From a virus, in the IMG/VR virus record IMGVR_UViG_3300002514_007835, positions 1-47,698 of that record: a stretch of DNA of 47,698 nt. One strand, given 5' to 3'. A model generated the notes under the pieces. The model had not been told where the DNA came from and made no database searches. It saw nothing but the letters and a program-made list of their open reading frames with translations. The translations under genes and the position numbers were made by a program. Numbering within the stretch: position 1 is the first letter of the stretch; each line of letters opens with the position of its first letter. Shown here one piece after another: positions 1-47,698 of this stretch.

Positions 1-1200
1 ACGACATTTAGCGGTCCAGTTTATCTGTCTGGATCAGTTTCGGACTTCACCGCTACTGGATCTGCTTCATTTAATGCTGGATTAAGCGGTTCACTCACAC
101 GGCTTATTGGTGGTACCTCTTACTTGGCTGCTGGTTCTAATGTAACGATTACTTCTGCATCTAACGGCCAGGTAACGATTGCCTCCTCCGGCGGAGGTGG
201 CGGGGCTCCTGACGTCGGCTGGACGGCGCCTGCTGCCGACCAGATCTCCACCACAGGCTCACTGGCATTGGCTGCTAACCAGAGGCTTTATTTTAATGGG
301 CAGTCAGGTGACCAGTCTATTTATGGGAATGGTGCGACCGTCTACTTTGATTGTGACGATTATCTTTTCCTATACACTGACGGATCCATAAAGATATACA
401 CCGGTGGTTTTATCTTTAATGAGAACGGTCTTAATGCAGACTTCCGCGTGGAGACGGATAATTTACCTGGTGCCATTTTAACAGACGGCTACACTGACCA
501 GGTCATTTTAGGCAGTGCTGGAACTACTGCTGCTACTGCAGGTGCAGCTACCGGATCCCCCGCGGGATCTGATGTCCTAGTCTACATTAGTGGCTCCGTC
601 GGTTCAGCCGGTGTGGCTTCAAGTAAGGGCACCACCATGGTGGCTGGTGACATGCATGTTTCAGGTGCCATTTACAATGGTATGGGTGGAGAGGTCACCC
701 CAGTCCTAACCCAGTGCCTGATAGACGGGTCATCTGCTGCATATCAGGAGATAACAAACAATGAAACTACACAGTACAGGATCACCTGGGACCTTGGAGA
801 CACGTCCGCGACTGATCCATATGTAACATTTACTGCACCTGAATCCGGCCAGGTTTTAGTGTATGTACAGTCATATATCGATGATACCAGCTCTTCCGGT
901 GGGGGACCCACAATTTTTATGGCACTGTCTACATCATCCGCAACTAGTATTGCCTATAATGATGCTTCTATTGTGGGATCTGAAAAAAGGCTTTGGTATC
1001 CTGACGAAGCCGATGATATAATCATTACTACCAATTTCTTAGCGACAGGTTTGACGCCTGGTAATTCATACACATATTATCCGTTCCTAAGAAGGTGGGA
1101 TGATGCTGAGACCAATAGGGTAATCTGCGGTGCGAATTATCCAATGTTTATGATGGAAGTAAGACCTGTTACCGCGGATGCCGTAATTTATAATTCGTAG
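1..1200 (+). CDS. Tail fibre/structural protein, C-terminal part (5' end outside window)
   Basis: The frame is open from base 1, so the gene starts upstream; 399 codons plus a TAG stop are visible. The first 60 residues are Ser/Thr/Gly-rich, including the segment LAAGSNVTITSASNGQ, a style common in fibre and appendage proteins of marine T4-like phages. A run of glycines follows, then beta-rich sequence with repeated short Gly-Ser motifs. No enzymatic motif is visible. A TTG at 124 could be mistaken for a start, but the frame continues upstream of it without a stop. It likely forms part of a distal tail appendage. Its stop is followed by 72 bases and then the glycan island. A fibre-like gene also lies at the other window end. 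Assignment rests on sequence style and context, not on a named family. Confidence 0.6.
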   Translation, partial: TTFSGPVYLSGSVSDFTATGSASFNAGLSGSLTRLIGGTSYLAAGSNVTITSASNGQVTIASSGGGGGAPDVGWTAPAADQISTTGSLALAANQRLYFNGQSGDQSIYGNGATVYFDCDDYLFLYTDGSIKIYTGGFIFNENGLNADFRVETDNLPGAILTDGYTDQVILGSAGTTAATAGAATGSPAGSDVLVYISGSVGSAGVASSKGTTMVAGDMHVSGAIYNGMGGEVTPVLTQCLIDGSSAAYQEITNNETTQYRITWDLGDTSATDPYVTFTAPESGQVLVYVQSYIDDTSSSGGGPTIFMALSTSSATSIAYNDASIVGSEKRLWYPDEADDIIITTNFLATGLTPGNSYTYYPFLRRWDDAETNRVICGANYPMFMMEVRPVTADAVIYNS

Positions 1201-1272
1201 TGTCTTAGCTTATTTCTTGTAATATTCTTATACACGAAAATGTCACATGTTATTATCGCATGAGGTATATTC

Positions 1273-3186
1273 ATGTTCATTAATCCATTTGAGACGGCTC
1301 CAAAGCTGTCAATTCCAGAAGACACAGACATAGTCTTCGTCGCCGACATGTTCATTGAGGACTATATCGGCGGTGCCGAGCTGACCACTGAGGCTCTCAT
1401 CGAGTCTTGTCCGTTTAGCATCTTTAAACTTCACTCCAAGGATGTCACCATGGAGTTGTTAGAGGAGGGTGTCAGAAAGTACTGGATCTTTGGTAACTTT
1501 GCCTCGTTGAATCATGAGTTGATTCCGTCAATCGTTGCCAATATGAGGTACTCTGTCCTTGAGTACGATTATAAGTACTGCAAGTATCGATCTCCAGAGA
1601 AGCACCAGGTCGCAGAGCGACGTCCGTGTGCATGTCATAATGAGATGAATGGCAAGGTAGTGTCAGCTTTCATGCACGCCGCCAAGTCTATATGGTGGAT
1701 GTCGGAGGCACAGGAGTCCCGGTATCTGGAGATGTTTCCGTTCCTGCTGGAGAACAATAGGACAGTCCTGTCGTCGGTATTCAGCGATGATTTTTTCGTG
1801 ACGCTGAAGGCCCTTCGGCACAAGTATGATGGTGCTGAAAGGTCTGGCTGGATTGTCCTCGGCTCTCCTTCCTGGATAAAGGGTGCCGATGATGCTATCC
1901 AGTGGTGCAAGGATAATGACAAGGAGTATGAGTCGCTTTGGGGTCTAGACTACGAGTCTGTACTGGAGAGGCTCGCACAGGCAGAGGGCTTCGTTTACCT
2001 GCCGCTTGGCGGTGATACATGCCCACGCATGGTCATCGAGGCCAAGCTGCTCGGGTGCGAGCTCCATCTTAATGATAATGTCCAGCATGCAGGTGAGATC
2101 TGGTTCGACACCGATGACCTGTTCGACACCGAGGCATACCTCTATGCCGCCCGCGATAGGTTCTGGAATTCCATCAAGCACGATATGAATTATAGGCCTA
2201 CAATTAGCGGCTACACTACGACACTGGACTGTGTCAAGCACGGGTATCCCTGGAGACAGTCCATAGGGTCTCTCCTGGGGTTCTGTGATGAGGTCGTCGT
2301 CGTCGATGGTGGTTCAACCGATGGAACGTGGTCGGAGTTACAGGAGATGGCTTCAGGGGACTCCAGATTAAAGGTGCACCAGGTGGAGCGTGACTGGACA
2401 GACAAGAGGTTTGCTGTCTTTGACGGTGCCCAGAAGGCAGAGGCCAGGTCCAGGTGTACCGGGCAACTGTGTTGGCAGCAGGATGCCGATGAGATTGTTC
2501 ATGAGGATGACTATCAGAAAATTATTGATCTTGGCATTAATTTTCCAAAGCATGCGCACATTGTGTCATTACCGGTGATAGAGTACTGGGGCAGTGCGGA
2601 GAAGGTTAGGATGGACATCAATCCGTGGAAGTGGAGGTTAAGCTCTAACTTAGAACACATCACGCACGGTGTCCCGGCCCACCTCAGGAAGTATGATGAA
2701 GCCGGCAATATGTATGCGGCACCAGGAACTGACGGCTGTGACTATGTTCATACCGAGACTGGCGAGTTAATCCCACACCTAAGTTTTTATACTGAAAATG
2801 TTCATAACTGTCGATTGGCAGCGATGGCAGGCAATTCTAACGCTATGAGCCAGTACAGTCAGTGGTTCGCTAATTTGATAGACACACTCCCAGGTGTTCA
2901 CCACTATAGCTGGTATAACCTGGAGAGAAAGATTAGGACGTATCGTGATTATTGGTCACGACATTGGCAGAGCCTGTATGATATTGAACAGGATGACACC
3001 CCAGAAAATAATATGTTTTTTGACTCGTCATGGGAGGACGTCACCGATCAAGATATTACTGGCCTGGCTACTAGGCTAAAGGAAGAAATGGGAGGCTGGA
3101 TCTTTCATGAGCGAGTAGACTTCTCCAAGACGACACCACATGTTTCACTGGATAGGGGTCAACCTAAAATAATGCTTGGTGACTAG
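1273..3186 (+). CDS. Two-domain glycosyltransferase (GT-B-like N-terminus fused to GT2)
   Basis: This 637-residue protein opens the glycan island. The C-terminal half, from about residue 315, is a GT2 (GT-A) domain: an ISGYTTTLDC-type first strand, the nucleotide-binding segment EVVVVDGGSTDGTW, and a DAD triad in QQDADEIVHEDD near residue 405 that would bind metal and sugar nucleotide. The N-terminal ~300 residues resemble a GT4-type GT-B protein, with a GSPSWIKGADDA segment and a VYLPLGGDTCPRMVIEAKLLG stretch like the donor-binding region of that family. It probably adds two sugars in sequence. GAGG at 1262-1265 sits 7 bases before the ATG. The stop overlaps the next GTG start (TAGTG). The GT2 assignment is firm; the N-terminal family is inferred. 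Confidence 0.8.
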   Translation: MFINPFETAPKLSIPEDTDIVFVADMFIEDYIGGAELTTEALIESCPFSIFKLHSKDVTMELLEEGVRKYWIFGNFASLNHELIPSIVANMRYSVLEYDYKYCKYRSPEKHQVAERRPCACHNEMNGKVVSAFMHAAKSIWWMSEAQESRYLEMFPFLLENNRTVLSSVFSDDFFVTLKALRHKYDGAERSGWIVLGSPSWIKGADDAIQWCKDNDKEYESLWGLDYESVLERLAQAEGFVYLPLGGDTCPRMVIEAKLLGCELHLNDNVQHAGEIWFDTDDLFDTEAYLYAARDRFWNSIKHDMNYRPTISGYTTTLDCVKHGYPWRQSIGSLLGFCDEVVVVDGGSTDGTWSELQEMASGDSRLKVHQVERDWTDKRFAVFDGAQKAEARSRCTGQLCWQQDADEIVHEDDYQKIIDLGINFPKHAHIVSLPVIEYWGSAEKVRMDINPWKWRLSSNLEHITHGVPAHLRKYDEAGNMYAAPGTDGCDYVHTETGELIPHLSFYTENVHNCRLAAMAGNSNAMSQYSQWFANLIDTLPGVHHYSWYNLERKIRTYRDYWSRHWQSLYDIEQDDTPENNMFFDSSWEDVTDQDITGLATRLKEEMGGWIFHERVDFSKTTPHVSLDRGQPKIMLGD

Positions 3187-3914
3187 TGTCGCATTTTACC
3201 TTTATCACACCTGCCTATAATTGTCGCGAGGATATGCGACAGACAATTATTAGTGTTGCGGCACAGTCATATCATGACTGGAGTATGATAATAGTTGATG
3301 ATGTCTCAACAGATGGAACTGGGGAATTTTGTCGTAACTTAGCTTTGGCTCTTGATATTGATGATAAGGTAAGTGTGGTAAGGCGGGACGTGAAGTTCGG
3401 GGAGACTCGTAATACATATCACGAGTGCCAGAACATAGCAGATGAAAGTATTGTGGTTAGATTGGACGGCGGGGATTGGCTTACTGACACTGACTGTCTA
3501 CACATTTTAGATCAGGTCTACACACAAACCAATGCCGCGGTTGTTTGGACGGCACACAGGTGGGCATTTACCGCACAAAACATATCAGGACCACTAGAGC
3601 CTAGTATATCTCCCTATAATCAGCCTTGGAAGTCATCCCATCTTAAGACATTTAGAAGGTCAGCGCTTAACGGTATTAATCCTAATAATTTTTTGGATGA
3701 GGATGGTAATTGGATTATGATAGCCTGCGATCAGGCTGTGTTCCTACCTATTCTTGAAAAGTCATGGAGGCTAAAAAAACCGCTTATATTTGTGAACATG
3801 TGTATGTACCACTATAATATTAATCTGGAGGATCCGGATTTATTTCACAAGCCTCGCTCCAAGAGGCAGAAGGTAAGTGCTGAGTGGATTAGGTCACGTG
3901 GCTATATTGAATGA
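3186..3914 (+). CDS. GT2 family glycosyltransferase
   Basis: 242 residues with a standard GT-A/GT2 N-terminus: FTFITPAYNCREDM at the first strand, then MIIVDDVSTDGTGEF for nucleotide binding, and the metal-binding region VRLDGGDWLTD near residue 95. It transfers a sugar from a nucleotide donor to a glycan acceptor in the cytoplasm. The specific sugar cannot be read. The start is GTG, overlapping the preceding TAG by one base, which implies translational coupling; the next gene overlaps by ATGA. Length is typical for a minimal GT2 enzyme without a membrane segment. Confidence 0.85.
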   Translation: MSHFTFITPAYNCREDMRQTIISVAAQSYHDWSMIIVDDVSTDGTGEFCRNLALALDIDDKVSVVRRDVKFGETRNTYHECQNIADESIVVRLDGGDWLTDTDCLHILDQVYTQTNAAVVWTAHRWAFTAQNISGPLEPSISPYNQPWKSSHLKTFRRSALNGINPNNFLDEDGNWIMIACDQAVFLPILEKSWRLKKPLIFVNMCMYHYNINLEDPDLFHKPRSKRQKVSAEWIRSRGYIE

Positions 3915-4804
3915 AGATATTTTTTGACAATGTTAATTTCGAATCCAGCTCGGGCCCGAACTCGTTTGCCTCTAAGTTAGCTTCTACCCTGGTCGCAGCC
4001 GGTCATGAAATAACAGATAGTACACCAGACGCCCAGATCTCATTTATTCAAAGAAATGCCGACCTGGGCCCTTGTCTCTTGAGGCTTGATGGGATTTATT
4101 TTAATAGTGGCCAGGATTGGAATACCATGAATGAGCCAATTAAGAACAGCTACGACTCCGCCGACAGCGTAATTGTGCAGAGTATCTTTAATAAGAAGTT
4201 GATATTTAAGTATTTTGGAAAGCGTGAAAATGTGACAGTGATTCGCAATGGTACGCTGCTGGATACAATATCCCAGATTCCCAAAGCTGCTATAGGAGAT
4301 CTAGGCAGGGATAAAGTCTGGCTGTGCGCCTCATCATGGCGACCGCACAAGCGACTTGACGAGAATATCCGGTATTTTCAGGATCATGCAGGTGATGACT
4401 CTGTTTTATTGGTGGCTGGTGAGCATGCTAATACTTCTATTTCTGATGATAGGATTAATTTTTTAGGTAACTTAAATTGGTATCAGCTAATATCAGCCAT
4501 GAAGGCATCATCAATGTTTCTTCATTTGGCTTGGCTAGACCACTGCCCTAATGTAGTTGTTGACGCCCGAGGTGCCGGCTGTCATATTGTCTGCTCATCT
4601 TCCGGAGGTACCGAAGAAATAGCCGGGACTAATTCGACAGTAATTGAAGAGGATATCTGGGATTTTTCACCAATTGAATTGTACAGTCCCCCACCATTGG
4701 ATTTTAGCAGATCACGAGATGCATTAAATTATGACAGTAATGTGGATATTAAGTTAGTGGCGGACCAGTACTTGAGTGTTATTAAGGAAATGATTGAATT
4801 ATGA
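3911..4804 (+). CDS. GT4-like glycosyltransferase
   Basis: 297 residues with GT-B architecture. The N-terminus MKIFFDNVNFESSSGPNSFA is the usual acceptor-side Rossmann start with a Gly-Pro loop. The C-terminal half has CASSWRPHKRLDE (an S-WRPHK-type donor-binding segment near residue 140), VAGEH, and SSMFLHLAWLDHCPNVVVDARGAG, which resembles the E-x7-E region of GT4 but has Asp in place of the second Glu. It probably transfers a hexose or deoxyhexose retaining configuration. It overlaps both neighbours by ATGA. It is somewhat shorter than the ~350-400 residues usual for GT4. The family call is good; donor and acceptor are unknown. Confidence 0.75.
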   Translation: MKIFFDNVNFESSSGPNSFASKLASTLVAAGHEITDSTPDAQISFIQRNADLGPCLLRLDGIYFNSGQDWNTMNEPIKNSYDSADSVIVQSIFNKKLIFKYFGKRENVTVIRNGTLLDTISQIPKAAIGDLGRDKVWLCASSWRPHKRLDENIRYFQDHAGDDSVLLVAGEHANTSISDDRINFLGNLNWYQLISAMKASSMFLHLAWLDHCPNVVVDARGAGCHIVCSSSGGTEEIAGTNSTVIEEDIWDFSPIELYSPPPLDFSRSRDALNYDSNVDIKLVADQYLSVIKEMIEL

Positions 4805-5718
4805 AAGTTTATGTTTTAGCTCCTAATGAAAATTGGATCTGTGACAGGATAGCCTCGGAGTGGCGAGAGCACAATCCTGATATCTGCGTTGATCGTCCTA
4901 TCGATGCCGATATTCTTTGGCTATTGGCCGGATGGTGTTGGAATCACATATCCCAGGATATTCTTGTCGAGAAGAAGGTTCTTCTAACCGTACATCATAT
5001 TGTTCCTGAAAAGTTTGACCTTAACAAGCAGGAGGAATTTAAATTCAGGGACCAGTTTGTGGACGCCTATCATGTGCCGAATCCAAGCACTGCTTCAATT
5101 TTAAGTAGGCTGACTCAAAAGCCTATTTTGGTGGCATGTTACTGGTATGACTCTGCTGTGTGGTATCCAGAGAGTCTTGAGGAGGCACGTAATCAACTTG
5201 AATTGCCCCTAGATAGGTTTATTATAGGCTCTTTCCAGAGGGACACTGAGGGTGGCACGGGCAACCCTAAATTGGAAAAGGGGCCAGATTTATTCTGTGA
5301 GGCTATAGAGAAGCTGGATCAAAACAATGAGATTCATGTGTTACTTGGCGGATGGCGCCGAGAGTATGTGATGAACAGGCTGTCCGAGGCAGGAATCAGC
5401 TACTCATTTCATGAAAGGTCGTCCACCGAAAAGTTACGATCCATGTACAATGCATGCAACTTATACATTGTGGCATCTAGGTATGAGGGTGGCCCACAGG
5501 CAGTCCTAGAGGCTGCCGCAACAAGGACACCTATAATCTCTAGGGATGTTGGAATTGCACGAATGGTCCTACATCCGTATAACATTGTGGATCTGCCAGC
5601 CCAGTTTTATCTTCCAACTCCGTATTCTGTGGAGGAGCAGTTTTCCAGGGTGCAGAGGTATGATATTGGCAATTATAAAAATACATACATCACAATGATG
5701 GAGAAGGTTTTAGGATGA
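4801..5718 (+). CDS. GT4-like glycosyltransferase
   Basis: 305 residues, GT-B fold. The C-terminal half carries VLLGGWRREYVMNRL and then NLYIVASRYEGGPQAVLEAA, the glycosyl-donor binding signature of GT4 (E-G-G-P-x-x-x-L-E, equivalent to E-x7-E), near residues 225-240. The N-terminus is less conserved, as expected for the acceptor-binding domain. It adds one sugar to the growing glycan. It overlaps the preceding gene and the following GDP-mannose dehydratase gene by ATGA. That coupling to a sugar-nucleotide enzyme hints that the donor could be a GDP-linked sugar, but this is inference from position only. Confidence 0.8.
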   Translation: MKVYVLAPNENWICDRIASEWREHNPDICVDRPIDADILWLLAGWCWNHISQDILVEKKVLLTVHHIVPEKFDLNKQEEFKFRDQFVDAYHVPNPSTASILSRLTQKPILVACYWYDSAVWYPESLEEARNQLELPLDRFIIGSFQRDTEGGTGNPKLEKGPDLFCEAIEKLDQNNEIHVLLGGWRREYVMNRLSEAGISYSFHERSSTEKLRSMYNACNLYIVASRYEGGPQAVLEAAATRTPIISRDVGIARMVLHPYNIVDLPAQFYLPTPYSVEEQFSRVQRYDIGNYKNTYITMMEKVLG

Positions 5719-6689
5719 AAAAACGGGCCCTGGTGACCGGAATTAATGGTATGGACGGAAGTCACCTGGCTGACTTCTTGCTTGACAAGGACTATGAGGT
5801 CTTTGGGATGGAACGTCGATCTTCCGTCAAGAATCGTACCAATACAGGTCACCTCGAGGGCAATGTTAATTTTTTAATAGGAGACCTGACCGACCAGAAC
5901 TCTCTCTTGAGGTGCCTTAAAGAGTCGCGACCCGTAGAAGTTTATAATTTAGCGTCGCAGTCATTCGTTGGTGAGAGCTGGAACACTCCCGAGCAGACAT
6001 CAGATGTCACCGGTCTAGGGGTCCTTAGGATGCTCGAGGCTATTAGGGAGTTTGACAATTCTATTAAATTCTATCAGGCATCATCATCTGAAATGTTTGG
6101 AAGGATGATTGAGAATCCAGCGACTGAAACTACGCCATTTTATCCTCGCAGCCCATATGGTGTAGCGAAGCTGTACGGCCACTGGATAACAAAGAATTAT
6201 CGGGAGTCATATGGAATGTATGCCTGTAGCGGGATCCTTTTCAATCACGAGTCGGAGCGAAGAGGCCTTGAGTTTGTGACTAGAAAAATATCCGATGGTG
6301 TAGCGCGAATTCACCTCGGTATAGCCGATCACATCTCGCTAGGAAATATAGAATCAAAGCGTGACTGGGGCTATGCGCCAGACTATGTAGAGGCCATGTG
6401 GCTGATGCTAAACCAGGATGAGGCCGATGATTATGTCATAGCCACAGGTGAGACTCACTCCATCAGGGAATTTCTGGATATTGCATTCGCCCAGGTTGAC
6501 ATCGATGACTGGGATGATTATATTAAGATTGATCCTAGGTTTTTTAGACCTGCTGAGGTAGACGTCCTTCGAGGTGACTCATCAAAGGCAGGCGAAATAA
6601 TCGGGTGGAAGCCTAAAACAGGATTCGATGAATTGGTTAAAAAGATGGTAAAGCACGATATTAGACTATTGACGAAAGAGAAGGAATGA
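5715..6689 (+). CDS. gmd: GDP-mannose 4,6-dehydratase
   Basis: 324-residue extended SDR enzyme. The NAD(P)-binding motif TGINGMDGSHLADFLL is at the N-terminus, the catalytic Ser/Thr region QASSSEMFG near residue 122, and the YGVAK (Y-x3-K) catalytic pair near residue 148. LFNHESERRG and the later IGWKP segment are characteristic of GMD rather than of UDP-glucose epimerases. The reaction is GDP-D-mannose to GDP-4-keto-6-deoxymannose, the entry to GDP-fucose, rhamnose or perosamine type sugars. Length is a little below the usual 340-370. No obvious GDP-fucose synthase or perosamine aminotransferase follows directly; one of the SDR proteins at 25937 or 26853 could act on the product. It overlaps its upstream neighbour by ATGA. 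Confidence 0.92.
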   Translation: MKKRALVTGINGMDGSHLADFLLDKDYEVFGMERRSSVKNRTNTGHLEGNVNFLIGDLTDQNSLLRCLKESRPVEVYNLASQSFVGESWNTPEQTSDVTGLGVLRMLEAIREFDNSIKFYQASSSEMFGRMIENPATETTPFYPRSPYGVAKLYGHWITKNYRESYGMYACSGILFNHESERRGLEFVTRKISDGVARIHLGIADHISLGNIESKRDWGYAPDYVEAMWLMLNQDEADDYVIATGETHSIREFLDIAFAQVDIDDWDDYIKIDPRFFRPAEVDVLRGDSSKAGEIIGWKPKTGFDELVKKMVKHDIRLLTKEKE

Positions 6690-6692
6690 CAG

Positions 6693-7514
6693 ATGCAGCC
6701 TCATGAGAAACTTTTATATGACCTGTGCGAGTACTACGGTGTCTCCATGCAGGAGGCATTCCAGCTAGGCACCCGATCGTCTGGTCGAAAGCCAAGCCTG
6801 CCTGGCTCGACGACATGTGAGCCTGTTAGTGATATGACCCTGGAGGATATATGGGCGTTAAGTCCCAGGGACGACCAGGAGTCAATTTTTAAGTTCTATA
6901 AGGACCAAGGTGCCTGGAGTTCGTTTAGGCAGGTAGTTAGGCACATGGACCTTCTTGAATTTCATTCTGGGATCTTAAACACACTACAGCTACGTCCCGG
7001 CATGCACATTTGCGAGTATGGCTGCGGTGTCGCTCCATTTATGAGAACCCTAGTTCAATATATGCCTCAAGTTTCCGAGACACTTAATATTTCACTATCG
7101 GATGTAGATAGCGAGCATTTTTCTTTTGGAATTTGGAGAATAAAAAAGGCTGTAGATGACCGAGAACTCAACGTTAATGTGGTGCCTGTAGAGATTTCCC
7201 CTAATGAGTTACCCACATATGATAAGCCGCTGGATGTTGTATTGATATTCGAGGTTTTAGAGCATGTTCCTAGTCCGCTTAAGTGCGTTGAAAATTTGAC
7301 AAACCAGATGAGCCCTAATGCGTTGCTGGTAGAAAATTTTATCAAGCATGACGACGACGACGCTGACGACGGCCCAGATCTGGACAGCGCTAAAAACGAA
7401 AGAGAAGAATTCTATAGTTTCTTGGAAACTAATTTTCACCTAGTTGGTGGTAACAATTGGACAGAGGATTCTGATGTAACTAGAATCTGGAGAAAGAGGA
7501 CAATAAAGACATGA
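6693..7514 (+). CDS. Class I SAM-dependent methyltransferase
   Basis: 273 residues. A Rossmann methyltransferase core starts near residue 104: HICEYGCGVAPFM is motif I (E-x-G-x-G type), and VVLIFEVLEHVPSPLKCVENL near 180-200 is the post-II/motif IV region typical of small-molecule or sugar methyltransferases. The first ~100 residues are a helical leader with no family I recognise. An unusual acidic stretch rich in Asp follows KHDDDDADDGPDLD near residue 220, encoded by repeated GAC codons. In a glycan cluster it most likely O-methylates a sugar. AGGA at 6682-6685 lies 7 bases before the ATG; its stop overlaps the next start by ATGA. Confidence 0.72.
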   Translation: MQPHEKLLYDLCEYYGVSMQEAFQLGTRSSGRKPSLPGSTTCEPVSDMTLEDIWALSPRDDQESIFKFYKDQGAWSSFRQVVRHMDLLEFHSGILNTLQLRPGMHICEYGCGVAPFMRTLVQYMPQVSETLNISLSDVDSEHFSFGIWRIKKAVDDRELNVNVVPVEISPNELPTYDKPLDVVLIFEVLEHVPSPLKCVENLTNQMSPNALLVENFIKHDDDDADDGPDLDSAKNEREEFYSFLETNFHLVGGNNWTEDSDVTRIWRKRTIKT

Positions 7515-8284
7515 ATTTTCAGGGCGCCGGTAGTTTATTTGAGGGTCCAGCTAAAGAGCAGGTGCCCGAGCGCACAGGCGATATTAAGAAAGTGCATATT
7601 CGTGATAAGTTAAATCAGCTTGGCACTCCTGTAGAGTCACTTAATTTAGGAAATTTTGATTATATTGGCGAGTTTACTGCTAAGAAAAATAGGGCGCAGG
7701 ACAGCGAACTGTACAGGACCGTGGGCGCATTCTTCAGGCCTAACTATGAGAGGGGTTTATTAATATATTCGCTGATTAAGAAGCTAAATGTTAAATCTTA
7801 TCTTGAGATTGGATATGGTCGTGGATATTCATGTTTCTGCGCGGCTTATGCCATGGCTGAAAATGGCGGAGGTAAAATTACGTCAGTGGATCCAGCACTT
7901 AACAAGGATCAGATTCAGTCGTTGACAAATATGTTTCCTGAACAGTGGTTTCAGTTAATTAATTTTTATGGTGACTCTTCTGACGCTTTTTTCGCATCAG
8001 ACGCCGAGAAAGAGTACGATTTAATCTATATTGATGGCGATCACAGGTACGATTTTGTAAAGCGTGACTGGGAAAATTCCAAGGATCGTTACGCTAAGGC
8101 ACTTATTTTTGATGATTATCACCTGCCTGGAAAGAACAACAAGGACATTGAGGTGTCCAGCCTGGTTGATTCTATAGAGGATGATACCAAGGAGCTGATT
8201 ATCATGGATCGTAGAATCTTTGTTGATGACAGGGGATATCCCGATGATCAAATTGACTATGGGCAGGTTATACTCACTAAGTAA
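7511..8284 (+). CDS. Methyltransf_24-type class I methyltransferase
   Basis: 257 residues. SYLEIGYGRGYS near residue 97 is the SAM-binding motif I; ITSVDPA is motif II; DLIYIDGDHRYDFVKRDWE near 170-188 and ALIFDDYH near 197-203 are the hallmarks of the Methyltransf_24 (cephalosporin-hydroxylase-like/DUF) group often found in polysaccharide clusters. The first ~80 residues are polar and less conserved. Likely role is methylation of a sugar or sugar-linked group. A related protein lies at 17199-17888, so the phage carries two of this subfamily. It starts with ATGA overlap and its TAATG stop overlaps the next gene. Confidence 0.75.
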   Translation: MNFQGAGSLFEGPAKEQVPERTGDIKKVHIRDKLNQLGTPVESLNLGNFDYIGEFTAKKNRAQDSELYRTVGAFFRPNYERGLLIYSLIKKLNVKSYLEIGYGRGYSCFCAAYAMAENGGGKITSVDPALNKDQIQSLTNMFPEQWFQLINFYGDSSDAFFASDAEKEYDLIYIDGDHRYDFVKRDWENSKDRYAKALIFDDYHLPGKNNKDIEVSSLVDSIEDDTKELIIMDRRIFVDDRGYPDDQIDYGQVILTK

Positions 8285-9177
8285 TGAAGGTCCTGATAAA
8301 TAGAAAACCAGTTTCCGGCCCATGGGGCGGTGGTAATTTATTTGTTTCTTCATTTTGTGAGTATATGGATAATCTCGGCCATCAGGTGGTTCATACGCTT
8401 GACAGTGATCTCGATATGATATTCCTGCAGGATCCAAGATACAGTGACCTTGGCATTTCTATTAACGAGATAGCAGCCTACAAGAGAAGTTTTCCATCAG
8501 TTAAGGTGGTCCACCGAGTTAACGAGTGTGACGCTCGCAAGGGGACTAGCGGCATGGACGAGCTTTTGAGAGATTGCAGCAGGATAAGTGACCACACCAT
8601 TTTTGTCTCCAATTGGATTCGTGATTATCATATTAACAAGGGGTGGCATGCTGCCGCCTCTGTTCTTTATAATGGTGTAGATGATCAGGTGTTTAAACCA
8701 GGGAACAAGATAGACAACAATAAAATCAATATTGTTACACATCACTGGTCGGATAATCCACTCAAGGGAGCTGACATCTATGCTTTTTTAGATGACTGGG
8801 TGGAGGATAATCAGGATTACACATTTACTTATATAGGGCGACCCACCAGTCAATTTAAAAATACGAATTTAATCCCGCCACTAAGCGGAGCTGATTTAGG
8901 GAAAGAGCTCTCGAGGTATGACGTTTATGTGAGTGGTTCTCGTTTTGACCCTGGTCCTAATCACATTATTGAAAGTATTGCATGCGAAATACCCACACTC
9001 GTTCACATGGACGGTGGAGGTGCATGCGAATTTGCGGGTATTTCGCACGTTTATTATGACACAGTGTCTTTAGTTTCTATGATAAAAAACCCACCCAGAA
9101 GCAATCATGTCCTTGTTCCACGTCCATGGAAAGAGTGCATTTATGAACTGGAGAAAATATTGGTCGGTATCATATGA
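8284..9177 (+). CDS. GT4-like glycosyltransferase
   Basis: 297 residues, GT-B fold. The N-terminus MKVLINRKPVSGPWGGGNLF has the Gly-rich loop of the acceptor domain. The middle shows TIFVSNWIRDYH and VLYNGVDDQVFKP, a segment typical of GT4 proteins (N-G-V-D-x-x-x-F). The C-terminal donor domain has THHWSDNPLKGADIY and SGSRFDPGPNHIIESIACEIP, where the usual E-x7-E appears as D-x7-E. It transfers one sugar of the island glycan; donor unknown. Its ATG shares the A of the upstream TAA stop and it overlaps the next gene by ATGA. Confidence 0.8.
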   Translation: MKVLINRKPVSGPWGGGNLFVSSFCEYMDNLGHQVVHTLDSDLDMIFLQDPRYSDLGISINEIAAYKRSFPSVKVVHRVNECDARKGTSGMDELLRDCSRISDHTIFVSNWIRDYHINKGWHAAASVLYNGVDDQVFKPGNKIDNNKINIVTHHWSDNPLKGADIYAFLDDWVEDNQDYTFTYIGRPTSQFKNTNLIPPLSGADLGKELSRYDVYVSGSRFDPGPNHIIESIACEIPTLVHMDGGGACEFAGISHVYYDTVSLVSMIKNPPRSNHVLVPRPWKECIYELEKILVGII

Positions 9178-9611
9178 TATTAATCTCGCACCGCGGTAAT
9201 CTAGAAGGTCCAAATCCAGATATTGAGAATAATCCTGAAAGAATACTTCAGGTTATTCAGATGAAATTTGATGTTGAAGTGGATGTCTGGCTGCATAAAA
9301 ATCAATGGTACCTAGGACATGACGAACCACAGTATGAAATTGATTTCACATTTTTAAACAACGCAGGATTGTGGTGTCACGCTAAAAACCTTTGTGCACT
9401 GGATGGAATGCTATCAGCTGGTAATATTCATTGCTTTTGGCACCAGCATGATGATTTTACCATTACATCTCGAGGAATTATCTGGGCTTATCCTGGCATG
9501 CCCATTACAAAAAATGCGGTAGCAGTAATGCCTGACAACATATTAGATATTAGAGGGGCATATGGAATATGCGCCGACAATATATTAGAGATAGGGGGGC
9601 ATCATGATTAG
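9174..9611 (+). CDS. Short glycerophosphodiester phosphodiesterase-like protein
   Basis: 145 residues. The start has ISHRGN (the HRG of the GDPD catalytic site, near residues 5-9), then VEVDVWL near 33-39 supplies the E-x-D metal ligands, and YLGHDEP near 47-53 supplies the second His. These are the core active-site elements of the family, but GDPD enzymes usually have 240-300 residues, so the second half of the TIM barrel appears missing. It could act on a phosphodiester-linked glycan substituent or be a non-catalytic relic. It is embedded between a glycosyltransferase and a HAD gene with ATGA and 8-base overlaps. No signal peptide is seen, so it would be cytoplasmic. Confidence 0.55.
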   Translation: MILISHRGNLEGPNPDIENNPERILQVIQMKFDVEVDVWLHKNQWYLGHDEPQYEIDFTFLNNAGLWCHAKNLCALDGMLSAGNIHCFWHQHDDFTITSRGIIWAYPGMPITKNAVAVMPDNILDIRGAYGICADNILEIGGHHD

Positions 9612-10239
9612 GGCGATTCTTTTTGACCTTGATGGAGTATTGGTGGATGCTTGTGAGTGGCACTATCAGGCACTAAATCAGGCCTTACTCACCGTATGTG
9701 ACGTAGAGATTAATAGGCAGGAACACGTTTCTACATTTAATGGACTTCCTACAAAGACTAAGCTCAATATGCTGACAGAACAGGGAAGGATCAGCGGTGA
9801 CAGTCACGACAAGGTTTGGTCTGAAAAACAGAGACTGACTGAGGAGGTGATTAATGATAATGCCTCCACGGATGCTGGTAAGCAGAACATGCACCGCAGG
9901 CTCGGTGAGCGGGGCTATATGTTGGGTTGTGTCACTAACAGTATTAAACTGACTGCTCACCTAATGTTGAAAAAGACGGGCCAGATGAAGTTCCTTGCAC
10001 TGACTGTGACGAATGAGGATGTTTCTGTCCCCAAGCCCAGTCCGGAGGGATACATTAAGGCCATGACGGCGATGGGGGTGTCACCTAGTGAGGTTATTAT
10101 AGTCGAGGATTCTGACAAGGGTTTCGCGGCTGCCACAGCTTCAGGGGCGCATGTGTTGCGAGTAAAAAATGCCACTCACGTTAACTTAGACTCAATTTTA
10201 AGTAAAATACAACTAGTAGAGTCGGAGAGTACATCATGA
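9604..10239 (+). CDS. HAD-superfamily phosphatase/phosphomutase
   Basis: 211 residues. Motif I is ILFDLDGVLVDA (D8 nucleophile, D10 acid/base); motif II is GCVTNS; motif III is the Lys in VPKPSPEGY; motif IV is VIIVEDSDKG. A helical cap sits between motifs I and II, as in beta-phosphoglucomutase and sugar-phosphate phosphatases. It probably removes or moves phosphate on a sugar or polyol intermediate. The following nucleotidyltransferase overlaps by ATGA, so the two may act one after the other to make a nucleotide-activated unit. The precise substrate is not visible. Confidence 0.8.
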   Translation: MIRAILFDLDGVLVDACEWHYQALNQALLTVCDVEINRQEHVSTFNGLPTKTKLNMLTEQGRISGDSHDKVWSEKQRLTEEVINDNASTDAGKQNMHRRLGERGYMLGCVTNSIKLTAHLMLKKTGQMKFLALTVTNEDVSVPKPSPEGYIKAMTAMGVSPSEVIIVEDSDKGFAAATASGAHVLRVKNATHVNLDSILSKIQLVESESTS

Positions 10240-10946
10240 ACATATTAATTCCTATGGCAGGCGAGGGAAGTCGATTTGTCAAGGAGGGGTATACGTTTCC
10301 CAAGCCGCTTATAGATGTAAGTGGAAAGCCCATGATACAGTCGGTAGTTGAGAATTTAGATTTTGATGCTACATATATTTTTTTAGTAAGAAAAGAGCAC
10401 TTGGAAAAGTATGAAATTAAGTCGCTGTTAAATGTGGTAACCAATGGACGAGCCGAGATTATAGTCGTTGACGGCCTCACAGAGGGCGCTGCCTGCACGG
10501 CACTTTTAGCCAAGGAGCTGATAGATAATGACGAGGAGCTTTTAATAGCAAATTCTGACCAGATTATTGAGTATAGTAAGGAAAACTTCGATAATCTTCG
10601 TCGTTTGACAAGCACCGATGCTGTCGTTTTTACATTTAGGGCAGTCCATCCTAAGTGGAGTTTTGTGAAGGTTAATTCACGTGGAATTGCCACTGAGGTT
10701 GCAGAGAAGAATCCAATTTCAGATATTGCAACATGCGGAATTTATTACTACAGGAAGGGCTCCGACTTTGTGAAGTATGCCGAGGCTATGATTGAAAATA
10801 ACGCAAGGGTCAATAATGAGTTTTATATATGCCCGGTCTACAATGAATTAATCGCTGCAGGCAAGATGTTAGTCCCGTTTTTTGTTCATAAAATGCACGG
10901 CCTAGGAACGCCCGAGGACCTTAATAAATACTTGGCGATGGTGTAG
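10236..10946 (+). CDS. Sugar-phosphate or alcohol-phosphate nucleotidyltransferase (NTP_transferase)
   Basis: 236 residues. The N-terminus LIPMAGEGSRFVKEGYTFPK is the nucleotide-binding signature of the NTP_transferase family (G-x-G-x-R ... P-K-P). LLIANSDQII near residue 103 supplies the metal-binding Asp, and AEKNPISDIATCGIYYY follows the usual E-K-P-x ... G-x-Y pattern. The enzyme couples NTP with a sugar-1-phosphate or similar phosphate to give an activated donor. There is no C-terminal left-handed beta-helix, so it is the short form, as in LicC or RfbA-like enzymes. It sits next to a HAD gene and a GT-A protein; a second, fused nucleotidyltransferase is at 14408. Confidence 0.8.
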   Translation: MNILIPMAGEGSRFVKEGYTFPKPLIDVSGKPMIQSVVENLDFDATYIFLVRKEHLEKYEIKSLLNVVTNGRAEIIVVDGLTEGAACTALLAKELIDNDEELLIANSDQIIEYSKENFDNLRRLTSTDAVVFTFRAVHPKWSFVKVNSRGIATEVAEKNPISDIATCGIYYYRKGSDFVKYAEAMIENNARVNNEFYICPVYNELIAAGKMLVPFFVHKMHGLGTPEDLNKYLAMV

Positions 10947-10952
10947 TATATA

Positions 10953-11783
10953 ATGAAAAAAGCATGCACGCTACTACTTCAGAGAAATCTTCCTGATGTA
11001 ACAAATGAATTTGCCAAGAATCTCCTGCAGCACAATGGCGACCTGACTGACTTTTATGTCATAGAGAGTGGATCTGATAAGGAAAATTTGACCGAACACC
11101 CATCGTTCCATGCAGACTGGAAGGATGCTCAAATTAATGGGCTTAGGGTAGGCAGGGGATTTAATTTCGGACTAAAGAGTTTGGTCGATGAAAAATTAGA
11201 TTATCCCTACGTAATGATGACAACAGGTGACACCTACCTGCCTGAGGAGCCTATTATTGATATTTTGATTAATGAACTAGAGGCTAATCCTAAAATTGGA
11301 ATTATTTCACCAATTACGTGGAACTGGGGTGCAAGGGTAAGTGGTTTTAAGGGTCATGAGGTGACAAAAGCTATGAGCATGCAGCTACCTCACATATGCT
11401 GGATGTTTAGACGTGAGTGCCTCCAGGATCTAACGTCTGATAGGGATGCCAATGTGTATGGCGAGTATCTTTATGATGGGACTAATTTTAGGGGATATGG
11501 CATCGATACCGAGGTAATGATCAGGGCATATCAGAATAATTGGATGTTTGCAGTTACGTCTAAGGTCAGCCACCAGGAGGATTATCACCTAACTGATAGA
11601 AATTTTGAGGTGATGAAGACTGACACTCACAATAAACATCGGGAACTCATGTGGACTGAGGGGCTGGAGTGGTTAAAGAGAAAGTATAATTTTGATAATA
11701 AGTTTCAGTTAATTAATCTCCTGCAGTTTGAGTATATGTCATTTTTTAATAGGCATCCAGATCTCAAGCATATGATGTGCTAG
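10953..11783 (+). CDS. GT-A-fold glycosyltransferase-like protein
   Basis: 276 residues. TLLLQRNLPDVTNEFAKNLL at the N-terminus and YVIESGS are the first strands of a GT2-like domain. YVMMTTGDTYLPEE near residue 88 takes the place of the DxD loop but reads T-G-D, a relaxed version. PHICWMFRRECL and later DGTNFRGYGIDTEVMIRAYQ resemble the acceptor region (E-D-x-x-x-x-R type) of GT2 enzymes. It is probably a glycosyltransferase, though the altered DxD leaves doubt. Six bases separate it from the preceding gene, and it is followed by one of the few real gaps inside the island. Confidence 0.6.
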   Translation: MKKACTLLLQRNLPDVTNEFAKNLLQHNGDLTDFYVIESGSDKENLTEHPSFHADWKDAQINGLRVGRGFNFGLKSLVDEKLDYPYVMMTTGDTYLPEEPIIDILINELEANPKIGIISPITWNWGARVSGFKGHEVTKAMSMQLPHICWMFRRECLQDLTSDRDANVYGEYLYDGTNFRGYGIDTEVMIRAYQNNWMFAVTSKVSHQEDYHLTDRNFEVMKTDTHNKHRELMWTEGLEWLKRKYNFDNKFQLINLLQFEYMSFFNRHPDLKHMMC

Positions 11784-11792
11784 CCATGATAT

Positions 11793-11820
11793 TTGACACG
11801 AAAATAATTGATATTACTAA
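11793..11820 (+). promoter_or_regulatory. Possible sigma70-type promoter inside the island
   Basis: The gap before the carbamoyltransferase gene holds a perfect TTGACA (11793-11798). Sixteen bases later is TACTAA (11815-11820), a weak -10 match (3 of 6). It lies immediately upstream of a perfect palindrome. The -35 match and the position in a rare non-coding gap support it; the poor -10 argues against it. Confidence 0.35.
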
Positions 11821-11822
11821 AA

Positions 11823-11836
11823 AGGATCATGATCCT
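11823..11836. promoter_or_regulatory. 14-bp perfect palindrome, possible operator
   Basis: The sequence AGGATCATGATCCT is identical on both strands. It lies 20 bases before the carbamoyltransferase start and just downstream of a TTGACA hexamer, where a repressor site would sit. Its ribosome-binding site GGGAG (11846-11850) lies clear of the palindrome. No protein known to bind it is encoded here. Confidence 0.4.
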
Positions 11837-11856
11837 AGAAACATAGGGAGAGTTAT

Positions 11857-13569
11857 ATGCTTGTATTAGGTTTACCATCATTCCACCACAGTGGCTGGGG
11901 CCTTGTGGAGGATGGCACTGTCATAAGGGCAGTACAGGAGGAGAGGCTTAATCGTATCAAGCACTACCCATATTACACTGACCTCAATGAGCACCCTATG
12001 ACGTTAGGCGTGGAGTATCTTTTTAGGGGACTATCCCACCAGTTGTCCGACTGTGATGCAGCTACTATTCCAATGATGCCAATGGGTAAAAATTATCATA
12101 GCATGGATATGCTGGAGGTGGAAAGTATAGATGAGGTAATAGCTCAAAAATTAAAACCGGATTATAACACTATCTTGACATTTATTAAGGATCAGGGTTT
12201 CACCGGTAAAATTATCTTCGTGAATCACCAGCTCTCTCATGCTGCATACGTCTATAATTTATCTGGATATGACACGGCCGATGTAATATCCTATGACGGT
12301 GCTGGATGTGGATTTCCTCCCGAGGTAGTGGTGGGGTTTCATGTAGATAATCACAGGTACAAGAAGTTGTTTTCATATCATGTTCCACACAGTCTGGGTC
12401 ATGTTTATTCCAACACAACTAGTAGGATTTTTGGAAATAGGTCTGACGGTATGGAAGGTAAGGTTATGGGCCTTGCTCCGTACGGGCAGCCTGACCCGTC
12501 ACTAAAGATGCTGGTGCACAATACGCAGCCTGACATGTATGTTGCCACGTATCCAAGCACCACCAAGGTTCACTATCCAGGCATCAATCCATTTGCCTCT
12601 ACATTCGGACTTCGCCAGACAGCCATACCACAGCGAGAGCATAAAAAGCCGTGGGACTTTGATGACGAGGGAGATATGTTTTATGCTAATCTTGCCGCAT
12701 CGGCGCAGCAGTCAATTGAAGATGCTGGCATGCACTATGTTAAAAAATTGCGCGGTCTCACGGGCGAGGATAACCTCTGTATAACTGGAGGTGTTGCGCT
12801 TAACAGCTGCCTCAACGGCCTTATTAGGCGAACTGGGGTATATAAATCGACGTTTGCTGCACCTGCATGTCACGATGGTGGCCACGGTATTGGCGCTCCT
12901 CTTTATTACTGTGGAACTACTGTCGATACTCATAATTACACAAGAGTTGATAGTGATTTTTTTGGATATCCGTACACCCTTGACGATTGTCGCCAAGCAG
13001 CGGTGGCATCCGGTGTCGAATTTCAGGAGTTTGAAAGCGCTGACTTGCTGGGGCAGGACATAGCCGAATCACTGGTGGATCAAAAGATTATAGCTGTCTT
13101 TAATAAGGGATCTGAGTTTGGACCCCGTGCCTTAGGGCATAGAAGTATAATGGTAGATCCTAGGACAGCTGAAATGAAGGATACATTAAATGCCAGGGTA
13201 AAATTTCGTGAGGCATATCGTCCTTTTGCTCCAATAGTTCTTCAAGATCACGCATTAGATTATTTTGAGTTTGACAGCAGCGAGTTTATGCTATTTGTTG
13301 CTCACGCAACTCAAAAGGCTATCGATGAGGTGCCTGCAGTTATACACGTTGATGGGACTGCCAGGATGCAAAGCGTCGGAGAAACTAACGAGCCTTTTTA
13401 CAGCGCTTTAAGCCACTTTTATAAACTGACAGGTGTCCCTGTCCTTTTAAATACAAGTTTTAATGTGGCCGGCGAGCCTATTGTAGAAACACCACAGGAT
13501 GCAATACGGTGTTTCATGGGAACATCTATTGATATACTCTATCTGAATAATTTAAAGATAGAAAAATAG
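11857..13569 (+). CDS. Carbamoyltransferase (NodU/CmcH/TobZ family)
   Basis: 570 residues, the normal length for this family. The N-terminal Kae1-like domain has VLGLPSFHHSGWGLVEDG, then VNHQLSHAAYVYNLSGY near residues 122-138 and ISYDGAG near 143, the metal and nucleotide-binding segments; ITGGVALNSCLNG lies near 309. The C-terminal YrdC-like region has EFGPRALGHRSIMVDPR near 418-434 and LLNTSFNVAGEPIVETP near 528. The enzyme transfers a carbamoyl group from carbamoyl phosphate, via carbamoyl-AMP, to a hydroxyl on a sugar or antibiotic. Here it would O-carbamoylate the glycan or a precursor. GGGAG at 11846-11850 sits 6 bases before the ATG. It follows a 73-base gap with a possible promoter and palindrome, so it may head a sub-operon. 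Confidence 0.92.
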   Translation: MLVLGLPSFHHSGWGLVEDGTVIRAVQEERLNRIKHYPYYTDLNEHPMTLGVEYLFRGLSHQLSDCDAATIPMMPMGKNYHSMDMLEVESIDEVIAQKLKPDYNTILTFIKDQGFTGKIIFVNHQLSHAAYVYNLSGYDTADVISYDGAGCGFPPEVVVGFHVDNHRYKKLFSYHVPHSLGHVYSNTTSRIFGNRSDGMEGKVMGLAPYGQPDPSLKMLVHNTQPDMYVATYPSTTKVHYPGINPFASTFGLRQTAIPQREHKKPWDFDDEGDMFYANLAASAQQSIEDAGMHYVKKLRGLTGEDNLCITGGVALNSCLNGLIRRTGVYKSTFAAPACHDGGHGIGAPLYYCGTTVDTHNYTRVDSDFFGYPYTLDDCRQAAVASGVEFQEFESADLLGQDIAESLVDQKIIAVFNKGSEFGPRALGHRSIMVDPRTAEMKDTLNARVKFREAYRPFAPIVLQDHALDYFEFDSSEFMLFVAHATQKAIDEVPAVIHVDGTARMQSVGETNEPFYSALSHFYKLTGVPVLLNTSFNVAGEPIVETPQDAIRCFMGTSIDILYLNNLKIEK

Positions 13570-13583
13570 CTATGTGAGGTGGC

Positions 13584-14408
13584 ATGTTTAACATCAAGGG
13601 CCACTCCGGGTGTGAATTAGTTATATTTGTTGAGGATGGCCAGTCATTTGTTAAAAAAATATCTGCCTCTACTGATTACACACCAAGATTACACGCCCAG
13701 GCAGCTAAGCAGAAATATTTTTGTGATAAGCTTTTAGGTGCCTCGGGCATTGTAGTGCCGACTGTGATCCGGACAGGTAATGATTCATTTTCAATGAATT
13801 TTTTTCATGGAAAAGATCCGGTCACATTTTTTATGAGTAGCCCTAACTTTAATATCGATGGATTTTTTGAAAAACTGTCAAATTTTATTGCATATGAAGT
13901 GAGTGAATGTGAGGAACAGCTTTTTGACAAGGATGGATTTTTAAAAAAATTCTACAGCGTGAGAAAAAAAGTTGGAGAATCAGTTGTCAATTTTCATGCA
14001 ATTGAAAAAATATTTAACGATCTTCCTGTAATTAAAATTCCAGTTGGAATGTGTCACGGTGATTTAACTTTTTCAAATATTATCGTCGGTACAGATCAAA
14101 AACTGTGCCTAATAGACTTTTTAGACACATTTTATGAATCACCACTTCAGGACATGGTAAAAATTAGACAGGATACACTATATAATTGGACGCCTATGGT
14201 TTATAATAAAAATTATGATAAGGCCAGGTATGCTATCGTGATGAATTATCTTGATAAAAAATTTGATTCCTTTTTTAAGGAGTATGAATTTTATAATGCC
14301 TATTACAACGCATTTCAGATAATGAACTATATTCGTATCTTGCCTTACGCCAAAAAGAACAAGATAAAGAAAAACGTAATTTTTAATGTGGAGGAGATGA
14401 TAACATAA
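13584..14408 (+). CDS. APH/choline-kinase-like phosphotransferase
   Basis: 274 residues, protein-kinase-like fold. MCHGDLTFSNIIV near residues 155-167 is the Brenner motif (H-G-D-x4-N, catalytic Asp), and LCLIDFLDTF near 174-183 is the metal-binding Asp segment. The N-lobe has FVKKIS with the ATP-binding Lys. LicA choline kinase and aminoglycoside kinases share this layout. In a glycan cluster it would phosphorylate a small alcohol, amine or sugar that the next gene's product could activate with a nucleotide. The gene is strikingly A+T-rich compared with its surroundings (17 G/C of 60 bases at 13921-13980), suggesting separate origin. GAGGTGG at 13576-13582 is the ribosome-binding site; its TAA overlaps the next ATG. 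Confidence 0.75.
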   Translation: MFNIKGHSGCELVIFVEDGQSFVKKISASTDYTPRLHAQAAKQKYFCDKLLGASGIVVPTVIRTGNDSFSMNFFHGKDPVTFFMSSPNFNIDGFFEKLSNFIAYEVSECEEQLFDKDGFLKKFYSVRKKVGESVVNFHAIEKIFNDLPVIKIPVGMCHGDLTFSNIIVGTDQKLCLIDFLDTFYESPLQDMVKIRQDTLYNWTPMVYNKNYDKARYAIVMNYLDKKFDSFFKEYEFYNAYYNAFQIMNYIRILPYAKKNKIKKNVIFNVEEMIT

Positions 14409-15472
14409 TGGACTTAGTTTTACCTGTTGCAGGAAGATCTAGTAGGTTTCCAAACATGAGGCCTAAGTGGCTATTGACACAGCCTGATGGAAAGCTAATG
14501 GTGATATCGGCTATTATGGGACTTCCCATTCACGATTTTAATAACATTTACCTCATAGTGCTTAGAGAACATTTGGAAAAGTATCGTTGTGAGGAAGGTA
14601 TTAAAAAGGCGTTTGAAGAGATTGGCCTATTAAAGAAGCTTTCTATTGTAGTGCTGGATGAGCCAACAAAAAACCAGCCAGAAACAGTCTATCAGGCATT
14701 AAAAATGAAGGGTGTAACAGGATCATTTTTTATCAAAGACTCTGACAACTATTTTGAAACAGGCGTACCTGAGGAAAATTCAGTTTCAATCTTTAATTTA
14801 AAGAATATAGACAGTGTAAATCCTGGAAATAAAAGTTATGTTTTAAAGAATGAGGAAGGTGTTATCACAAATATAGTCGAGAAGAGCATAATTTCATCGG
14901 AGTTTTGTTGTGGTGGTTATACCTTTAAATCAGCTCAAGACTTTATAGGTGCCTATGAGACATTGAAGGACCATTCTGAACTATACCTTTCCCACCTTAT
15001 ATTTTACCTTATAGTGCAGGGGCATATCTTTTTGACGAATGAAGCTTCCAACTATCAGGATTGGGGAACATTAAAGGATTGGAATCGATACAAGTCATCA
15101 TTTGCATCTATTTTTATAGATATTGACGGGGTACTGGTTAAAAATTCTGGAAAGTACTTTGAACCTACATGGGGAACAACTGATGAAATTTCTTCAAACG
15201 TTAGACTTATAAATGAACTACACGATACAGGAAGGGCGGAGATTATTCTTACGACCGCTAGGGGAAGTGAATTTGAGGAGATAACAAGCGGTCAGCTCGA
15301 CAGGATAGGAATTAAGTATCATAGGCTCATAATGGACCTTATGCACTGCCAAAGAATTATTGTGAACGACTTTGCAGACACTAACACCTATCCTTCCTGC
15401 AGTGCCATAAACATTAAGAGAAATGACAGCAGCCATCTTAGAAAGATGCTGGATGCAATAATGGAATACTAG
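14408..15472 (+). CDS. Nucleotidyltransferase-HAD fusion protein
   Basis: 354 residues. Residues 1-~230 are an NTP_transferase domain: VLPVAGRSSRFPNMRPKWLL at the start, SFFIKDSDNYFE near 112 for metal, and NIVEKSIISSEFCCGGY near 155. Residues ~234-354 form a small HAD-like domain with IFIDIDGVLVKNSG (both Asp present), a LTTAR segment and IIVNDFADTN. Such fusions occur in capsule and LPS clusters. It would make a nucleotide-activated donor and handle a related phosphate. Coupling (TAATG) to the APH-like kinase suggests a kinase-then-cytidylyltransferase route, like LicA/LicC for phosphocholine. That route is inference. It shares the high A+T content of the kinase gene. Confidence 0.75.
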   Translation: MDLVLPVAGRSSRFPNMRPKWLLTQPDGKLMVISAIMGLPIHDFNNIYLIVLREHLEKYRCEEGIKKAFEEIGLLKKLSIVVLDEPTKNQPETVYQALKMKGVTGSFFIKDSDNYFETGVPEENSVSIFNLKNIDSVNPGNKSYVLKNEEGVITNIVEKSIISSEFCCGGYTFKSAQDFIGAYETLKDHSELYLSHLIFYLIVQGHIFLTNEASNYQDWGTLKDWNRYKSSFASIFIDIDGVLVKNSGKYFEPTWGTTDEISSNVRLINELHDTGRAEIILTTARGSEFEEITSGQLDRIGIKYHRLIMDLMHCQRIIVNDFADTNTYPSCSAINIKRNDSSHLRKMLDAIMEY

Positions 15473-15482
15473 GGAGCTATTA

Positions 15483-16274
15483 ATGTCTGATATAAAAATT
15501 GGTGTAGCCATGTCAGTCTACAACAAAGGTGCATTTGTTGCCACAAATTTAAATATTTTTGAGAGTGTATGGGAGAATCTTACACCACATGTGGCCGTCT
15601 GCTGTAATGACACCGCAACAAGAGAAAAGTTGTCACTGTTGAATATTGACACATTGGTCCCTGGAAACGACTACGAGGTTAATTCAAAGAATGATCTCCG
15701 CCTCAGACAGTATGATTGTATTAAAAAATCAGTCAGTGCCGCGGCAGTGGGGACGGACTATGTTATACACTGGCATGCCGATGCTTTCGCCCTGGATGAA
15801 AATGCCGTTCTTAATATGGCACACCAGATGCGGAATGCAGGAGCTCTTTTTGCTGGCAGGGGACTTTGGCAAAGTTATCCGTGCTCAAAGACACCCAATG
15901 GCGATATAGATGATCATTTTTTCATGGCCAATTCAGCGCACATTAGGAACTCTGGCATTTATTCTGATGATATGATTGATGAAGTTAAGAAAATGATACT
16001 TGCAGGCATGTGTTCGGAGGGTATTTTAGCTACCCTTGTACAGAAGTTTACTGATGCTAATGATATACTAATATATTCCGATATGAGTAAGTGTGAGGTG
16101 CTTGAGACGACAAGGCATGACTACCGCTATTCTGACGGTATCCCTCACAGGACATTACCACCGGTTAATTTTGATAGAAGCAGAAAATTTCTTCACTGCG
16201 ATGATATGAATCACCTTCACCGTATTTTTATGGAGCTTGAAATAGATCCTAAGTTGATTGTGACACAACTGTGA
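15483..16274 (+). CDS. GT-A-like glycosyltransferase
   Basis: 263 residues. IGVAMSVYNKGAFVATNL is a GT2-like first strand; YVIHWHADAFALDENAV near residues 95-110 corresponds to the DxD loop, with H-A-D in place of D-x-D. FAGRGLW and DDHFFMANSAHIRNSG follow. It resembles small GT-A proteins in polysaccharide clusters but lacks the usual D-D-G-S-x-D-G loop. It is probably a sugar transferase, though a non-catalytic role cannot be excluded. GGGAG at 15472-15476 lies 6 bases before the ATG, and the stop overlaps the next GTG start. Confidence 0.55.
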   Translation: MSDIKIGVAMSVYNKGAFVATNLNIFESVWENLTPHVAVCCNDTATREKLSLLNIDTLVPGNDYEVNSKNDLRLRQYDCIKKSVSAAAVGTDYVIHWHADAFALDENAVLNMAHQMRNAGALFAGRGLWQSYPCSKTPNGDIDDHFFMANSAHIRNSGIYSDDMIDEVKKMILAGMCSEGILATLVQKFTDANDILIYSDMSKCEVLETTRHDYRYSDGIPHRTLPPVNFDRSRKFLHCDDMNHLHRIFMELEIDPKLIVTQL

Positions 16275-17197
16275 TATCAGCATCCACACTAGACTGCATC
16301 ACATCGAGGGTAGACTCTGATAAAGTTAATATCTTCGGCATTCAAAAGTGTGGATCAGGTACACTCACTGAGTATCACAAGGACGATCCTAGGATAGACT
16401 GGAATCCGCACGGAACATTTTTTAACAAAACAGTAAGGGATGCGATAATCAAGTCTTTTGGACGATCTCAGCACCCTGGGACGTCCGCTGTCATGGAAAG
16501 GTCCATGATACGAACTAACATCATGACAGCGACGAGGTCATATGCACTGTCACCCACACGACTTAACGTGGCGATGGTGAGGAATCCATATGACCTACTA
16601 GTCAGTTTTTATTTTCACGGCTTGTCAGGTTCTAATAACATAGCACAGCTGTATGAGCGGCCGCCTTATCAATCGTCAGAGGCAGGCTTCAAAAAGTTTA
16701 TTATGTCTTTTGATCATGACGGCATTAATCATCCATTCATTCCATTTATTTTAAGTTTATTTTATCCCTATTATGCGATGGGCGATCCGGAAAGTGAAGG
16801 AAAATTTATGCCTGACTTTGCATTTAAGTTAGAATACCTGACAGACGTGATCCATCACCTTAATGTCTGGGGAACAGAAAGACACCGGGAGGTTGCTGAT
16901 ACCTTACGGTCCCATAATTCATCGCGACCACGCACGCCTGGTGGGCCACCTGGTCGCCACTCAGGAAGAGCTGACAGGACAGGCCTACCAAAGAATATTA
17001 TAGGACCGAAGACCAACGTGGAGATGTATGACGATCACATGGCTTCCATTGTAGCACATTTTTTTAAATATGAACTCGATATTTTTGGGTATGATATTGG
17101 CGGACCATCAGATGACAGGGTCTTTATTCCGTCCTGTGATATTCCTAATTTAGATGATGGCAGGATTATGAATTTTAAGACAGTAATTGGAGTTTAA
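16271..17197 (+). CDS. Sulfotransferase, with a suspicious central segment
   Basis: 308 residues. NIFGIQKCGSGTL (residues 20-32) matches the 5'-phosphosulfate loop that binds PAPS, and VAMVRNPYDLLVSFYF near 99-114 matches the 3'-phosphate-binding segment (R-N-P-x-D ... S). The C-terminus ELDIFGYDIGG also fits the family. It would transfer sulfate from PAPS to the glycan. Around residues 212-237 the sequence becomes Arg/Pro/Gly-rich (SSRPRTPGGPPGRHSGRADR), unlike the rest. A different frame across the same bases reads as ordinary protein (HRDHARLVGHLVATQEEL), so two compensating indels or a locally garbled consensus are likely. The start is GTG overlapping the previous TGA. Confidence 0.7.
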   Translation: MISASTLDCITSRVDSDKVNIFGIQKCGSGTLTEYHKDDPRIDWNPHGTFFNKTVRDAIIKSFGRSQHPGTSAVMERSMIRTNIMTATRSYALSPTRLNVAMVRNPYDLLVSFYFHGLSGSNNIAQLYERPPYQSSEAGFKKFIMSFDHDGINHPFIPFILSLFYPYYAMGDPESEGKFMPDFAFKLEYLTDVIHHLNVWGTERHREVADTLRSHNSSRPRTPGGPPGRHSGRADRTGLPKNIIGPKTNVEMYDDHMASIVAHFFKYELDIFGYDIGGPSDDRVFIPSCDIPNLDDGRIMNFKTVIGV

Positions 17198-17198
17198 T

Positions 17199-17888
17199 AT
17201 GACATTTAATAGATTTTTAGCACACAAGATGTACGGCGTTGACAACGAGAAGGACTTACGTGGCAAGCTGTACGGCACTAGGACTGACCTGACAGATCCC
17301 GAGGCCAATGTGATTATGGCTTATCTCGATAAATTCGAATCACCTAACTACTGCGAGATAGGTGTTTATTTTGGAGGAAACTTTAAAAAGGTTAACGAGT
17401 GGTTAAGGACCAATAAGGAAAATTTTCACATGTTCGGGGTTGATTTATTTGAGTCCCTTGCCAACGAGACCCAACATGTTCAGACACATGACCTTTATAA
17501 TAAGTGGAATATATTAAACGTCGCATTTAAAGATGAGCTGTCTGCCGCTTTAAATAATTTTGGCTGTACCAACTATTCATTGCACAAGGGAAACTCTGAT
17601 ATTACAGCCCGTCAACTTTCTAACAAGTGCGACGTCTTTTTTATTGATGGCAATCACACATATGCCCAGGCGCTGGCCGATGCCGAGGCATGTATAGCTG
17701 TATCATCGCCCGTGGCTTATTTAATTTTCCATAATGCGTCTAATGATATTAATCCAGATCCACAGTACGTAGCCAGGGACGGAGGGCCCTGGGCCGTGTG
17801 TAATTTATTACAGGAGAGGAAGGACATCGAGTACGTGGAGCTTGTCGATAGGTGCGCTGTACTAAAAGTAACGCATGACACAGATTGA
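17199..17888 (+). CDS. Methyltransf_24-type methyltransferase
   Basis: 229 residues from the ATG at 17199; an upstream in-frame TTG at 17187 overlaps the previous gene and is less likely because GGAG (17189-17192) sits 6 bases before the ATG. CEIGVYFGGNFKKV near residue 51 is motif I, FGVDLFES is motif II, and DVFFIDGNHTYAQALADAE near 145-163 is the Methyltransf_24 signature, followed by YLIFHNA. It is related in layout to the protein at 7511-8284. The likely role is methylation of a sugar or a glycan-linked group. The next gene starts 14 bases inside this one. Confidence 0.72.
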   Translation: MTFNRFLAHKMYGVDNEKDLRGKLYGTRTDLTDPEANVIMAYLDKFESPNYCEIGVYFGGNFKKVNEWLRTNKENFHMFGVDLFESLANETQHVQTHDLYNKWNILNVAFKDELSAALNNFGCTNYSLHKGNSDITARQLSNKCDVFFIDGNHTYAQALADAEACIAVSSPVAYLIFHNASNDINPDPQYVARDGGPWAVCNLLQERKDIEYVELVDRCAVLKVTHDTD

Positions 17889-18645
17889 GACAACGCTTCA
17901 TATTACTTCTTATAATCGACCATTTTTGCTTAAAGAGTGCGTCGAATCATTTTTCTCTACGTGCCTCTACGATACTGATAAACTAGAGCTTATCATTGTA
18001 GACAATGGCTCAACTAATACCGAGGTACGTAATTATATTAGGAATCTTGAGCCTCCATGTGCCCACTACACTTTTGTACTAAACGAAGAGAATGATTACC
18101 CCAGCTGTCTGAGGTATGCCAAGATTCAGGCCAGGGAAATAGCATTAGGCAAATATTTTATTGACTGTCCTGATGACCACCTGTTCGTAGTCCGTTCAGG
18201 ATGGATCGATGAGGCCCTCAACCAGCTTAGGGCAGATCCTACCGCAGGCTGTATTGTCTATTTTGCAAATCCAGCATATCGTTTTAAAAAGAGCAATAAT
18301 GCCATGGACTTAATACCGGGATCTGTATTTTATCGCTCACGACACAAAGGATATGCCGACTATCACATCATGAGCAGAGATATTTACCATCGGCTTGGCA
18401 AGTATCAGCACAGGCTTGGTCGCAAGGCCGAGAGTGAGTATATGACACGAGCCTCTAACGCGGGACTCTATAGAAATCTCATAAAATATCCAGTTGCTAT
18501 TGTTAATGACGACATGCATTCGCTTTGTATTCCTATTGATGATAGTGTTTATCGTAAAATTTTTGATGAACAGTTAATGCCAGTGACGAATGAACAGTTG
18601 ATACAGCTTGGTGTAGATTTAAATGCAATAAAAAGAGAAGTATAA
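17875..18645 (+). CDS. GT2 family glycosyltransferase
   Basis: 256 residues. TLHITSYNRPFLLKECVESF and LELIIVDNGSTNTEVRNYI form the nucleotide-binding half of a GT2 domain. YFIDCPDDHLFV near residues 97-108 is the DxD-like loop, and GWIDEALNQLRADP follows. RKAESEYMTRASNAG near 185-199 resembles the acceptor-side E-x-E-Y segment. It has the typical length and no membrane segment. It transfers one sugar; the donor is unknown. It overlaps the preceding methyltransferase by 14 bases and is 3 bases from the next gene. Confidence 0.82.
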   Translation: MTQIETTLHITSYNRPFLLKECVESFFSTCLYDTDKLELIIVDNGSTNTEVRNYIRNLEPPCAHYTFVLNEENDYPSCLRYAKIQAREIALGKYFIDCPDDHLFVVRSGWIDEALNQLRADPTAGCIVYFANPAYRFKKSNNAMDLIPGSVFYRSRHKGYADYHIMSRDIYHRLGKYQHRLGRKAESEYMTRASNAGLYRNLIKYPVAIVNDDMHSLCIPIDDSVYRKIFDEQLMPVTNEQLIQLGVDLNAIKREV

Positions 18646-18648
18646 AAT

Positions 18649-19749
18649 ATGAGGCTTGCATTCTTAATAGATAAGTTTCAGACATTTCAGATAATAGCGG
18701 GCCTTGTTATGGAGGCCTCAGGTCGTGGCCACGAGTGTGATGTCTATGGTACTTTTTCGCCATCACAGCAAGTGACTGACCTCCTTGCAGGTCGATCTAT
18801 AAATTTCTTTCATAGCCCAAATAAGCATGATATTATCAAGAGGGTAGCGGGATCACGTAGCGAATATGATGCCGTTTTAGGCATTAACTTGTTCAATAGC
18901 GCCCTCTCAGTAATTTACGAGAATCAAGAGTCCCAGAATTATGCATTTGAATATTGTTGGAATGAAATTTACAACCAGAGGGATGGCTTCGAATCTGGTG
19001 CAATTTTATTTTGTAATAGTCAGCAGACTTATGGCATTTTGGAAGAATTGTGTGATTTTAAAAACAAGGTGTTCGTTGGTAGTCCGTGGTTTGAGTTTTT
19101 AAGCAATTTTAAAACACATGCCTCTTCTAAAAAAAGAGTGACAGTTTTGGCTCCTCATAATAGCATGTATTCACACTTTGGTGGGAATGACCTTCGAAAG
19201 AAGTTCAATAGGCTAATGGTTAATACAAGGGAGTTTTGTGATGAAAATAACCTGTTGCTCTCATTAAAGACACGTCAAAAATACAGTCAACAATATACAG
19301 GTGAAGTGTATTTTGATGAGATAATTTCTGACGATGATATCCTTAATCACATTCAATTATACGCTAGTTCTAGCATTGTTTTACACTTCTGCTCCTCGGC
19401 TATAAATGAATTGGTGAATTTAGACGTTCCATTTATTGCTTTGGCTCCTGACTATCAGAAAATGCTTCATAGAAATACGAGGCATGAGAGGGGAATTAAC
19501 GCTATTCATAATCGATATTATTCTGGTGATATTTTTGACGGTGCCCACTGTGACACTATTGACTCTGCAAATATGGTCGATAAGGATATCCTTTTTGACA
19601 AGCTAAACAATTTACTGGCTGACAACAAGGATTGGGAAAAGTTTCGACACACCCATTTTTCCAATAATCATGACGGAAGCTGCGCCAGGATTATGGAGAT
19701 AATTGAAAAAAGAAATGCTGAAATTAACAAAAGATCAGCTATCGAGTAA
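18649..19749 (+). CDS. Probable GT-B-fold glycosyltransferase
   Basis: 366 residues. MRLAFLIDKFQTFQIIAGLV is a GT-B N-terminal Rossmann start. VTVLAPHNSMYSHFGG near residue 165 begins the second domain, and LYASSSIVLHFCSSAINELV followed by VPFIALAPDYQK near 245-270 resembles the donor-binding end of GT-B transferases such as the CDP-glycerol and capsule phosphotransferase groups. No clear family signature is complete, so the exact class is uncertain. It could transfer a sugar or a phosphopolyol; the latter would fit the phosphate-handling genes upstream. The next gene starts inside its last codons. Confidence 0.55.
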   Translation: MRLAFLIDKFQTFQIIAGLVMEASGRGHECDVYGTFSPSQQVTDLLAGRSINFFHSPNKHDIIKRVAGSRSEYDAVLGINLFNSALSVIYENQESQNYAFEYCWNEIYNQRDGFESGAILFCNSQQTYGILEELCDFKNKVFVGSPWFEFLSNFKTHASSKKRVTVLAPHNSMYSHFGGNDLRKKFNRLMVNTREFCDENNLLLSLKTRQKYSQQYTGEVYFDEIISDDDILNHIQLYASSSIVLHFCSSAINELVNLDVPFIALAPDYQKMLHRNTRHERGINAIHNRYYSGDIFDGAHCDTIDSANMVDKDILFDKLNNLLADNKDWEKFRHTHFSNNHDGSCARIMEIIEKRNAEINKRSAIE

Positions 19750-20698
19750 TTCTCTTTTAAACTGGCTGCTCCAGGACAAGCCGCCGAGCTTAAGAGATAG
19801 CGAGCAGTTCACTAGGGATGTATTTTTTAATAAGCTGGAGCACTCCTTTACGAACTTAAAGAAGCCGATCGACACATGCAGAATCGAACTACAAGAATTT
19901 AATATTGACGACTATATTGGAACGCCAATGTCATCGGTGGCAGAGGTAGCTCGTATAATAGATGGTACAGGATTTTTTAAGCATTTTTTAATAAATGGAA
20001 GTACTGCTGATTTAAACTGTATTGATGGATGGAGCGATTTTGATGCCATGGCTATTGTCTCTAAAGAGGCTTTTACAGCATCCAGTAGGGCTGAATTTTT
20101 TAATCTGTGCTGCCAGCTAGATGATGTAATGCGCAGGATTGATCCTCACCAGCACCATGGCATTCATTTTATACACGTCAACGAGCTGACCTCATTTCCT
20201 AACTTATACCTTCCGATTAATATTATCGAGGACTGTAAGTGTCTTCTTGGCAGCTCTTATGTAACAATCACCGGTGTTAACTCACTTGATTTTGAGAAGT
20301 CAAGATTTCACGCAATCGTTAAAACTCTTAAGTCCGCCGCTGCTGATGGTGTTCTAAGGCATCATGCTAAGGATGGGAAATATTTACTGTCCAACTATCA
20401 GGACATGAATGTCATGTATCAGTTGAAATATTTCTTATGCCTGATAATGCTTATGCCTGCATTGTGGCTTAATTTAAGGGGTGTTTATTGTGATAAGCCA
20501 AAGTCATATCAGTTAATAGAGAAATTTTTTGATCCGGATGAACTGGAAATTTTACACGCAGCATCTAAGATTAGGAGCCTGTGGAGTCCAGGTTTAAATA
20601 ATGCCAACCTCATCCCGCAGCTGGCAGTAGAAGTTTTAGGTGATAACTACCTACAGCGCGCCGCCATATACGCCAATACTTTTATGGATAGGCTGTAA
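19703..20698 (+). CDS. Pol-beta-type nucleotidyltransferase-fold protein, function unknown
   Basis: 331 residues from a TTG at 19703, which has GGAG only 4 bases upstream; an ATG at 19715 is an alternative start. Residues ~96-117 read as a nucleotidyltransferase core: NGSTADLNCIDGWSDFDAMA, that is Gly-Ser followed by the D-x-D metal site on a beta-strand. The remainder is helical with a hydrophobic run YFLCLIMLMPALW near residues 242-255, too short and isolated to call a membrane protein. The gene is followed directly (TAATG) by another protein with the same kind of core. I do not recognise a named family. Members of this fold transfer nucleotides or, in LicD, phosphocholine, so a role in attaching a nucleotide-linked group is possible. 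Confidence 0.5.
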   Translation: MKKEMLKLTKDQLSSNSLLNWLLQDKPPSLRDSEQFTRDVFFNKLEHSFTNLKKPIDTCRIELQEFNIDDYIGTPMSSVAEVARIIDGTGFFKHFLINGSTADLNCIDGWSDFDAMAIVSKEAFTASSRAEFFNLCCQLDDVMRRIDPHQHHGIHFIHVNELTSFPNLYLPINIIEDCKCLLGSSYVTITGVNSLDFEKSRFHAIVKTLKSAAADGVLRHHAKDGKYLLSNYQDMNVMYQLKYFLCLIMLMPALWLNLRGVYCDKPKSYQLIEKFFDPDELEILHAASKIRSLWSPGLNNANLIPQLAVEVLGDNYLQRAAIYANTFMDRL

Positions 20699-21564
20699 TG
20701 CAAAACTGGAAAAAAGTCGACTATGACTTGGCAATCAAGCAGTTTTGCCTAGACAACCCATCATCTACTATTTTTTTGGCGGGGGAAATAAGTCATCCTG
20801 GAACTTCAGACTTGGATTTTTTAATCGTTGATGACAAGCCGATGATTAGTCGACATGTTAGGCCGTTTTTGATGGGTGGCAATGTTATAACAGTTCCATC
20901 CTTTGCGGTGGAAAATATAAGGTCAATAGAAAATTTAAACCTGAGATTACTCCAGGGGCAGCACATTGAGATTCAGTCACCTAGCCACTTGTTTCAGTTG
21001 GTGGAAATAATTGAGTGGCTACCCGAGAGGATATTGAGATGCAGTTATGCGTTAAGCGGTAATACGACAGCTAGCGAAATATTGCTACTTTATAAGTCAC
21101 TGGATCGATCGATCTCTGCTGTGGAGAAACTTGTTGGTCGATCTTACAGCCGAGAATCAGTTGACAGGTCTAGAGAAATAAATAGTGAAAAAAAGCTAAG
21201 GAATATTCTTCAAAATTCTTTAAAGTGTGCCGAATTAGCGTGGGATGATTTTACTAAGTTTATGTATGACAGCGCTGCCATATCTGGATCCTGCACGGGA
21301 AAAGTAGAGATATGTAATTATTACTCCTTTAATGACCAATTTCAGCTTCTTATGTTATATTTCTCATATGTCTATTCTGTCGACAGTCAAATGAGTGCAG
21401 AGCTGCAGTCACGAACCTCTATATCTGTTAAAGATATTTCTATTGATAATGAACTGGGAGAGTTTGTCCTTAATAGGTGGAGATTTTTAAGCAGTATTTT
21501 TGACTGGTTTAAGGAGAAAGATCTGACAAGGGGAATGATTAAGTATGGCTGGCTCCTCCAGTAA
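20698..21564 (+). CDS. Second nucleotidyltransferase-fold protein, function unknown
   Basis: 288 residues. FLAGEISHPGTSDLDFLIVD near residues 26-44 has the strand-D-x-D pattern of the pol-beta nucleotidyltransferase fold, with Gly-Glu in place of the usual Gly-Ser. The rest is largely helical, with basic segments such as RSYSRESVDRSREIN. It directly follows a protein with a similar core and precedes a deacetylase-like gene that begins 20 bases inside it, so the three are probably translated together. It may be a partner or diverged duplicate of its neighbour. No specific function can be stated. Confidence 0.45.
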   Translation: MQNWKKVDYDLAIKQFCLDNPSSTIFLAGEISHPGTSDLDFLIVDDKPMISRHVRPFLMGGNVITVPSFAVENIRSIENLNLRLLQGQHIEIQSPSHLFQLVEIIEWLPERILRCSYALSGNTTASEILLLYKSLDRSISAVEKLVGRSYSRESVDRSREINSEKKLRNILQNSLKCAELAWDDFTKFMYDSAAISGSCTGKVEICNYYSFNDQFQLLMLYFSYVYSVDSQMSAELQSRTSISVKDISIDNELGEFVLNRWRFLSSIFDWFKEKDLTRGMIKYGWLLQ

Positions 21565-22753
21565 GATAGCTCAATTTTTTAATACACCACTTGTCGTGGT
21601 CGTGCATGCTGTTGACACCGAGGGCCCCATAGGTGGAAATGTCAGGCGACGACCTGATGGCACTAAGGAGTTCATGGACAACTGGGGTGATATTAAGTCA
21701 TCGCTTAAAGACATAACATCGAATGAATTCAGACAGCAAAACGCTGACTCCTTTGGAAATCGATTTAAACTGAACTGGTTTATTATGGACTTTATGGGAT
21801 TTTCAACAAATCCAAAGAACAGGATTACTGAGTTTAATGACACTTATGATAACATCAAGTCATTAAACACCAAACTAGACAGCTTCCACTGGCACTATCA
21901 TCAGCCACCAGTATCTGGGATTGGAGATCAGTGGAGTGATGACTGGGGCAATTCTGACATTCATTATGATATCCTGGGACATCGAATAATCGACAGGCAG
22001 GATTTTCCGGAGGTATTTCGGGCTGGTGGAACTGTGGAGGATAACAAATGTTCGCACTGGCTGGAGGATAACTTTTTAATAGATTATTCAAATCGTGCAT
22101 CCTATCGTTCTGAAGAAACAAGCGATATATTTGACTTTAACTGGTTCGAGGCCCCGCGCCATTGGGGTGCCTACCACCCGCATACAGATAACTTTATGAA
22201 TCCCGGTAAAATGAGGCGGCATATTGTGCGGTGCGTGGACCTTAGATCTAGACTGCACGAATTGCAGCAATGGGAGGTTGACGAGGCATTTTCCTATGCC
22301 AAGGCATACAATAGGCCCATAATACTGTCATACTTCAGCCATGACCATCGTGATATGCGAGACGAGACATACAGGGCTAACGAGCTCATAAGCAACGCGC
22401 ACCAGCGGTTTGGTGTTAATTTTCTGTGGTCTGATGCCAAGGAGGCGCTTCAGATATCGAAGGGAATTACCCCTCTTCATGTTCGAATAGGAATTGAGCA
22501 GGCAGGCGATGGATCAGCTATGATTCATTTCCATCGCAGCATATATCAGCGATCCCCCTTCGTCTACACAAAGATGATCGACGGTTCGATTATTAGGCAT
22601 GAGTTGCAGTTGGAGGTTCACCCTGCGTGCCCTTATTATTTACTGCGTTGTTTTTTAAAGCTTACGGATGAAATGACGCACGTGGGAGTTGCCTGCACTT
22701 CAACGACAGGCGATGCCTCAGTTAAGGTCCTGGCTGTAGAGGACATACCATGA
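21545..22753 (+). CDS. Polysaccharide-deacetylase-like protein
   Basis: 402 residues. VVVVHAVDTEGPIGG near residues 16-30 is the D-T-E-G-P start seen in NodB-like proteins of glycan clusters. LDSFHWHYHQPPVSG near 112-126 and ILSYFSHDHRDMRDE near 259-273 supply further His and Asp residues that could bind metal. The canonical T-F-D-D motif is absent, so this is a diverged member at best. It would remove acetyl or another acyl group from an amino sugar, or cut another bond. No signal peptide is present, which implies a cytoplasmic substrate. The next gene overlaps by ATGA. Confidence 0.45.
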   Translation: MAGSSSKIAQFFNTPLVVVVHAVDTEGPIGGNVRRRPDGTKEFMDNWGDIKSSLKDITSNEFRQQNADSFGNRFKLNWFIMDFMGFSTNPKNRITEFNDTYDNIKSLNTKLDSFHWHYHQPPVSGIGDQWSDDWGNSDIHYDILGHRIIDRQDFPEVFRAGGTVEDNKCSHWLEDNFLIDYSNRASYRSEETSDIFDFNWFEAPRHWGAYHPHTDNFMNPGKMRRHIVRCVDLRSRLHELQQWEVDEAFSYAKAYNRPIILSYFSHDHRDMRDETYRANELISNAHQRFGVNFLWSDAKEALQISKGITPLHVRIGIEQAGDGSAMIHFHRSIYQRSPFVYTKMIDGSIIRHELQLEVHPACPYYLLRCFLKLTDEMTHVGVACTSTTGDASVKVLAVEDIP

Positions 22754-23328
22754 AGGTTATCTGTATAATTCCTGCTAGGGGTGGCAGTAAGAGGCTTTCA
22801 AGAAAGAATATCACACCTGTCCTTGGTAAGCCAATGATTTCGTATGCTTTAAGTGCTGCTTTTGACAGCAGGTATATAGGAAAGAATGTAACATACGTTA
22901 GTACCGAAGACACAGAAATAGCCGAGATCTCGGCTTCGCTAGGCGCCACTGTTGTCGATCGACCAGCAAGTCTTGCTGAAGATACTGTGTGGACGCAGGA
23001 AGTCGTAGAGCATGCTGTTAAAGTTATCGAGGAAAAGACCGGAGATTATTTTGATATTATTGTAAGGGTCCAGGCCAACTCACCGCAGGTGACATCGACA
23101 AAAATAGACGAGTGCATTGAGAAATTAATTAACAATGGACTGTGGGAGGTTTTTACTGTTGATCAGCATGGCATAGAGGATGCCGCTGTCCATGTAATGT
23201 TGAGAAGATGTGTGGATCAGCGCGCACTGTCAGTTTACAAGGGCGTTGTGACCACTAATTATCTGGATATACATGAACAGAAAGATATTGCTGCTGTTGA
23301 GCGGATAATGGGTGATAGTGATGAGTGA
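22750..23328 (+). CDS. neuA: CMP-nonulosonate (sialic acid-type) cytidylyltransferase, short
   Basis: 192 residues. VICIIPARGGSKRLSRKNIT is the CTP-binding signature (A-R-G-G-S-K-x-x-x-x-K-N) of NeuA/PseF/KdsB enzymes, and LGKPMISYAL follows as in NeuA. VTYVSTEDTEIAEIS and VVDRPASLAEDT are the next conserved segments. The reaction is CTP plus a nine-carbon keto-sugar acid to CMP-sugar. The protein is shorter than the 220-235 residues usual for the family, and the C-terminal part is weakly conserved. It lies two genes before the synthase at 24002. Whether the sugar is sialic, legionaminic or pseudaminic acid cannot be told. Confidence 0.85.
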   Translation: MKVICIIPARGGSKRLSRKNITPVLGKPMISYALSAAFDSRYIGKNVTYVSTEDTEIAEISASLGATVVDRPASLAEDTVWTQEVVEHAVKVIEEKTGDYFDIIVRVQANSPQVTSTKIDECIEKLINNGLWEVFTVDQHGIEDAAVHVMLRRCVDQRALSVYKGVVTTNYLDIHEQKDIAAVERIMGDSDE

Positions 23329-23992
23329 ACCGATTGTTAGCATTATTATCACATGTTTTAACTTGGAACCTTATATTGGCAGGGCGATCAATAGTTGTAT
23401 AAACCAGACAATGCCTGACAGTATGTACGAAATAGTCGTCGTCGATGACTGCTCCTCTGACAGTTCGTGGGATCTTATTCAGCAGTTTAACGGACTTATT
23501 AAGCCTGTTCGTCATGACCAGAACATGGGCGTCGCTCATGCTTCAAATACGGGAATTAGGGCATCTTCTGGAAGGTATATAGTTAGGGTGGACGGAGATG
23601 ATTATATTAACAGGAATTTTGTCCACACCCTTAGTGAGGTCCTAGAGTGGAATGACGATGTCGGATTTGTTTATTGTGACCAGATATTAGTCGATAGCAA
23701 GATGACTAGAAAACAGGAGATAAATACACTTGATAAATTGCTGGATCATGGAGCTGGTGTTATGTTCAGGCGCCGATATTTGGATGTCCTAGGCCTGTAT
23801 GACGAGACCCTTAGGAATCGAGAGGACTATGACCTGATACTCAGATACATAAGAAATTTTGATGGCTATCACCTTCGACTTCCTTACTATCGCTATTTTA
23901 AGAGGTGTGGATCACTATCCTCTGAAATAGAAGCTAGAGATGACCTGAAAAAGAAAATAGACGGGGAGAAAAATGTTCGAACAGAAGAGTAA
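23321..23992 (+). CDS. GT2 family glycosyltransferase
   Basis: 223 residues from the ATG at 23321; a GTG at 23312 is the only other near start and would deepen the overlap with the previous gene. VSIIITCFNLEPYIGRAINS and YEIVVVDDCSSDSSWDLI are strong GT2 segments, and YIVRVDGDDYINRNF near residue 90 holds the DGDD metal site. RNREDYDLILRYI near 168-180 is the acceptor-side E-D-Y-D motif. It lies between the cytidylyltransferase and synthase genes for a nonulosonic acid, although true sialyltransferases belong to other families. It therefore more likely adds a neighbouring sugar. Confidence 0.88.
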   Translation: MSEPIVSIIITCFNLEPYIGRAINSCINQTMPDSMYEIVVVDDCSSDSSWDLIQQFNGLIKPVRHDQNMGVAHASNTGIRASSGRYIVRVDGDDYINRNFVHTLSEVLEWNDDVGFVYCDQILVDSKMTRKQEINTLDKLLDHGAGVMFRRRYLDVLGLYDETLRNREDYDLILRYIRNFDGYHLRLPYYRYFKRCGSLSSEIEARDDLKKKIDGEKNVRTEE

Positions 23993-24001
23993 GGGTATAA
24001 T

Positions 24002-25102
24002 ATGATGATGGAAAGTGAAGTACTGTGGCAGAGGCTTAAGTCTGGTGTGCCTTTTTTTATAGCAGAGGCAGGTGTTAATCATCTGGGTAGTCTGGAACTC
24101 GGCGAGAGGTTAATTCGAGAGGCTGCCGCGGCAGGTGCACACGCTATAAAATTTCAGTCTTATAAGGCATCCAGTCTATGCACTAAAAATGCCCCTAGGT
24201 TCTGGGACTGGGAGGGTGAGGTAAAAAGTGAGGGTTCACAGTTCGACTCATACTCCCTGCTGGATTCTTTTGGTGAGGCCGAGCATGCTGAACTGAAGAG
24301 GATGTGTGACGAGAATAATATTGTGTTTATGTCCACACCCTTTGACGACGACGCCACACAATATCTCGAGAGGATTGGAGCTGCAGCCTATAAGATAGCA
24401 TCATGCGATGTCACTAATCATCCGCTTCTTAAGCTGGTGGGTGGAATGCGGAGAGTTGTTATGTTATCGACCGGTGCTGCGTCAATTGAAGAGATAGGGG
24501 AGGCGATTGATGCCTTGGAGCGTGGTGGCACTGATAAGATCGTTATTATGCACTGTAACCTCAAGTATCCGACCGCTGCTGATGAGATTAACTTATCCAT
24601 GATAGATTCGATCCGCGATAGATTTGGGGATAAGTATGTCTACGGCCTGTCTGACCACACGCGTCAGGTGGAGACTCCCGCATTTGCTTTTACAATGGGC
24701 GCTAATGTGGTGGAAAAACACTACACTGTCGACAAGACTATGGGAAAGAGCGCTGATCACTGGCTGTCAGTTGACCCTGCTGAGGTTAGGGAAATTGTTA
24801 GGTTGATGGACCTGGCACACACAATGCAGGGTAATACGATAAAACAGTGCACTCCCAGTGAGGAGCGTGCTAGGATGTATGCCAGGCGCAGCGTCGTAAC
24901 CGTTGGAAAGATAAAGAAGGGTGATGTGTTCACCGAGGAAAATATAGCGTGTAAGCGCCCCGGCACTGGAATTTCGCCGAAACACTACGATGCAATTATT
25001 GGTACAATCTCCCATGAGGATGTGGAAGATGATACCGTGCTGCCATCAACGGCAATTAAACTGGTAAATAAAATAGTCGCTTTAAAGGACAATAGAGAAT
25101 GA
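24002..25102 (+). CDS. neuB: Nonulosonic acid (sialic acid-type) synthase
   Basis: 366 residues, normal length. The NeuB barrel is complete in order: FFIAEAGVNHLGSLE, AIKFQSYKASSLCTK, FMSTPFDDDATQYLE, AAYKIASCDVTNHPLL, VMLSTGAAS, MHCNLKYPT, GLSDHT and VVEKHYTVDK. From about residue 285 a SAF (antifreeze-like) domain follows, with RRSVVTVGKIKKGDVFTEEN and GISPKHYD. The reaction condenses phosphoenolpyruvate with a six-carbon amino sugar to a nine-carbon keto acid. No UDP-GlcNAc 2-epimerase (NeuC) is recognisable in the window, so the six-carbon substrate must come from the host or from an unrecognised enzyme. Three consecutive ATG codons open the gene; 24002 is the first. Confidence 0.93.
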   Translation: MMMESEVLWQRLKSGVPFFIAEAGVNHLGSLELGERLIREAAAAGAHAIKFQSYKASSLCTKNAPRFWDWEGEVKSEGSQFDSYSLLDSFGEAEHAELKRMCDENNIVFMSTPFDDDATQYLERIGAAAYKIASCDVTNHPLLKLVGGMRRVVMLSTGAASIEEIGEAIDALERGGTDKIVIMHCNLKYPTAADEINLSMIDSIRDRFGDKYVYGLSDHTRQVETPAFAFTMGANVVEKHYTVDKTMGKSADHWLSVDPAEVREIVRLMDLAHTMQGNTIKQCTPSEERARMYARRSVVTVGKIKKGDVFTEENIACKRPGTGISPKHYDAIIGTISHEDVEDDTVLPSTAIKLVNKIVALKDNRE

Positions 25103-25944
25103 ACGTTGGAATTTGTGGCCAGGGCTTCGTTGGATCAGCTATCAGGGATGGTCTCACATCCTTTCACAATATCAGAACCTATGATATTCGACCAGAGCTT
25201 AGAAACTGTAATACGCTGGACGAACTAGTGGAATCAGCTGGTATAATTTTTGCTTGCCTGCCGACGCCCATGAGAAAGGATGGGACATGCGACACTAGAT
25301 TAGTCATGAAAGTTATAAAGCAAATAGACGATATTGCTGGCAGATTAGATGACAATAAGATTGTTGTTGTAAAGTCTACGGTCCCACCGGGAACTACTGC
25401 TAGTATCGATGACATGTGTGACAATATTGATGTGATATTTAGTCCTGAATTTTTAACTGAGGCCAATTCATTTGATGACTTTAAAAATCAGACAAGGATA
25501 ATACTTGGTGGCTCTCGTCCTGCAACATCAATCGTAAAGACCATGTTTAGGAAGGCTTTTCCGCATGTGCCTATAATAAAGACCGGATCACGCACTGCAG
25601 AGGCAGTCAAGTACTTTACCAACTGCTTCCTGGCGACTAAGGTCAGTTTTGCGAACGAGATAAAGCAGATATGTGATACTTGCGACGTGGATTATGACAA
25701 GGTGGTCGAGTATGCTCTCTACGATGACAGATTAGGAAAATCCCACTGGTCAGTTCCTGGTCCCGATGGCGACTTTGGCTTCGGCGGTCACTGTTTTCCA
25801 AAGGACCTAAATGCCTTGATTCAAATTGCCCATAATGGTGAAGTTGTTCCAACAATGCTGAACGCCACATGGGAGAAGAATTCAGAGGTCAGAAGTGATA
25901 AGGACTGGGAAGCCATGGCGGGAAGGGCAGTATCAGATGACTAA
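25099..25944 (+). CDS. UDP-glucose/GDP-mannose dehydrogenase family, lacking the C-terminal domain
   Basis: 281 residues. VGICGQGFVGSAI is the NAD-binding G-x-G-x-x-G; FACLPTPMRKDG, VVVKSTVPPGTT and VIFSPEFLTEA are family hallmarks; VKYFTNCFLATKVSFANEI is the central helix; and GFGGHCFPKDL contains the catalytic Cys at residue 232. The normal enzyme has 390-450 residues with a C-terminal UDP-sugar-binding domain, which is absent here because the gene ends 49 residues after the Cys. It should oxidise a nucleotide sugar to a uronic acid in two NAD-dependent steps if the missing domain is dispensable. It overlaps the upstream gene by ATGA and the next ATG lies 8 bases inside. Confidence 0.85.
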   Translation: MNVGICGQGFVGSAIRDGLTSFHNIRTYDIRPELRNCNTLDELVESAGIIFACLPTPMRKDGTCDTRLVMKVIKQIDDIAGRLDDNKIVVVKSTVPPGTTASIDDMCDNIDVIFSPEFLTEANSFDDFKNQTRIILGGSRPATSIVKTMFRKAFPHVPIIKTGSRTAEAVKYFTNCFLATKVSFANEIKQICDTCDVDYDKVVEYALYDDRLGKSHWSVPGPDGDFGFGGHCFPKDLNALIQIAHNGEVVPTMLNATWEKNSEVRSDKDWEAMAGRAVSDD

Positions 25945-26842
25945 AAAACAGATGGTTGTGGGCGGGTGTGGATTCATTGGGAGTCACATCGTCAATAGGT
26001 TGCATGATCTCGGCCATGATGTAGTTGTTATCGATGACCTATCAGCAAGTGAGAATAATGAGTTCTATTTTCATCCTGACTCCGAGCGGGTGACATATCA
26101 CAGATGGGATATATCCAAGGATAACTGCTCCTCTGCATTTACTAATATAGACTGTGTTTTTCACCTGGCAGCACGCTCCCGTATCCAGCCCACCATACAG
26201 AGCCCCAGTGAGTGCTTTGAGGTTAACGTAGTGGGCACACAGAGGGTCCTAGAGTGGTCCAGGATTAACTCCGTGAGGAAGCTTATATATTCAGGTACAT
26301 CATCACTTTATGGCCACCAGAATTCAATCCCGTTCCAACCAAACATGCCACCTGACTGCCTCAATCCTTACTCGATGTCAAAATGGATGGGTGAGCAGAC
26401 GTGTAAACTGTACAGTCAGCTCTACGATCTTTCGACAATTGTCCTAAGATACTTTAATGTTTATGGACCGCAGGAGCCGACAAAGGGGCAATATGCCCCT
26501 GTCATTGGACTTTTTAAGAGACAGGTGGCGAATGGTGAGTCGATGACAGTGGTCGGGGATGGCAGTCAACGGCGCGATTTCACGTATGTTAGTGATGTGG
26601 TGGATGCCAATGTGTGCGCCATGAATACTTTAGAGTCTGAGGTTCATTTTGGAGTCTATAATGTGGGTACAGGCGCTAACCATTCTATTAATGAAGTGGC
26701 TGGTATGATAGGAGATAATATGATCTATATTAACCAGAGACCTGCTGAAGTGCAGGAGACGCTCGCGGATATTGAGGCCACCAAGAGGGATCTGGGATGG
26801 GTGCCTACTAAGCGATTAGAAGATATGATTATGTCATACTAG
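25937..26842 (+). CDS. NAD-dependent sugar epimerase/dehydratase (SDR)
   Basis: 301 residues from the ATG at 25937. An earlier in-frame ATG at 25895 adds 14 residues lying inside the previous gene and is less likely, because GGAAGGG (25921-25927) precedes 25937. VVGGCGFIGSHIVNRL is the NAD-binding motif; VFHLAARSR, YSGTSSLYG and YSMSK (catalytic Y-x3-K) follow, then RYFNVYGP and RRDFTYVSDVVDA, all typical of UDP-glucose 4-epimerase-type extended SDRs. It would epimerise or dehydrate a UDP- or GDP-sugar. The next gene encodes a second member, so a two-step conversion is possible. Confidence 0.85.
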   Translation: MTKKQMVVGGCGFIGSHIVNRLHDLGHDVVVIDDLSASENNEFYFHPDSERVTYHRWDISKDNCSSAFTNIDCVFHLAARSRIQPTIQSPSECFEVNVVGTQRVLEWSRINSVRKLIYSGTSSLYGHQNSIPFQPNMPPDCLNPYSMSKWMGEQTCKLYSQLYDLSTIVLRYFNVYGPQEPTKGQYAPVIGLFKRQVANGESMTVVGDGSQRRDFTYVSDVVDANVCAMNTLESEVHFGVYNVGTGANHSINEVAGMIGDNMIYINQRPAEVQETLADIEATKRDLGWVPTKRLEDMIMSY

Positions 26843-26852
26843 AAAGAAAAAA

Positions 26853-27800
26853 ATGAGTAGAATTTTAGTGACAGGCGGCCTAGGTTTTATTGGGTCAAAT
26901 CTTACCTTGGCATTATTGGAACTGGGCCATACGGTGACTGTAGTGGATGACATGTCGTCTGCAAGAAATGATGCAGATGATATTATAAAAAATAATCCTG
27001 ATGCGAAATTTATTCGCTGCTGTTTTGCCGATGATAAAATTATTAGTCGCATAGGAAGGTATGAATTTGATTATATCTTTCACGTGGCGGCAATTCCCAG
27101 GGTTAGCTACTCTGTTGAGCACCCTTTCGAGACGACAGACGTTAATGTTAATAGGACTGTCAAGTTGATAGAGGCTTCAGTCGGTCATGTTAGGAGGTTT
27201 ATATTCTCTTCGTCATCCTCCGTATACGGTGGTGCTGATGTTATGCCAACTCCTGTTTCACATCCTAAGTCTCCTAAATCACCGTATGCCTGGCAAAAAA
27301 GCTGTATTGAGGATTTTATAGGTGTGATGTGTGACTTGAATCCGAATTTTGATGCCGTTTGCCTGCGATACTTTAATGTCTTTGGACCTGGCCAGTTTGG
27401 TGGCTCTGCCTATGCCACGGCGATCTCCGCCTGGTGTCATGCAATTAAAAGTGATTTAATTTTACGTAAGGATGGCACAGGTGAGCAGTCCAGAGACATG
27501 TGCTATGTAGGTAATGTTGTTGATGCGAATATTAAGTCAATGACGACAATAGAAAAATTTAGGGGAGACAGGTTCAATGTGGCCTGCGGCGACCGGGTGT
27601 CTAACAACGATATATTAAATTTTTTGCGTGATAGGTTTGATGAGATTAAAATTGAGAATACACCATTCCGGCCCGGTGATGTCATGCACACGCAGGCAGA
27701 CATCACCCTAACAGAGGAAAAAATTGGCTACGTGCCTGCAACTAGATTTTGGGATGGCATGGAACTAACTCTTAAATGGTGGGGACTCAATAGTGACTGA
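26853..27800 (+). CDS. NAD-dependent sugar epimerase/dehydratase (SDR)
   Basis: 315 residues. ILVTGGLGFIGSNLTLALLE binds NAD; VVDDMSSA, FHVAAIPRVSYSVEHP and FIFSSSSSVYGG follow; YAWQK is the catalytic Y-x3-K; and RYFNVFGPGQ plus SRDMCYVGNVVDANI complete the extended SDR pattern. It is closer in style to UDP-glucuronate/UDP-glucose 4-epimerases (VSYSVEHP, FNVFGPGQ) than to GMD. Combined with the dehydrogenase at 25099 it could give UDP-galacturonate-type sugars, which is inference. Ten bases separate it from the preceding gene, and the downstream cupin gene begins 8 bases before its stop. Confidence 0.87.
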   Translation: MSRILVTGGLGFIGSNLTLALLELGHTVTVVDDMSSARNDADDIIKNNPDAKFIRCCFADDKIISRIGRYEFDYIFHVAAIPRVSYSVEHPFETTDVNVNRTVKLIEASVGHVRRFIFSSSSSVYGGADVMPTPVSHPKSPKSPYAWQKSCIEDFIGVMCDLNPNFDAVCLRYFNVFGPGQFGGSAYATAISAWCHAIKSDLILRKDGTGEQSRDMCYVGNVVDANIKSMTTIEKFRGDRFNVACGDRVSNNDILNFLRDRFDEIKIENTPFRPGDVMHTQADITLTEEKIGYVPATRFWDGMELTLKWWGLNSD

Positions 27801-28131
27801 GCACCGCCCATGGGGTAATTTTATAGTTTTACTGGACGCAGACTACTGCAAGGTAAAACTGCTGCAGATTAATCCCGGCCATGAAATAAGCTATCAGTAT
27901 CATCACAAGAGGCAGGAAGAGTGGACTATCGTATCCGGCCAGGGGGTTGTTACCCTAGACGATAAAAAGTTACCAGTGCAGGCAGGTGACCATGTCACAA
28001 TTTTACCCCTTCAGAAGCACACAATTTGCAGCAATGATGACAACACGTTAATGATTGTAGAGGTTCAGACTGGCACATATTTTGGGGAAGACGATATTGT
28101 CAGACTTAGTGACCAGTACGGAAGAGTGTAG
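27793..28131 (+). CDS. Cupin, mannose-6-phosphate isomerase type II-like
   Basis: 112 residues from a GTG at 27793. RPWGNFIVLLDADYCKVKLL, GHEISYQYHHKRQEEWTIVSG, and DHVTILPLQKHTI are the three cupin segments found in the C-terminal domain of ManC-type GDP-mannose pyrophosphorylase/phosphomannose isomerase proteins, with the metal-binding pattern H-x-K/R-x-E-x-W followed by His. It probably isomerises fructose-6-phosphate and mannose-6-phosphate, which would feed the GDP-mannose dehydratase. Free-standing versions of this domain are common in phage and capsule clusters. It is the last gene of the island; a 48-base gap follows. Confidence 0.82.
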   Translation: MTEHRPWGNFIVLLDADYCKVKLLQINPGHEISYQYHHKRQEEWTIVSGQGVVTLDDKKLPVQAGDHVTILPLQKHTICSNDDNTLMIVEVQTGTYFGEDDIVRLSDQYGRV

Positions 28132-28179
28132 GTCGATTGTTTAAAACATACCGCCTTTTGTGTGTTAAATTATATTGTT

Positions 28180-28968
28180 ATGACTGAAGAATTAATACAA
28201 TTTCCTACACGAAAAAAGCACGTATCATACTCAGAGATTAGAAACTGGTCTGAGTGCTCTTTTAGGCACAAGTTACTTTATATAGACGGACTGTCGACAT
28301 TTGATGCCAGTGTCCACACTGTTTTCGGCACAGCTGTCCATGAGGCTTGCGAGAATTTTTTAAAGACTGGAGAGATGGATCCTGCTATTGCGACTAATAT
28401 GATAGTAGATGAGTGGAAGAACTATGGGTTTGAGGACGTTGATCCGTGGCTCGACAAGGCAGAGAAGATACTTGCCGAGGTTCCAGATTTTTTAAACGAG
28501 AATTTTGGCGAGTGGGAACCGATAGAGGCAGAAGAACAGCTTTACGAGACAATCCAGAACGACACCCTTAAATTTAAGGGGTTTATCGATGCTATTATTA
28601 AGACGAGGGATAAAAAGGGGAATGATGTCTATTGGATTATAGACTGGAAGACAACTTCCTGGGGATGGCACGTCAATAAAAAGAGGGATTTCAAGGTGAA
28701 TGCCCAACTAATGTACTACAAGCAGTTTTGGGCCGCCAAGCATGATATTCCTGAAAAATCAGTAAAAATAGGCTTTGTCTTGCTTAAGCGAGATGGAAAG
28801 ACTGGAAAACGCTGTGAGCTGCTACCAGTATCATTTGGGCCAAAGTCAAAAGAAAAGGTTGACAAGCAGCTCCGCGGAATGCTAAAGTCAGTTAGGTCTG
28901 GAATGTTTATTAAGAATAGATTATCATGTCGATTTTGCGAATTTTATGAAACGGAATACTGTACTTAA
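28180..28968 (+). CDS. PD-(D/E)XK nuclease with Fe-S cysteines (Cas4/AddB-like)
   Basis: 262 residues from the ATG at 28180; an in-frame GTG at 28162 would add six residues with no supporting context. The RecB-family core shows VFGTAVHEACE (catalytic His), LKFKGFIDAII (Asp) and WIIDWKTT (D-x-K). Cys26 in SECSF and three C-terminal cysteines in CRFCEFYETEYC (250, 253, 261) match the four-Cys layout of Fe-S-containing Cas4/AddB nucleases. It would be a 5'-to-3' or end-processing DNA nuclease in phage recombination or replication, not CRISPR, since no other cas gene or array is present. It is flanked by the two of the clearest gaps, so it is probably its own transcription unit. Confidence 0.85.
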   Translation: MTEELIQFPTRKKHVSYSEIRNWSECSFRHKLLYIDGLSTFDASVHTVFGTAVHEACENFLKTGEMDPAIATNMIVDEWKNYGFEDVDPWLDKAEKILAEVPDFLNENFGEWEPIEAEEQLYETIQNDTLKFKGFIDAIIKTRDKKGNDVYWIIDWKTTSWGWHVNKKRDFKVNAQLMYYKQFWAAKHDIPEKSVKIGFVLLKRDGKTGKRCELLPVSFGPKSKEKVDKQLRGMLKSVRSGMFIKNRLSCRFCEFYETEYCT

Positions 28969-29018
28969 TTAACTACTGTTATTTTGTGGGTAAATTTAAC
29001 TAAGCAGAGGAAGTGACA

Positions 29019-30275
29019 TTGGAAAAGAAGAAAATATTAATGCTGTGCGACCACCCGCTTTCCACATCGGGTGTGGGCTGCCAGGCTAGGTTCCTAATAG
29101 ATGGACTTATAGCCACAGGTGAGTACTGTTTTAGGGTGCTGGGGGGTGCTATTAAACACAATGACTACTCCCTTGTCAAGGTGAATGATGATCTTCTCAT
29201 CAAGCCAGTCGATGGCTTCGGAACGCCAGATATGCTCAGGCACCTACTGGCTACAGAGAAGCCTGACCTGCTGTTTCTCTTTACAGACCCAAGGTTTTTT
29301 ATCTGGGTCTGGGAAATGGAGGATGAGATTCATCAGGTGTGTCCCATAGTCTACTGGCACGTCTGGGATAATGACCCCTTCCCAGATTTTAATAATGTGC
29401 TGTACGAGTCGACTGATCTCGTTAATTGCCACTCATATAAGACATATGAGATGGTTAGTGAAAGATTTCCTGAAAAGACAAACTTTATTCCCCACGCTCT
29501 TCCACAGAACCTATACTTTCCTCTCCCACAGGCAGAGATTAATAAGTTTAGGACGCAGCTTCTTGGCAAAGAACGTCGCGATCACTTTATAGGATTCTGG
29601 ATAAATAGAAATGCGAGACGAAAAATGCCGTCTGATGTCATCGAGGGCTGGTCTAGGTTTTTAAATGAGCTGGAGGAGAAACACGGCCATCGAAATGCGA
29701 CGCTTGTTATGCATACAGATCCTGTTGACCAGGAGGGGCCTAACCTATTCAAGGTGACCGAGCTGTTCGATGTGCAGGATAATGTATTTTTCTCCACCGA
29801 GAGGATTGAGTTTGAGAAGATTAATATCCTTCACAATATCTCTGATTTTTGCATTAATATAGCCTGCAATGAGGGCTTCGGTCTGGCCACACTAGAGTCA
29901 ATGCAGGTTGGCAAGCCTATTATTGCCCTTAAAACTGGAGGCCTCACACGACAGGTTGTGGACCATCGCGATGGCAGCGAAAACGGTATTGCCCTGGATC
30001 CAGATGTTCGAAACCTTGTAGGCAGTCAGATGGTACCCTTTATTTACGAGGATCACGTCGATAACCAAAAGGTAGCTGACGCTTATATGAAATTGTATGA
30101 ACTGGGTCCTGAAGGAAGAAAGGAACTCGGCCAAAAGGCTAGAGAGTATGTGCTGAGTGAGTTTGCAATTCACGACACGATATCAGCATGGAATAGCACG
30201 ATGACTGATACTATCAATACGTGGAAAAATGACAGGACAAAGATTTATAAGGGCTGGAATTTGGAGACCATTTAG
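29019..30275 (+). CDS. GT4 family glycosyltransferase
   Basis: 418 residues from the TTG at 29019, preferred because AGAGGA (29006-29011) then has a 7-base spacer; the GTG at 29013 has almost none. The N-terminus ILMLCDHPLSTSGVGCQ is the GT-B acceptor-domain glycine loop. FIGFWINRNARRKMPSDVI near residue 195 and FCINIACNEGFGLATLESMQ near 283-302 hold the donor-binding region, including E-G-F-G-L-x-x-L-E (E-x7-E). It is full length for GT4, unlike the ~300-residue versions in the island. It follows the nuclease after a 50-base gap and precedes another GT4 by two bases. The acceptor could be DNA, a virion protein or a host glycan. Confidence 0.85.
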   Translation: MEKKKILMLCDHPLSTSGVGCQARFLIDGLIATGEYCFRVLGGAIKHNDYSLVKVNDDLLIKPVDGFGTPDMLRHLLATEKPDLLFLFTDPRFFIWVWEMEDEIHQVCPIVYWHVWDNDPFPDFNNVLYESTDLVNCHSYKTYEMVSERFPEKTNFIPHALPQNLYFPLPQAEINKFRTQLLGKERRDHFIGFWINRNARRKMPSDVIEGWSRFLNELEEKHGHRNATLVMHTDPVDQEGPNLFKVTELFDVQDNVFFSTERIEFEKINILHNISDFCINIACNEGFGLATLESMQVGKPIIALKTGGLTRQVVDHRDGSENGIALDPDVRNLVGSQMVPFIYEDHVDNQKVADAYMKLYELGPEGRKELGQKAREYVLSEFAIHDTISAWNSTMTDTINTWKNDRTKIYKGWNLETI

Positions 30276-30277
30276 AT

Positions 30278-31429
30278 ATGAAAAGAGTTTTATTAAGAGG
30301 GCCTGCTCTTACGCAGTCCGGATACGGGGTCCATTGCCGTCAGGTTGCCAGGTGGCTCCTGTCCAAAAAGAACATTGACCTGAGCGTGCAGGCACTGCCG
30401 TGGGGGATCACCCCTTGGCACTTAAATACAGACGATAAGCTGACGCTTGACATCATGCAAAGGTGCAGGCCTGTTGAGCCCAGCTATGACGTAACGTTTC
30501 AGGTTCAGCTGCCTAACGAGTGGGATGCATCGCTCGGAAGGTATAACGTGGGAATAACAGCAGGTGTCGAGACCGATCGATGTAATCCAGCATGGATTCC
30601 AGCATGCAGCGCTATGAATCGGGTGATAGTGCCATCATCTCACACCATGAGTTCATTCCAACACTACGGTAAGATTGACAATATGTCAATCATACCAGAG
30701 TCATTTCCTGACAGTCTTTTAAGTCCTACTAACGAGGTATTATTTGACCTCGACACAGATTTTAATCTTCTTGTTTTTGGGCAGATAACTGGTAATAACC
30801 CGGAAAATGATAGAAAGAATATCTATCACACCGTCAGGATGCTGTGTGACGTGTTTGCTGACAACTCGAATGTCGGAATTGTTATTAAGACCAACAGCGG
30901 TAAATCGACAAAGATCGATCGACATGTCACCAGGAATATGTTAGGCCAGCTTATAAATCAGGTGAGGCGCGGCCCATATCCAAAGTTTCACTTTTTACAC
31001 GGCACACTCAGCGACAGTGAGATTACATCGCTCTATACACATCCTAAGATTAATGCCCTAGTCACACTCACACGAGGTGAGGGCTTTGGCCTTCCAATTT
31101 TAGAGGCCGCCGCCAGTGGACTCCCGGTAATTGCCACTAACTGGTCTGCATACTTGGACTTTATGAACAAGGGAAAATTTATCTCTATTGATTACAGTCT
31201 TGGCAAAATACATCCTAGCCGTTGTGATCCTAATATATTTATGGCAGACGCCCAGTGGGCAATGCCAGTCGAAGATGATTTTAAGGATAAGATTAAAAAG
31301 TTTTATAAGAAGCACGATAAGCCACAGGAGTGGGCCCAAGAGCTGTCCACAGTCATTAAGGAAGAGTACAGTTTTGAGGCGATAGCCTCCGCTTACGATT
31401 CAAATTTTGACCAAATTTTAGGGGCTTAA
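30278..31429 (+). CDS. GT4 family glycosyltransferase
   Basis: 383 residues. VLLRGPALTQSGYGVHCRQV is the N-terminal acceptor-domain glycine loop, NVGITAGVETDRCNPAWI follows, and LVTLTRGEGFGLPILEAAASG near residues 265-284 is the GT4 donor-binding E-x7-E. LVFGQITGNNPENDRKN near 164 starts the second Rossmann domain. It pairs with the GT4 gene two bases upstream; the two probably act together. They lie beyond the nuclease gene, outside the island proper, next to late-transcription and tail genes, so they could belong to the phage's older gene set. Confidence 0.87.
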   Translation: MKRVLLRGPALTQSGYGVHCRQVARWLLSKKNIDLSVQALPWGITPWHLNTDDKLTLDIMQRCRPVEPSYDVTFQVQLPNEWDASLGRYNVGITAGVETDRCNPAWIPACSAMNRVIVPSSHTMSSFQHYGKIDNMSIIPESFPDSLLSPTNEVLFDLDTDFNLLVFGQITGNNPENDRKNIYHTVRMLCDVFADNSNVGIVIKTNSGKSTKIDRHVTRNMLGQLINQVRRGPYPKFHFLHGTLSDSEITSLYTHPKINALVTLTRGEGFGLPILEAAASGLPVIATNWSAYLDFMNKGKFISIDYSLGKIHPSRCDPNIFMADAQWAMPVEDDFKDKIKKFYKKHDKPQEWAQELSTVIKEEYSFEAIASAYDSNFDQILGA

Positions 31430-31436
31430 TTTAAAA

Positions 31437-31760
31437 ATGGTGACTTTTTTGGCGTGCTGTTGCATATTAACCGCAGCCGGATTTGCAGTAAGTTTATTTT
31501 ACGTTTTTAAATTTGCGAGGATTATTCTAAGGATAGAAGAAGTTATTGAAGTTTCCCTTCTTGGGTTTGATGAGTCCTATAATAAGTTGTCAGATATACT
31601 TGAAAAACCAGTTTTTTTTGACAGTCCTGAAGTTAGGCAAACGATTGACGAGATTGCTAAAGCCAGGGAGCTAATATTAAGTCTTGCCAATGAATTAGCG
31701 GGATCGCTACAGGAAGACGATAAAGAAAGTGGTTTAAATGAAGAAAGTAGCGACTCGTAA
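31437..31760 (+). CDS. Small single-span membrane protein, unknown function
   Basis: 107 residues. Residues 3-~27 (TFLACCCILTAAGFAVSLFYVF) form one hydrophobic helix; the remaining ~80 residues are soluble, helical and acidic, with a Ser/Glu-rich tail. With few positive charges before the helix and FKFAR after it, the soluble part is probably cytoplasmic. It is the only clear membrane protein in the window. The following sigma-factor gene begins 23 bases inside it, so the two are translationally linked. Proteins of this size and shape are common in large T4-like phages, but I cannot name a function. Confidence 0.65.
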   Translation: MVTFLACCCILTAAGFAVSLFYVFKFARIILRIEEVIEVSLLGFDESYNKLSDILEKPVFFDSPEVRQTIDEIAKARELILSLANELAGSLQEDDKESGLNEESSDS

Positions 31761-32466
31761 GACGGTAAAAAGAAAGAAGTCAAAGAATCAATATTTTGGA
31801 CCGAAAGAAGACCTAGCGATAGTCGCTTTTCAAAAGTCCGATGATATTAGGGAGCGGGAAGTGCTGTATAACACGCTTATCCTTCCTGCTTTTGACAAGC
31901 TTGTTGAGAATCTAATTTTTATTCATGAGTTTTATAGACTACATGACTCATATGAGACATTAAAACATGATTGTATAGAATTCCTGTATGAGACTATTTA
32001 TAAGTGGGACTCTTCTCGAGGAACTAAGGCATTTTCGTATTTTAATGTAGTTGCCAAGAACTGGTTAATAATCCAGGCAAAGAAGAGATCTAAGTACCTT
32101 AAAAGGAGTGTCTCTATAGACGACCCTAAGTCGATGGCCGCTTATGAGATCGAAACTATTCAAAATTTTGATGTTATTCCATCGCCTGATTCTATAGTTT
32201 CACATGCTGAGCGCATGGACGCAATCTTTAAGTGCCTTTACGAGATAAAAGAAAAATTAACTAACGCTAATGAGATACTGTGTATCAATGCCGTGATAGT
32301 GGTTTTTGAGAGGATGGACGACCTTGATTTCTTTAATAAGCGGGCCGTCTTTCTTTACCTAAGGGAGATATCAGGCCTGTCTCCAAAACAGCTGACAGCG
32401 GCAATATCATCGCTTAAGAAGAACTATAGGGAGCTAAGGGGAAGAGATGACTTCGAAATTTTCTAA
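31738..32466 (+). CDS. RNA polymerase sigma factor, phage late-transcription type
   Basis: 242 residues. FLYETIYKWDSSRGTKAFSY followed by FNVVAKNWLI (residues ~81-111) is sigma region 2, the part that opens the promoter. SIDDP and a linker follow. LREISGLSPKQLTAAISSLK near 205-225 resembles a region 4 helix-turn-helix. T4 gp55 has about 185 residues and lacks region 4, so this protein is longer. The last residues are DDFEIF, an acidic-hydrophobic tail like the sliding-clamp-binding ends of T4 gp33 and gp55; this comparison is tentative. It should direct host polymerase to late promoters. The placement just before the baseplate genes suits that role. Confidence 0.8.
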   Translation: MKKVATRKTVKRKKSKNQYFGPKEDLAIVAFQKSDDIREREVLYNTLILPAFDKLVENLIFIHEFYRLHDSYETLKHDCIEFLYETIYKWDSSRGTKAFSYFNVVAKNWLIIQAKKRSKYLKRSVSIDDPKSMAAYEIETIQNFDVIPSPDSIVSHAERMDAIFKCLYEIKEKLTNANEILCINAVIVVFERMDDLDFFNKRAVFLYLREISGLSPKQLTAAISSLKKNYRELRGRDDFEIF

Positions 32467-32815
32467 GCAGACTGAGGAGCTACAAAAGACACAGCAGAAG
32501 CTGAAGAAGTTTGGCAAACTGCTGGACAAGATCGACTCGACAGACAGTAATATAAAGGAGCTGTGGGCCGAGATATACGAGAATGCCACCTCAGACCGGG
32601 AGCGTGCCAGCATGCTCTACACCGATATCTTTATGGACATAAAGGGATCCCCAGAGAAGCACGGCCTCTACGGCGTGCAGATGACCAAGTACCTGGAGAG
32701 GATGTGCAAGTCCAACGATCAGCTGATAAGGCTGGCAGAGATGATCGAGAGGGCAGAACGAAATACGACACAGGTTAATGCCGATGATATATTCGATCGG
32801 ATAACGGAGGGATAA
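32447..32815 (+). CDS. Small helical protein between sigma factor and baseplate genes
   Basis: 122 residues, almost entirely charged helices: an N-terminal KQTEELQKTQQKLKKFGKLL coiled-coil-like segment, a middle NATSDRERASMLYTDIFMDI, and a YLERMCKSNDQLIRLAEMIE helix. No known motif is visible. It begins 20 bases inside the sigma gene with AGGGGA upstream, and ends 1 base before the gp5-like gene. Position next to a gp55-like sigma factor makes a late-transcription co-activator (gp33-like role) or a small assembly protein possible; neither is shown by the sequence. Confidence 0.6.
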   Translation: MTSKFSKQTEELQKTQQKLKKFGKLLDKIDSTDSNIKELWAEIYENATSDRERASMLYTDIFMDIKGSPEKHGLYGVQMTKYLERMCKSNDQLIRLAEMIERAERNTTQVNADDIFDRITEG

Positions 32816-32816
32816 C

Positions 32817-34730
32817 ATGGCAGGCTTTGAACAGGCGGTCGTGGTTGATGTCATAATCGATCCTGAGAACATGACTGTAAAACAGTATGAGTTATTCGAC
32901 TCTATTGTCACCAGCTTACGAGGAACTCCGCTGTCAGCCGCCAACCTTCCTCGCAACACCCTTATTATAAGGACCTTGCACGGAAACCAGTCACAGGTGG
33001 AGTCGCTAAGTGAGAACGAGCTGGCCCTCCCATTTTTCTCTCCGCACTTCTGCCCGCCAGTAAAGCCTGGTGAGGCGGTGTGGGTGTTTTACTACGACGC
33101 CGATGAGCCGATGGGAGTTGGAACTAGGGGCCAGTCGACCCTGCGCTCGTCAAACACGGCCCAGAAGTCAGTTTTGCAGCTGTACGAGAGGTTCGCCGGC
33201 GACGCCTCCGGATTCCGCCGTCCAGCTATTGGGTTCTGGATGAGCCGTGTCTCATCGTTCCTCCAGTACGATGATATCAACTATACTGTGCACTCCCGAC
33301 AGTATGGGATACTTCCGCACATTGAGCCCGAGAATGATCCTGAGGATCCTCCCGTTGGAACTTACTTTTTTGACAAGGATGACAAGCCATCAGTCTTCGT
33401 CAACGGTGATATTGGCTCTGCCGGGGTGATAAAACCCATGGACACGTATCAGGCAATATTCGGCGGCGCCTCGGCCAACGGTGCCTTTCGAATGGAGCCT
33501 GTTCCCAGGTTCACCAGGCGACCGGGAGACCTGGTGTTGCAGGGTTCCAACAATGCACTTATCTCCCTGGGCACTGACAGGTTCGGCCCAGCAGCCATTC
33601 CAGACTCCGAGAACTCCGGACTTCCATTCCCGTTCGCCAGCGGATCCCACCAGAACGAGGACGCCTCGGGGGAAGCCGTCAAGACCCCGGATGACAGGGA
33701 TGCCCTGGCCTCACAGCCTCCGACAGACTTCTTTCAGTTTGCGGGCACCATAGATATCGTCACCGGCCGAGGCCGCCTGGATCCAAGCGAGTCACCCACG
33801 GCAGTCACGCCAATTGAGAACGATGCAGGATTCGAGGAGACAGATAAGTTCGTTGCCACAGTCGAGGAGGGCGATCCCGACTTCACCAATGACTCCTCCA
33901 GAATATACACGTCCATGCGGACCAACGGCGACAGGAACTTCTTTCATAATCCAACAGACCTGGACACTAACCTGGTGTTCACCAACGTAGAGACTGCGAA
34001 CTCTCCCGAGGACTTCTTCGACGACGATGGGACGCTAATATCAGTCCCGGAAGACAACTCCGGCGCAGCCTACGTCGTCGTCAAGTCCGACGAGGTCAGG
34101 ATTATAGCACGTTCCTCCAGCGACCTGAAGATAAATCCTGACAGCGACACAAATGTCCAGGGAAGCATTAGGATAGTCAAGGAGGGCCTTCCAGATGATG
34201 AGGAGGCCACCCGTGCTGCCATTATTATTCATCCAGATGGTACTGTCCAGATAGACGCCCCGCGCATCATCCTGGGACGACACGACGTTGGCAAATTTTC
34301 CGAGGGTGCTGAAGCCGGTAAGGAGTACGCCGACAAAGACGGCGTTCCGACAGTCCCGACTGGGTACGTTAAGTTCAGTCGCTACAACGAGCAGATGGGT
34401 GCCCTTCACGACCAGCTGACGACCCTAGCCATCGCAGTCGAGGACGGATTGAATGAGCTAGACGGTCGGACGAAAGATATTAGGAGTGCCCTGTCCACAA
34501 AGACAAACGCTCCTGGTATGGGAGCTCCTGTTCCTGGCCTCATGGCAACAGCACTGACCTGGAATGGCAGTTGGTCCACCTGGCTAGGACTAGGTACCGA
34601 TCCTCCCGGGATGGCTATGAACGTCCAGGGAGACTCCGGGGGTGATGATAAGTCTTCGATGACCGCCGGTGGTGAAGATTTAAAAAGTAATATTCCAGAC
34701 GCTAGGTCGGAAGTAATTTTTGGAGAGTGA
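32817..34730 (+). CDS. gp5-like baseplate hub/central spike protein, no lysozyme domain
   Basis: 637 residues. LPFFSPHFCPPVKPGEAVWV and FYYDADE near residues 69-95 is the OB-fold segment seen in T4 gp5 and relatives (S-P-H ... K-P-G-E-x-V-W-V). The C-terminal half contains YVVVKSDEVRIIARSSSDLKI and AIIIHPDGTVQIDAPRIILG, beta-strand repeats like those leading into the gp5 spike. T4 gp5 has a lysozyme domain between these parts; here that region is an acidic, Asp/Ser/Pro-rich linker with no catalytic E-x8-D-x5-T pattern that I can see. It would form the membrane-piercing tip. GGAGGG at 32806-32811 precedes the ATG by 5 bases. Confidence 0.75.
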   Translation: MAGFEQAVVVDVIIDPENMTVKQYELFDSIVTSLRGTPLSAANLPRNTLIIRTLHGNQSQVESLSENELALPFFSPHFCPPVKPGEAVWVFYYDADEPMGVGTRGQSTLRSSNTAQKSVLQLYERFAGDASGFRRPAIGFWMSRVSSFLQYDDINYTVHSRQYGILPHIEPENDPEDPPVGTYFFDKDDKPSVFVNGDIGSAGVIKPMDTYQAIFGGASANGAFRMEPVPRFTRRPGDLVLQGSNNALISLGTDRFGPAAIPDSENSGLPFPFASGSHQNEDASGEAVKTPDDRDALASQPPTDFFQFAGTIDIVTGRGRLDPSESPTAVTPIENDAGFEETDKFVATVEEGDPDFTNDSSRIYTSMRTNGDRNFFHNPTDLDTNLVFTNVETANSPEDFFDDDGTLISVPEDNSGAAYVVVKSDEVRIIARSSSDLKINPDSDTNVQGSIRIVKEGLPDDEEATRAAIIIHPDGTVQIDAPRIILGRHDVGKFSEGAEAGKEYADKDGVPTVPTGYVKFSRYNEQMGALHDQLTTLAIAVEDGLNELDGRTKDIRSALSTKTNAPGMGAPVPGLMATALTWNGSWSTWLGLGTDPPGMAMNVQGDSGGDDKSSMTAGGEDLKSNIPDARSEVIFGE

Positions 34731-34733
34731 TAA

Positions 34734-34967
34734 ATGGCATTGGACAGGACAAAATTAGAGGAAGATATATTGCTGGCACTGACAGACAACCTTGCTGATT
34801 CTGACAAGATTCCAGAGGTAATGGGACCTTTAGAGAACTATGCAGCATTATTATCGACAGCCGTGCACAACTACGTCTTGAAAGGGGCCGGTGGAGATCC
34901 GGAGACCAACCAGAATCCTCCGACGTTGGCCACTCGTAGCTGGCATAATAGTAATGATGACACGTAA
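34734..34967 (+). CDS. Small protein of unknown function in the baseplate cluster
   Basis: 77 residues. The first half is an acidic helix (DRTKLEEDILLALTDNLADS), the second a less ordered Gly/Asn/Thr-rich stretch. No motif is recognised. GGAG lies a few bases upstream of the ATG, three bases after the gp5-like gene's stop, which supports it as a real gene. It is followed by two hairpins and then the gp25-like gene. A small structural or chaperone role is possible from context only. Confidence 0.6.
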   Translation: MALDRTKLEEDILLALTDNLADSDKIPEVMGPLENYAALLSTAVHNYVLKGAGGDPETNQNPPTLATRSWHNSNDDT

Positions 34968-34976
34968 CATACGTGT
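34960..34976. repeat. 7-bp inverted repeat spanning a stop codon
   Basis: ACACGTA and TACGTGT are exact inverse complements separated by ACA. The structure includes the TAA stop (34965-34967) of the preceding gene. No T-run follows directly, so it is not a classical terminator by itself; it is adjacent to a second, larger hairpin. Confidence 0.5.
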
Positions 34977-35011
34977 GAGAGTGCTAAAAATAGGGTATAA
35001 CAGCAACTCTC
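34977..35011 (+). terminator. Possible terminator hairpin before gp25-like gene
   Basis: GAGAGTGCT (34977-34985) pairs with AGCAACTCTC (35002-35011) with one bulged A, around a 16-base A-rich loop, and is followed by the T-rich TTGTTTAAATT. This gap of 100 bases is the largest in the window. It fits an intrinsic terminator or an RNA-stabilising hairpin between two late transcripts. The stem is only moderately G+C-rich. Confidence 0.4.
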
Positions 35012-35067
35012 TTGTTTAAATTAATGCAGCGCGCAGATATTTAATCTCTGACACTGGAATTTTAAAA

Positions 35068-35559
35068 ATGGCCGTAACAGGACGAGTTATAGATTTTAAG
35101 AGCGTGGGCGACCGGACGACAGACCTCATCGCCGACGCACAGCCCGCTGATCCGACGCCTATTGGAATCATGACTCCAATGCGCTTGGGGACCGGCCAGG
35201 GTGGCCTCTTCGAGATGTACACATCATTAAAAATGACGCTGAATGATAACCTAAAGAACTTACTGCTGACAGACCACGGCGAGCGGCTGGCTTTTCACGA
35301 TTTTGGAGCCAACCTGACACCGTTGGCTATGGACCTCTCCGCTTTCGATCCAGATGCGTTTGATGCCGAGGCAGCCATTCGTATTAAGACTGCGGTCACT
35401 AAGTACATGCCATTTATACAGCTGGAGACGTTTGAGTCCAGGGTGGACCATAGTGACAACAAGAGCGTTGGTAAGGTAATTATCAGGGTCAATTACAGCA
35501 TCCCGAGGCTTGGTGCCAAAGACCTGGCCCAAGAGGTTACCATATTCGTGGGAGGATAG
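35068..35559 (+). CDS. gp25-like baseplate wedge protein
   Basis: 163 residues. PIGIMTPMRLGTGQGGLFEM, then NDNLKNLLLTDHGERLAFHD and FGANL are the conserved core of the T4 gp25/P2 W family, which links the inner baseplate to the sheath and has lysozyme-like ancestry but no lysozyme activity. The C-terminal beta part (KVIIRVNYSIPRLGAKDLAQ) ends in EVTIFVGG. Length is close to T4 gp25 (132) plus an N-terminal extension of about 30 residues. The following gp6-like gene starts one base after its stop, which matches the usual gp25-gp6 partnership in the wedge. Confidence 0.9.
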   Translation: MAVTGRVIDFKSVGDRTTDLIADAQPADPTPIGIMTPMRLGTGQGGLFEMYTSLKMTLNDNLKNLLLTDHGERLAFHDFGANLTPLAMDLSAFDPDAFDAEAAIRIKTAVTKYMPFIQLETFESRVDHSDNKSVGKVIIRVNYSIPRLGAKDLAQEVTIFVGG

Positions 35560-35560
35560 C

Positions 35561-37405
35561 GTGGCGATAAATATTAAAAAGAAATTCTTACCGGTCAGGA
35601 ACCGGTCATACCTCAATCGTGACTTTGATAGTATCAGGGCTCAGCTGGTTGACTATGCCCAAATATTCTTTCCTGATAGGATCTCCGACTTTTCAGAGGC
35701 CTCTGTGGGTGGCATGTTCCTGGACTTTGCCTCATTTGTGGGTGATAACCTATCATTTTATCTCGACCATCAGTTTTCAGAGCTTAATATAGAGACTGCA
35801 GTTGAGTCACAGAATATCGAGCGCATGCTCCGTACAGCTGGTGTCCAGATAGCCGCAGCATCCCCGGCGGTGGCGTGGGTTGAGTTCACCATCAATGTAC
35901 CAGCCGAGAAGATCGATGCGTCATATTTTCCTAAACTGGCGCTGCTGCCGGTGATAGTCCGAGGGACAATTGTGACATCACAGGATGGTATTGACTTCGA
36001 GCTGACAGAGGACATTAACTTTGCCGGTAAGGATACCCTGGGGAATTTTATTGCCACCTCAGAACTTAGTACAACATCGGCCGACGGCACTCCAACTTCA
36101 TTTAATGTCAAGATGGCAGAGTTCTGCATATCTGGTAAAAGGGCCACACAGAAGTTCACATTTGCCAATACATTCGTTCCATTTCGAAGCATAACACTGT
36201 CTAACGCCGGAGTCACTGAGGTGATCAGCGTTAAGGACACAAATCTTAACCAGTACTATGAGGTTCAGTCCTTGACACAGGACAACGTGTTTGTTGCTAT
36301 GACAAATGCCAATATAGATCGTGAGCTCGTGAAGGAGAACCTAGAGCTCAAGCCGGCTCCCTATCGTTTCGTGTCAGAGGTTGGATTTAGCAGCAAGAAG
36401 ACCAAGTTGAAATTTGGAAGTGGAGACGCCAACACTCTCGATGATGATATAGTTCCAGATCCGTCCCAGTTCGCTGTTCCCCTCTACGGAAAGCGGACCA
36501 TGACACGCTTCTCTATCGACCCAAATGACCTGCTAAAGACTAGGACCCTGGGTGTCTCCCCGCAGAACACCACGCTTACTGTGGAGTATCGATACGGCGG
36601 AGGCCTCAATCATAATGTCCCGGCCAAAGCTCTCCAGACAATAACCATGCTTAAGATAAGGTTTTTAAATGGTGGCAGCAGTAATGGCATGCGATCTGTT
36701 CGTGCTAGCATGAAGGCTACAAATCCAAATGCTGCTGCCGGTGGTGAAAATGCTCCCACCTTGAACGAGCTTAAAATGATGATCCCATCAGCAAGAAATT
36801 CACAGTCGAGAATCGTCACCAAGGAGGACTTGCTCGCCCGCGTCTACACGATGCCGTCTAACTTCGGTCGTGTCTACCGTGCCAGCGTCAGGTCAAATCC
36901 CATAAATCCCCTCTCAACCCAGTTGTTTATAATCAGTCGTAACATGCGGGGCTCCCTGACTATATCACCCGATGCCCTAAAGAAGAACCTCGTTAAGTAC
37001 CTAAATGAGTACAGGATGATATCTGATGCTGTTGATATCCTAGATGCTGCCGTGGTGAATATTCAGGTTAGATTCTCGGTCACAGTCGATCCTAACGCCA
37101 ATAAGACGGCAGTGATCCAGGACGCCATTGCACAGATTACGAATTACTTTAAGATTAATAACTTTCAGATAGATCAGGTCATTCCAATTTCCGACCTACA
37201 GAATATATTATTTAACGTGCGTGGCGTCATCACGATTACAGATTTAAAGCTGTATAGCTTAAGTGGCAATTACAAGGGTCGACCATACGCAGAGACGTCA
37301 TTTGATGTGGCTCAGAGCACTATTAAGGGACTAATAGTTCCTCCCATTGGAGGAATATTTGAGGTCAAATATCCCACCGCTGATATTATTGGGAGTGCCA
37401 ACTAA
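35561..37405 (+). CDS. gp6-like baseplate wedge protein
   Basis: 614 residues from the GTG at 35561, supported by GGAGG (35551-35555) five bases upstream; an earlier in-frame ATG at 35510 lies inside the gp25-like gene. RNRSYLNRDFDSIRAQLVDY near residue 14 and EASVGGMFLDFASFVGDNLS near 45-65 are typical of the gp6/J-like wedge family, and FYLDHQFSELNIETA follows. A long beta-rich middle leads to SRIVTKEDLLARVYTMPSNF near 420 and a C-terminal domain with VNIQVRFSVTVD. In T4, gp6 dimers form the ring of the inner baseplate with gp7 and gp53. It is close to T4 gp6 (660 residues) in size. Confidence 0.88.
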   Translation: MAINIKKKFLPVRNRSYLNRDFDSIRAQLVDYAQIFFPDRISDFSEASVGGMFLDFASFVGDNLSFYLDHQFSELNIETAVESQNIERMLRTAGVQIAAASPAVAWVEFTINVPAEKIDASYFPKLALLPVIVRGTIVTSQDGIDFELTEDINFAGKDTLGNFIATSELSTTSADGTPTSFNVKMAEFCISGKRATQKFTFANTFVPFRSITLSNAGVTEVISVKDTNLNQYYEVQSLTQDNVFVAMTNANIDRELVKENLELKPAPYRFVSEVGFSSKKTKLKFGSGDANTLDDDIVPDPSQFAVPLYGKRTMTRFSIDPNDLLKTRTLGVSPQNTTLTVEYRYGGGLNHNVPAKALQTITMLKIRFLNGGSSNGMRSVRASMKATNPNAAAGGENAPTLNELKMMIPSARNSQSRIVTKEDLLARVYTMPSNFGRVYRASVRSNPINPLSTQLFIISRNMRGSLTISPDALKKNLVKYLNEYRMISDAVDILDAAVVNIQVRFSVTVDPNANKTAVIQDAIAQITNYFKINNFQIDQVIPISDLQNILFNVRGVITITDLKLYSLSGNYKGRPYAETSFDVAQSTIKGLIVPPIGGIFEVKYPTADIIGSAN

Positions 37406-38964
37406 TGTATCGAATACTACAGGCTATCAAGGATGGCTACATAACCAATAAAATTATTAATAATAAATTTAGGGCTACCGATGCCAATACCGGTGAGGCA
37501 GGCACCCTGGACTTATTTAAACTCTATGACGAGAGCAAGCTTCCCGGCTCAGGTAGTGGTGTAATTGAAATATCACGACTGTTGGTTAAGTTTGACCTGG
37601 ATCCACTCCGGGCGCTTACTGGCAGCATCTTGGATATTGGTGACTCCTCGTTTTCGTGTCACATGAAGCTCTTCGATGTTATTGGTGGGCAGACAGTTCC
37701 TTCTAATTTTAACATTGCGATATTCCCTCTTTCCAAGTCATTTGATGAGGGCATCGGTCGAGATGTTGTATCATTTAATGATATCGATGCCTGCAATTTT
37801 GTCACGGCATCTTACGCCAATGGCACCACGACGACCTGGACTGTAGACGGTGCAGACCAAGCAGGCCTTCTAGGCTCTGATAACTTGGATATTATTTCCA
37901 GCGGTAACCTGAATGATGGCGGCGGAGTTGTCGACCTGTTTAGGACACAGGCATTTACCAATGGAAGCGACAATCTCTACGTAGACGTGACACCAATCAT
38001 ATCGGCAACTATGGTAGGCGCCGTCCCAGATCACGGCTTTAGAATATCATATTCAGGAACGCTGGAGACAAATAGTCGCACGCTATTTGTCAAGAGGTTT
38101 GCATCAAGGCACTCCACTAACACCTCTATCCGTCCTCGTTTAATTGTTAGATATGATGACACGATTAGCGACAATAATCAAAACTTTTTCTTTGACCTGA
38201 CAGGCTCTGTATTTCTTAACAACTATCATAGGGGAGTTCCTAGCAATATAGTTGAGGGTACAGGCGCTACAGAAATTTCAGGAGATAATTGCATTAAGTT
38301 TAAGGTAGAGTCTGGCTCATTTAGTAAGGTCATAACAGGCTCACAGTTTAAGATAGGCAGCAATTTTATTACCGGAGTCTATTCAGCATCATTTGCAATT
38401 TCTTCATATGACGCCAGCACGATCACCGGTAGCGACACAATTAAGAGCTTCGCAAATAAGAGTGGCTCCCTGACATTTGACACTACGTGGGCTTCATTTG
38501 ATAACACATCAACGAACCCATACCTTTCAGGTGCACTTAAGATAAGCGCAAACCAGAGGTCGTCATTTTCTAATACACCAAGGCGATTGGTGGTGTCAAT
38601 TACGAATGCCGAGCCCACCTATAAGACAGGCGAGAAGGTCAGGTTCAGGATCTTTGTTGATGATATAGATTACAGCCCTATTACTTCTAAGTTACCCATT
38701 ATTCGACCCAGTCTCATTCTTGATAACATGTACTATCGCATACTCGATAATAACACCGGAGATATTGTAATCCCATTCGACACGTCCTCTGGAACTGGAA
38801 AGTCTGCGACCAAGCTCTCTACAGACTCCAAGGGCATGTATTTTGATTTTTACATGAGTGACCTGTCCATCGGCCGATCCTATAAGGTGGAGTTCCAGAT
38901 AAATGATAGGGGCATGACACAGGTAATTGATGATGTTGGAATATTCTTTAGGGTAGATGTGTAA
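37405..38964 (+). CDS. Baseplate-associated structural protein, unknown fold
   Basis: 519 residues. The N-terminal ~250 residues contain GVIEISRLLVKFDLDPLRAL, KLFDVIGG and RTLFVKRFASRHSTN, which loosely resembles the beta-rich DNRLRE-type adhesion domain (short strand with L-x-K-F-D-L). The rest is Ser/Thr/Gly-rich beta sequence, ending with YKVEFQINDRGM and VGIFFRVDV. No catalytic residues are seen. Both junctions are TAATG, between the gp6-like gene and the tail_P2_I-type gene, so it is very likely part of the wedge or its outer attachments. The precise role is unknown. Confidence 0.6.
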   Translation: MYRILQAIKDGYITNKIINNKFRATDANTGEAGTLDLFKLYDESKLPGSGSGVIEISRLLVKFDLDPLRALTGSILDIGDSSFSCHMKLFDVIGGQTVPSNFNIAIFPLSKSFDEGIGRDVVSFNDIDACNFVTASYANGTTTTWTVDGADQAGLLGSDNLDIISSGNLNDGGGVVDLFRTQAFTNGSDNLYVDVTPIISATMVGAVPDHGFRISYSGTLETNSRTLFVKRFASRHSTNTSIRPRLIVRYDDTISDNNQNFFFDLTGSVFLNNYHRGVPSNIVEGTGATEISGDNCIKFKVESGSFSKVITGSQFKIGSNFITGVYSASFAISSYDASTITGSDTIKSFANKSGSLTFDTTWASFDNTSTNPYLSGALKISANQRSSFSNTPRRLVVSITNAEPTYKTGEKVRFRIFVDDIDYSPITSKLPIIRPSLILDNMYYRILDNNTGDIVIPFDTSSGTGKSATKLSTDSKGMYFDFYMSDLSIGRSYKVEFQINDRGMTQVIDDVGIFFRVDV

Positions 38965-41900
38965 TGAGCAGGTCCGGCCCATTCTCATCGGAGTTCGTTA
39001 GAAATCTAGTCGAAAGGGGTGGAGAAGTTTCTAATAAGACTTCATCCGACCTCGCCGGCCTAGAGATTACTTCCACGTCTTCATTTAGGTACGATGGACC
39101 CGGATCAGGCCTAAAGTCATCCCAGCAGGTTAACGTTGACTTTTCCCTGTTTGCGAATCACTCCTTTTTCTCCTCGGCTCAGGTTAATGTCAATGTCGCA
39201 TTTGACAGGGTTATTAATGAGTTTCCATTTGATGGCACCAATAATGAGTACAATGAATTTTTGGATAAACTGACTGGATTCGAGAACTATGTCCTCGGAT
39301 TGTTTCCTACCAGTCGTGGCTTTCTATACTTTAGTGGATCTTCTGAGGTGTCTGTTACCGGGGCGGGAGTCGGCACCCATGTTTCCCTAGTCGATGCAGC
39401 TGGTAGTCTTTTTCCGGAACTGTCCAAGGATAAGAGTGGTAAAAGTGTCCTCAATCCAGACTACAAGTCGCTTTCTATCGAGTCGCACATATTTCTCCCT
39501 GCCGTAACCAACACGAATCAGGTTATCTATCAAAAAGTCCAGGATGGAAATACTGGCTTTTCGTTATTCCTGTCTGAGTCTTCTTCAACGACGTCTGCGT
39601 CCCTGTATTTTGCTGTGTCGTCAGGATCGCAGCAGGCAACGACTAGTATGATGCTCAACAAAGGAGCCTTTAAGCACGTAACAGCTATTTTAAACAGAAA
39701 TGCAGCGAGTGATACCTTGGAGCTTTATCTGGACGATGATATTATCAGTTCTTCGAGCGCTAATGTCACGTTTGATAAATTTGATATCGACAATGCGCCA
39801 TTCATGATAGGGTCCGGAACTATACACAATAGGGTGGCACCTGGGGCCATTAGTTTTGTGCCTGCGCAAACTTTTTCTGGTGCGCTTGACGAATTACGAA
39901 TTTTCCACACAGCACGGGGCAGGGATGATATACTTCAGTTCGCACAAAAGGGAATATTTGCGTCAGAAGAGCTGAAGCTATACTACAAATTTAATGAGCC
40001 CTCTGGATCTTACACTTCCAATAATATAGTCTTGGACAGCTCTGGAAACTCTCTACACGGAACAATAGCTAACTTTACGACTTCTTCTAGGGAAGCAGCT
40101 GGTTTGGCCAATCCCATAACTTACGAGTTAGAGGCCAGGAATCCCATCCTATTTCCTACCTACACCCCTCTAGCAACCATAAACTCTGACCTGCTCACCA
40201 GCGCCAGCAGGTATGATGATCACAACCCAAACTTGATCACCAGATTAGTGCCGCAGCACTACTTCCTGGAGGGAGAGGCATATGAGGGTTTTGAGAACGA
40301 GGAGGGAACTATAGTCGAGAGTTTTACTGGAACCAGCATACCTGGCAGCGGAAAGTTAGGCACCGCGCAGGTCATGTCGGCATTCCTTTATACTTGGGCT
40401 AAGGAGTTGGACGAGCTGAAAATAATCCTGGACTCTTTCGGCAGGCTTTTGCATATCGACTATGACAAGAATGAGAATATACCAGACCAGTTCTTGGAGT
40501 TCCTGGCAAGCTACTACGGTATGGAGCTTCCCTCAATATTCTCCGACGCGTCATTTCGACAGTTCTACGACGGTGATGACCTGCTCACCACCGCTGGTGC
40601 TCAACAGCACGGTCTCAAGTTCGTACAGAACGAGATCTGGCGCCGGATTCTCATTAATATTCGAGACATAATCGACTCCAAGGGAACCATCCATTCAGTC
40701 AAGTCAATAATCCGCGCAGTCGGTATTAATCCAGATAATAACTTTCGAATCAGGGAGTTTGGTGGCCCGACAAAGGGTGCCCTTAAGGTCTCTAGGCAGA
40801 ACAAGTCAGAGGTATCTTCCCTGCTGGATTTTTCTGGCTCGCTGGCTGGTGTGACATCTACCACCAATGCCCAGGGAATTCCAAATAATAAGCCATTCCT
40901 GATGAGTCCATTCCTGTCAGGTGCCAGGAACGAAGTAGGCTACCCAGAACCACAGGGGACATTCGTCAACCAGTCACCCATGAATGTCCACGGCACCTCT
41001 AACGATCCTGACGACGGCCTGTTCACATCCGGCTCGTTCACATACGAGGGGATCTACAGGTTTCCATTCCTACTGTCAGGCTCCTATCACAGCAGTCAAT
41101 CACTGGTCAGGCTTCATGTGACAGGTGGAATGGGAAGTAAGACGTCCCAGAATCACGGCGTCCTGTCTAACCTCGTTGCGGTTTCTGGTACGAACAAGGT
41201 TAAGCTATTCGTCAGGCCATTTGCATACACTTACGATGAGTTTCCTGAAACGCAGGAGCTGGTCCTGGACGGTCCTAACCTATTCGATGGCAATGCGTGG
41301 AATATTTCATTTGGACGCATTAGGTCAGATGATTCGCAGTTACTTCCCATAGAGCGAAATGGCATCTCCTCGTCCTACTTCATCAGGTGCGCCCGTCAAA
41401 ATTTTGGCACGATAGAGGAGACATATGTCACCAGCTCGTTCTCCATTTCTAATATGGGATTTAATGTCTTTAATGCTACGAATGTCGGTACCTATAATAA
41501 ATCGGGCAGTTTTATCTGCATAGGTTCCCAGTCACTTGCTGTTGATGATACCCTGTACCTAAATACATCGGGTGTCAATGCTGCAGCCAGGTCCACATAT
41601 TTTGATGGACGAGTCGGGCAGATGAGGTTCTGGTCCCGAGGTCTCCAGAAAGTGGAGTGGCTTGAACACGTTCGTAACTTTAAGTCCCTGGGTGTCCAGG
41701 ATCCACTGGTCAAGTTTAACTTTGTTACCATGCCTACAGGTTCCTTCGGAAAGCTTCGGCTTGACGTGTCAGCAGATCAGATCGAGACCCAGTCTAACGG
41801 TGTCGGAGGCATCACACTATTTGACTATACACAACACCGCGTCGCGTCAGGAACTGCCGGTTTCCCGTGGAGAATGTCAACGGAGTCGTCACCCACTCGC

Positions 41901-42551
41901 CCTGATACTGTCTACCAGATGTCTGGGACAGGATTCGAGCCTAGCAGGGGTGTTATTAAGCCCGAGACATTCTACTTTAGCCTTATATCACCACGTTTCG
42001 ACGAGGCCTCCACGACCGAGAAGGTTAGGCCGAGGGGGTTCCTCGACTCTTCCCTGTTGGAGGAGTTTCCATATGCCCAGGTGGCACCAGCATATGAGAT
42101 TAGGAGGTCGGAGCAGCCCACTGATGACACTCGATTCTCAATAGAATTCTCGGTAGTCGATGCCTTGAATGAGGACATCATGACAATGTTTGCCACCCTG
42201 TCCAGTATGAATGACGCAATTGGAAGTCCTGGACTGCTTTTCTCGCCTGACTATCCTGAGTTAGAAAATATGCGTGATATTTACTTTAATCGATTAACCG
42301 ATAAGATGAACCTAAAGGGATTTTTTGAGTTCTTCAAGTGGTTCGATACGACAATTGGCTCCATACTGGTCCAGCTAATACCCCGAAAGACCAATTATCT
42401 TGGAAGTAACTTTGTCGTGGAGTCACACATGTTGGAACGCCCCAAGGTTGAGTATTACTATAGCGACATGTACCTGGGGGAGAATAATCGTCCCAATCTC
42501 AAGGGAATAATCAGGCTACAGCAGTTCGTGGGTAAGATTAGGAGGTTCTAG
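38964..42551 (+). CDS. Giant baseplate protein: LamG domains around a tail_P2_I-type core
   Basis: 1195 residues. Residues ~170-345 form a LamG/concanavalin-like domain (SIESHIFLPAVTN, FKHVTAILNRNAASDTLELYL, SGALDELRIFHTARGRDDI, LKLYYKFNEPSG). Residues ~473-608 match the P2 gpI/tail_P2_I wedge type: LDSFGRLLHIDYDKNENIPD, FLEFLASYYGMELP, RRILINIRDIIDSKGTIHSV and SIIRAVGI. A second LamG-like domain lies at ~700-915 (VGQMRFWSRGLQKVEWLEHV). It ends with a conserved-looking ~150-residue tail. In T4 the corresponding part of the wedge is filled by gp7, gp8 and gp53. The lectin-like domains suggest carbohydrate contact at the cell surface. The protein is rich in Ser and Thr. Confidence 0.72.
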   Translation: MSRSGPFSSEFVRNLVERGGEVSNKTSSDLAGLEITSTSSFRYDGPGSGLKSSQQVNVDFSLFANHSFFSSAQVNVNVAFDRVINEFPFDGTNNEYNEFLDKLTGFENYVLGLFPTSRGFLYFSGSSEVSVTGAGVGTHVSLVDAAGSLFPELSKDKSGKSVLNPDYKSLSIESHIFLPAVTNTNQVIYQKVQDGNTGFSLFLSESSSTTSASLYFAVSSGSQQATTSMMLNKGAFKHVTAILNRNAASDTLELYLDDDIISSSSANVTFDKFDIDNAPFMIGSGTIHNRVAPGAISFVPAQTFSGALDELRIFHTARGRDDILQFAQKGIFASEELKLYYKFNEPSGSYTSNNIVLDSSGNSLHGTIANFTTSSREAAGLANPITYELEARNPILFPTYTPLATINSDLLTSASRYDDHNPNLITRLVPQHYFLEGEAYEGFENEEGTIVESFTGTSIPGSGKLGTAQVMSAFLYTWAKELDELKIILDSFGRLLHIDYDKNENIPDQFLEFLASYYGMELPSIFSDASFRQFYDGDDLLTTAGAQQHGLKFVQNEIWRRILINIRDIIDSKGTIHSVKSIIRAVGINPDNNFRIREFGGPTKGALKVSRQNKSEVSSLLDFSGSLAGVTSTTNAQGIPNNKPFLMSPFLSGARNEVGYPEPQGTFVNQSPMNVHGTSNDPDDGLFTSGSFTYEGIYRFPFLLSGSYHSSQSLVRLHVTGGMGSKTSQNHGVLSNLVAVSGTNKVKLFVRPFAYTYDEFPETQELVLDGPNLFDGNAWNISFGRIRSDDSQLLPIERNGISSSYFIRCARQNFGTIEETYVTSSFSISNMGFNVFNATNVGTYNKSGSFICIGSQSLAVDDTLYLNTSGVNAAARSTYFDGRVGQMRFWSRGLQKVEWLEHVRNFKSLGVQDPLVKFNFVTMPTGSFGKLRLDVSADQIETQSNGVGGITLFDYTQHRVASGTAGFPWRMSTESSPTRPDTVYQMSGTGFEPSRGVIKPETFYFSLISPRFDEASTTEKVRPRGFLDSSLLEEFPYAQVAPAYEIRRSEQPTDDTRFSIEFSVVDALNEDIMTMFATLSSMNDAIGSPGLLFSPDYPELENMRDIYFNRLTDKMNLKGFFEFFKWFDTTIGSILVQLIPRKTNYLGSNFVVESHMLERPKVEYYYSDMYLGENNRPNLKGIIRLQQFVGKIRRF

Positions 42552-43387
42552 TGCCAATTACACCATTCGACGAGGCACCGTACGATAGGTACCAACAGCA
42601 GCCGGTAAGCGGCGGTATAAATACCAACAGTTACGATCAGTTTAGGCAGGGAATCTCCATTCGTACCGAGCGCGAGCTCTACATGGGTATGTCTCCAAAG
42701 ATGTCACCTGACAGGCAGTTTACGCCTGATAGCGGTAATAACAGCACTGTTTTTGGACAGCCCAAGGCCTTTAAGTCTGTTGTTCCATTCCAGGACCTGG
42801 AAAAGTTTCAACCTGTCGAGTTCATCAGTAGCAGTGCTTCCCCTAGTCAGCTATATCCACGTATCCTGGCAAATGCTTCCCTGACAGATCCCTACCAGCT
42901 GGATGGTGCTATCGAGCCACTTGTCATCAGGAGCGCCGTCTCAATGACCACCCTGGAGGGTGCTGATCCGGCACATGCCATTAAGGGCGAGTTCCTGGAT
43001 GGAAATATGGACGAGCGTCGCAAGGCATCACAGATAGTCCAGGTATACGACTATCGTCCTCCGGTTGAGACAAAGCCCTTCATTGACTTTCCGGAGTATT
43101 TTGGTGACACACCAAGCTCGGGAATTGTCCTTCCTGGTGTCATTTCAGCTACTGAGCCCCGGTTGCACCCATTCGATGACAAGACACAGCAGTATCGAAT
43201 GGTCTACGACTCGCCTGATTATGTTAGCGATTCCCTGACTCAAGACATGTTTGCCGCCCTTACGGCAATGTCAGGCTCTTCACAGATGATGCTGAGGTCC
43301 AACCAGGTCAGCTCGACTGCCGGGTTCGTCTACGATAATAACCCGCTGGGGACGGACTCCCTGGCATTCGGGGGATGGAAGAAGTAA
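42551..43387 (+). CDS. Virion structural protein of unknown family
   Basis: 278 residues from a GTG that overlaps the upstream TAG (TAGTG). The sequence is Pro, Gln, Ser and Asp-rich with little predicted regular structure at the start (DRYQQQPVSGGINTNSYDQF), then IEPLVIRSAVSMTTLEGADP, RKASQIVQVYDYRPP and TQDMFAALTAMSGSSQMMLR. It looks like an extended connector or a fibre-attachment protein. The next gene starts with TAATG overlap and has a strong ribosome-binding site. No recognisable domain. Confidence 0.55.
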   Translation: MPITPFDEAPYDRYQQQPVSGGINTNSYDQFRQGISIRTERELYMGMSPKMSPDRQFTPDSGNNSTVFGQPKAFKSVVPFQDLEKFQPVEFISSSASPSQLYPRILANASLTDPYQLDGAIEPLVIRSAVSMTTLEGADPAHAIKGEFLDGNMDERRKASQIVQVYDYRPPVETKPFIDFPEYFGDTPSSGIVLPGVISATEPRLHPFDDKTQQYRMVYDSPDYVSDSLTQDMFAALTAMSGSSQMMLRSNQVSSTAGFVYDNNPLGTDSLAFGGWKK

Positions 43388-46300
43388 TGGCGAAGGTACT
43401 TAAGGCTGGATATTATAATCTACTGCAACATTTTAAAGGGTACAATGCCCAAGATAGCCTTGTTCTCTGGTTGCAGATGTCGCCGTCTGAACCCACTGAT
43501 AGGACAGAAATAGCGGGTACTACACCAGCTTATGTAGGTTCCCCAACCCCAACGACGCAGCAATTTACGCTTCCACCTGGAAACAAAATATATAGGTCGG
43601 TCACATACTCCTCTATCGCGAACCAAGACGGCTATGTGACCAATTCATCAGGTCTATTCTGTTTCACATCGCTAGCAGATGGCGGTACACCAACAGCTAC
43701 AAGCGATCGACCTTTCTCGATTTCACTGTGGGTTAAATTAGATGATGCTACCACTTCGAATTACTTTTTTACAAAACGTGCGCAGGCTACCCCGTGGTAC
43801 GAGTATACTGCACTTCTAACATCATCTGGTGAAATTAGATTTGTTCTTGGAGATTCAAATGCAGGCAATGTATATGTTAGAGTAACTTCTGCTAATGTCG
43901 GTCCAAGCGGTACAGGTCAAATTCAGACTGCGACTTGGACACATTTAGCCTTTACCTACGACGGTCGAGGAGGTTCATCTCCCACGGCCGGAATGGCTGT
44001 CTATATTAATGGTCAGGCAATGTCCACGACAGCATCATCACTCGGCACATACGTAGGCATGCAGCCTGACTATCTCGATAAGCTATACCTTGGGACTGCT
44101 TATGCAGGTACTCAGGAGTTGGATGGTCAGATGGCTGAGTTCGCCGCCTGGTCGACTGAGCTAAGTGTTACAGAGGTCAAGGCTGTCTATGACATGACAT
44201 TGCTTGGTGATAACTCAATATCCGGCATCCTCAACAACCCACCCCGGACAATCCTCCGGGCCCTGGACTGCGCCACCGGCTCCTACCCGACAGTCTCAAG
44301 GATGGGCGACACCACCCGCCTCGGCCGCTACGCCACTAGCTTCGACGACCGCAACACAATCGTCTTCGCCTCCGGCTCCGACGTCACCCTGTCACTGCCC
44401 CTAGGGATCCAGATACTGTCAGGCTCCGTCGGCTATGCCTATATGAGCCAGTCGGTCGCCACGCCCAACACTAATTCCACGCTCACAGCCACTGGCATCG
44501 TCCGGAAGGGTGTCGCCGATGCCAACATCCACCTGACGCCGGGGGAGGACTTCGCCCCGTTCAAGGAGGACGGGCTCTACGTCATTAGCAAGGATGCCCG
44601 GGTCGATCCGTTCTACATGACAGGGTCCAGGATCCAGGACGTCGGTCCTGGGTTCTCACAGCCGCTCGGCGCCAAGACCAAGATAGTGTTCGACCTGACG
44701 GCTAATGTGTCATCCGCCTTTGGGTTCTATCCATCGAGTGGCACCCCGCGGCCACACTTGATGTCATACTTCGATCACGGCCTTAGGAAGTGGGTGCCTA
44801 CTGGGGAGGGATTCTTTAATTCATTCGAGCCCCCTGAGGCTGACGTCCGGTCCATGCTTGAGAATAACTGCCTGGGATTTGGGCCGACGCAGGACTCCAT
44901 CGTCGCGGAGAAGGGATTCCTGGCAGCCATGGGATTGCCTGTGTCGACATACGGCTTTCCGTCATCGGCCCGTTATCATGCCACATCATCCTGTGCTTGG
45001 CCGCTCTCAGGCGTCCTGGACCGACCATTTGTCGCCGAGAAATTTGTCTATGAGTTTAGTGCCTCATACGAGTGCAGAAACCACGGATTTACCGACATGT
45101 TCTATTGGGATGCCAACGAGAATGCCGGCAACGGGGGGTACGTGAGCATAGGCTCGAACGACGGCCCGTCAATTTCGTCTTTTTTCATACTCAACCAGCG
45201 CGGCCCATTTAAGGGCTCCGTGACACTGACATCTCCTTACACGACGGCCGCGGATCCCAATACAATTACTGAGCAGTATAGCTTCACGGAAACTCTGCCC
45301 ACCGTCACGGGAGGCCACTACGTTGATACCACACGCGACCTTGTCACGTATGGGCAGATACACGTGTATCCACAGACTGTCACCTGGCCGACGCTAGACG
45401 ATGTCGTCCCCAGCGACACTGCCACTGTCCGGAGCTTCAAAGAGTACTTTGAGGGAGTCGGTGGCTACTCACCAGAGGGCCAGAGACACGGCCGTGAACT
45501 TAATGTAGGGACTCTCCCAACTTATAATAATGTCAACCCCATGTTTGAAGGACGCTTTATCATGTCTGGAACCATGAAGGTCTGTGGCAGGAATGAGGGT
45601 GGCTATCCACTGAGGTCTAACATAGGGGGGAGCGCCAGACTTCAGCGGATGAACTGGGAATCCCATGGCCGAAATTTATTTACAATGAACACTGGCCGTG
45701 ACCTCGTCCGGGGCGCACCTGGCCAGGGCCCGGCACACCCCGGCTATAGGGTGATAACAGACCTCACCTCCACCGAAGCCTTCGGCCCACCTGTTAAGGC
45801 CACACAGGTGGTAAATTCGCCCTATTTACTAAAGCCATCTGACAGCCTAATATTTGGCTGGCAGGTACCCCCAAGCTGGAACTACTACAATCCCGACCCA
45901 GGGCCTACGGGGAAAAAGGAGCACTGGATTGAATTAGCTCCCGGCCCGTCCCGGCTGACAATCTACGGCTCCGAGGTTGCCGAGAACAAGGAGCACCACC
46001 CGGGACTCAACCAGCACCTGACGTCCGACGCCGTCCACGAGCTGGTCGGATTCCATGGTCCTCCACTTGATCAGTTTGAGACAGAGTTCAGGTCGCAGTA
46101 CAGCGGCAGTTTCCTGGCACAGGATATCGGAATCCAGCGCAGGATTGTTTCAGGCAGCGCCGGTGATGGTCACGTCCTGATATACTCATCGTCGCTTCTG
46201 CGTCGTCGCCTAGGCTCTTCAGCGACGATGAGGTGGGACGCGGGCCAGTACCATTTTACAATTGCCGCGTGTGATGGAATTGTATCTGGGACCGTCGCAG

Positions 46301-47253
46301 ATATGCGCATTCGTCCATCCAGTCAGTTTCGCAATATTCGCTGCACATCTGATGCTAACTTCTATGATTGTTACGTTCCTGCTGCCGTGGATATGATACG
46401 GGCTGTTGGACTGTATCCGTACACGGGTAACTATTTGGGCCAGACAACAGAGCCTAATGGCTACCAGTTGCTATTAAATCTCCATTCAGGAGGGACCTAT
46501 GGCGCTGGTGAGTTTAAGGGATGGTGGGCTGTCTTTCCATTCGAGCCCAGGTTTTTAGGACTCTCCCGTCGTGTCGCTGACCCGCTGCCACCGTGGCAGG
46601 GGCGTATATTCCAGGCCTTGGGCTGGGATGTCCGGATCGGGACCTCACGGTTCGGTGACAGCTCGCGTAAGAGCATCGATGTCACATGGCCATGGAATCT
46701 TAGGACTAATGGTAGCGGCGGCACTTTCCTGACAGGCAAGCCTGAGGGCGGTGGTGTCACCACCACCAGCCGTGCAGCCAAGCGATCCTTACTTACATTT
46801 ATATTTGGAATAGGAGACGCTGGCTATGGATGGGTCCAGGGTCGAAGGATCGGGGATGGCAAAGGCGGAGCCAGGACCGCGAGCGGCATGGCTGTTGACT
46901 CCAACGGGCCCATTCGAGGTTTTAAATATGGCATTTATAACACGGTTGAACAGGGTCCAATGAACTATTTCCGAGGTTCACAGTACGGACAGCTTCGTGA
47001 TATGCTGGAACAGGGCCTGGATAGCAGGATCCTGAGTCGTCGTAACGGCCGCCTGGCTCGTTCTGCTCCAGTTGTCACCATTCGCTTTGTGGACTCTGCT
47101 GGCAATCGACTTAAAAAGCAGGATCGGTACCAGACCGCATCCTCCAACCTGAGCCCGTACGCCACATCATCATTACCCTACTTTGATGGTATTGCCAATA
47201 ATCGTCCTCCAATTATGGATGCCACCCAGGGCACCAGTGTTGTGAGTATTTAA
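43387..47253 (+). CDS. Giant tail protein with N-terminal LamG domain
   Basis: 1288 residues from the ATG at 43387 (TAATG overlap, GGAAG 5 bases upstream); an ATG at 43375 lies inside the previous gene. Residues ~100-278 form a LamG/concanavalin-like domain: RPFSISLWVKLDDATTSNYF, TWTHLAFTYDGRGG, MAVYINGQAM, KLYLGTAYAGTQELDGQMAE and FAAWSTELS. From residue ~279 onward the protein is a long, beta-rich, Pro/Gly/Trp-rich body with no enzyme signature. Base composition changes sharply at about 44220, where the LamG part ends: 20 of 60 bases are G/C at 43801-43860 against 42 of 60 at 44221-44280. It is probably a receptor-contacting tail protein with an exchanged N-terminal domain. Confidence 0.68.
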   Translation: MAKVLKAGYYNLLQHFKGYNAQDSLVLWLQMSPSEPTDRTEIAGTTPAYVGSPTPTTQQFTLPPGNKIYRSVTYSSIANQDGYVTNSSGLFCFTSLADGGTPTATSDRPFSISLWVKLDDATTSNYFFTKRAQATPWYEYTALLTSSGEIRFVLGDSNAGNVYVRVTSANVGPSGTGQIQTATWTHLAFTYDGRGGSSPTAGMAVYINGQAMSTTASSLGTYVGMQPDYLDKLYLGTAYAGTQELDGQMAEFAAWSTELSVTEVKAVYDMTLLGDNSISGILNNPPRTILRALDCATGSYPTVSRMGDTTRLGRYATSFDDRNTIVFASGSDVTLSLPLGIQILSGSVGYAYMSQSVATPNTNSTLTATGIVRKGVADANIHLTPGEDFAPFKEDGLYVISKDARVDPFYMTGSRIQDVGPGFSQPLGAKTKIVFDLTANVSSAFGFYPSSGTPRPHLMSYFDHGLRKWVPTGEGFFNSFEPPEADVRSMLENNCLGFGPTQDSIVAEKGFLAAMGLPVSTYGFPSSARYHATSSCAWPLSGVLDRPFVAEKFVYEFSASYECRNHGFTDMFYWDANENAGNGGYVSIGSNDGPSISSFFILNQRGPFKGSVTLTSPYTTAADPNTITEQYSFTETLPTVTGGHYVDTTRDLVTYGQIHVYPQTVTWPTLDDVVPSDTATVRSFKEYFEGVGGYSPEGQRHGRELNVGTLPTYNNVNPMFEGRFIMSGTMKVCGRNEGGYPLRSNIGGSARLQRMNWESHGRNLFTMNTGRDLVRGAPGQGPAHPGYRVITDLTSTEAFGPPVKATQVVNSPYLLKPSDSLIFGWQVPPSWNYYNPDPGPTGKKEHWIELAPGPSRLTIYGSEVAENKEHHPGLNQHLTSDAVHELVGFHGPPLDQFETEFRSQYSGSFLAQDIGIQRRIVSGSAGDGHVLIYSSSLLRRRLGSSATMRWDAGQYHFTIAACDGIVSGTVADMRIRPSSQFRNIRCTSDANFYDCYVPAAVDMIRAVGLYPYTGNYLGQTTEPNGYQLLLNLHSGGTYGAGEFKGWWAVFPFEPRFLGLSRRVADPLPPWQGRIFQALGWDVRIGTSRFGDSSRKSIDVTWPWNLRTNGSGGTFLTGKPEGGGVTTTSRAAKRSLLTFIFGIGDAGYGWVQGRRIGDGKGGARTASGMAVDSNGPIRGFKYGIYNTVEQGPMNYFRGSQYGQLRDMLEQGLDSRILSRRNGRLARSAPVVTIRFVDSAGNRLKKQDRYQTASSNLSPYATSSLPYFDGIANNRPPIMDATQGTSVVSI

Positions 47254-47255
47254 TC

Positions 47256-47698
47256 ATGGCATCAATAACGAATCAAGACACAAAGCACATGTCATTCCTG
47301 AAAAAGATTGACAGCAATGGTAATATCATTTTAGTCGCCTGTCCTTCTGATATGAAGGTGGGAACAGGGGCAAATGCCAGCAACATGACCGTGATGGGAG
47401 ATGTCACGGTGGTGGGAAACATAAACGTCAGCGGATCTTTCATGACAGGTACGCTAAACCTAGCCTCGGCATCCCAGACCGCCCCTAGCGCCAATGAGGT
47501 GAGCCTAGGCACTTTTGAGACGTCCACCTGTGCCAGCTTGCGTGTCTACAGCACAGAGGGGTACAGCACTATGGGGGCTAATGACTCCAGCTGGTCACAC
47601 TTCTACACTGATCGTCCCAACTACTTTTTTGGTCCTGTGTCTGGTGGACTGTTTGTCGATAATGGCAACACCACATACGCCACTATTGGATCGTATGA
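47256..47698 (+). CDS. Fibre-type tail protein, N-terminal part (3' end outside window)
   Basis: An ATG at 47256, two bases after the upstream TAA, opens a frame that has no stop to the window end, giving at least 147 codons. It starts with MASITNQDTKHMSFLKKIDS and continues with VTVVGNINVSGSFMTGTLNL, YSTMGANDSSWSHFYTD and PNYFFGPVSGGLFV. The short Gly/Val/Asn/Ser repeats are typical of fibre shafts and resemble those of the gene at the window start (FSGPVYLSGS). It probably encodes a distal fibre. The gene was found by reading the frame directly. Confidence 0.6.
   Translation, partial: MASITNQDTKHMSFLKKIDSNGNIILVACPSDMKVGTGANASNMTVMGDVTVVGNINVSGSFMTGTLNLASASQTAPSANEVSLGTFETSTCASLRVYSTEGYSTMGANDSSWSHFYTDRPNYFFGPVSGGLFVDNGNTTYATIGSY

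Follow-up and report, generated by a model that had tools for sequence, protein, structure and literature searches.

The wedge proteins of contractile-tail baseplates are known to differ greatly in size, as evidenced by T4 gp7 with 1032 aa and XM1 gp17 with 242 aa (PMC10457771), to which pair may be added P2 gpI with only 176 aa and no LamG domain. T4 gp7 is a large wedge protein encoded after gp6, while the gene for the P2 gpI/R-pyocin wedge protein follows those of the gp25/W-like and J-type proteins. The gp7 orthologue of XM1 has flexible parts that are involved in spike binding (PMC10457771); and in A-1(L), whose wedge has the composition (gp31)2-gp32, an insertion domain of a wedge protein reaches out and holds the long tail fibre, which insertion resides in gp31, the two-copy partner, and not in gp32 (PMC10966104). 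As far as those two systems are described, neither precedent contains a LamG domain (PMC10457771, PMC10966104): a lectin-type domain goes unmentioned in the XM1 source, and the word "lectin" is absent from the main text of the A-1(L) article. Nor was a LamG jelly-roll in a wedge protein found in the literature searched, which included few subscription journals. Wedge proteins of very different size are accordingly nothing new, but a conserved LamG jelly-roll inserted in one of them, as deduced below from sequence comparisons, appears to be.

The window, meaning the whole stretch of DNA analysed, is the IMG/VR virus record IMGVR_UViG_3300002514_007835, of 47,698 nt. An earlier reading of its letters, referred to here as the original prediction, had proposed that the 1195-residue ORF at 38964–42551 (hereafter P0001) carries a baseplate-wedge type core sandwiched between two lectin-like domains. 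The frame is indeed open and its full-length relatives are widespread. The anatomy holds as well: two lectin-type folds flank a wedge-type core, and the gene lies in a baseplate operon. A tblastn search of the named phage records with P0001 returned no match at 1e-5; by contrast, a scan of IMG/VR yielded 64 loci with relatives at 36–60% identity, and a profile scan of the same resource confirmed 490 of 527 candidate stretches as relatives, so that the family has at least that many members, of which 80 were kept. The domain architecture of P0001 is conserved across the relatives and aligns throughout all 40 full-length sequences chosen, the window protein included. The gene order gp25-like, gp6/J-type, one gene, P0001 is likewise preserved at the 64 loci wherever the contigs extend far enough, with the genes for the 278-aa and 1292-aa neighbours coming next; many of the contigs are truncated, and the gp25-like homologue was found in 58 and the gp6-type homologue in 59 of the 64. 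The features of the window that concern us are the following:

35068..35559, + strand: gp25-like sheath initiator (GPW_gp25, E 2e-5; its 24.7 bits fall slightly short of the cut-off, 27.2).
35510..37405, + strand: gp6/J-type wedge protein, the presumed partner of P0001 (Baseplate_J, 26.6 bits, over the cut-off; phrog_6, E 1.9e-21).
37405..38964, + strand: conserved baseplate-operon protein of 519 aa, present in 60 of the 64 loci, with no Pfam or PHROG family match.
38964..42551, + strand: P0001, an ORF of 1195 aa from ATG to stop, the probable LamG-bearing wedge-type protein.
39072..39314, + strand: N-terminal helical hairpin of P0001 (residues 37–117), helical in the model, the most conserved domain and recognisable in the three outgroup proteins described below.
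39315..40133, + strand: LamG 1 (residues 118–390), with a Laminin_G_3 match and a fold match, between hairpin and core.
40134..40799, + strand: probable gpI/gp7-type helical wedge core (residues 391–612), from profile matches, weak Pfam matches in relatives and fold comparison.
40800..41699, + strand: putative LamG 2 (residues 613–912), from a beta-sandwich in the model, the match between the LamG1 and LamG2 profiles, and tandem-LNS matches.
42069..42548, + strand: conserved C-terminal helical part (residues 1036–1195), at 0.54 identity, with model helices of low confidence.
42551..43387, + strand: conserved neighbour of 278 aa, possibly a periphery protein, present in 46 of the 64 loci, with no Pfam or PHROG match.
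43375..47253, + strand: neighbour of 1292 aa with an N-terminal LamG domain of its own (residues 110–269; Laminin_G_3, 70.9 bits), present in 51 of the 64 loci.

The model of the whole P0001, obtained from the alignment of 40 sequences, was of moderate quality (mean pLDDT 69.8, pTM 0.47), so that we made use of the folds of the domains and not of their arrangement. The sole Pfam family in P0001 was Laminin_G_3 (PF13385), at residues 169–323 with 47.7 bits (cut-off 27.6), which family was detected in 35 of 36 relatives (the window protein included). Among the PHROGs nothing was obtained for P0001 and only stray matches for its relatives; a search of the PDB sequences with P0001 as the query returned nothing, and with the query A1 only LamG/pentraxin-type or similar entries. 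The comparison of the whole model with the PDB folds effectively covered residues 117–393 only, and within that span listed no gpI or gp7 chain. Residues 118–387 of the model superimposed on the LamG domain of PAPP-A with a Z of about 21 and an rmsd of 2.6 over some 203 residues, followed by pentraxins and LNS domains; the putative carbohydrate-binding protein 4dqa was also among the resemblances. PAPP-A, PTX3, and the neurexin LNS domains share this fold (Z 15–21), but at only about 11–17% identity to LamG1. On the strength of the family match together with the predicted fold, we consider it certain that LamG1 is a LamG jelly-roll.

The second domain is less evident. Pfam gave no match to LamG2 in P0001, and in the corresponding segments of nine relatives only three weak ones, of 14.6–19.9 bits and below the cut-off. 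The model nevertheless displays the strand pattern of a beta-sandwich in the region 613–912, and the comparison of the LamG1 and LamG2 profiles gave a score of 33.3, whereas 97 column-shuffled controls reached at most 21.8. In addition, tandem-LNS chains align over some 350 residues between positions 117 and 1001 with a high overall rmsd, which value is to be expected if the two LamG domains are placed differently relative to each other. LamG2 is thus a putative second, weaker LamG-type sandwich, an assignment supported by profile and model.

For the region between the two sandwiches the original prediction had proposed a tail_P2_I core at residues ~473–608. A wedge-type core is in fact supported there, although the domain is wider (391–612) and the gpI-like stretch within it extends over ~502–589. 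The label itself fared unevenly: it is undetectable by Pfam in P0001, but becomes visible in the relatives, in the profile comparison, and in a second fold comparison. Tail_P2_I (PF09684) matched neither P0001, with E-values of up to 5 admitted, nor the six-frame translation of the window, with E-values of up to 10. Of the 36 relatives, again counting the window protein, three had weak Tail_P2_I matches (best E 0.0017) and five weak Gp7_helical matches (best E 0.0086); the Tail_P2_I match in one of them, L042, amounted to 13.7 bits against a cut-off of 20.6. P0001 is accordingly not filed as a Pfam member, and its homology must be argued separately. A profile built from 13 P2-gpI homologues aligned with residues 502–589, with the motifs "LP.LA...G" and "KGT..S......G" of the P2 gpI/R-pyocin proteins in register, and scored 32–33 against the core (probability 40–45%), whereas the shuffled controls reached maxima of 21.6 (100 shuffles, core profile A2) and 25.4 (200 shuffles, core profile A6) and four other segments of P0001 at most 17.2. 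Similarly, the slice 600–800 of T4 gp7 scored 34 against the core profile, with 200 shuffles remaining at or below 22.5. The matches of the core profile to gpI and gp7 taken together lie at scores of 32–34 and probabilities of 40–47%, all below 50%. A search of the PDB with the core profile A6 returned nothing credible, while the gpI profile A4 found the pyocin protein PA0619.

The core was also modelled separately (222 residues from 90 sequences, mean pLDDT 74.6). With that model Foldseek gave nothing significant, but in the second fold comparison five of the twelve chains with Z ≥ 2 belonged to contractile-tail baseplates, namely those of A-1(L) (Z 4.8), a Streptomyces injection system (3.6), Pam3 (3.2), XM1 (2.8), and KP1 (2.5), values in a range, up to 4.8, that the comparison tool grades as common. 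The best match, the A-1(L) chain 8kea_c, covered 121 residues at an rmsd of 4.6. We read the XM1 chain 7kh1_A2 as gp17 since the residues reported as built for that protein, 1–79 and 107–200, sum to 173, the length of the chain (PMC10457771); the A-1(L) chain would correspond to gp32 and the KP1 chain to gp7. The KP1 match comprises residues 644–773 of a chain of 1031 aa and shares positions with the stretch of T4 gp7 that the profile had picked out (641–679). Several lines of evidence, none decisive alone, hence agree in suggesting that the core is very probably of a divergent gpI/gp7 type. As to other candidates, comparisons with full-length T4 gp7, either as a single sequence or as a 13-sequence profile, gave no meaningful match, only slices aligning with the core; T4 gp8 as a counterpart gave no match; and the 80 loci returned as relatives of P2 gpI in viral contigs, all being 99–100% identical, were left out.

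The records of Flavobacterium phage immuto, Microcystis phage Mel-JY01, and the uncultured 484-kb LR756508 served as an outgroup, their homologues of the gp6-type neighbour having about 30% identity over 94–95% of its length. Each one of these records encodes at the position of P0001 a protein of 1265–1400 aa, which the core HMM recovers with E-values of 4.7e-17, 9.7e-15, and 2.7e-12. Compared with the P0001 family, the Mel-JY01 protein matched at 99.0% probability over profile positions 405–1148, thus running also through LamG2 and the C-terminal part; that of immuto matched at 90.4% over the core; and the three proteins jointly gave a profile E of 4.6e-24 over 391–1139. Those of immuto and Mel-JY01 are annotated as hypothetical, and the LR756508 record bears no annotation. 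The outgroup proteins have position, size, hairpin, and core in common with P0001, but possess a longer N-terminal region and lack LamG1: as read from the sequences, in all three a short linker separates the hairpin-like stretch from the core downstream of it, and Laminin_G_3 was not found in any of them, occurring in the whole records either elsewhere or nowhere. Because LamG1 is missing from these proteins, and P2 gpI, at its 176 aa, is too short to contain one, LamG1 reads as an insertion gained between the hairpin and the core, although its loss in the others is formally possible. A gain of domains has occurred at a second site as well, since one relative (L047) contains a further LamG match (758–929) in an insertion between the core and LamG2.

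Among the relatives the hairpin was the most similar part, with a mean pairwise identity of 0.63; the C-terminal part followed at 0.54, the core at 0.48, LamG2 at 0.42, and LamG1 at 0.40. The ratio to the core was steady, at 0.84 (SD 0.10) for LamG1 and 0.88 (SD 0.13) for LamG2. The LamG domains are therefore not hypervariable, and neither looks fast-evolving, both varying hardly more than the core, and nothing in these identities, taken over whole domains, suggests fast-changing receptor loops. From pair to pair, the identities of LamG2 and the core showed but a weak correlation (Spearman 0.27), and some exchange of the C-terminal half may thus have taken place.

From these comparisons we propose that P0001 would be a divergent, enlarged gpI/gp7-type baseplate wedge protein, one copy of which would join two gp6/J-type neighbours in each of the six wedges, a stoichiometry that we infer from XM1 and A-1(L). 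The LamG jelly-roll, located between the hairpin and the core, and the second LamG-type sandwich, located after the core, would then be exposed as outward structural arms and dock fibres, spikes, or the 278-aa and 1292-aa neighbours. A LamG-bearing wedge protein with docking or structural arms is, in our analysis, the best explanation and somewhat more likely than not, ahead of one whose arms read the host range, because the wedge appendages of XM1 and A-1(L), as far as described, dock spikes or fibres. The architecture would be a clear example of a lectin-type domain lodged within what appears to be the conserved baseplate scaffold and not borne on a fibre, and, if the arms dock fibres, the LamG domain would act there as a structural adaptor. 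The carriers form a large group of tailed phages, most of them uncultured, and the proposal provides a likely identity for a family with hundreds of members among uncultured phage contigs, labelled hypothetical in both annotated isolates examined.

LamG domains often bind sugars, so that docking is not their only natural role, and sugar binding by those of P0001 is possible, being plausible from the predicted fold. LamG1, LamG2, or both might thus bind a common host-surface glycan at landing and in that way hold the tail or help to trigger contraction, in which circumstance contact with the receptor could be coupled directly to the machinery of contraction. The similarity of LamG1 to PAPP-A, the pentraxins, and 4dqa speaks for such a function, as do the location in the baseplate and the additional LamG domain of L047, which gain would be expected if extra binding modules pay; but domains that vary hardly more than the core are unlike typical receptor tips, and the three outgroup wedge proteins manage without LamG1. 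We accordingly regard a baseplate lectin as possible, but distinctly less probable than docking arms.

A different objection concerns the core, for P0001 might be another large protein of the baseplate periphery whose helical region merely resembles gpI. Such a view could draw on the weakness of each individual core score, on P0001 having no Pfam wedge match of its own, and on the gene that stands between the gp6-type gene and P0001; yet the profile and fold comparisons converge on overlapping segments of gp7, the shuffled controls stay below the scores of the core profile, and position and size are preserved in the three named records, all of which makes this alternative improbable.

In 25 long records, the 45 kb upstream of the P0001 homologue contained 101 matches to NeuB, GDP-mannose-dehydratase-type, and GT2 families, all on the strand of that homologue; the 45 kb downstream contained one, and seven lay further away. 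Upstream glycan genes on that strand occur in every one of the 20 records whose upstream sequence amounts to 20 kb or more. Sheath genes were found in 13 of the relatives' 25 records and in all three outgroup records. The genes at 1273–3186, 28162–28968, 29013–30275, and 30278–31429 have homologues in each of 12 of these records, whereas 21 of the 29 window genes lying between 3186 and 28131 occur in at most three of those 12, and the stretch reaching from the gene at 1273 to that at 28162 ranges from 3.7 to 28.1 kb (window included). The glycan genes therefore make up a variable cassette that is enclosed by fixed boundary genes and lies upstream of those for the baseplate. Many polysaccharide genes are also found in the large bS21 phages, for which a remodelling of the surface against superinfection has been suggested (PMC9723584); bS21, sought as a link between the present group and those published phages, was present in four of the 25 records.

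The original prediction had further considered that the LamG domains might read a glycan of the phage's own making, a notion that the comparison of the cassettes does not support. Only one relative among the 12 records (L013/G001) has homologues of nearly all the window's cassette genes, yet the LamG1 of that relative resembles that of P0001 no more closely than do the others (identity 0.40, within the range of 0.37–0.46 over ten relatives), which comparison, consisting of one informative pair, is a weak test; its LamG2, at 0.48, is tied for the highest identity with that of G006, a phage of a different cassette. That the LamG domains hold or sense the glycan of their own upstream cassette, for example on decorated virions or remodelled hosts, hence appears very unlikely, since the cassette varies strongly between phages and the LamG domains do not, and since G001 shares the cassette without a closer LamG1, notwithstanding that all 20 records with long upstream sequence have glycan genes immediately upstream and on the same strand, and that the LamG2/core ratio of G001, 1.02, is the highest of the ten. 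The broader conception in which LamG domains and cassette would constitute one system—a serotype-like glycan of the phage's own, held or sensed by the baseplate either to armour the virion or to tell self from non-self ahead of contraction—we deem equally remote. With respect to the cassette itself, the apparent absence of glycan genes from the 64 loci of the relatives was an effect of the 10-kb flanks examined there, the long records displaying the opposite.

Three further features concern P0001, the 1195-aa LamG-bearing wedge-type protein, and the products encoded around it:

Window 37405-38964: a 519-aa protein, located between the gp6-type gene and the wedge gene encoding P0001
Window 43375-47253: a 1292-aa protein with a strong N-terminal LamG domain of its own (70.9 bits)
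L047 9953-14278: the relative of P0001 in locus L047, with an insertion between the core and LamG2

Among the 64 loci, the relatives of the 1292-aa protein were far more divergent, being often only 25-35% alike, and because these relatives are so much less alike, this protein is a better candidate than P0001 for a receptor-binding part. The relatives of P0001 itself carried large insertions of 148-399 residues between the core and the second LamG domain in L047, L043, L049, L050, L053 and L055, that of L047 containing an additional LamG domain. The relatives of the 519-aa protein were 36-71% identical; no family match for this protein was found in Pfam or PHROGs, and the gene occupying the same place in the Microcystis phage Mel-JY01 gave a weak match to CBM96.

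Upstream of the baseplate genes, the window contains a glycan-biosynthesis cassette with fixed boundary genes and a variable interior:

Window 1273-31429: the whole cassette, bounded on one side by a 637-aa GT2 gene
Window 28162-28968: a PD-(D/E)XK nuclease-family gene (PDDEXK_1 match) at the inner boundary
Window 29013-31429: two GT4-type glycosyltransferase genes, completing that boundary immediately upstream of the tail genes

The boundary genes were present in all 12 records compared, with homologues of the nuclease-family gene in 12/12 and the GT4-type pair likewise retained in each; the two members of this pair were also found in 31 and 36 of the 64 truncated loci. The pair is a stable operon component, in contrast to the remaining cassette, in whose interior 21 of the 29 genes occur in three or fewer of the 12 records. 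From the GT2 gene to the nuclease-family gene, the span is 3.7-28.1 kb across those records, with the window included. The cassette appears to be the phage equivalent of a serotype locus in bacteria.

Finally, 10 of the 25 long records (those behind L013, L046, L050, L057, L061, L062, L064, L045, L121 and L147) contained an adjacent pair of sheath-like ORFs, possibly paralogues, each of about 1000-1650 aa, which is exceptionally long for sheath proteins.
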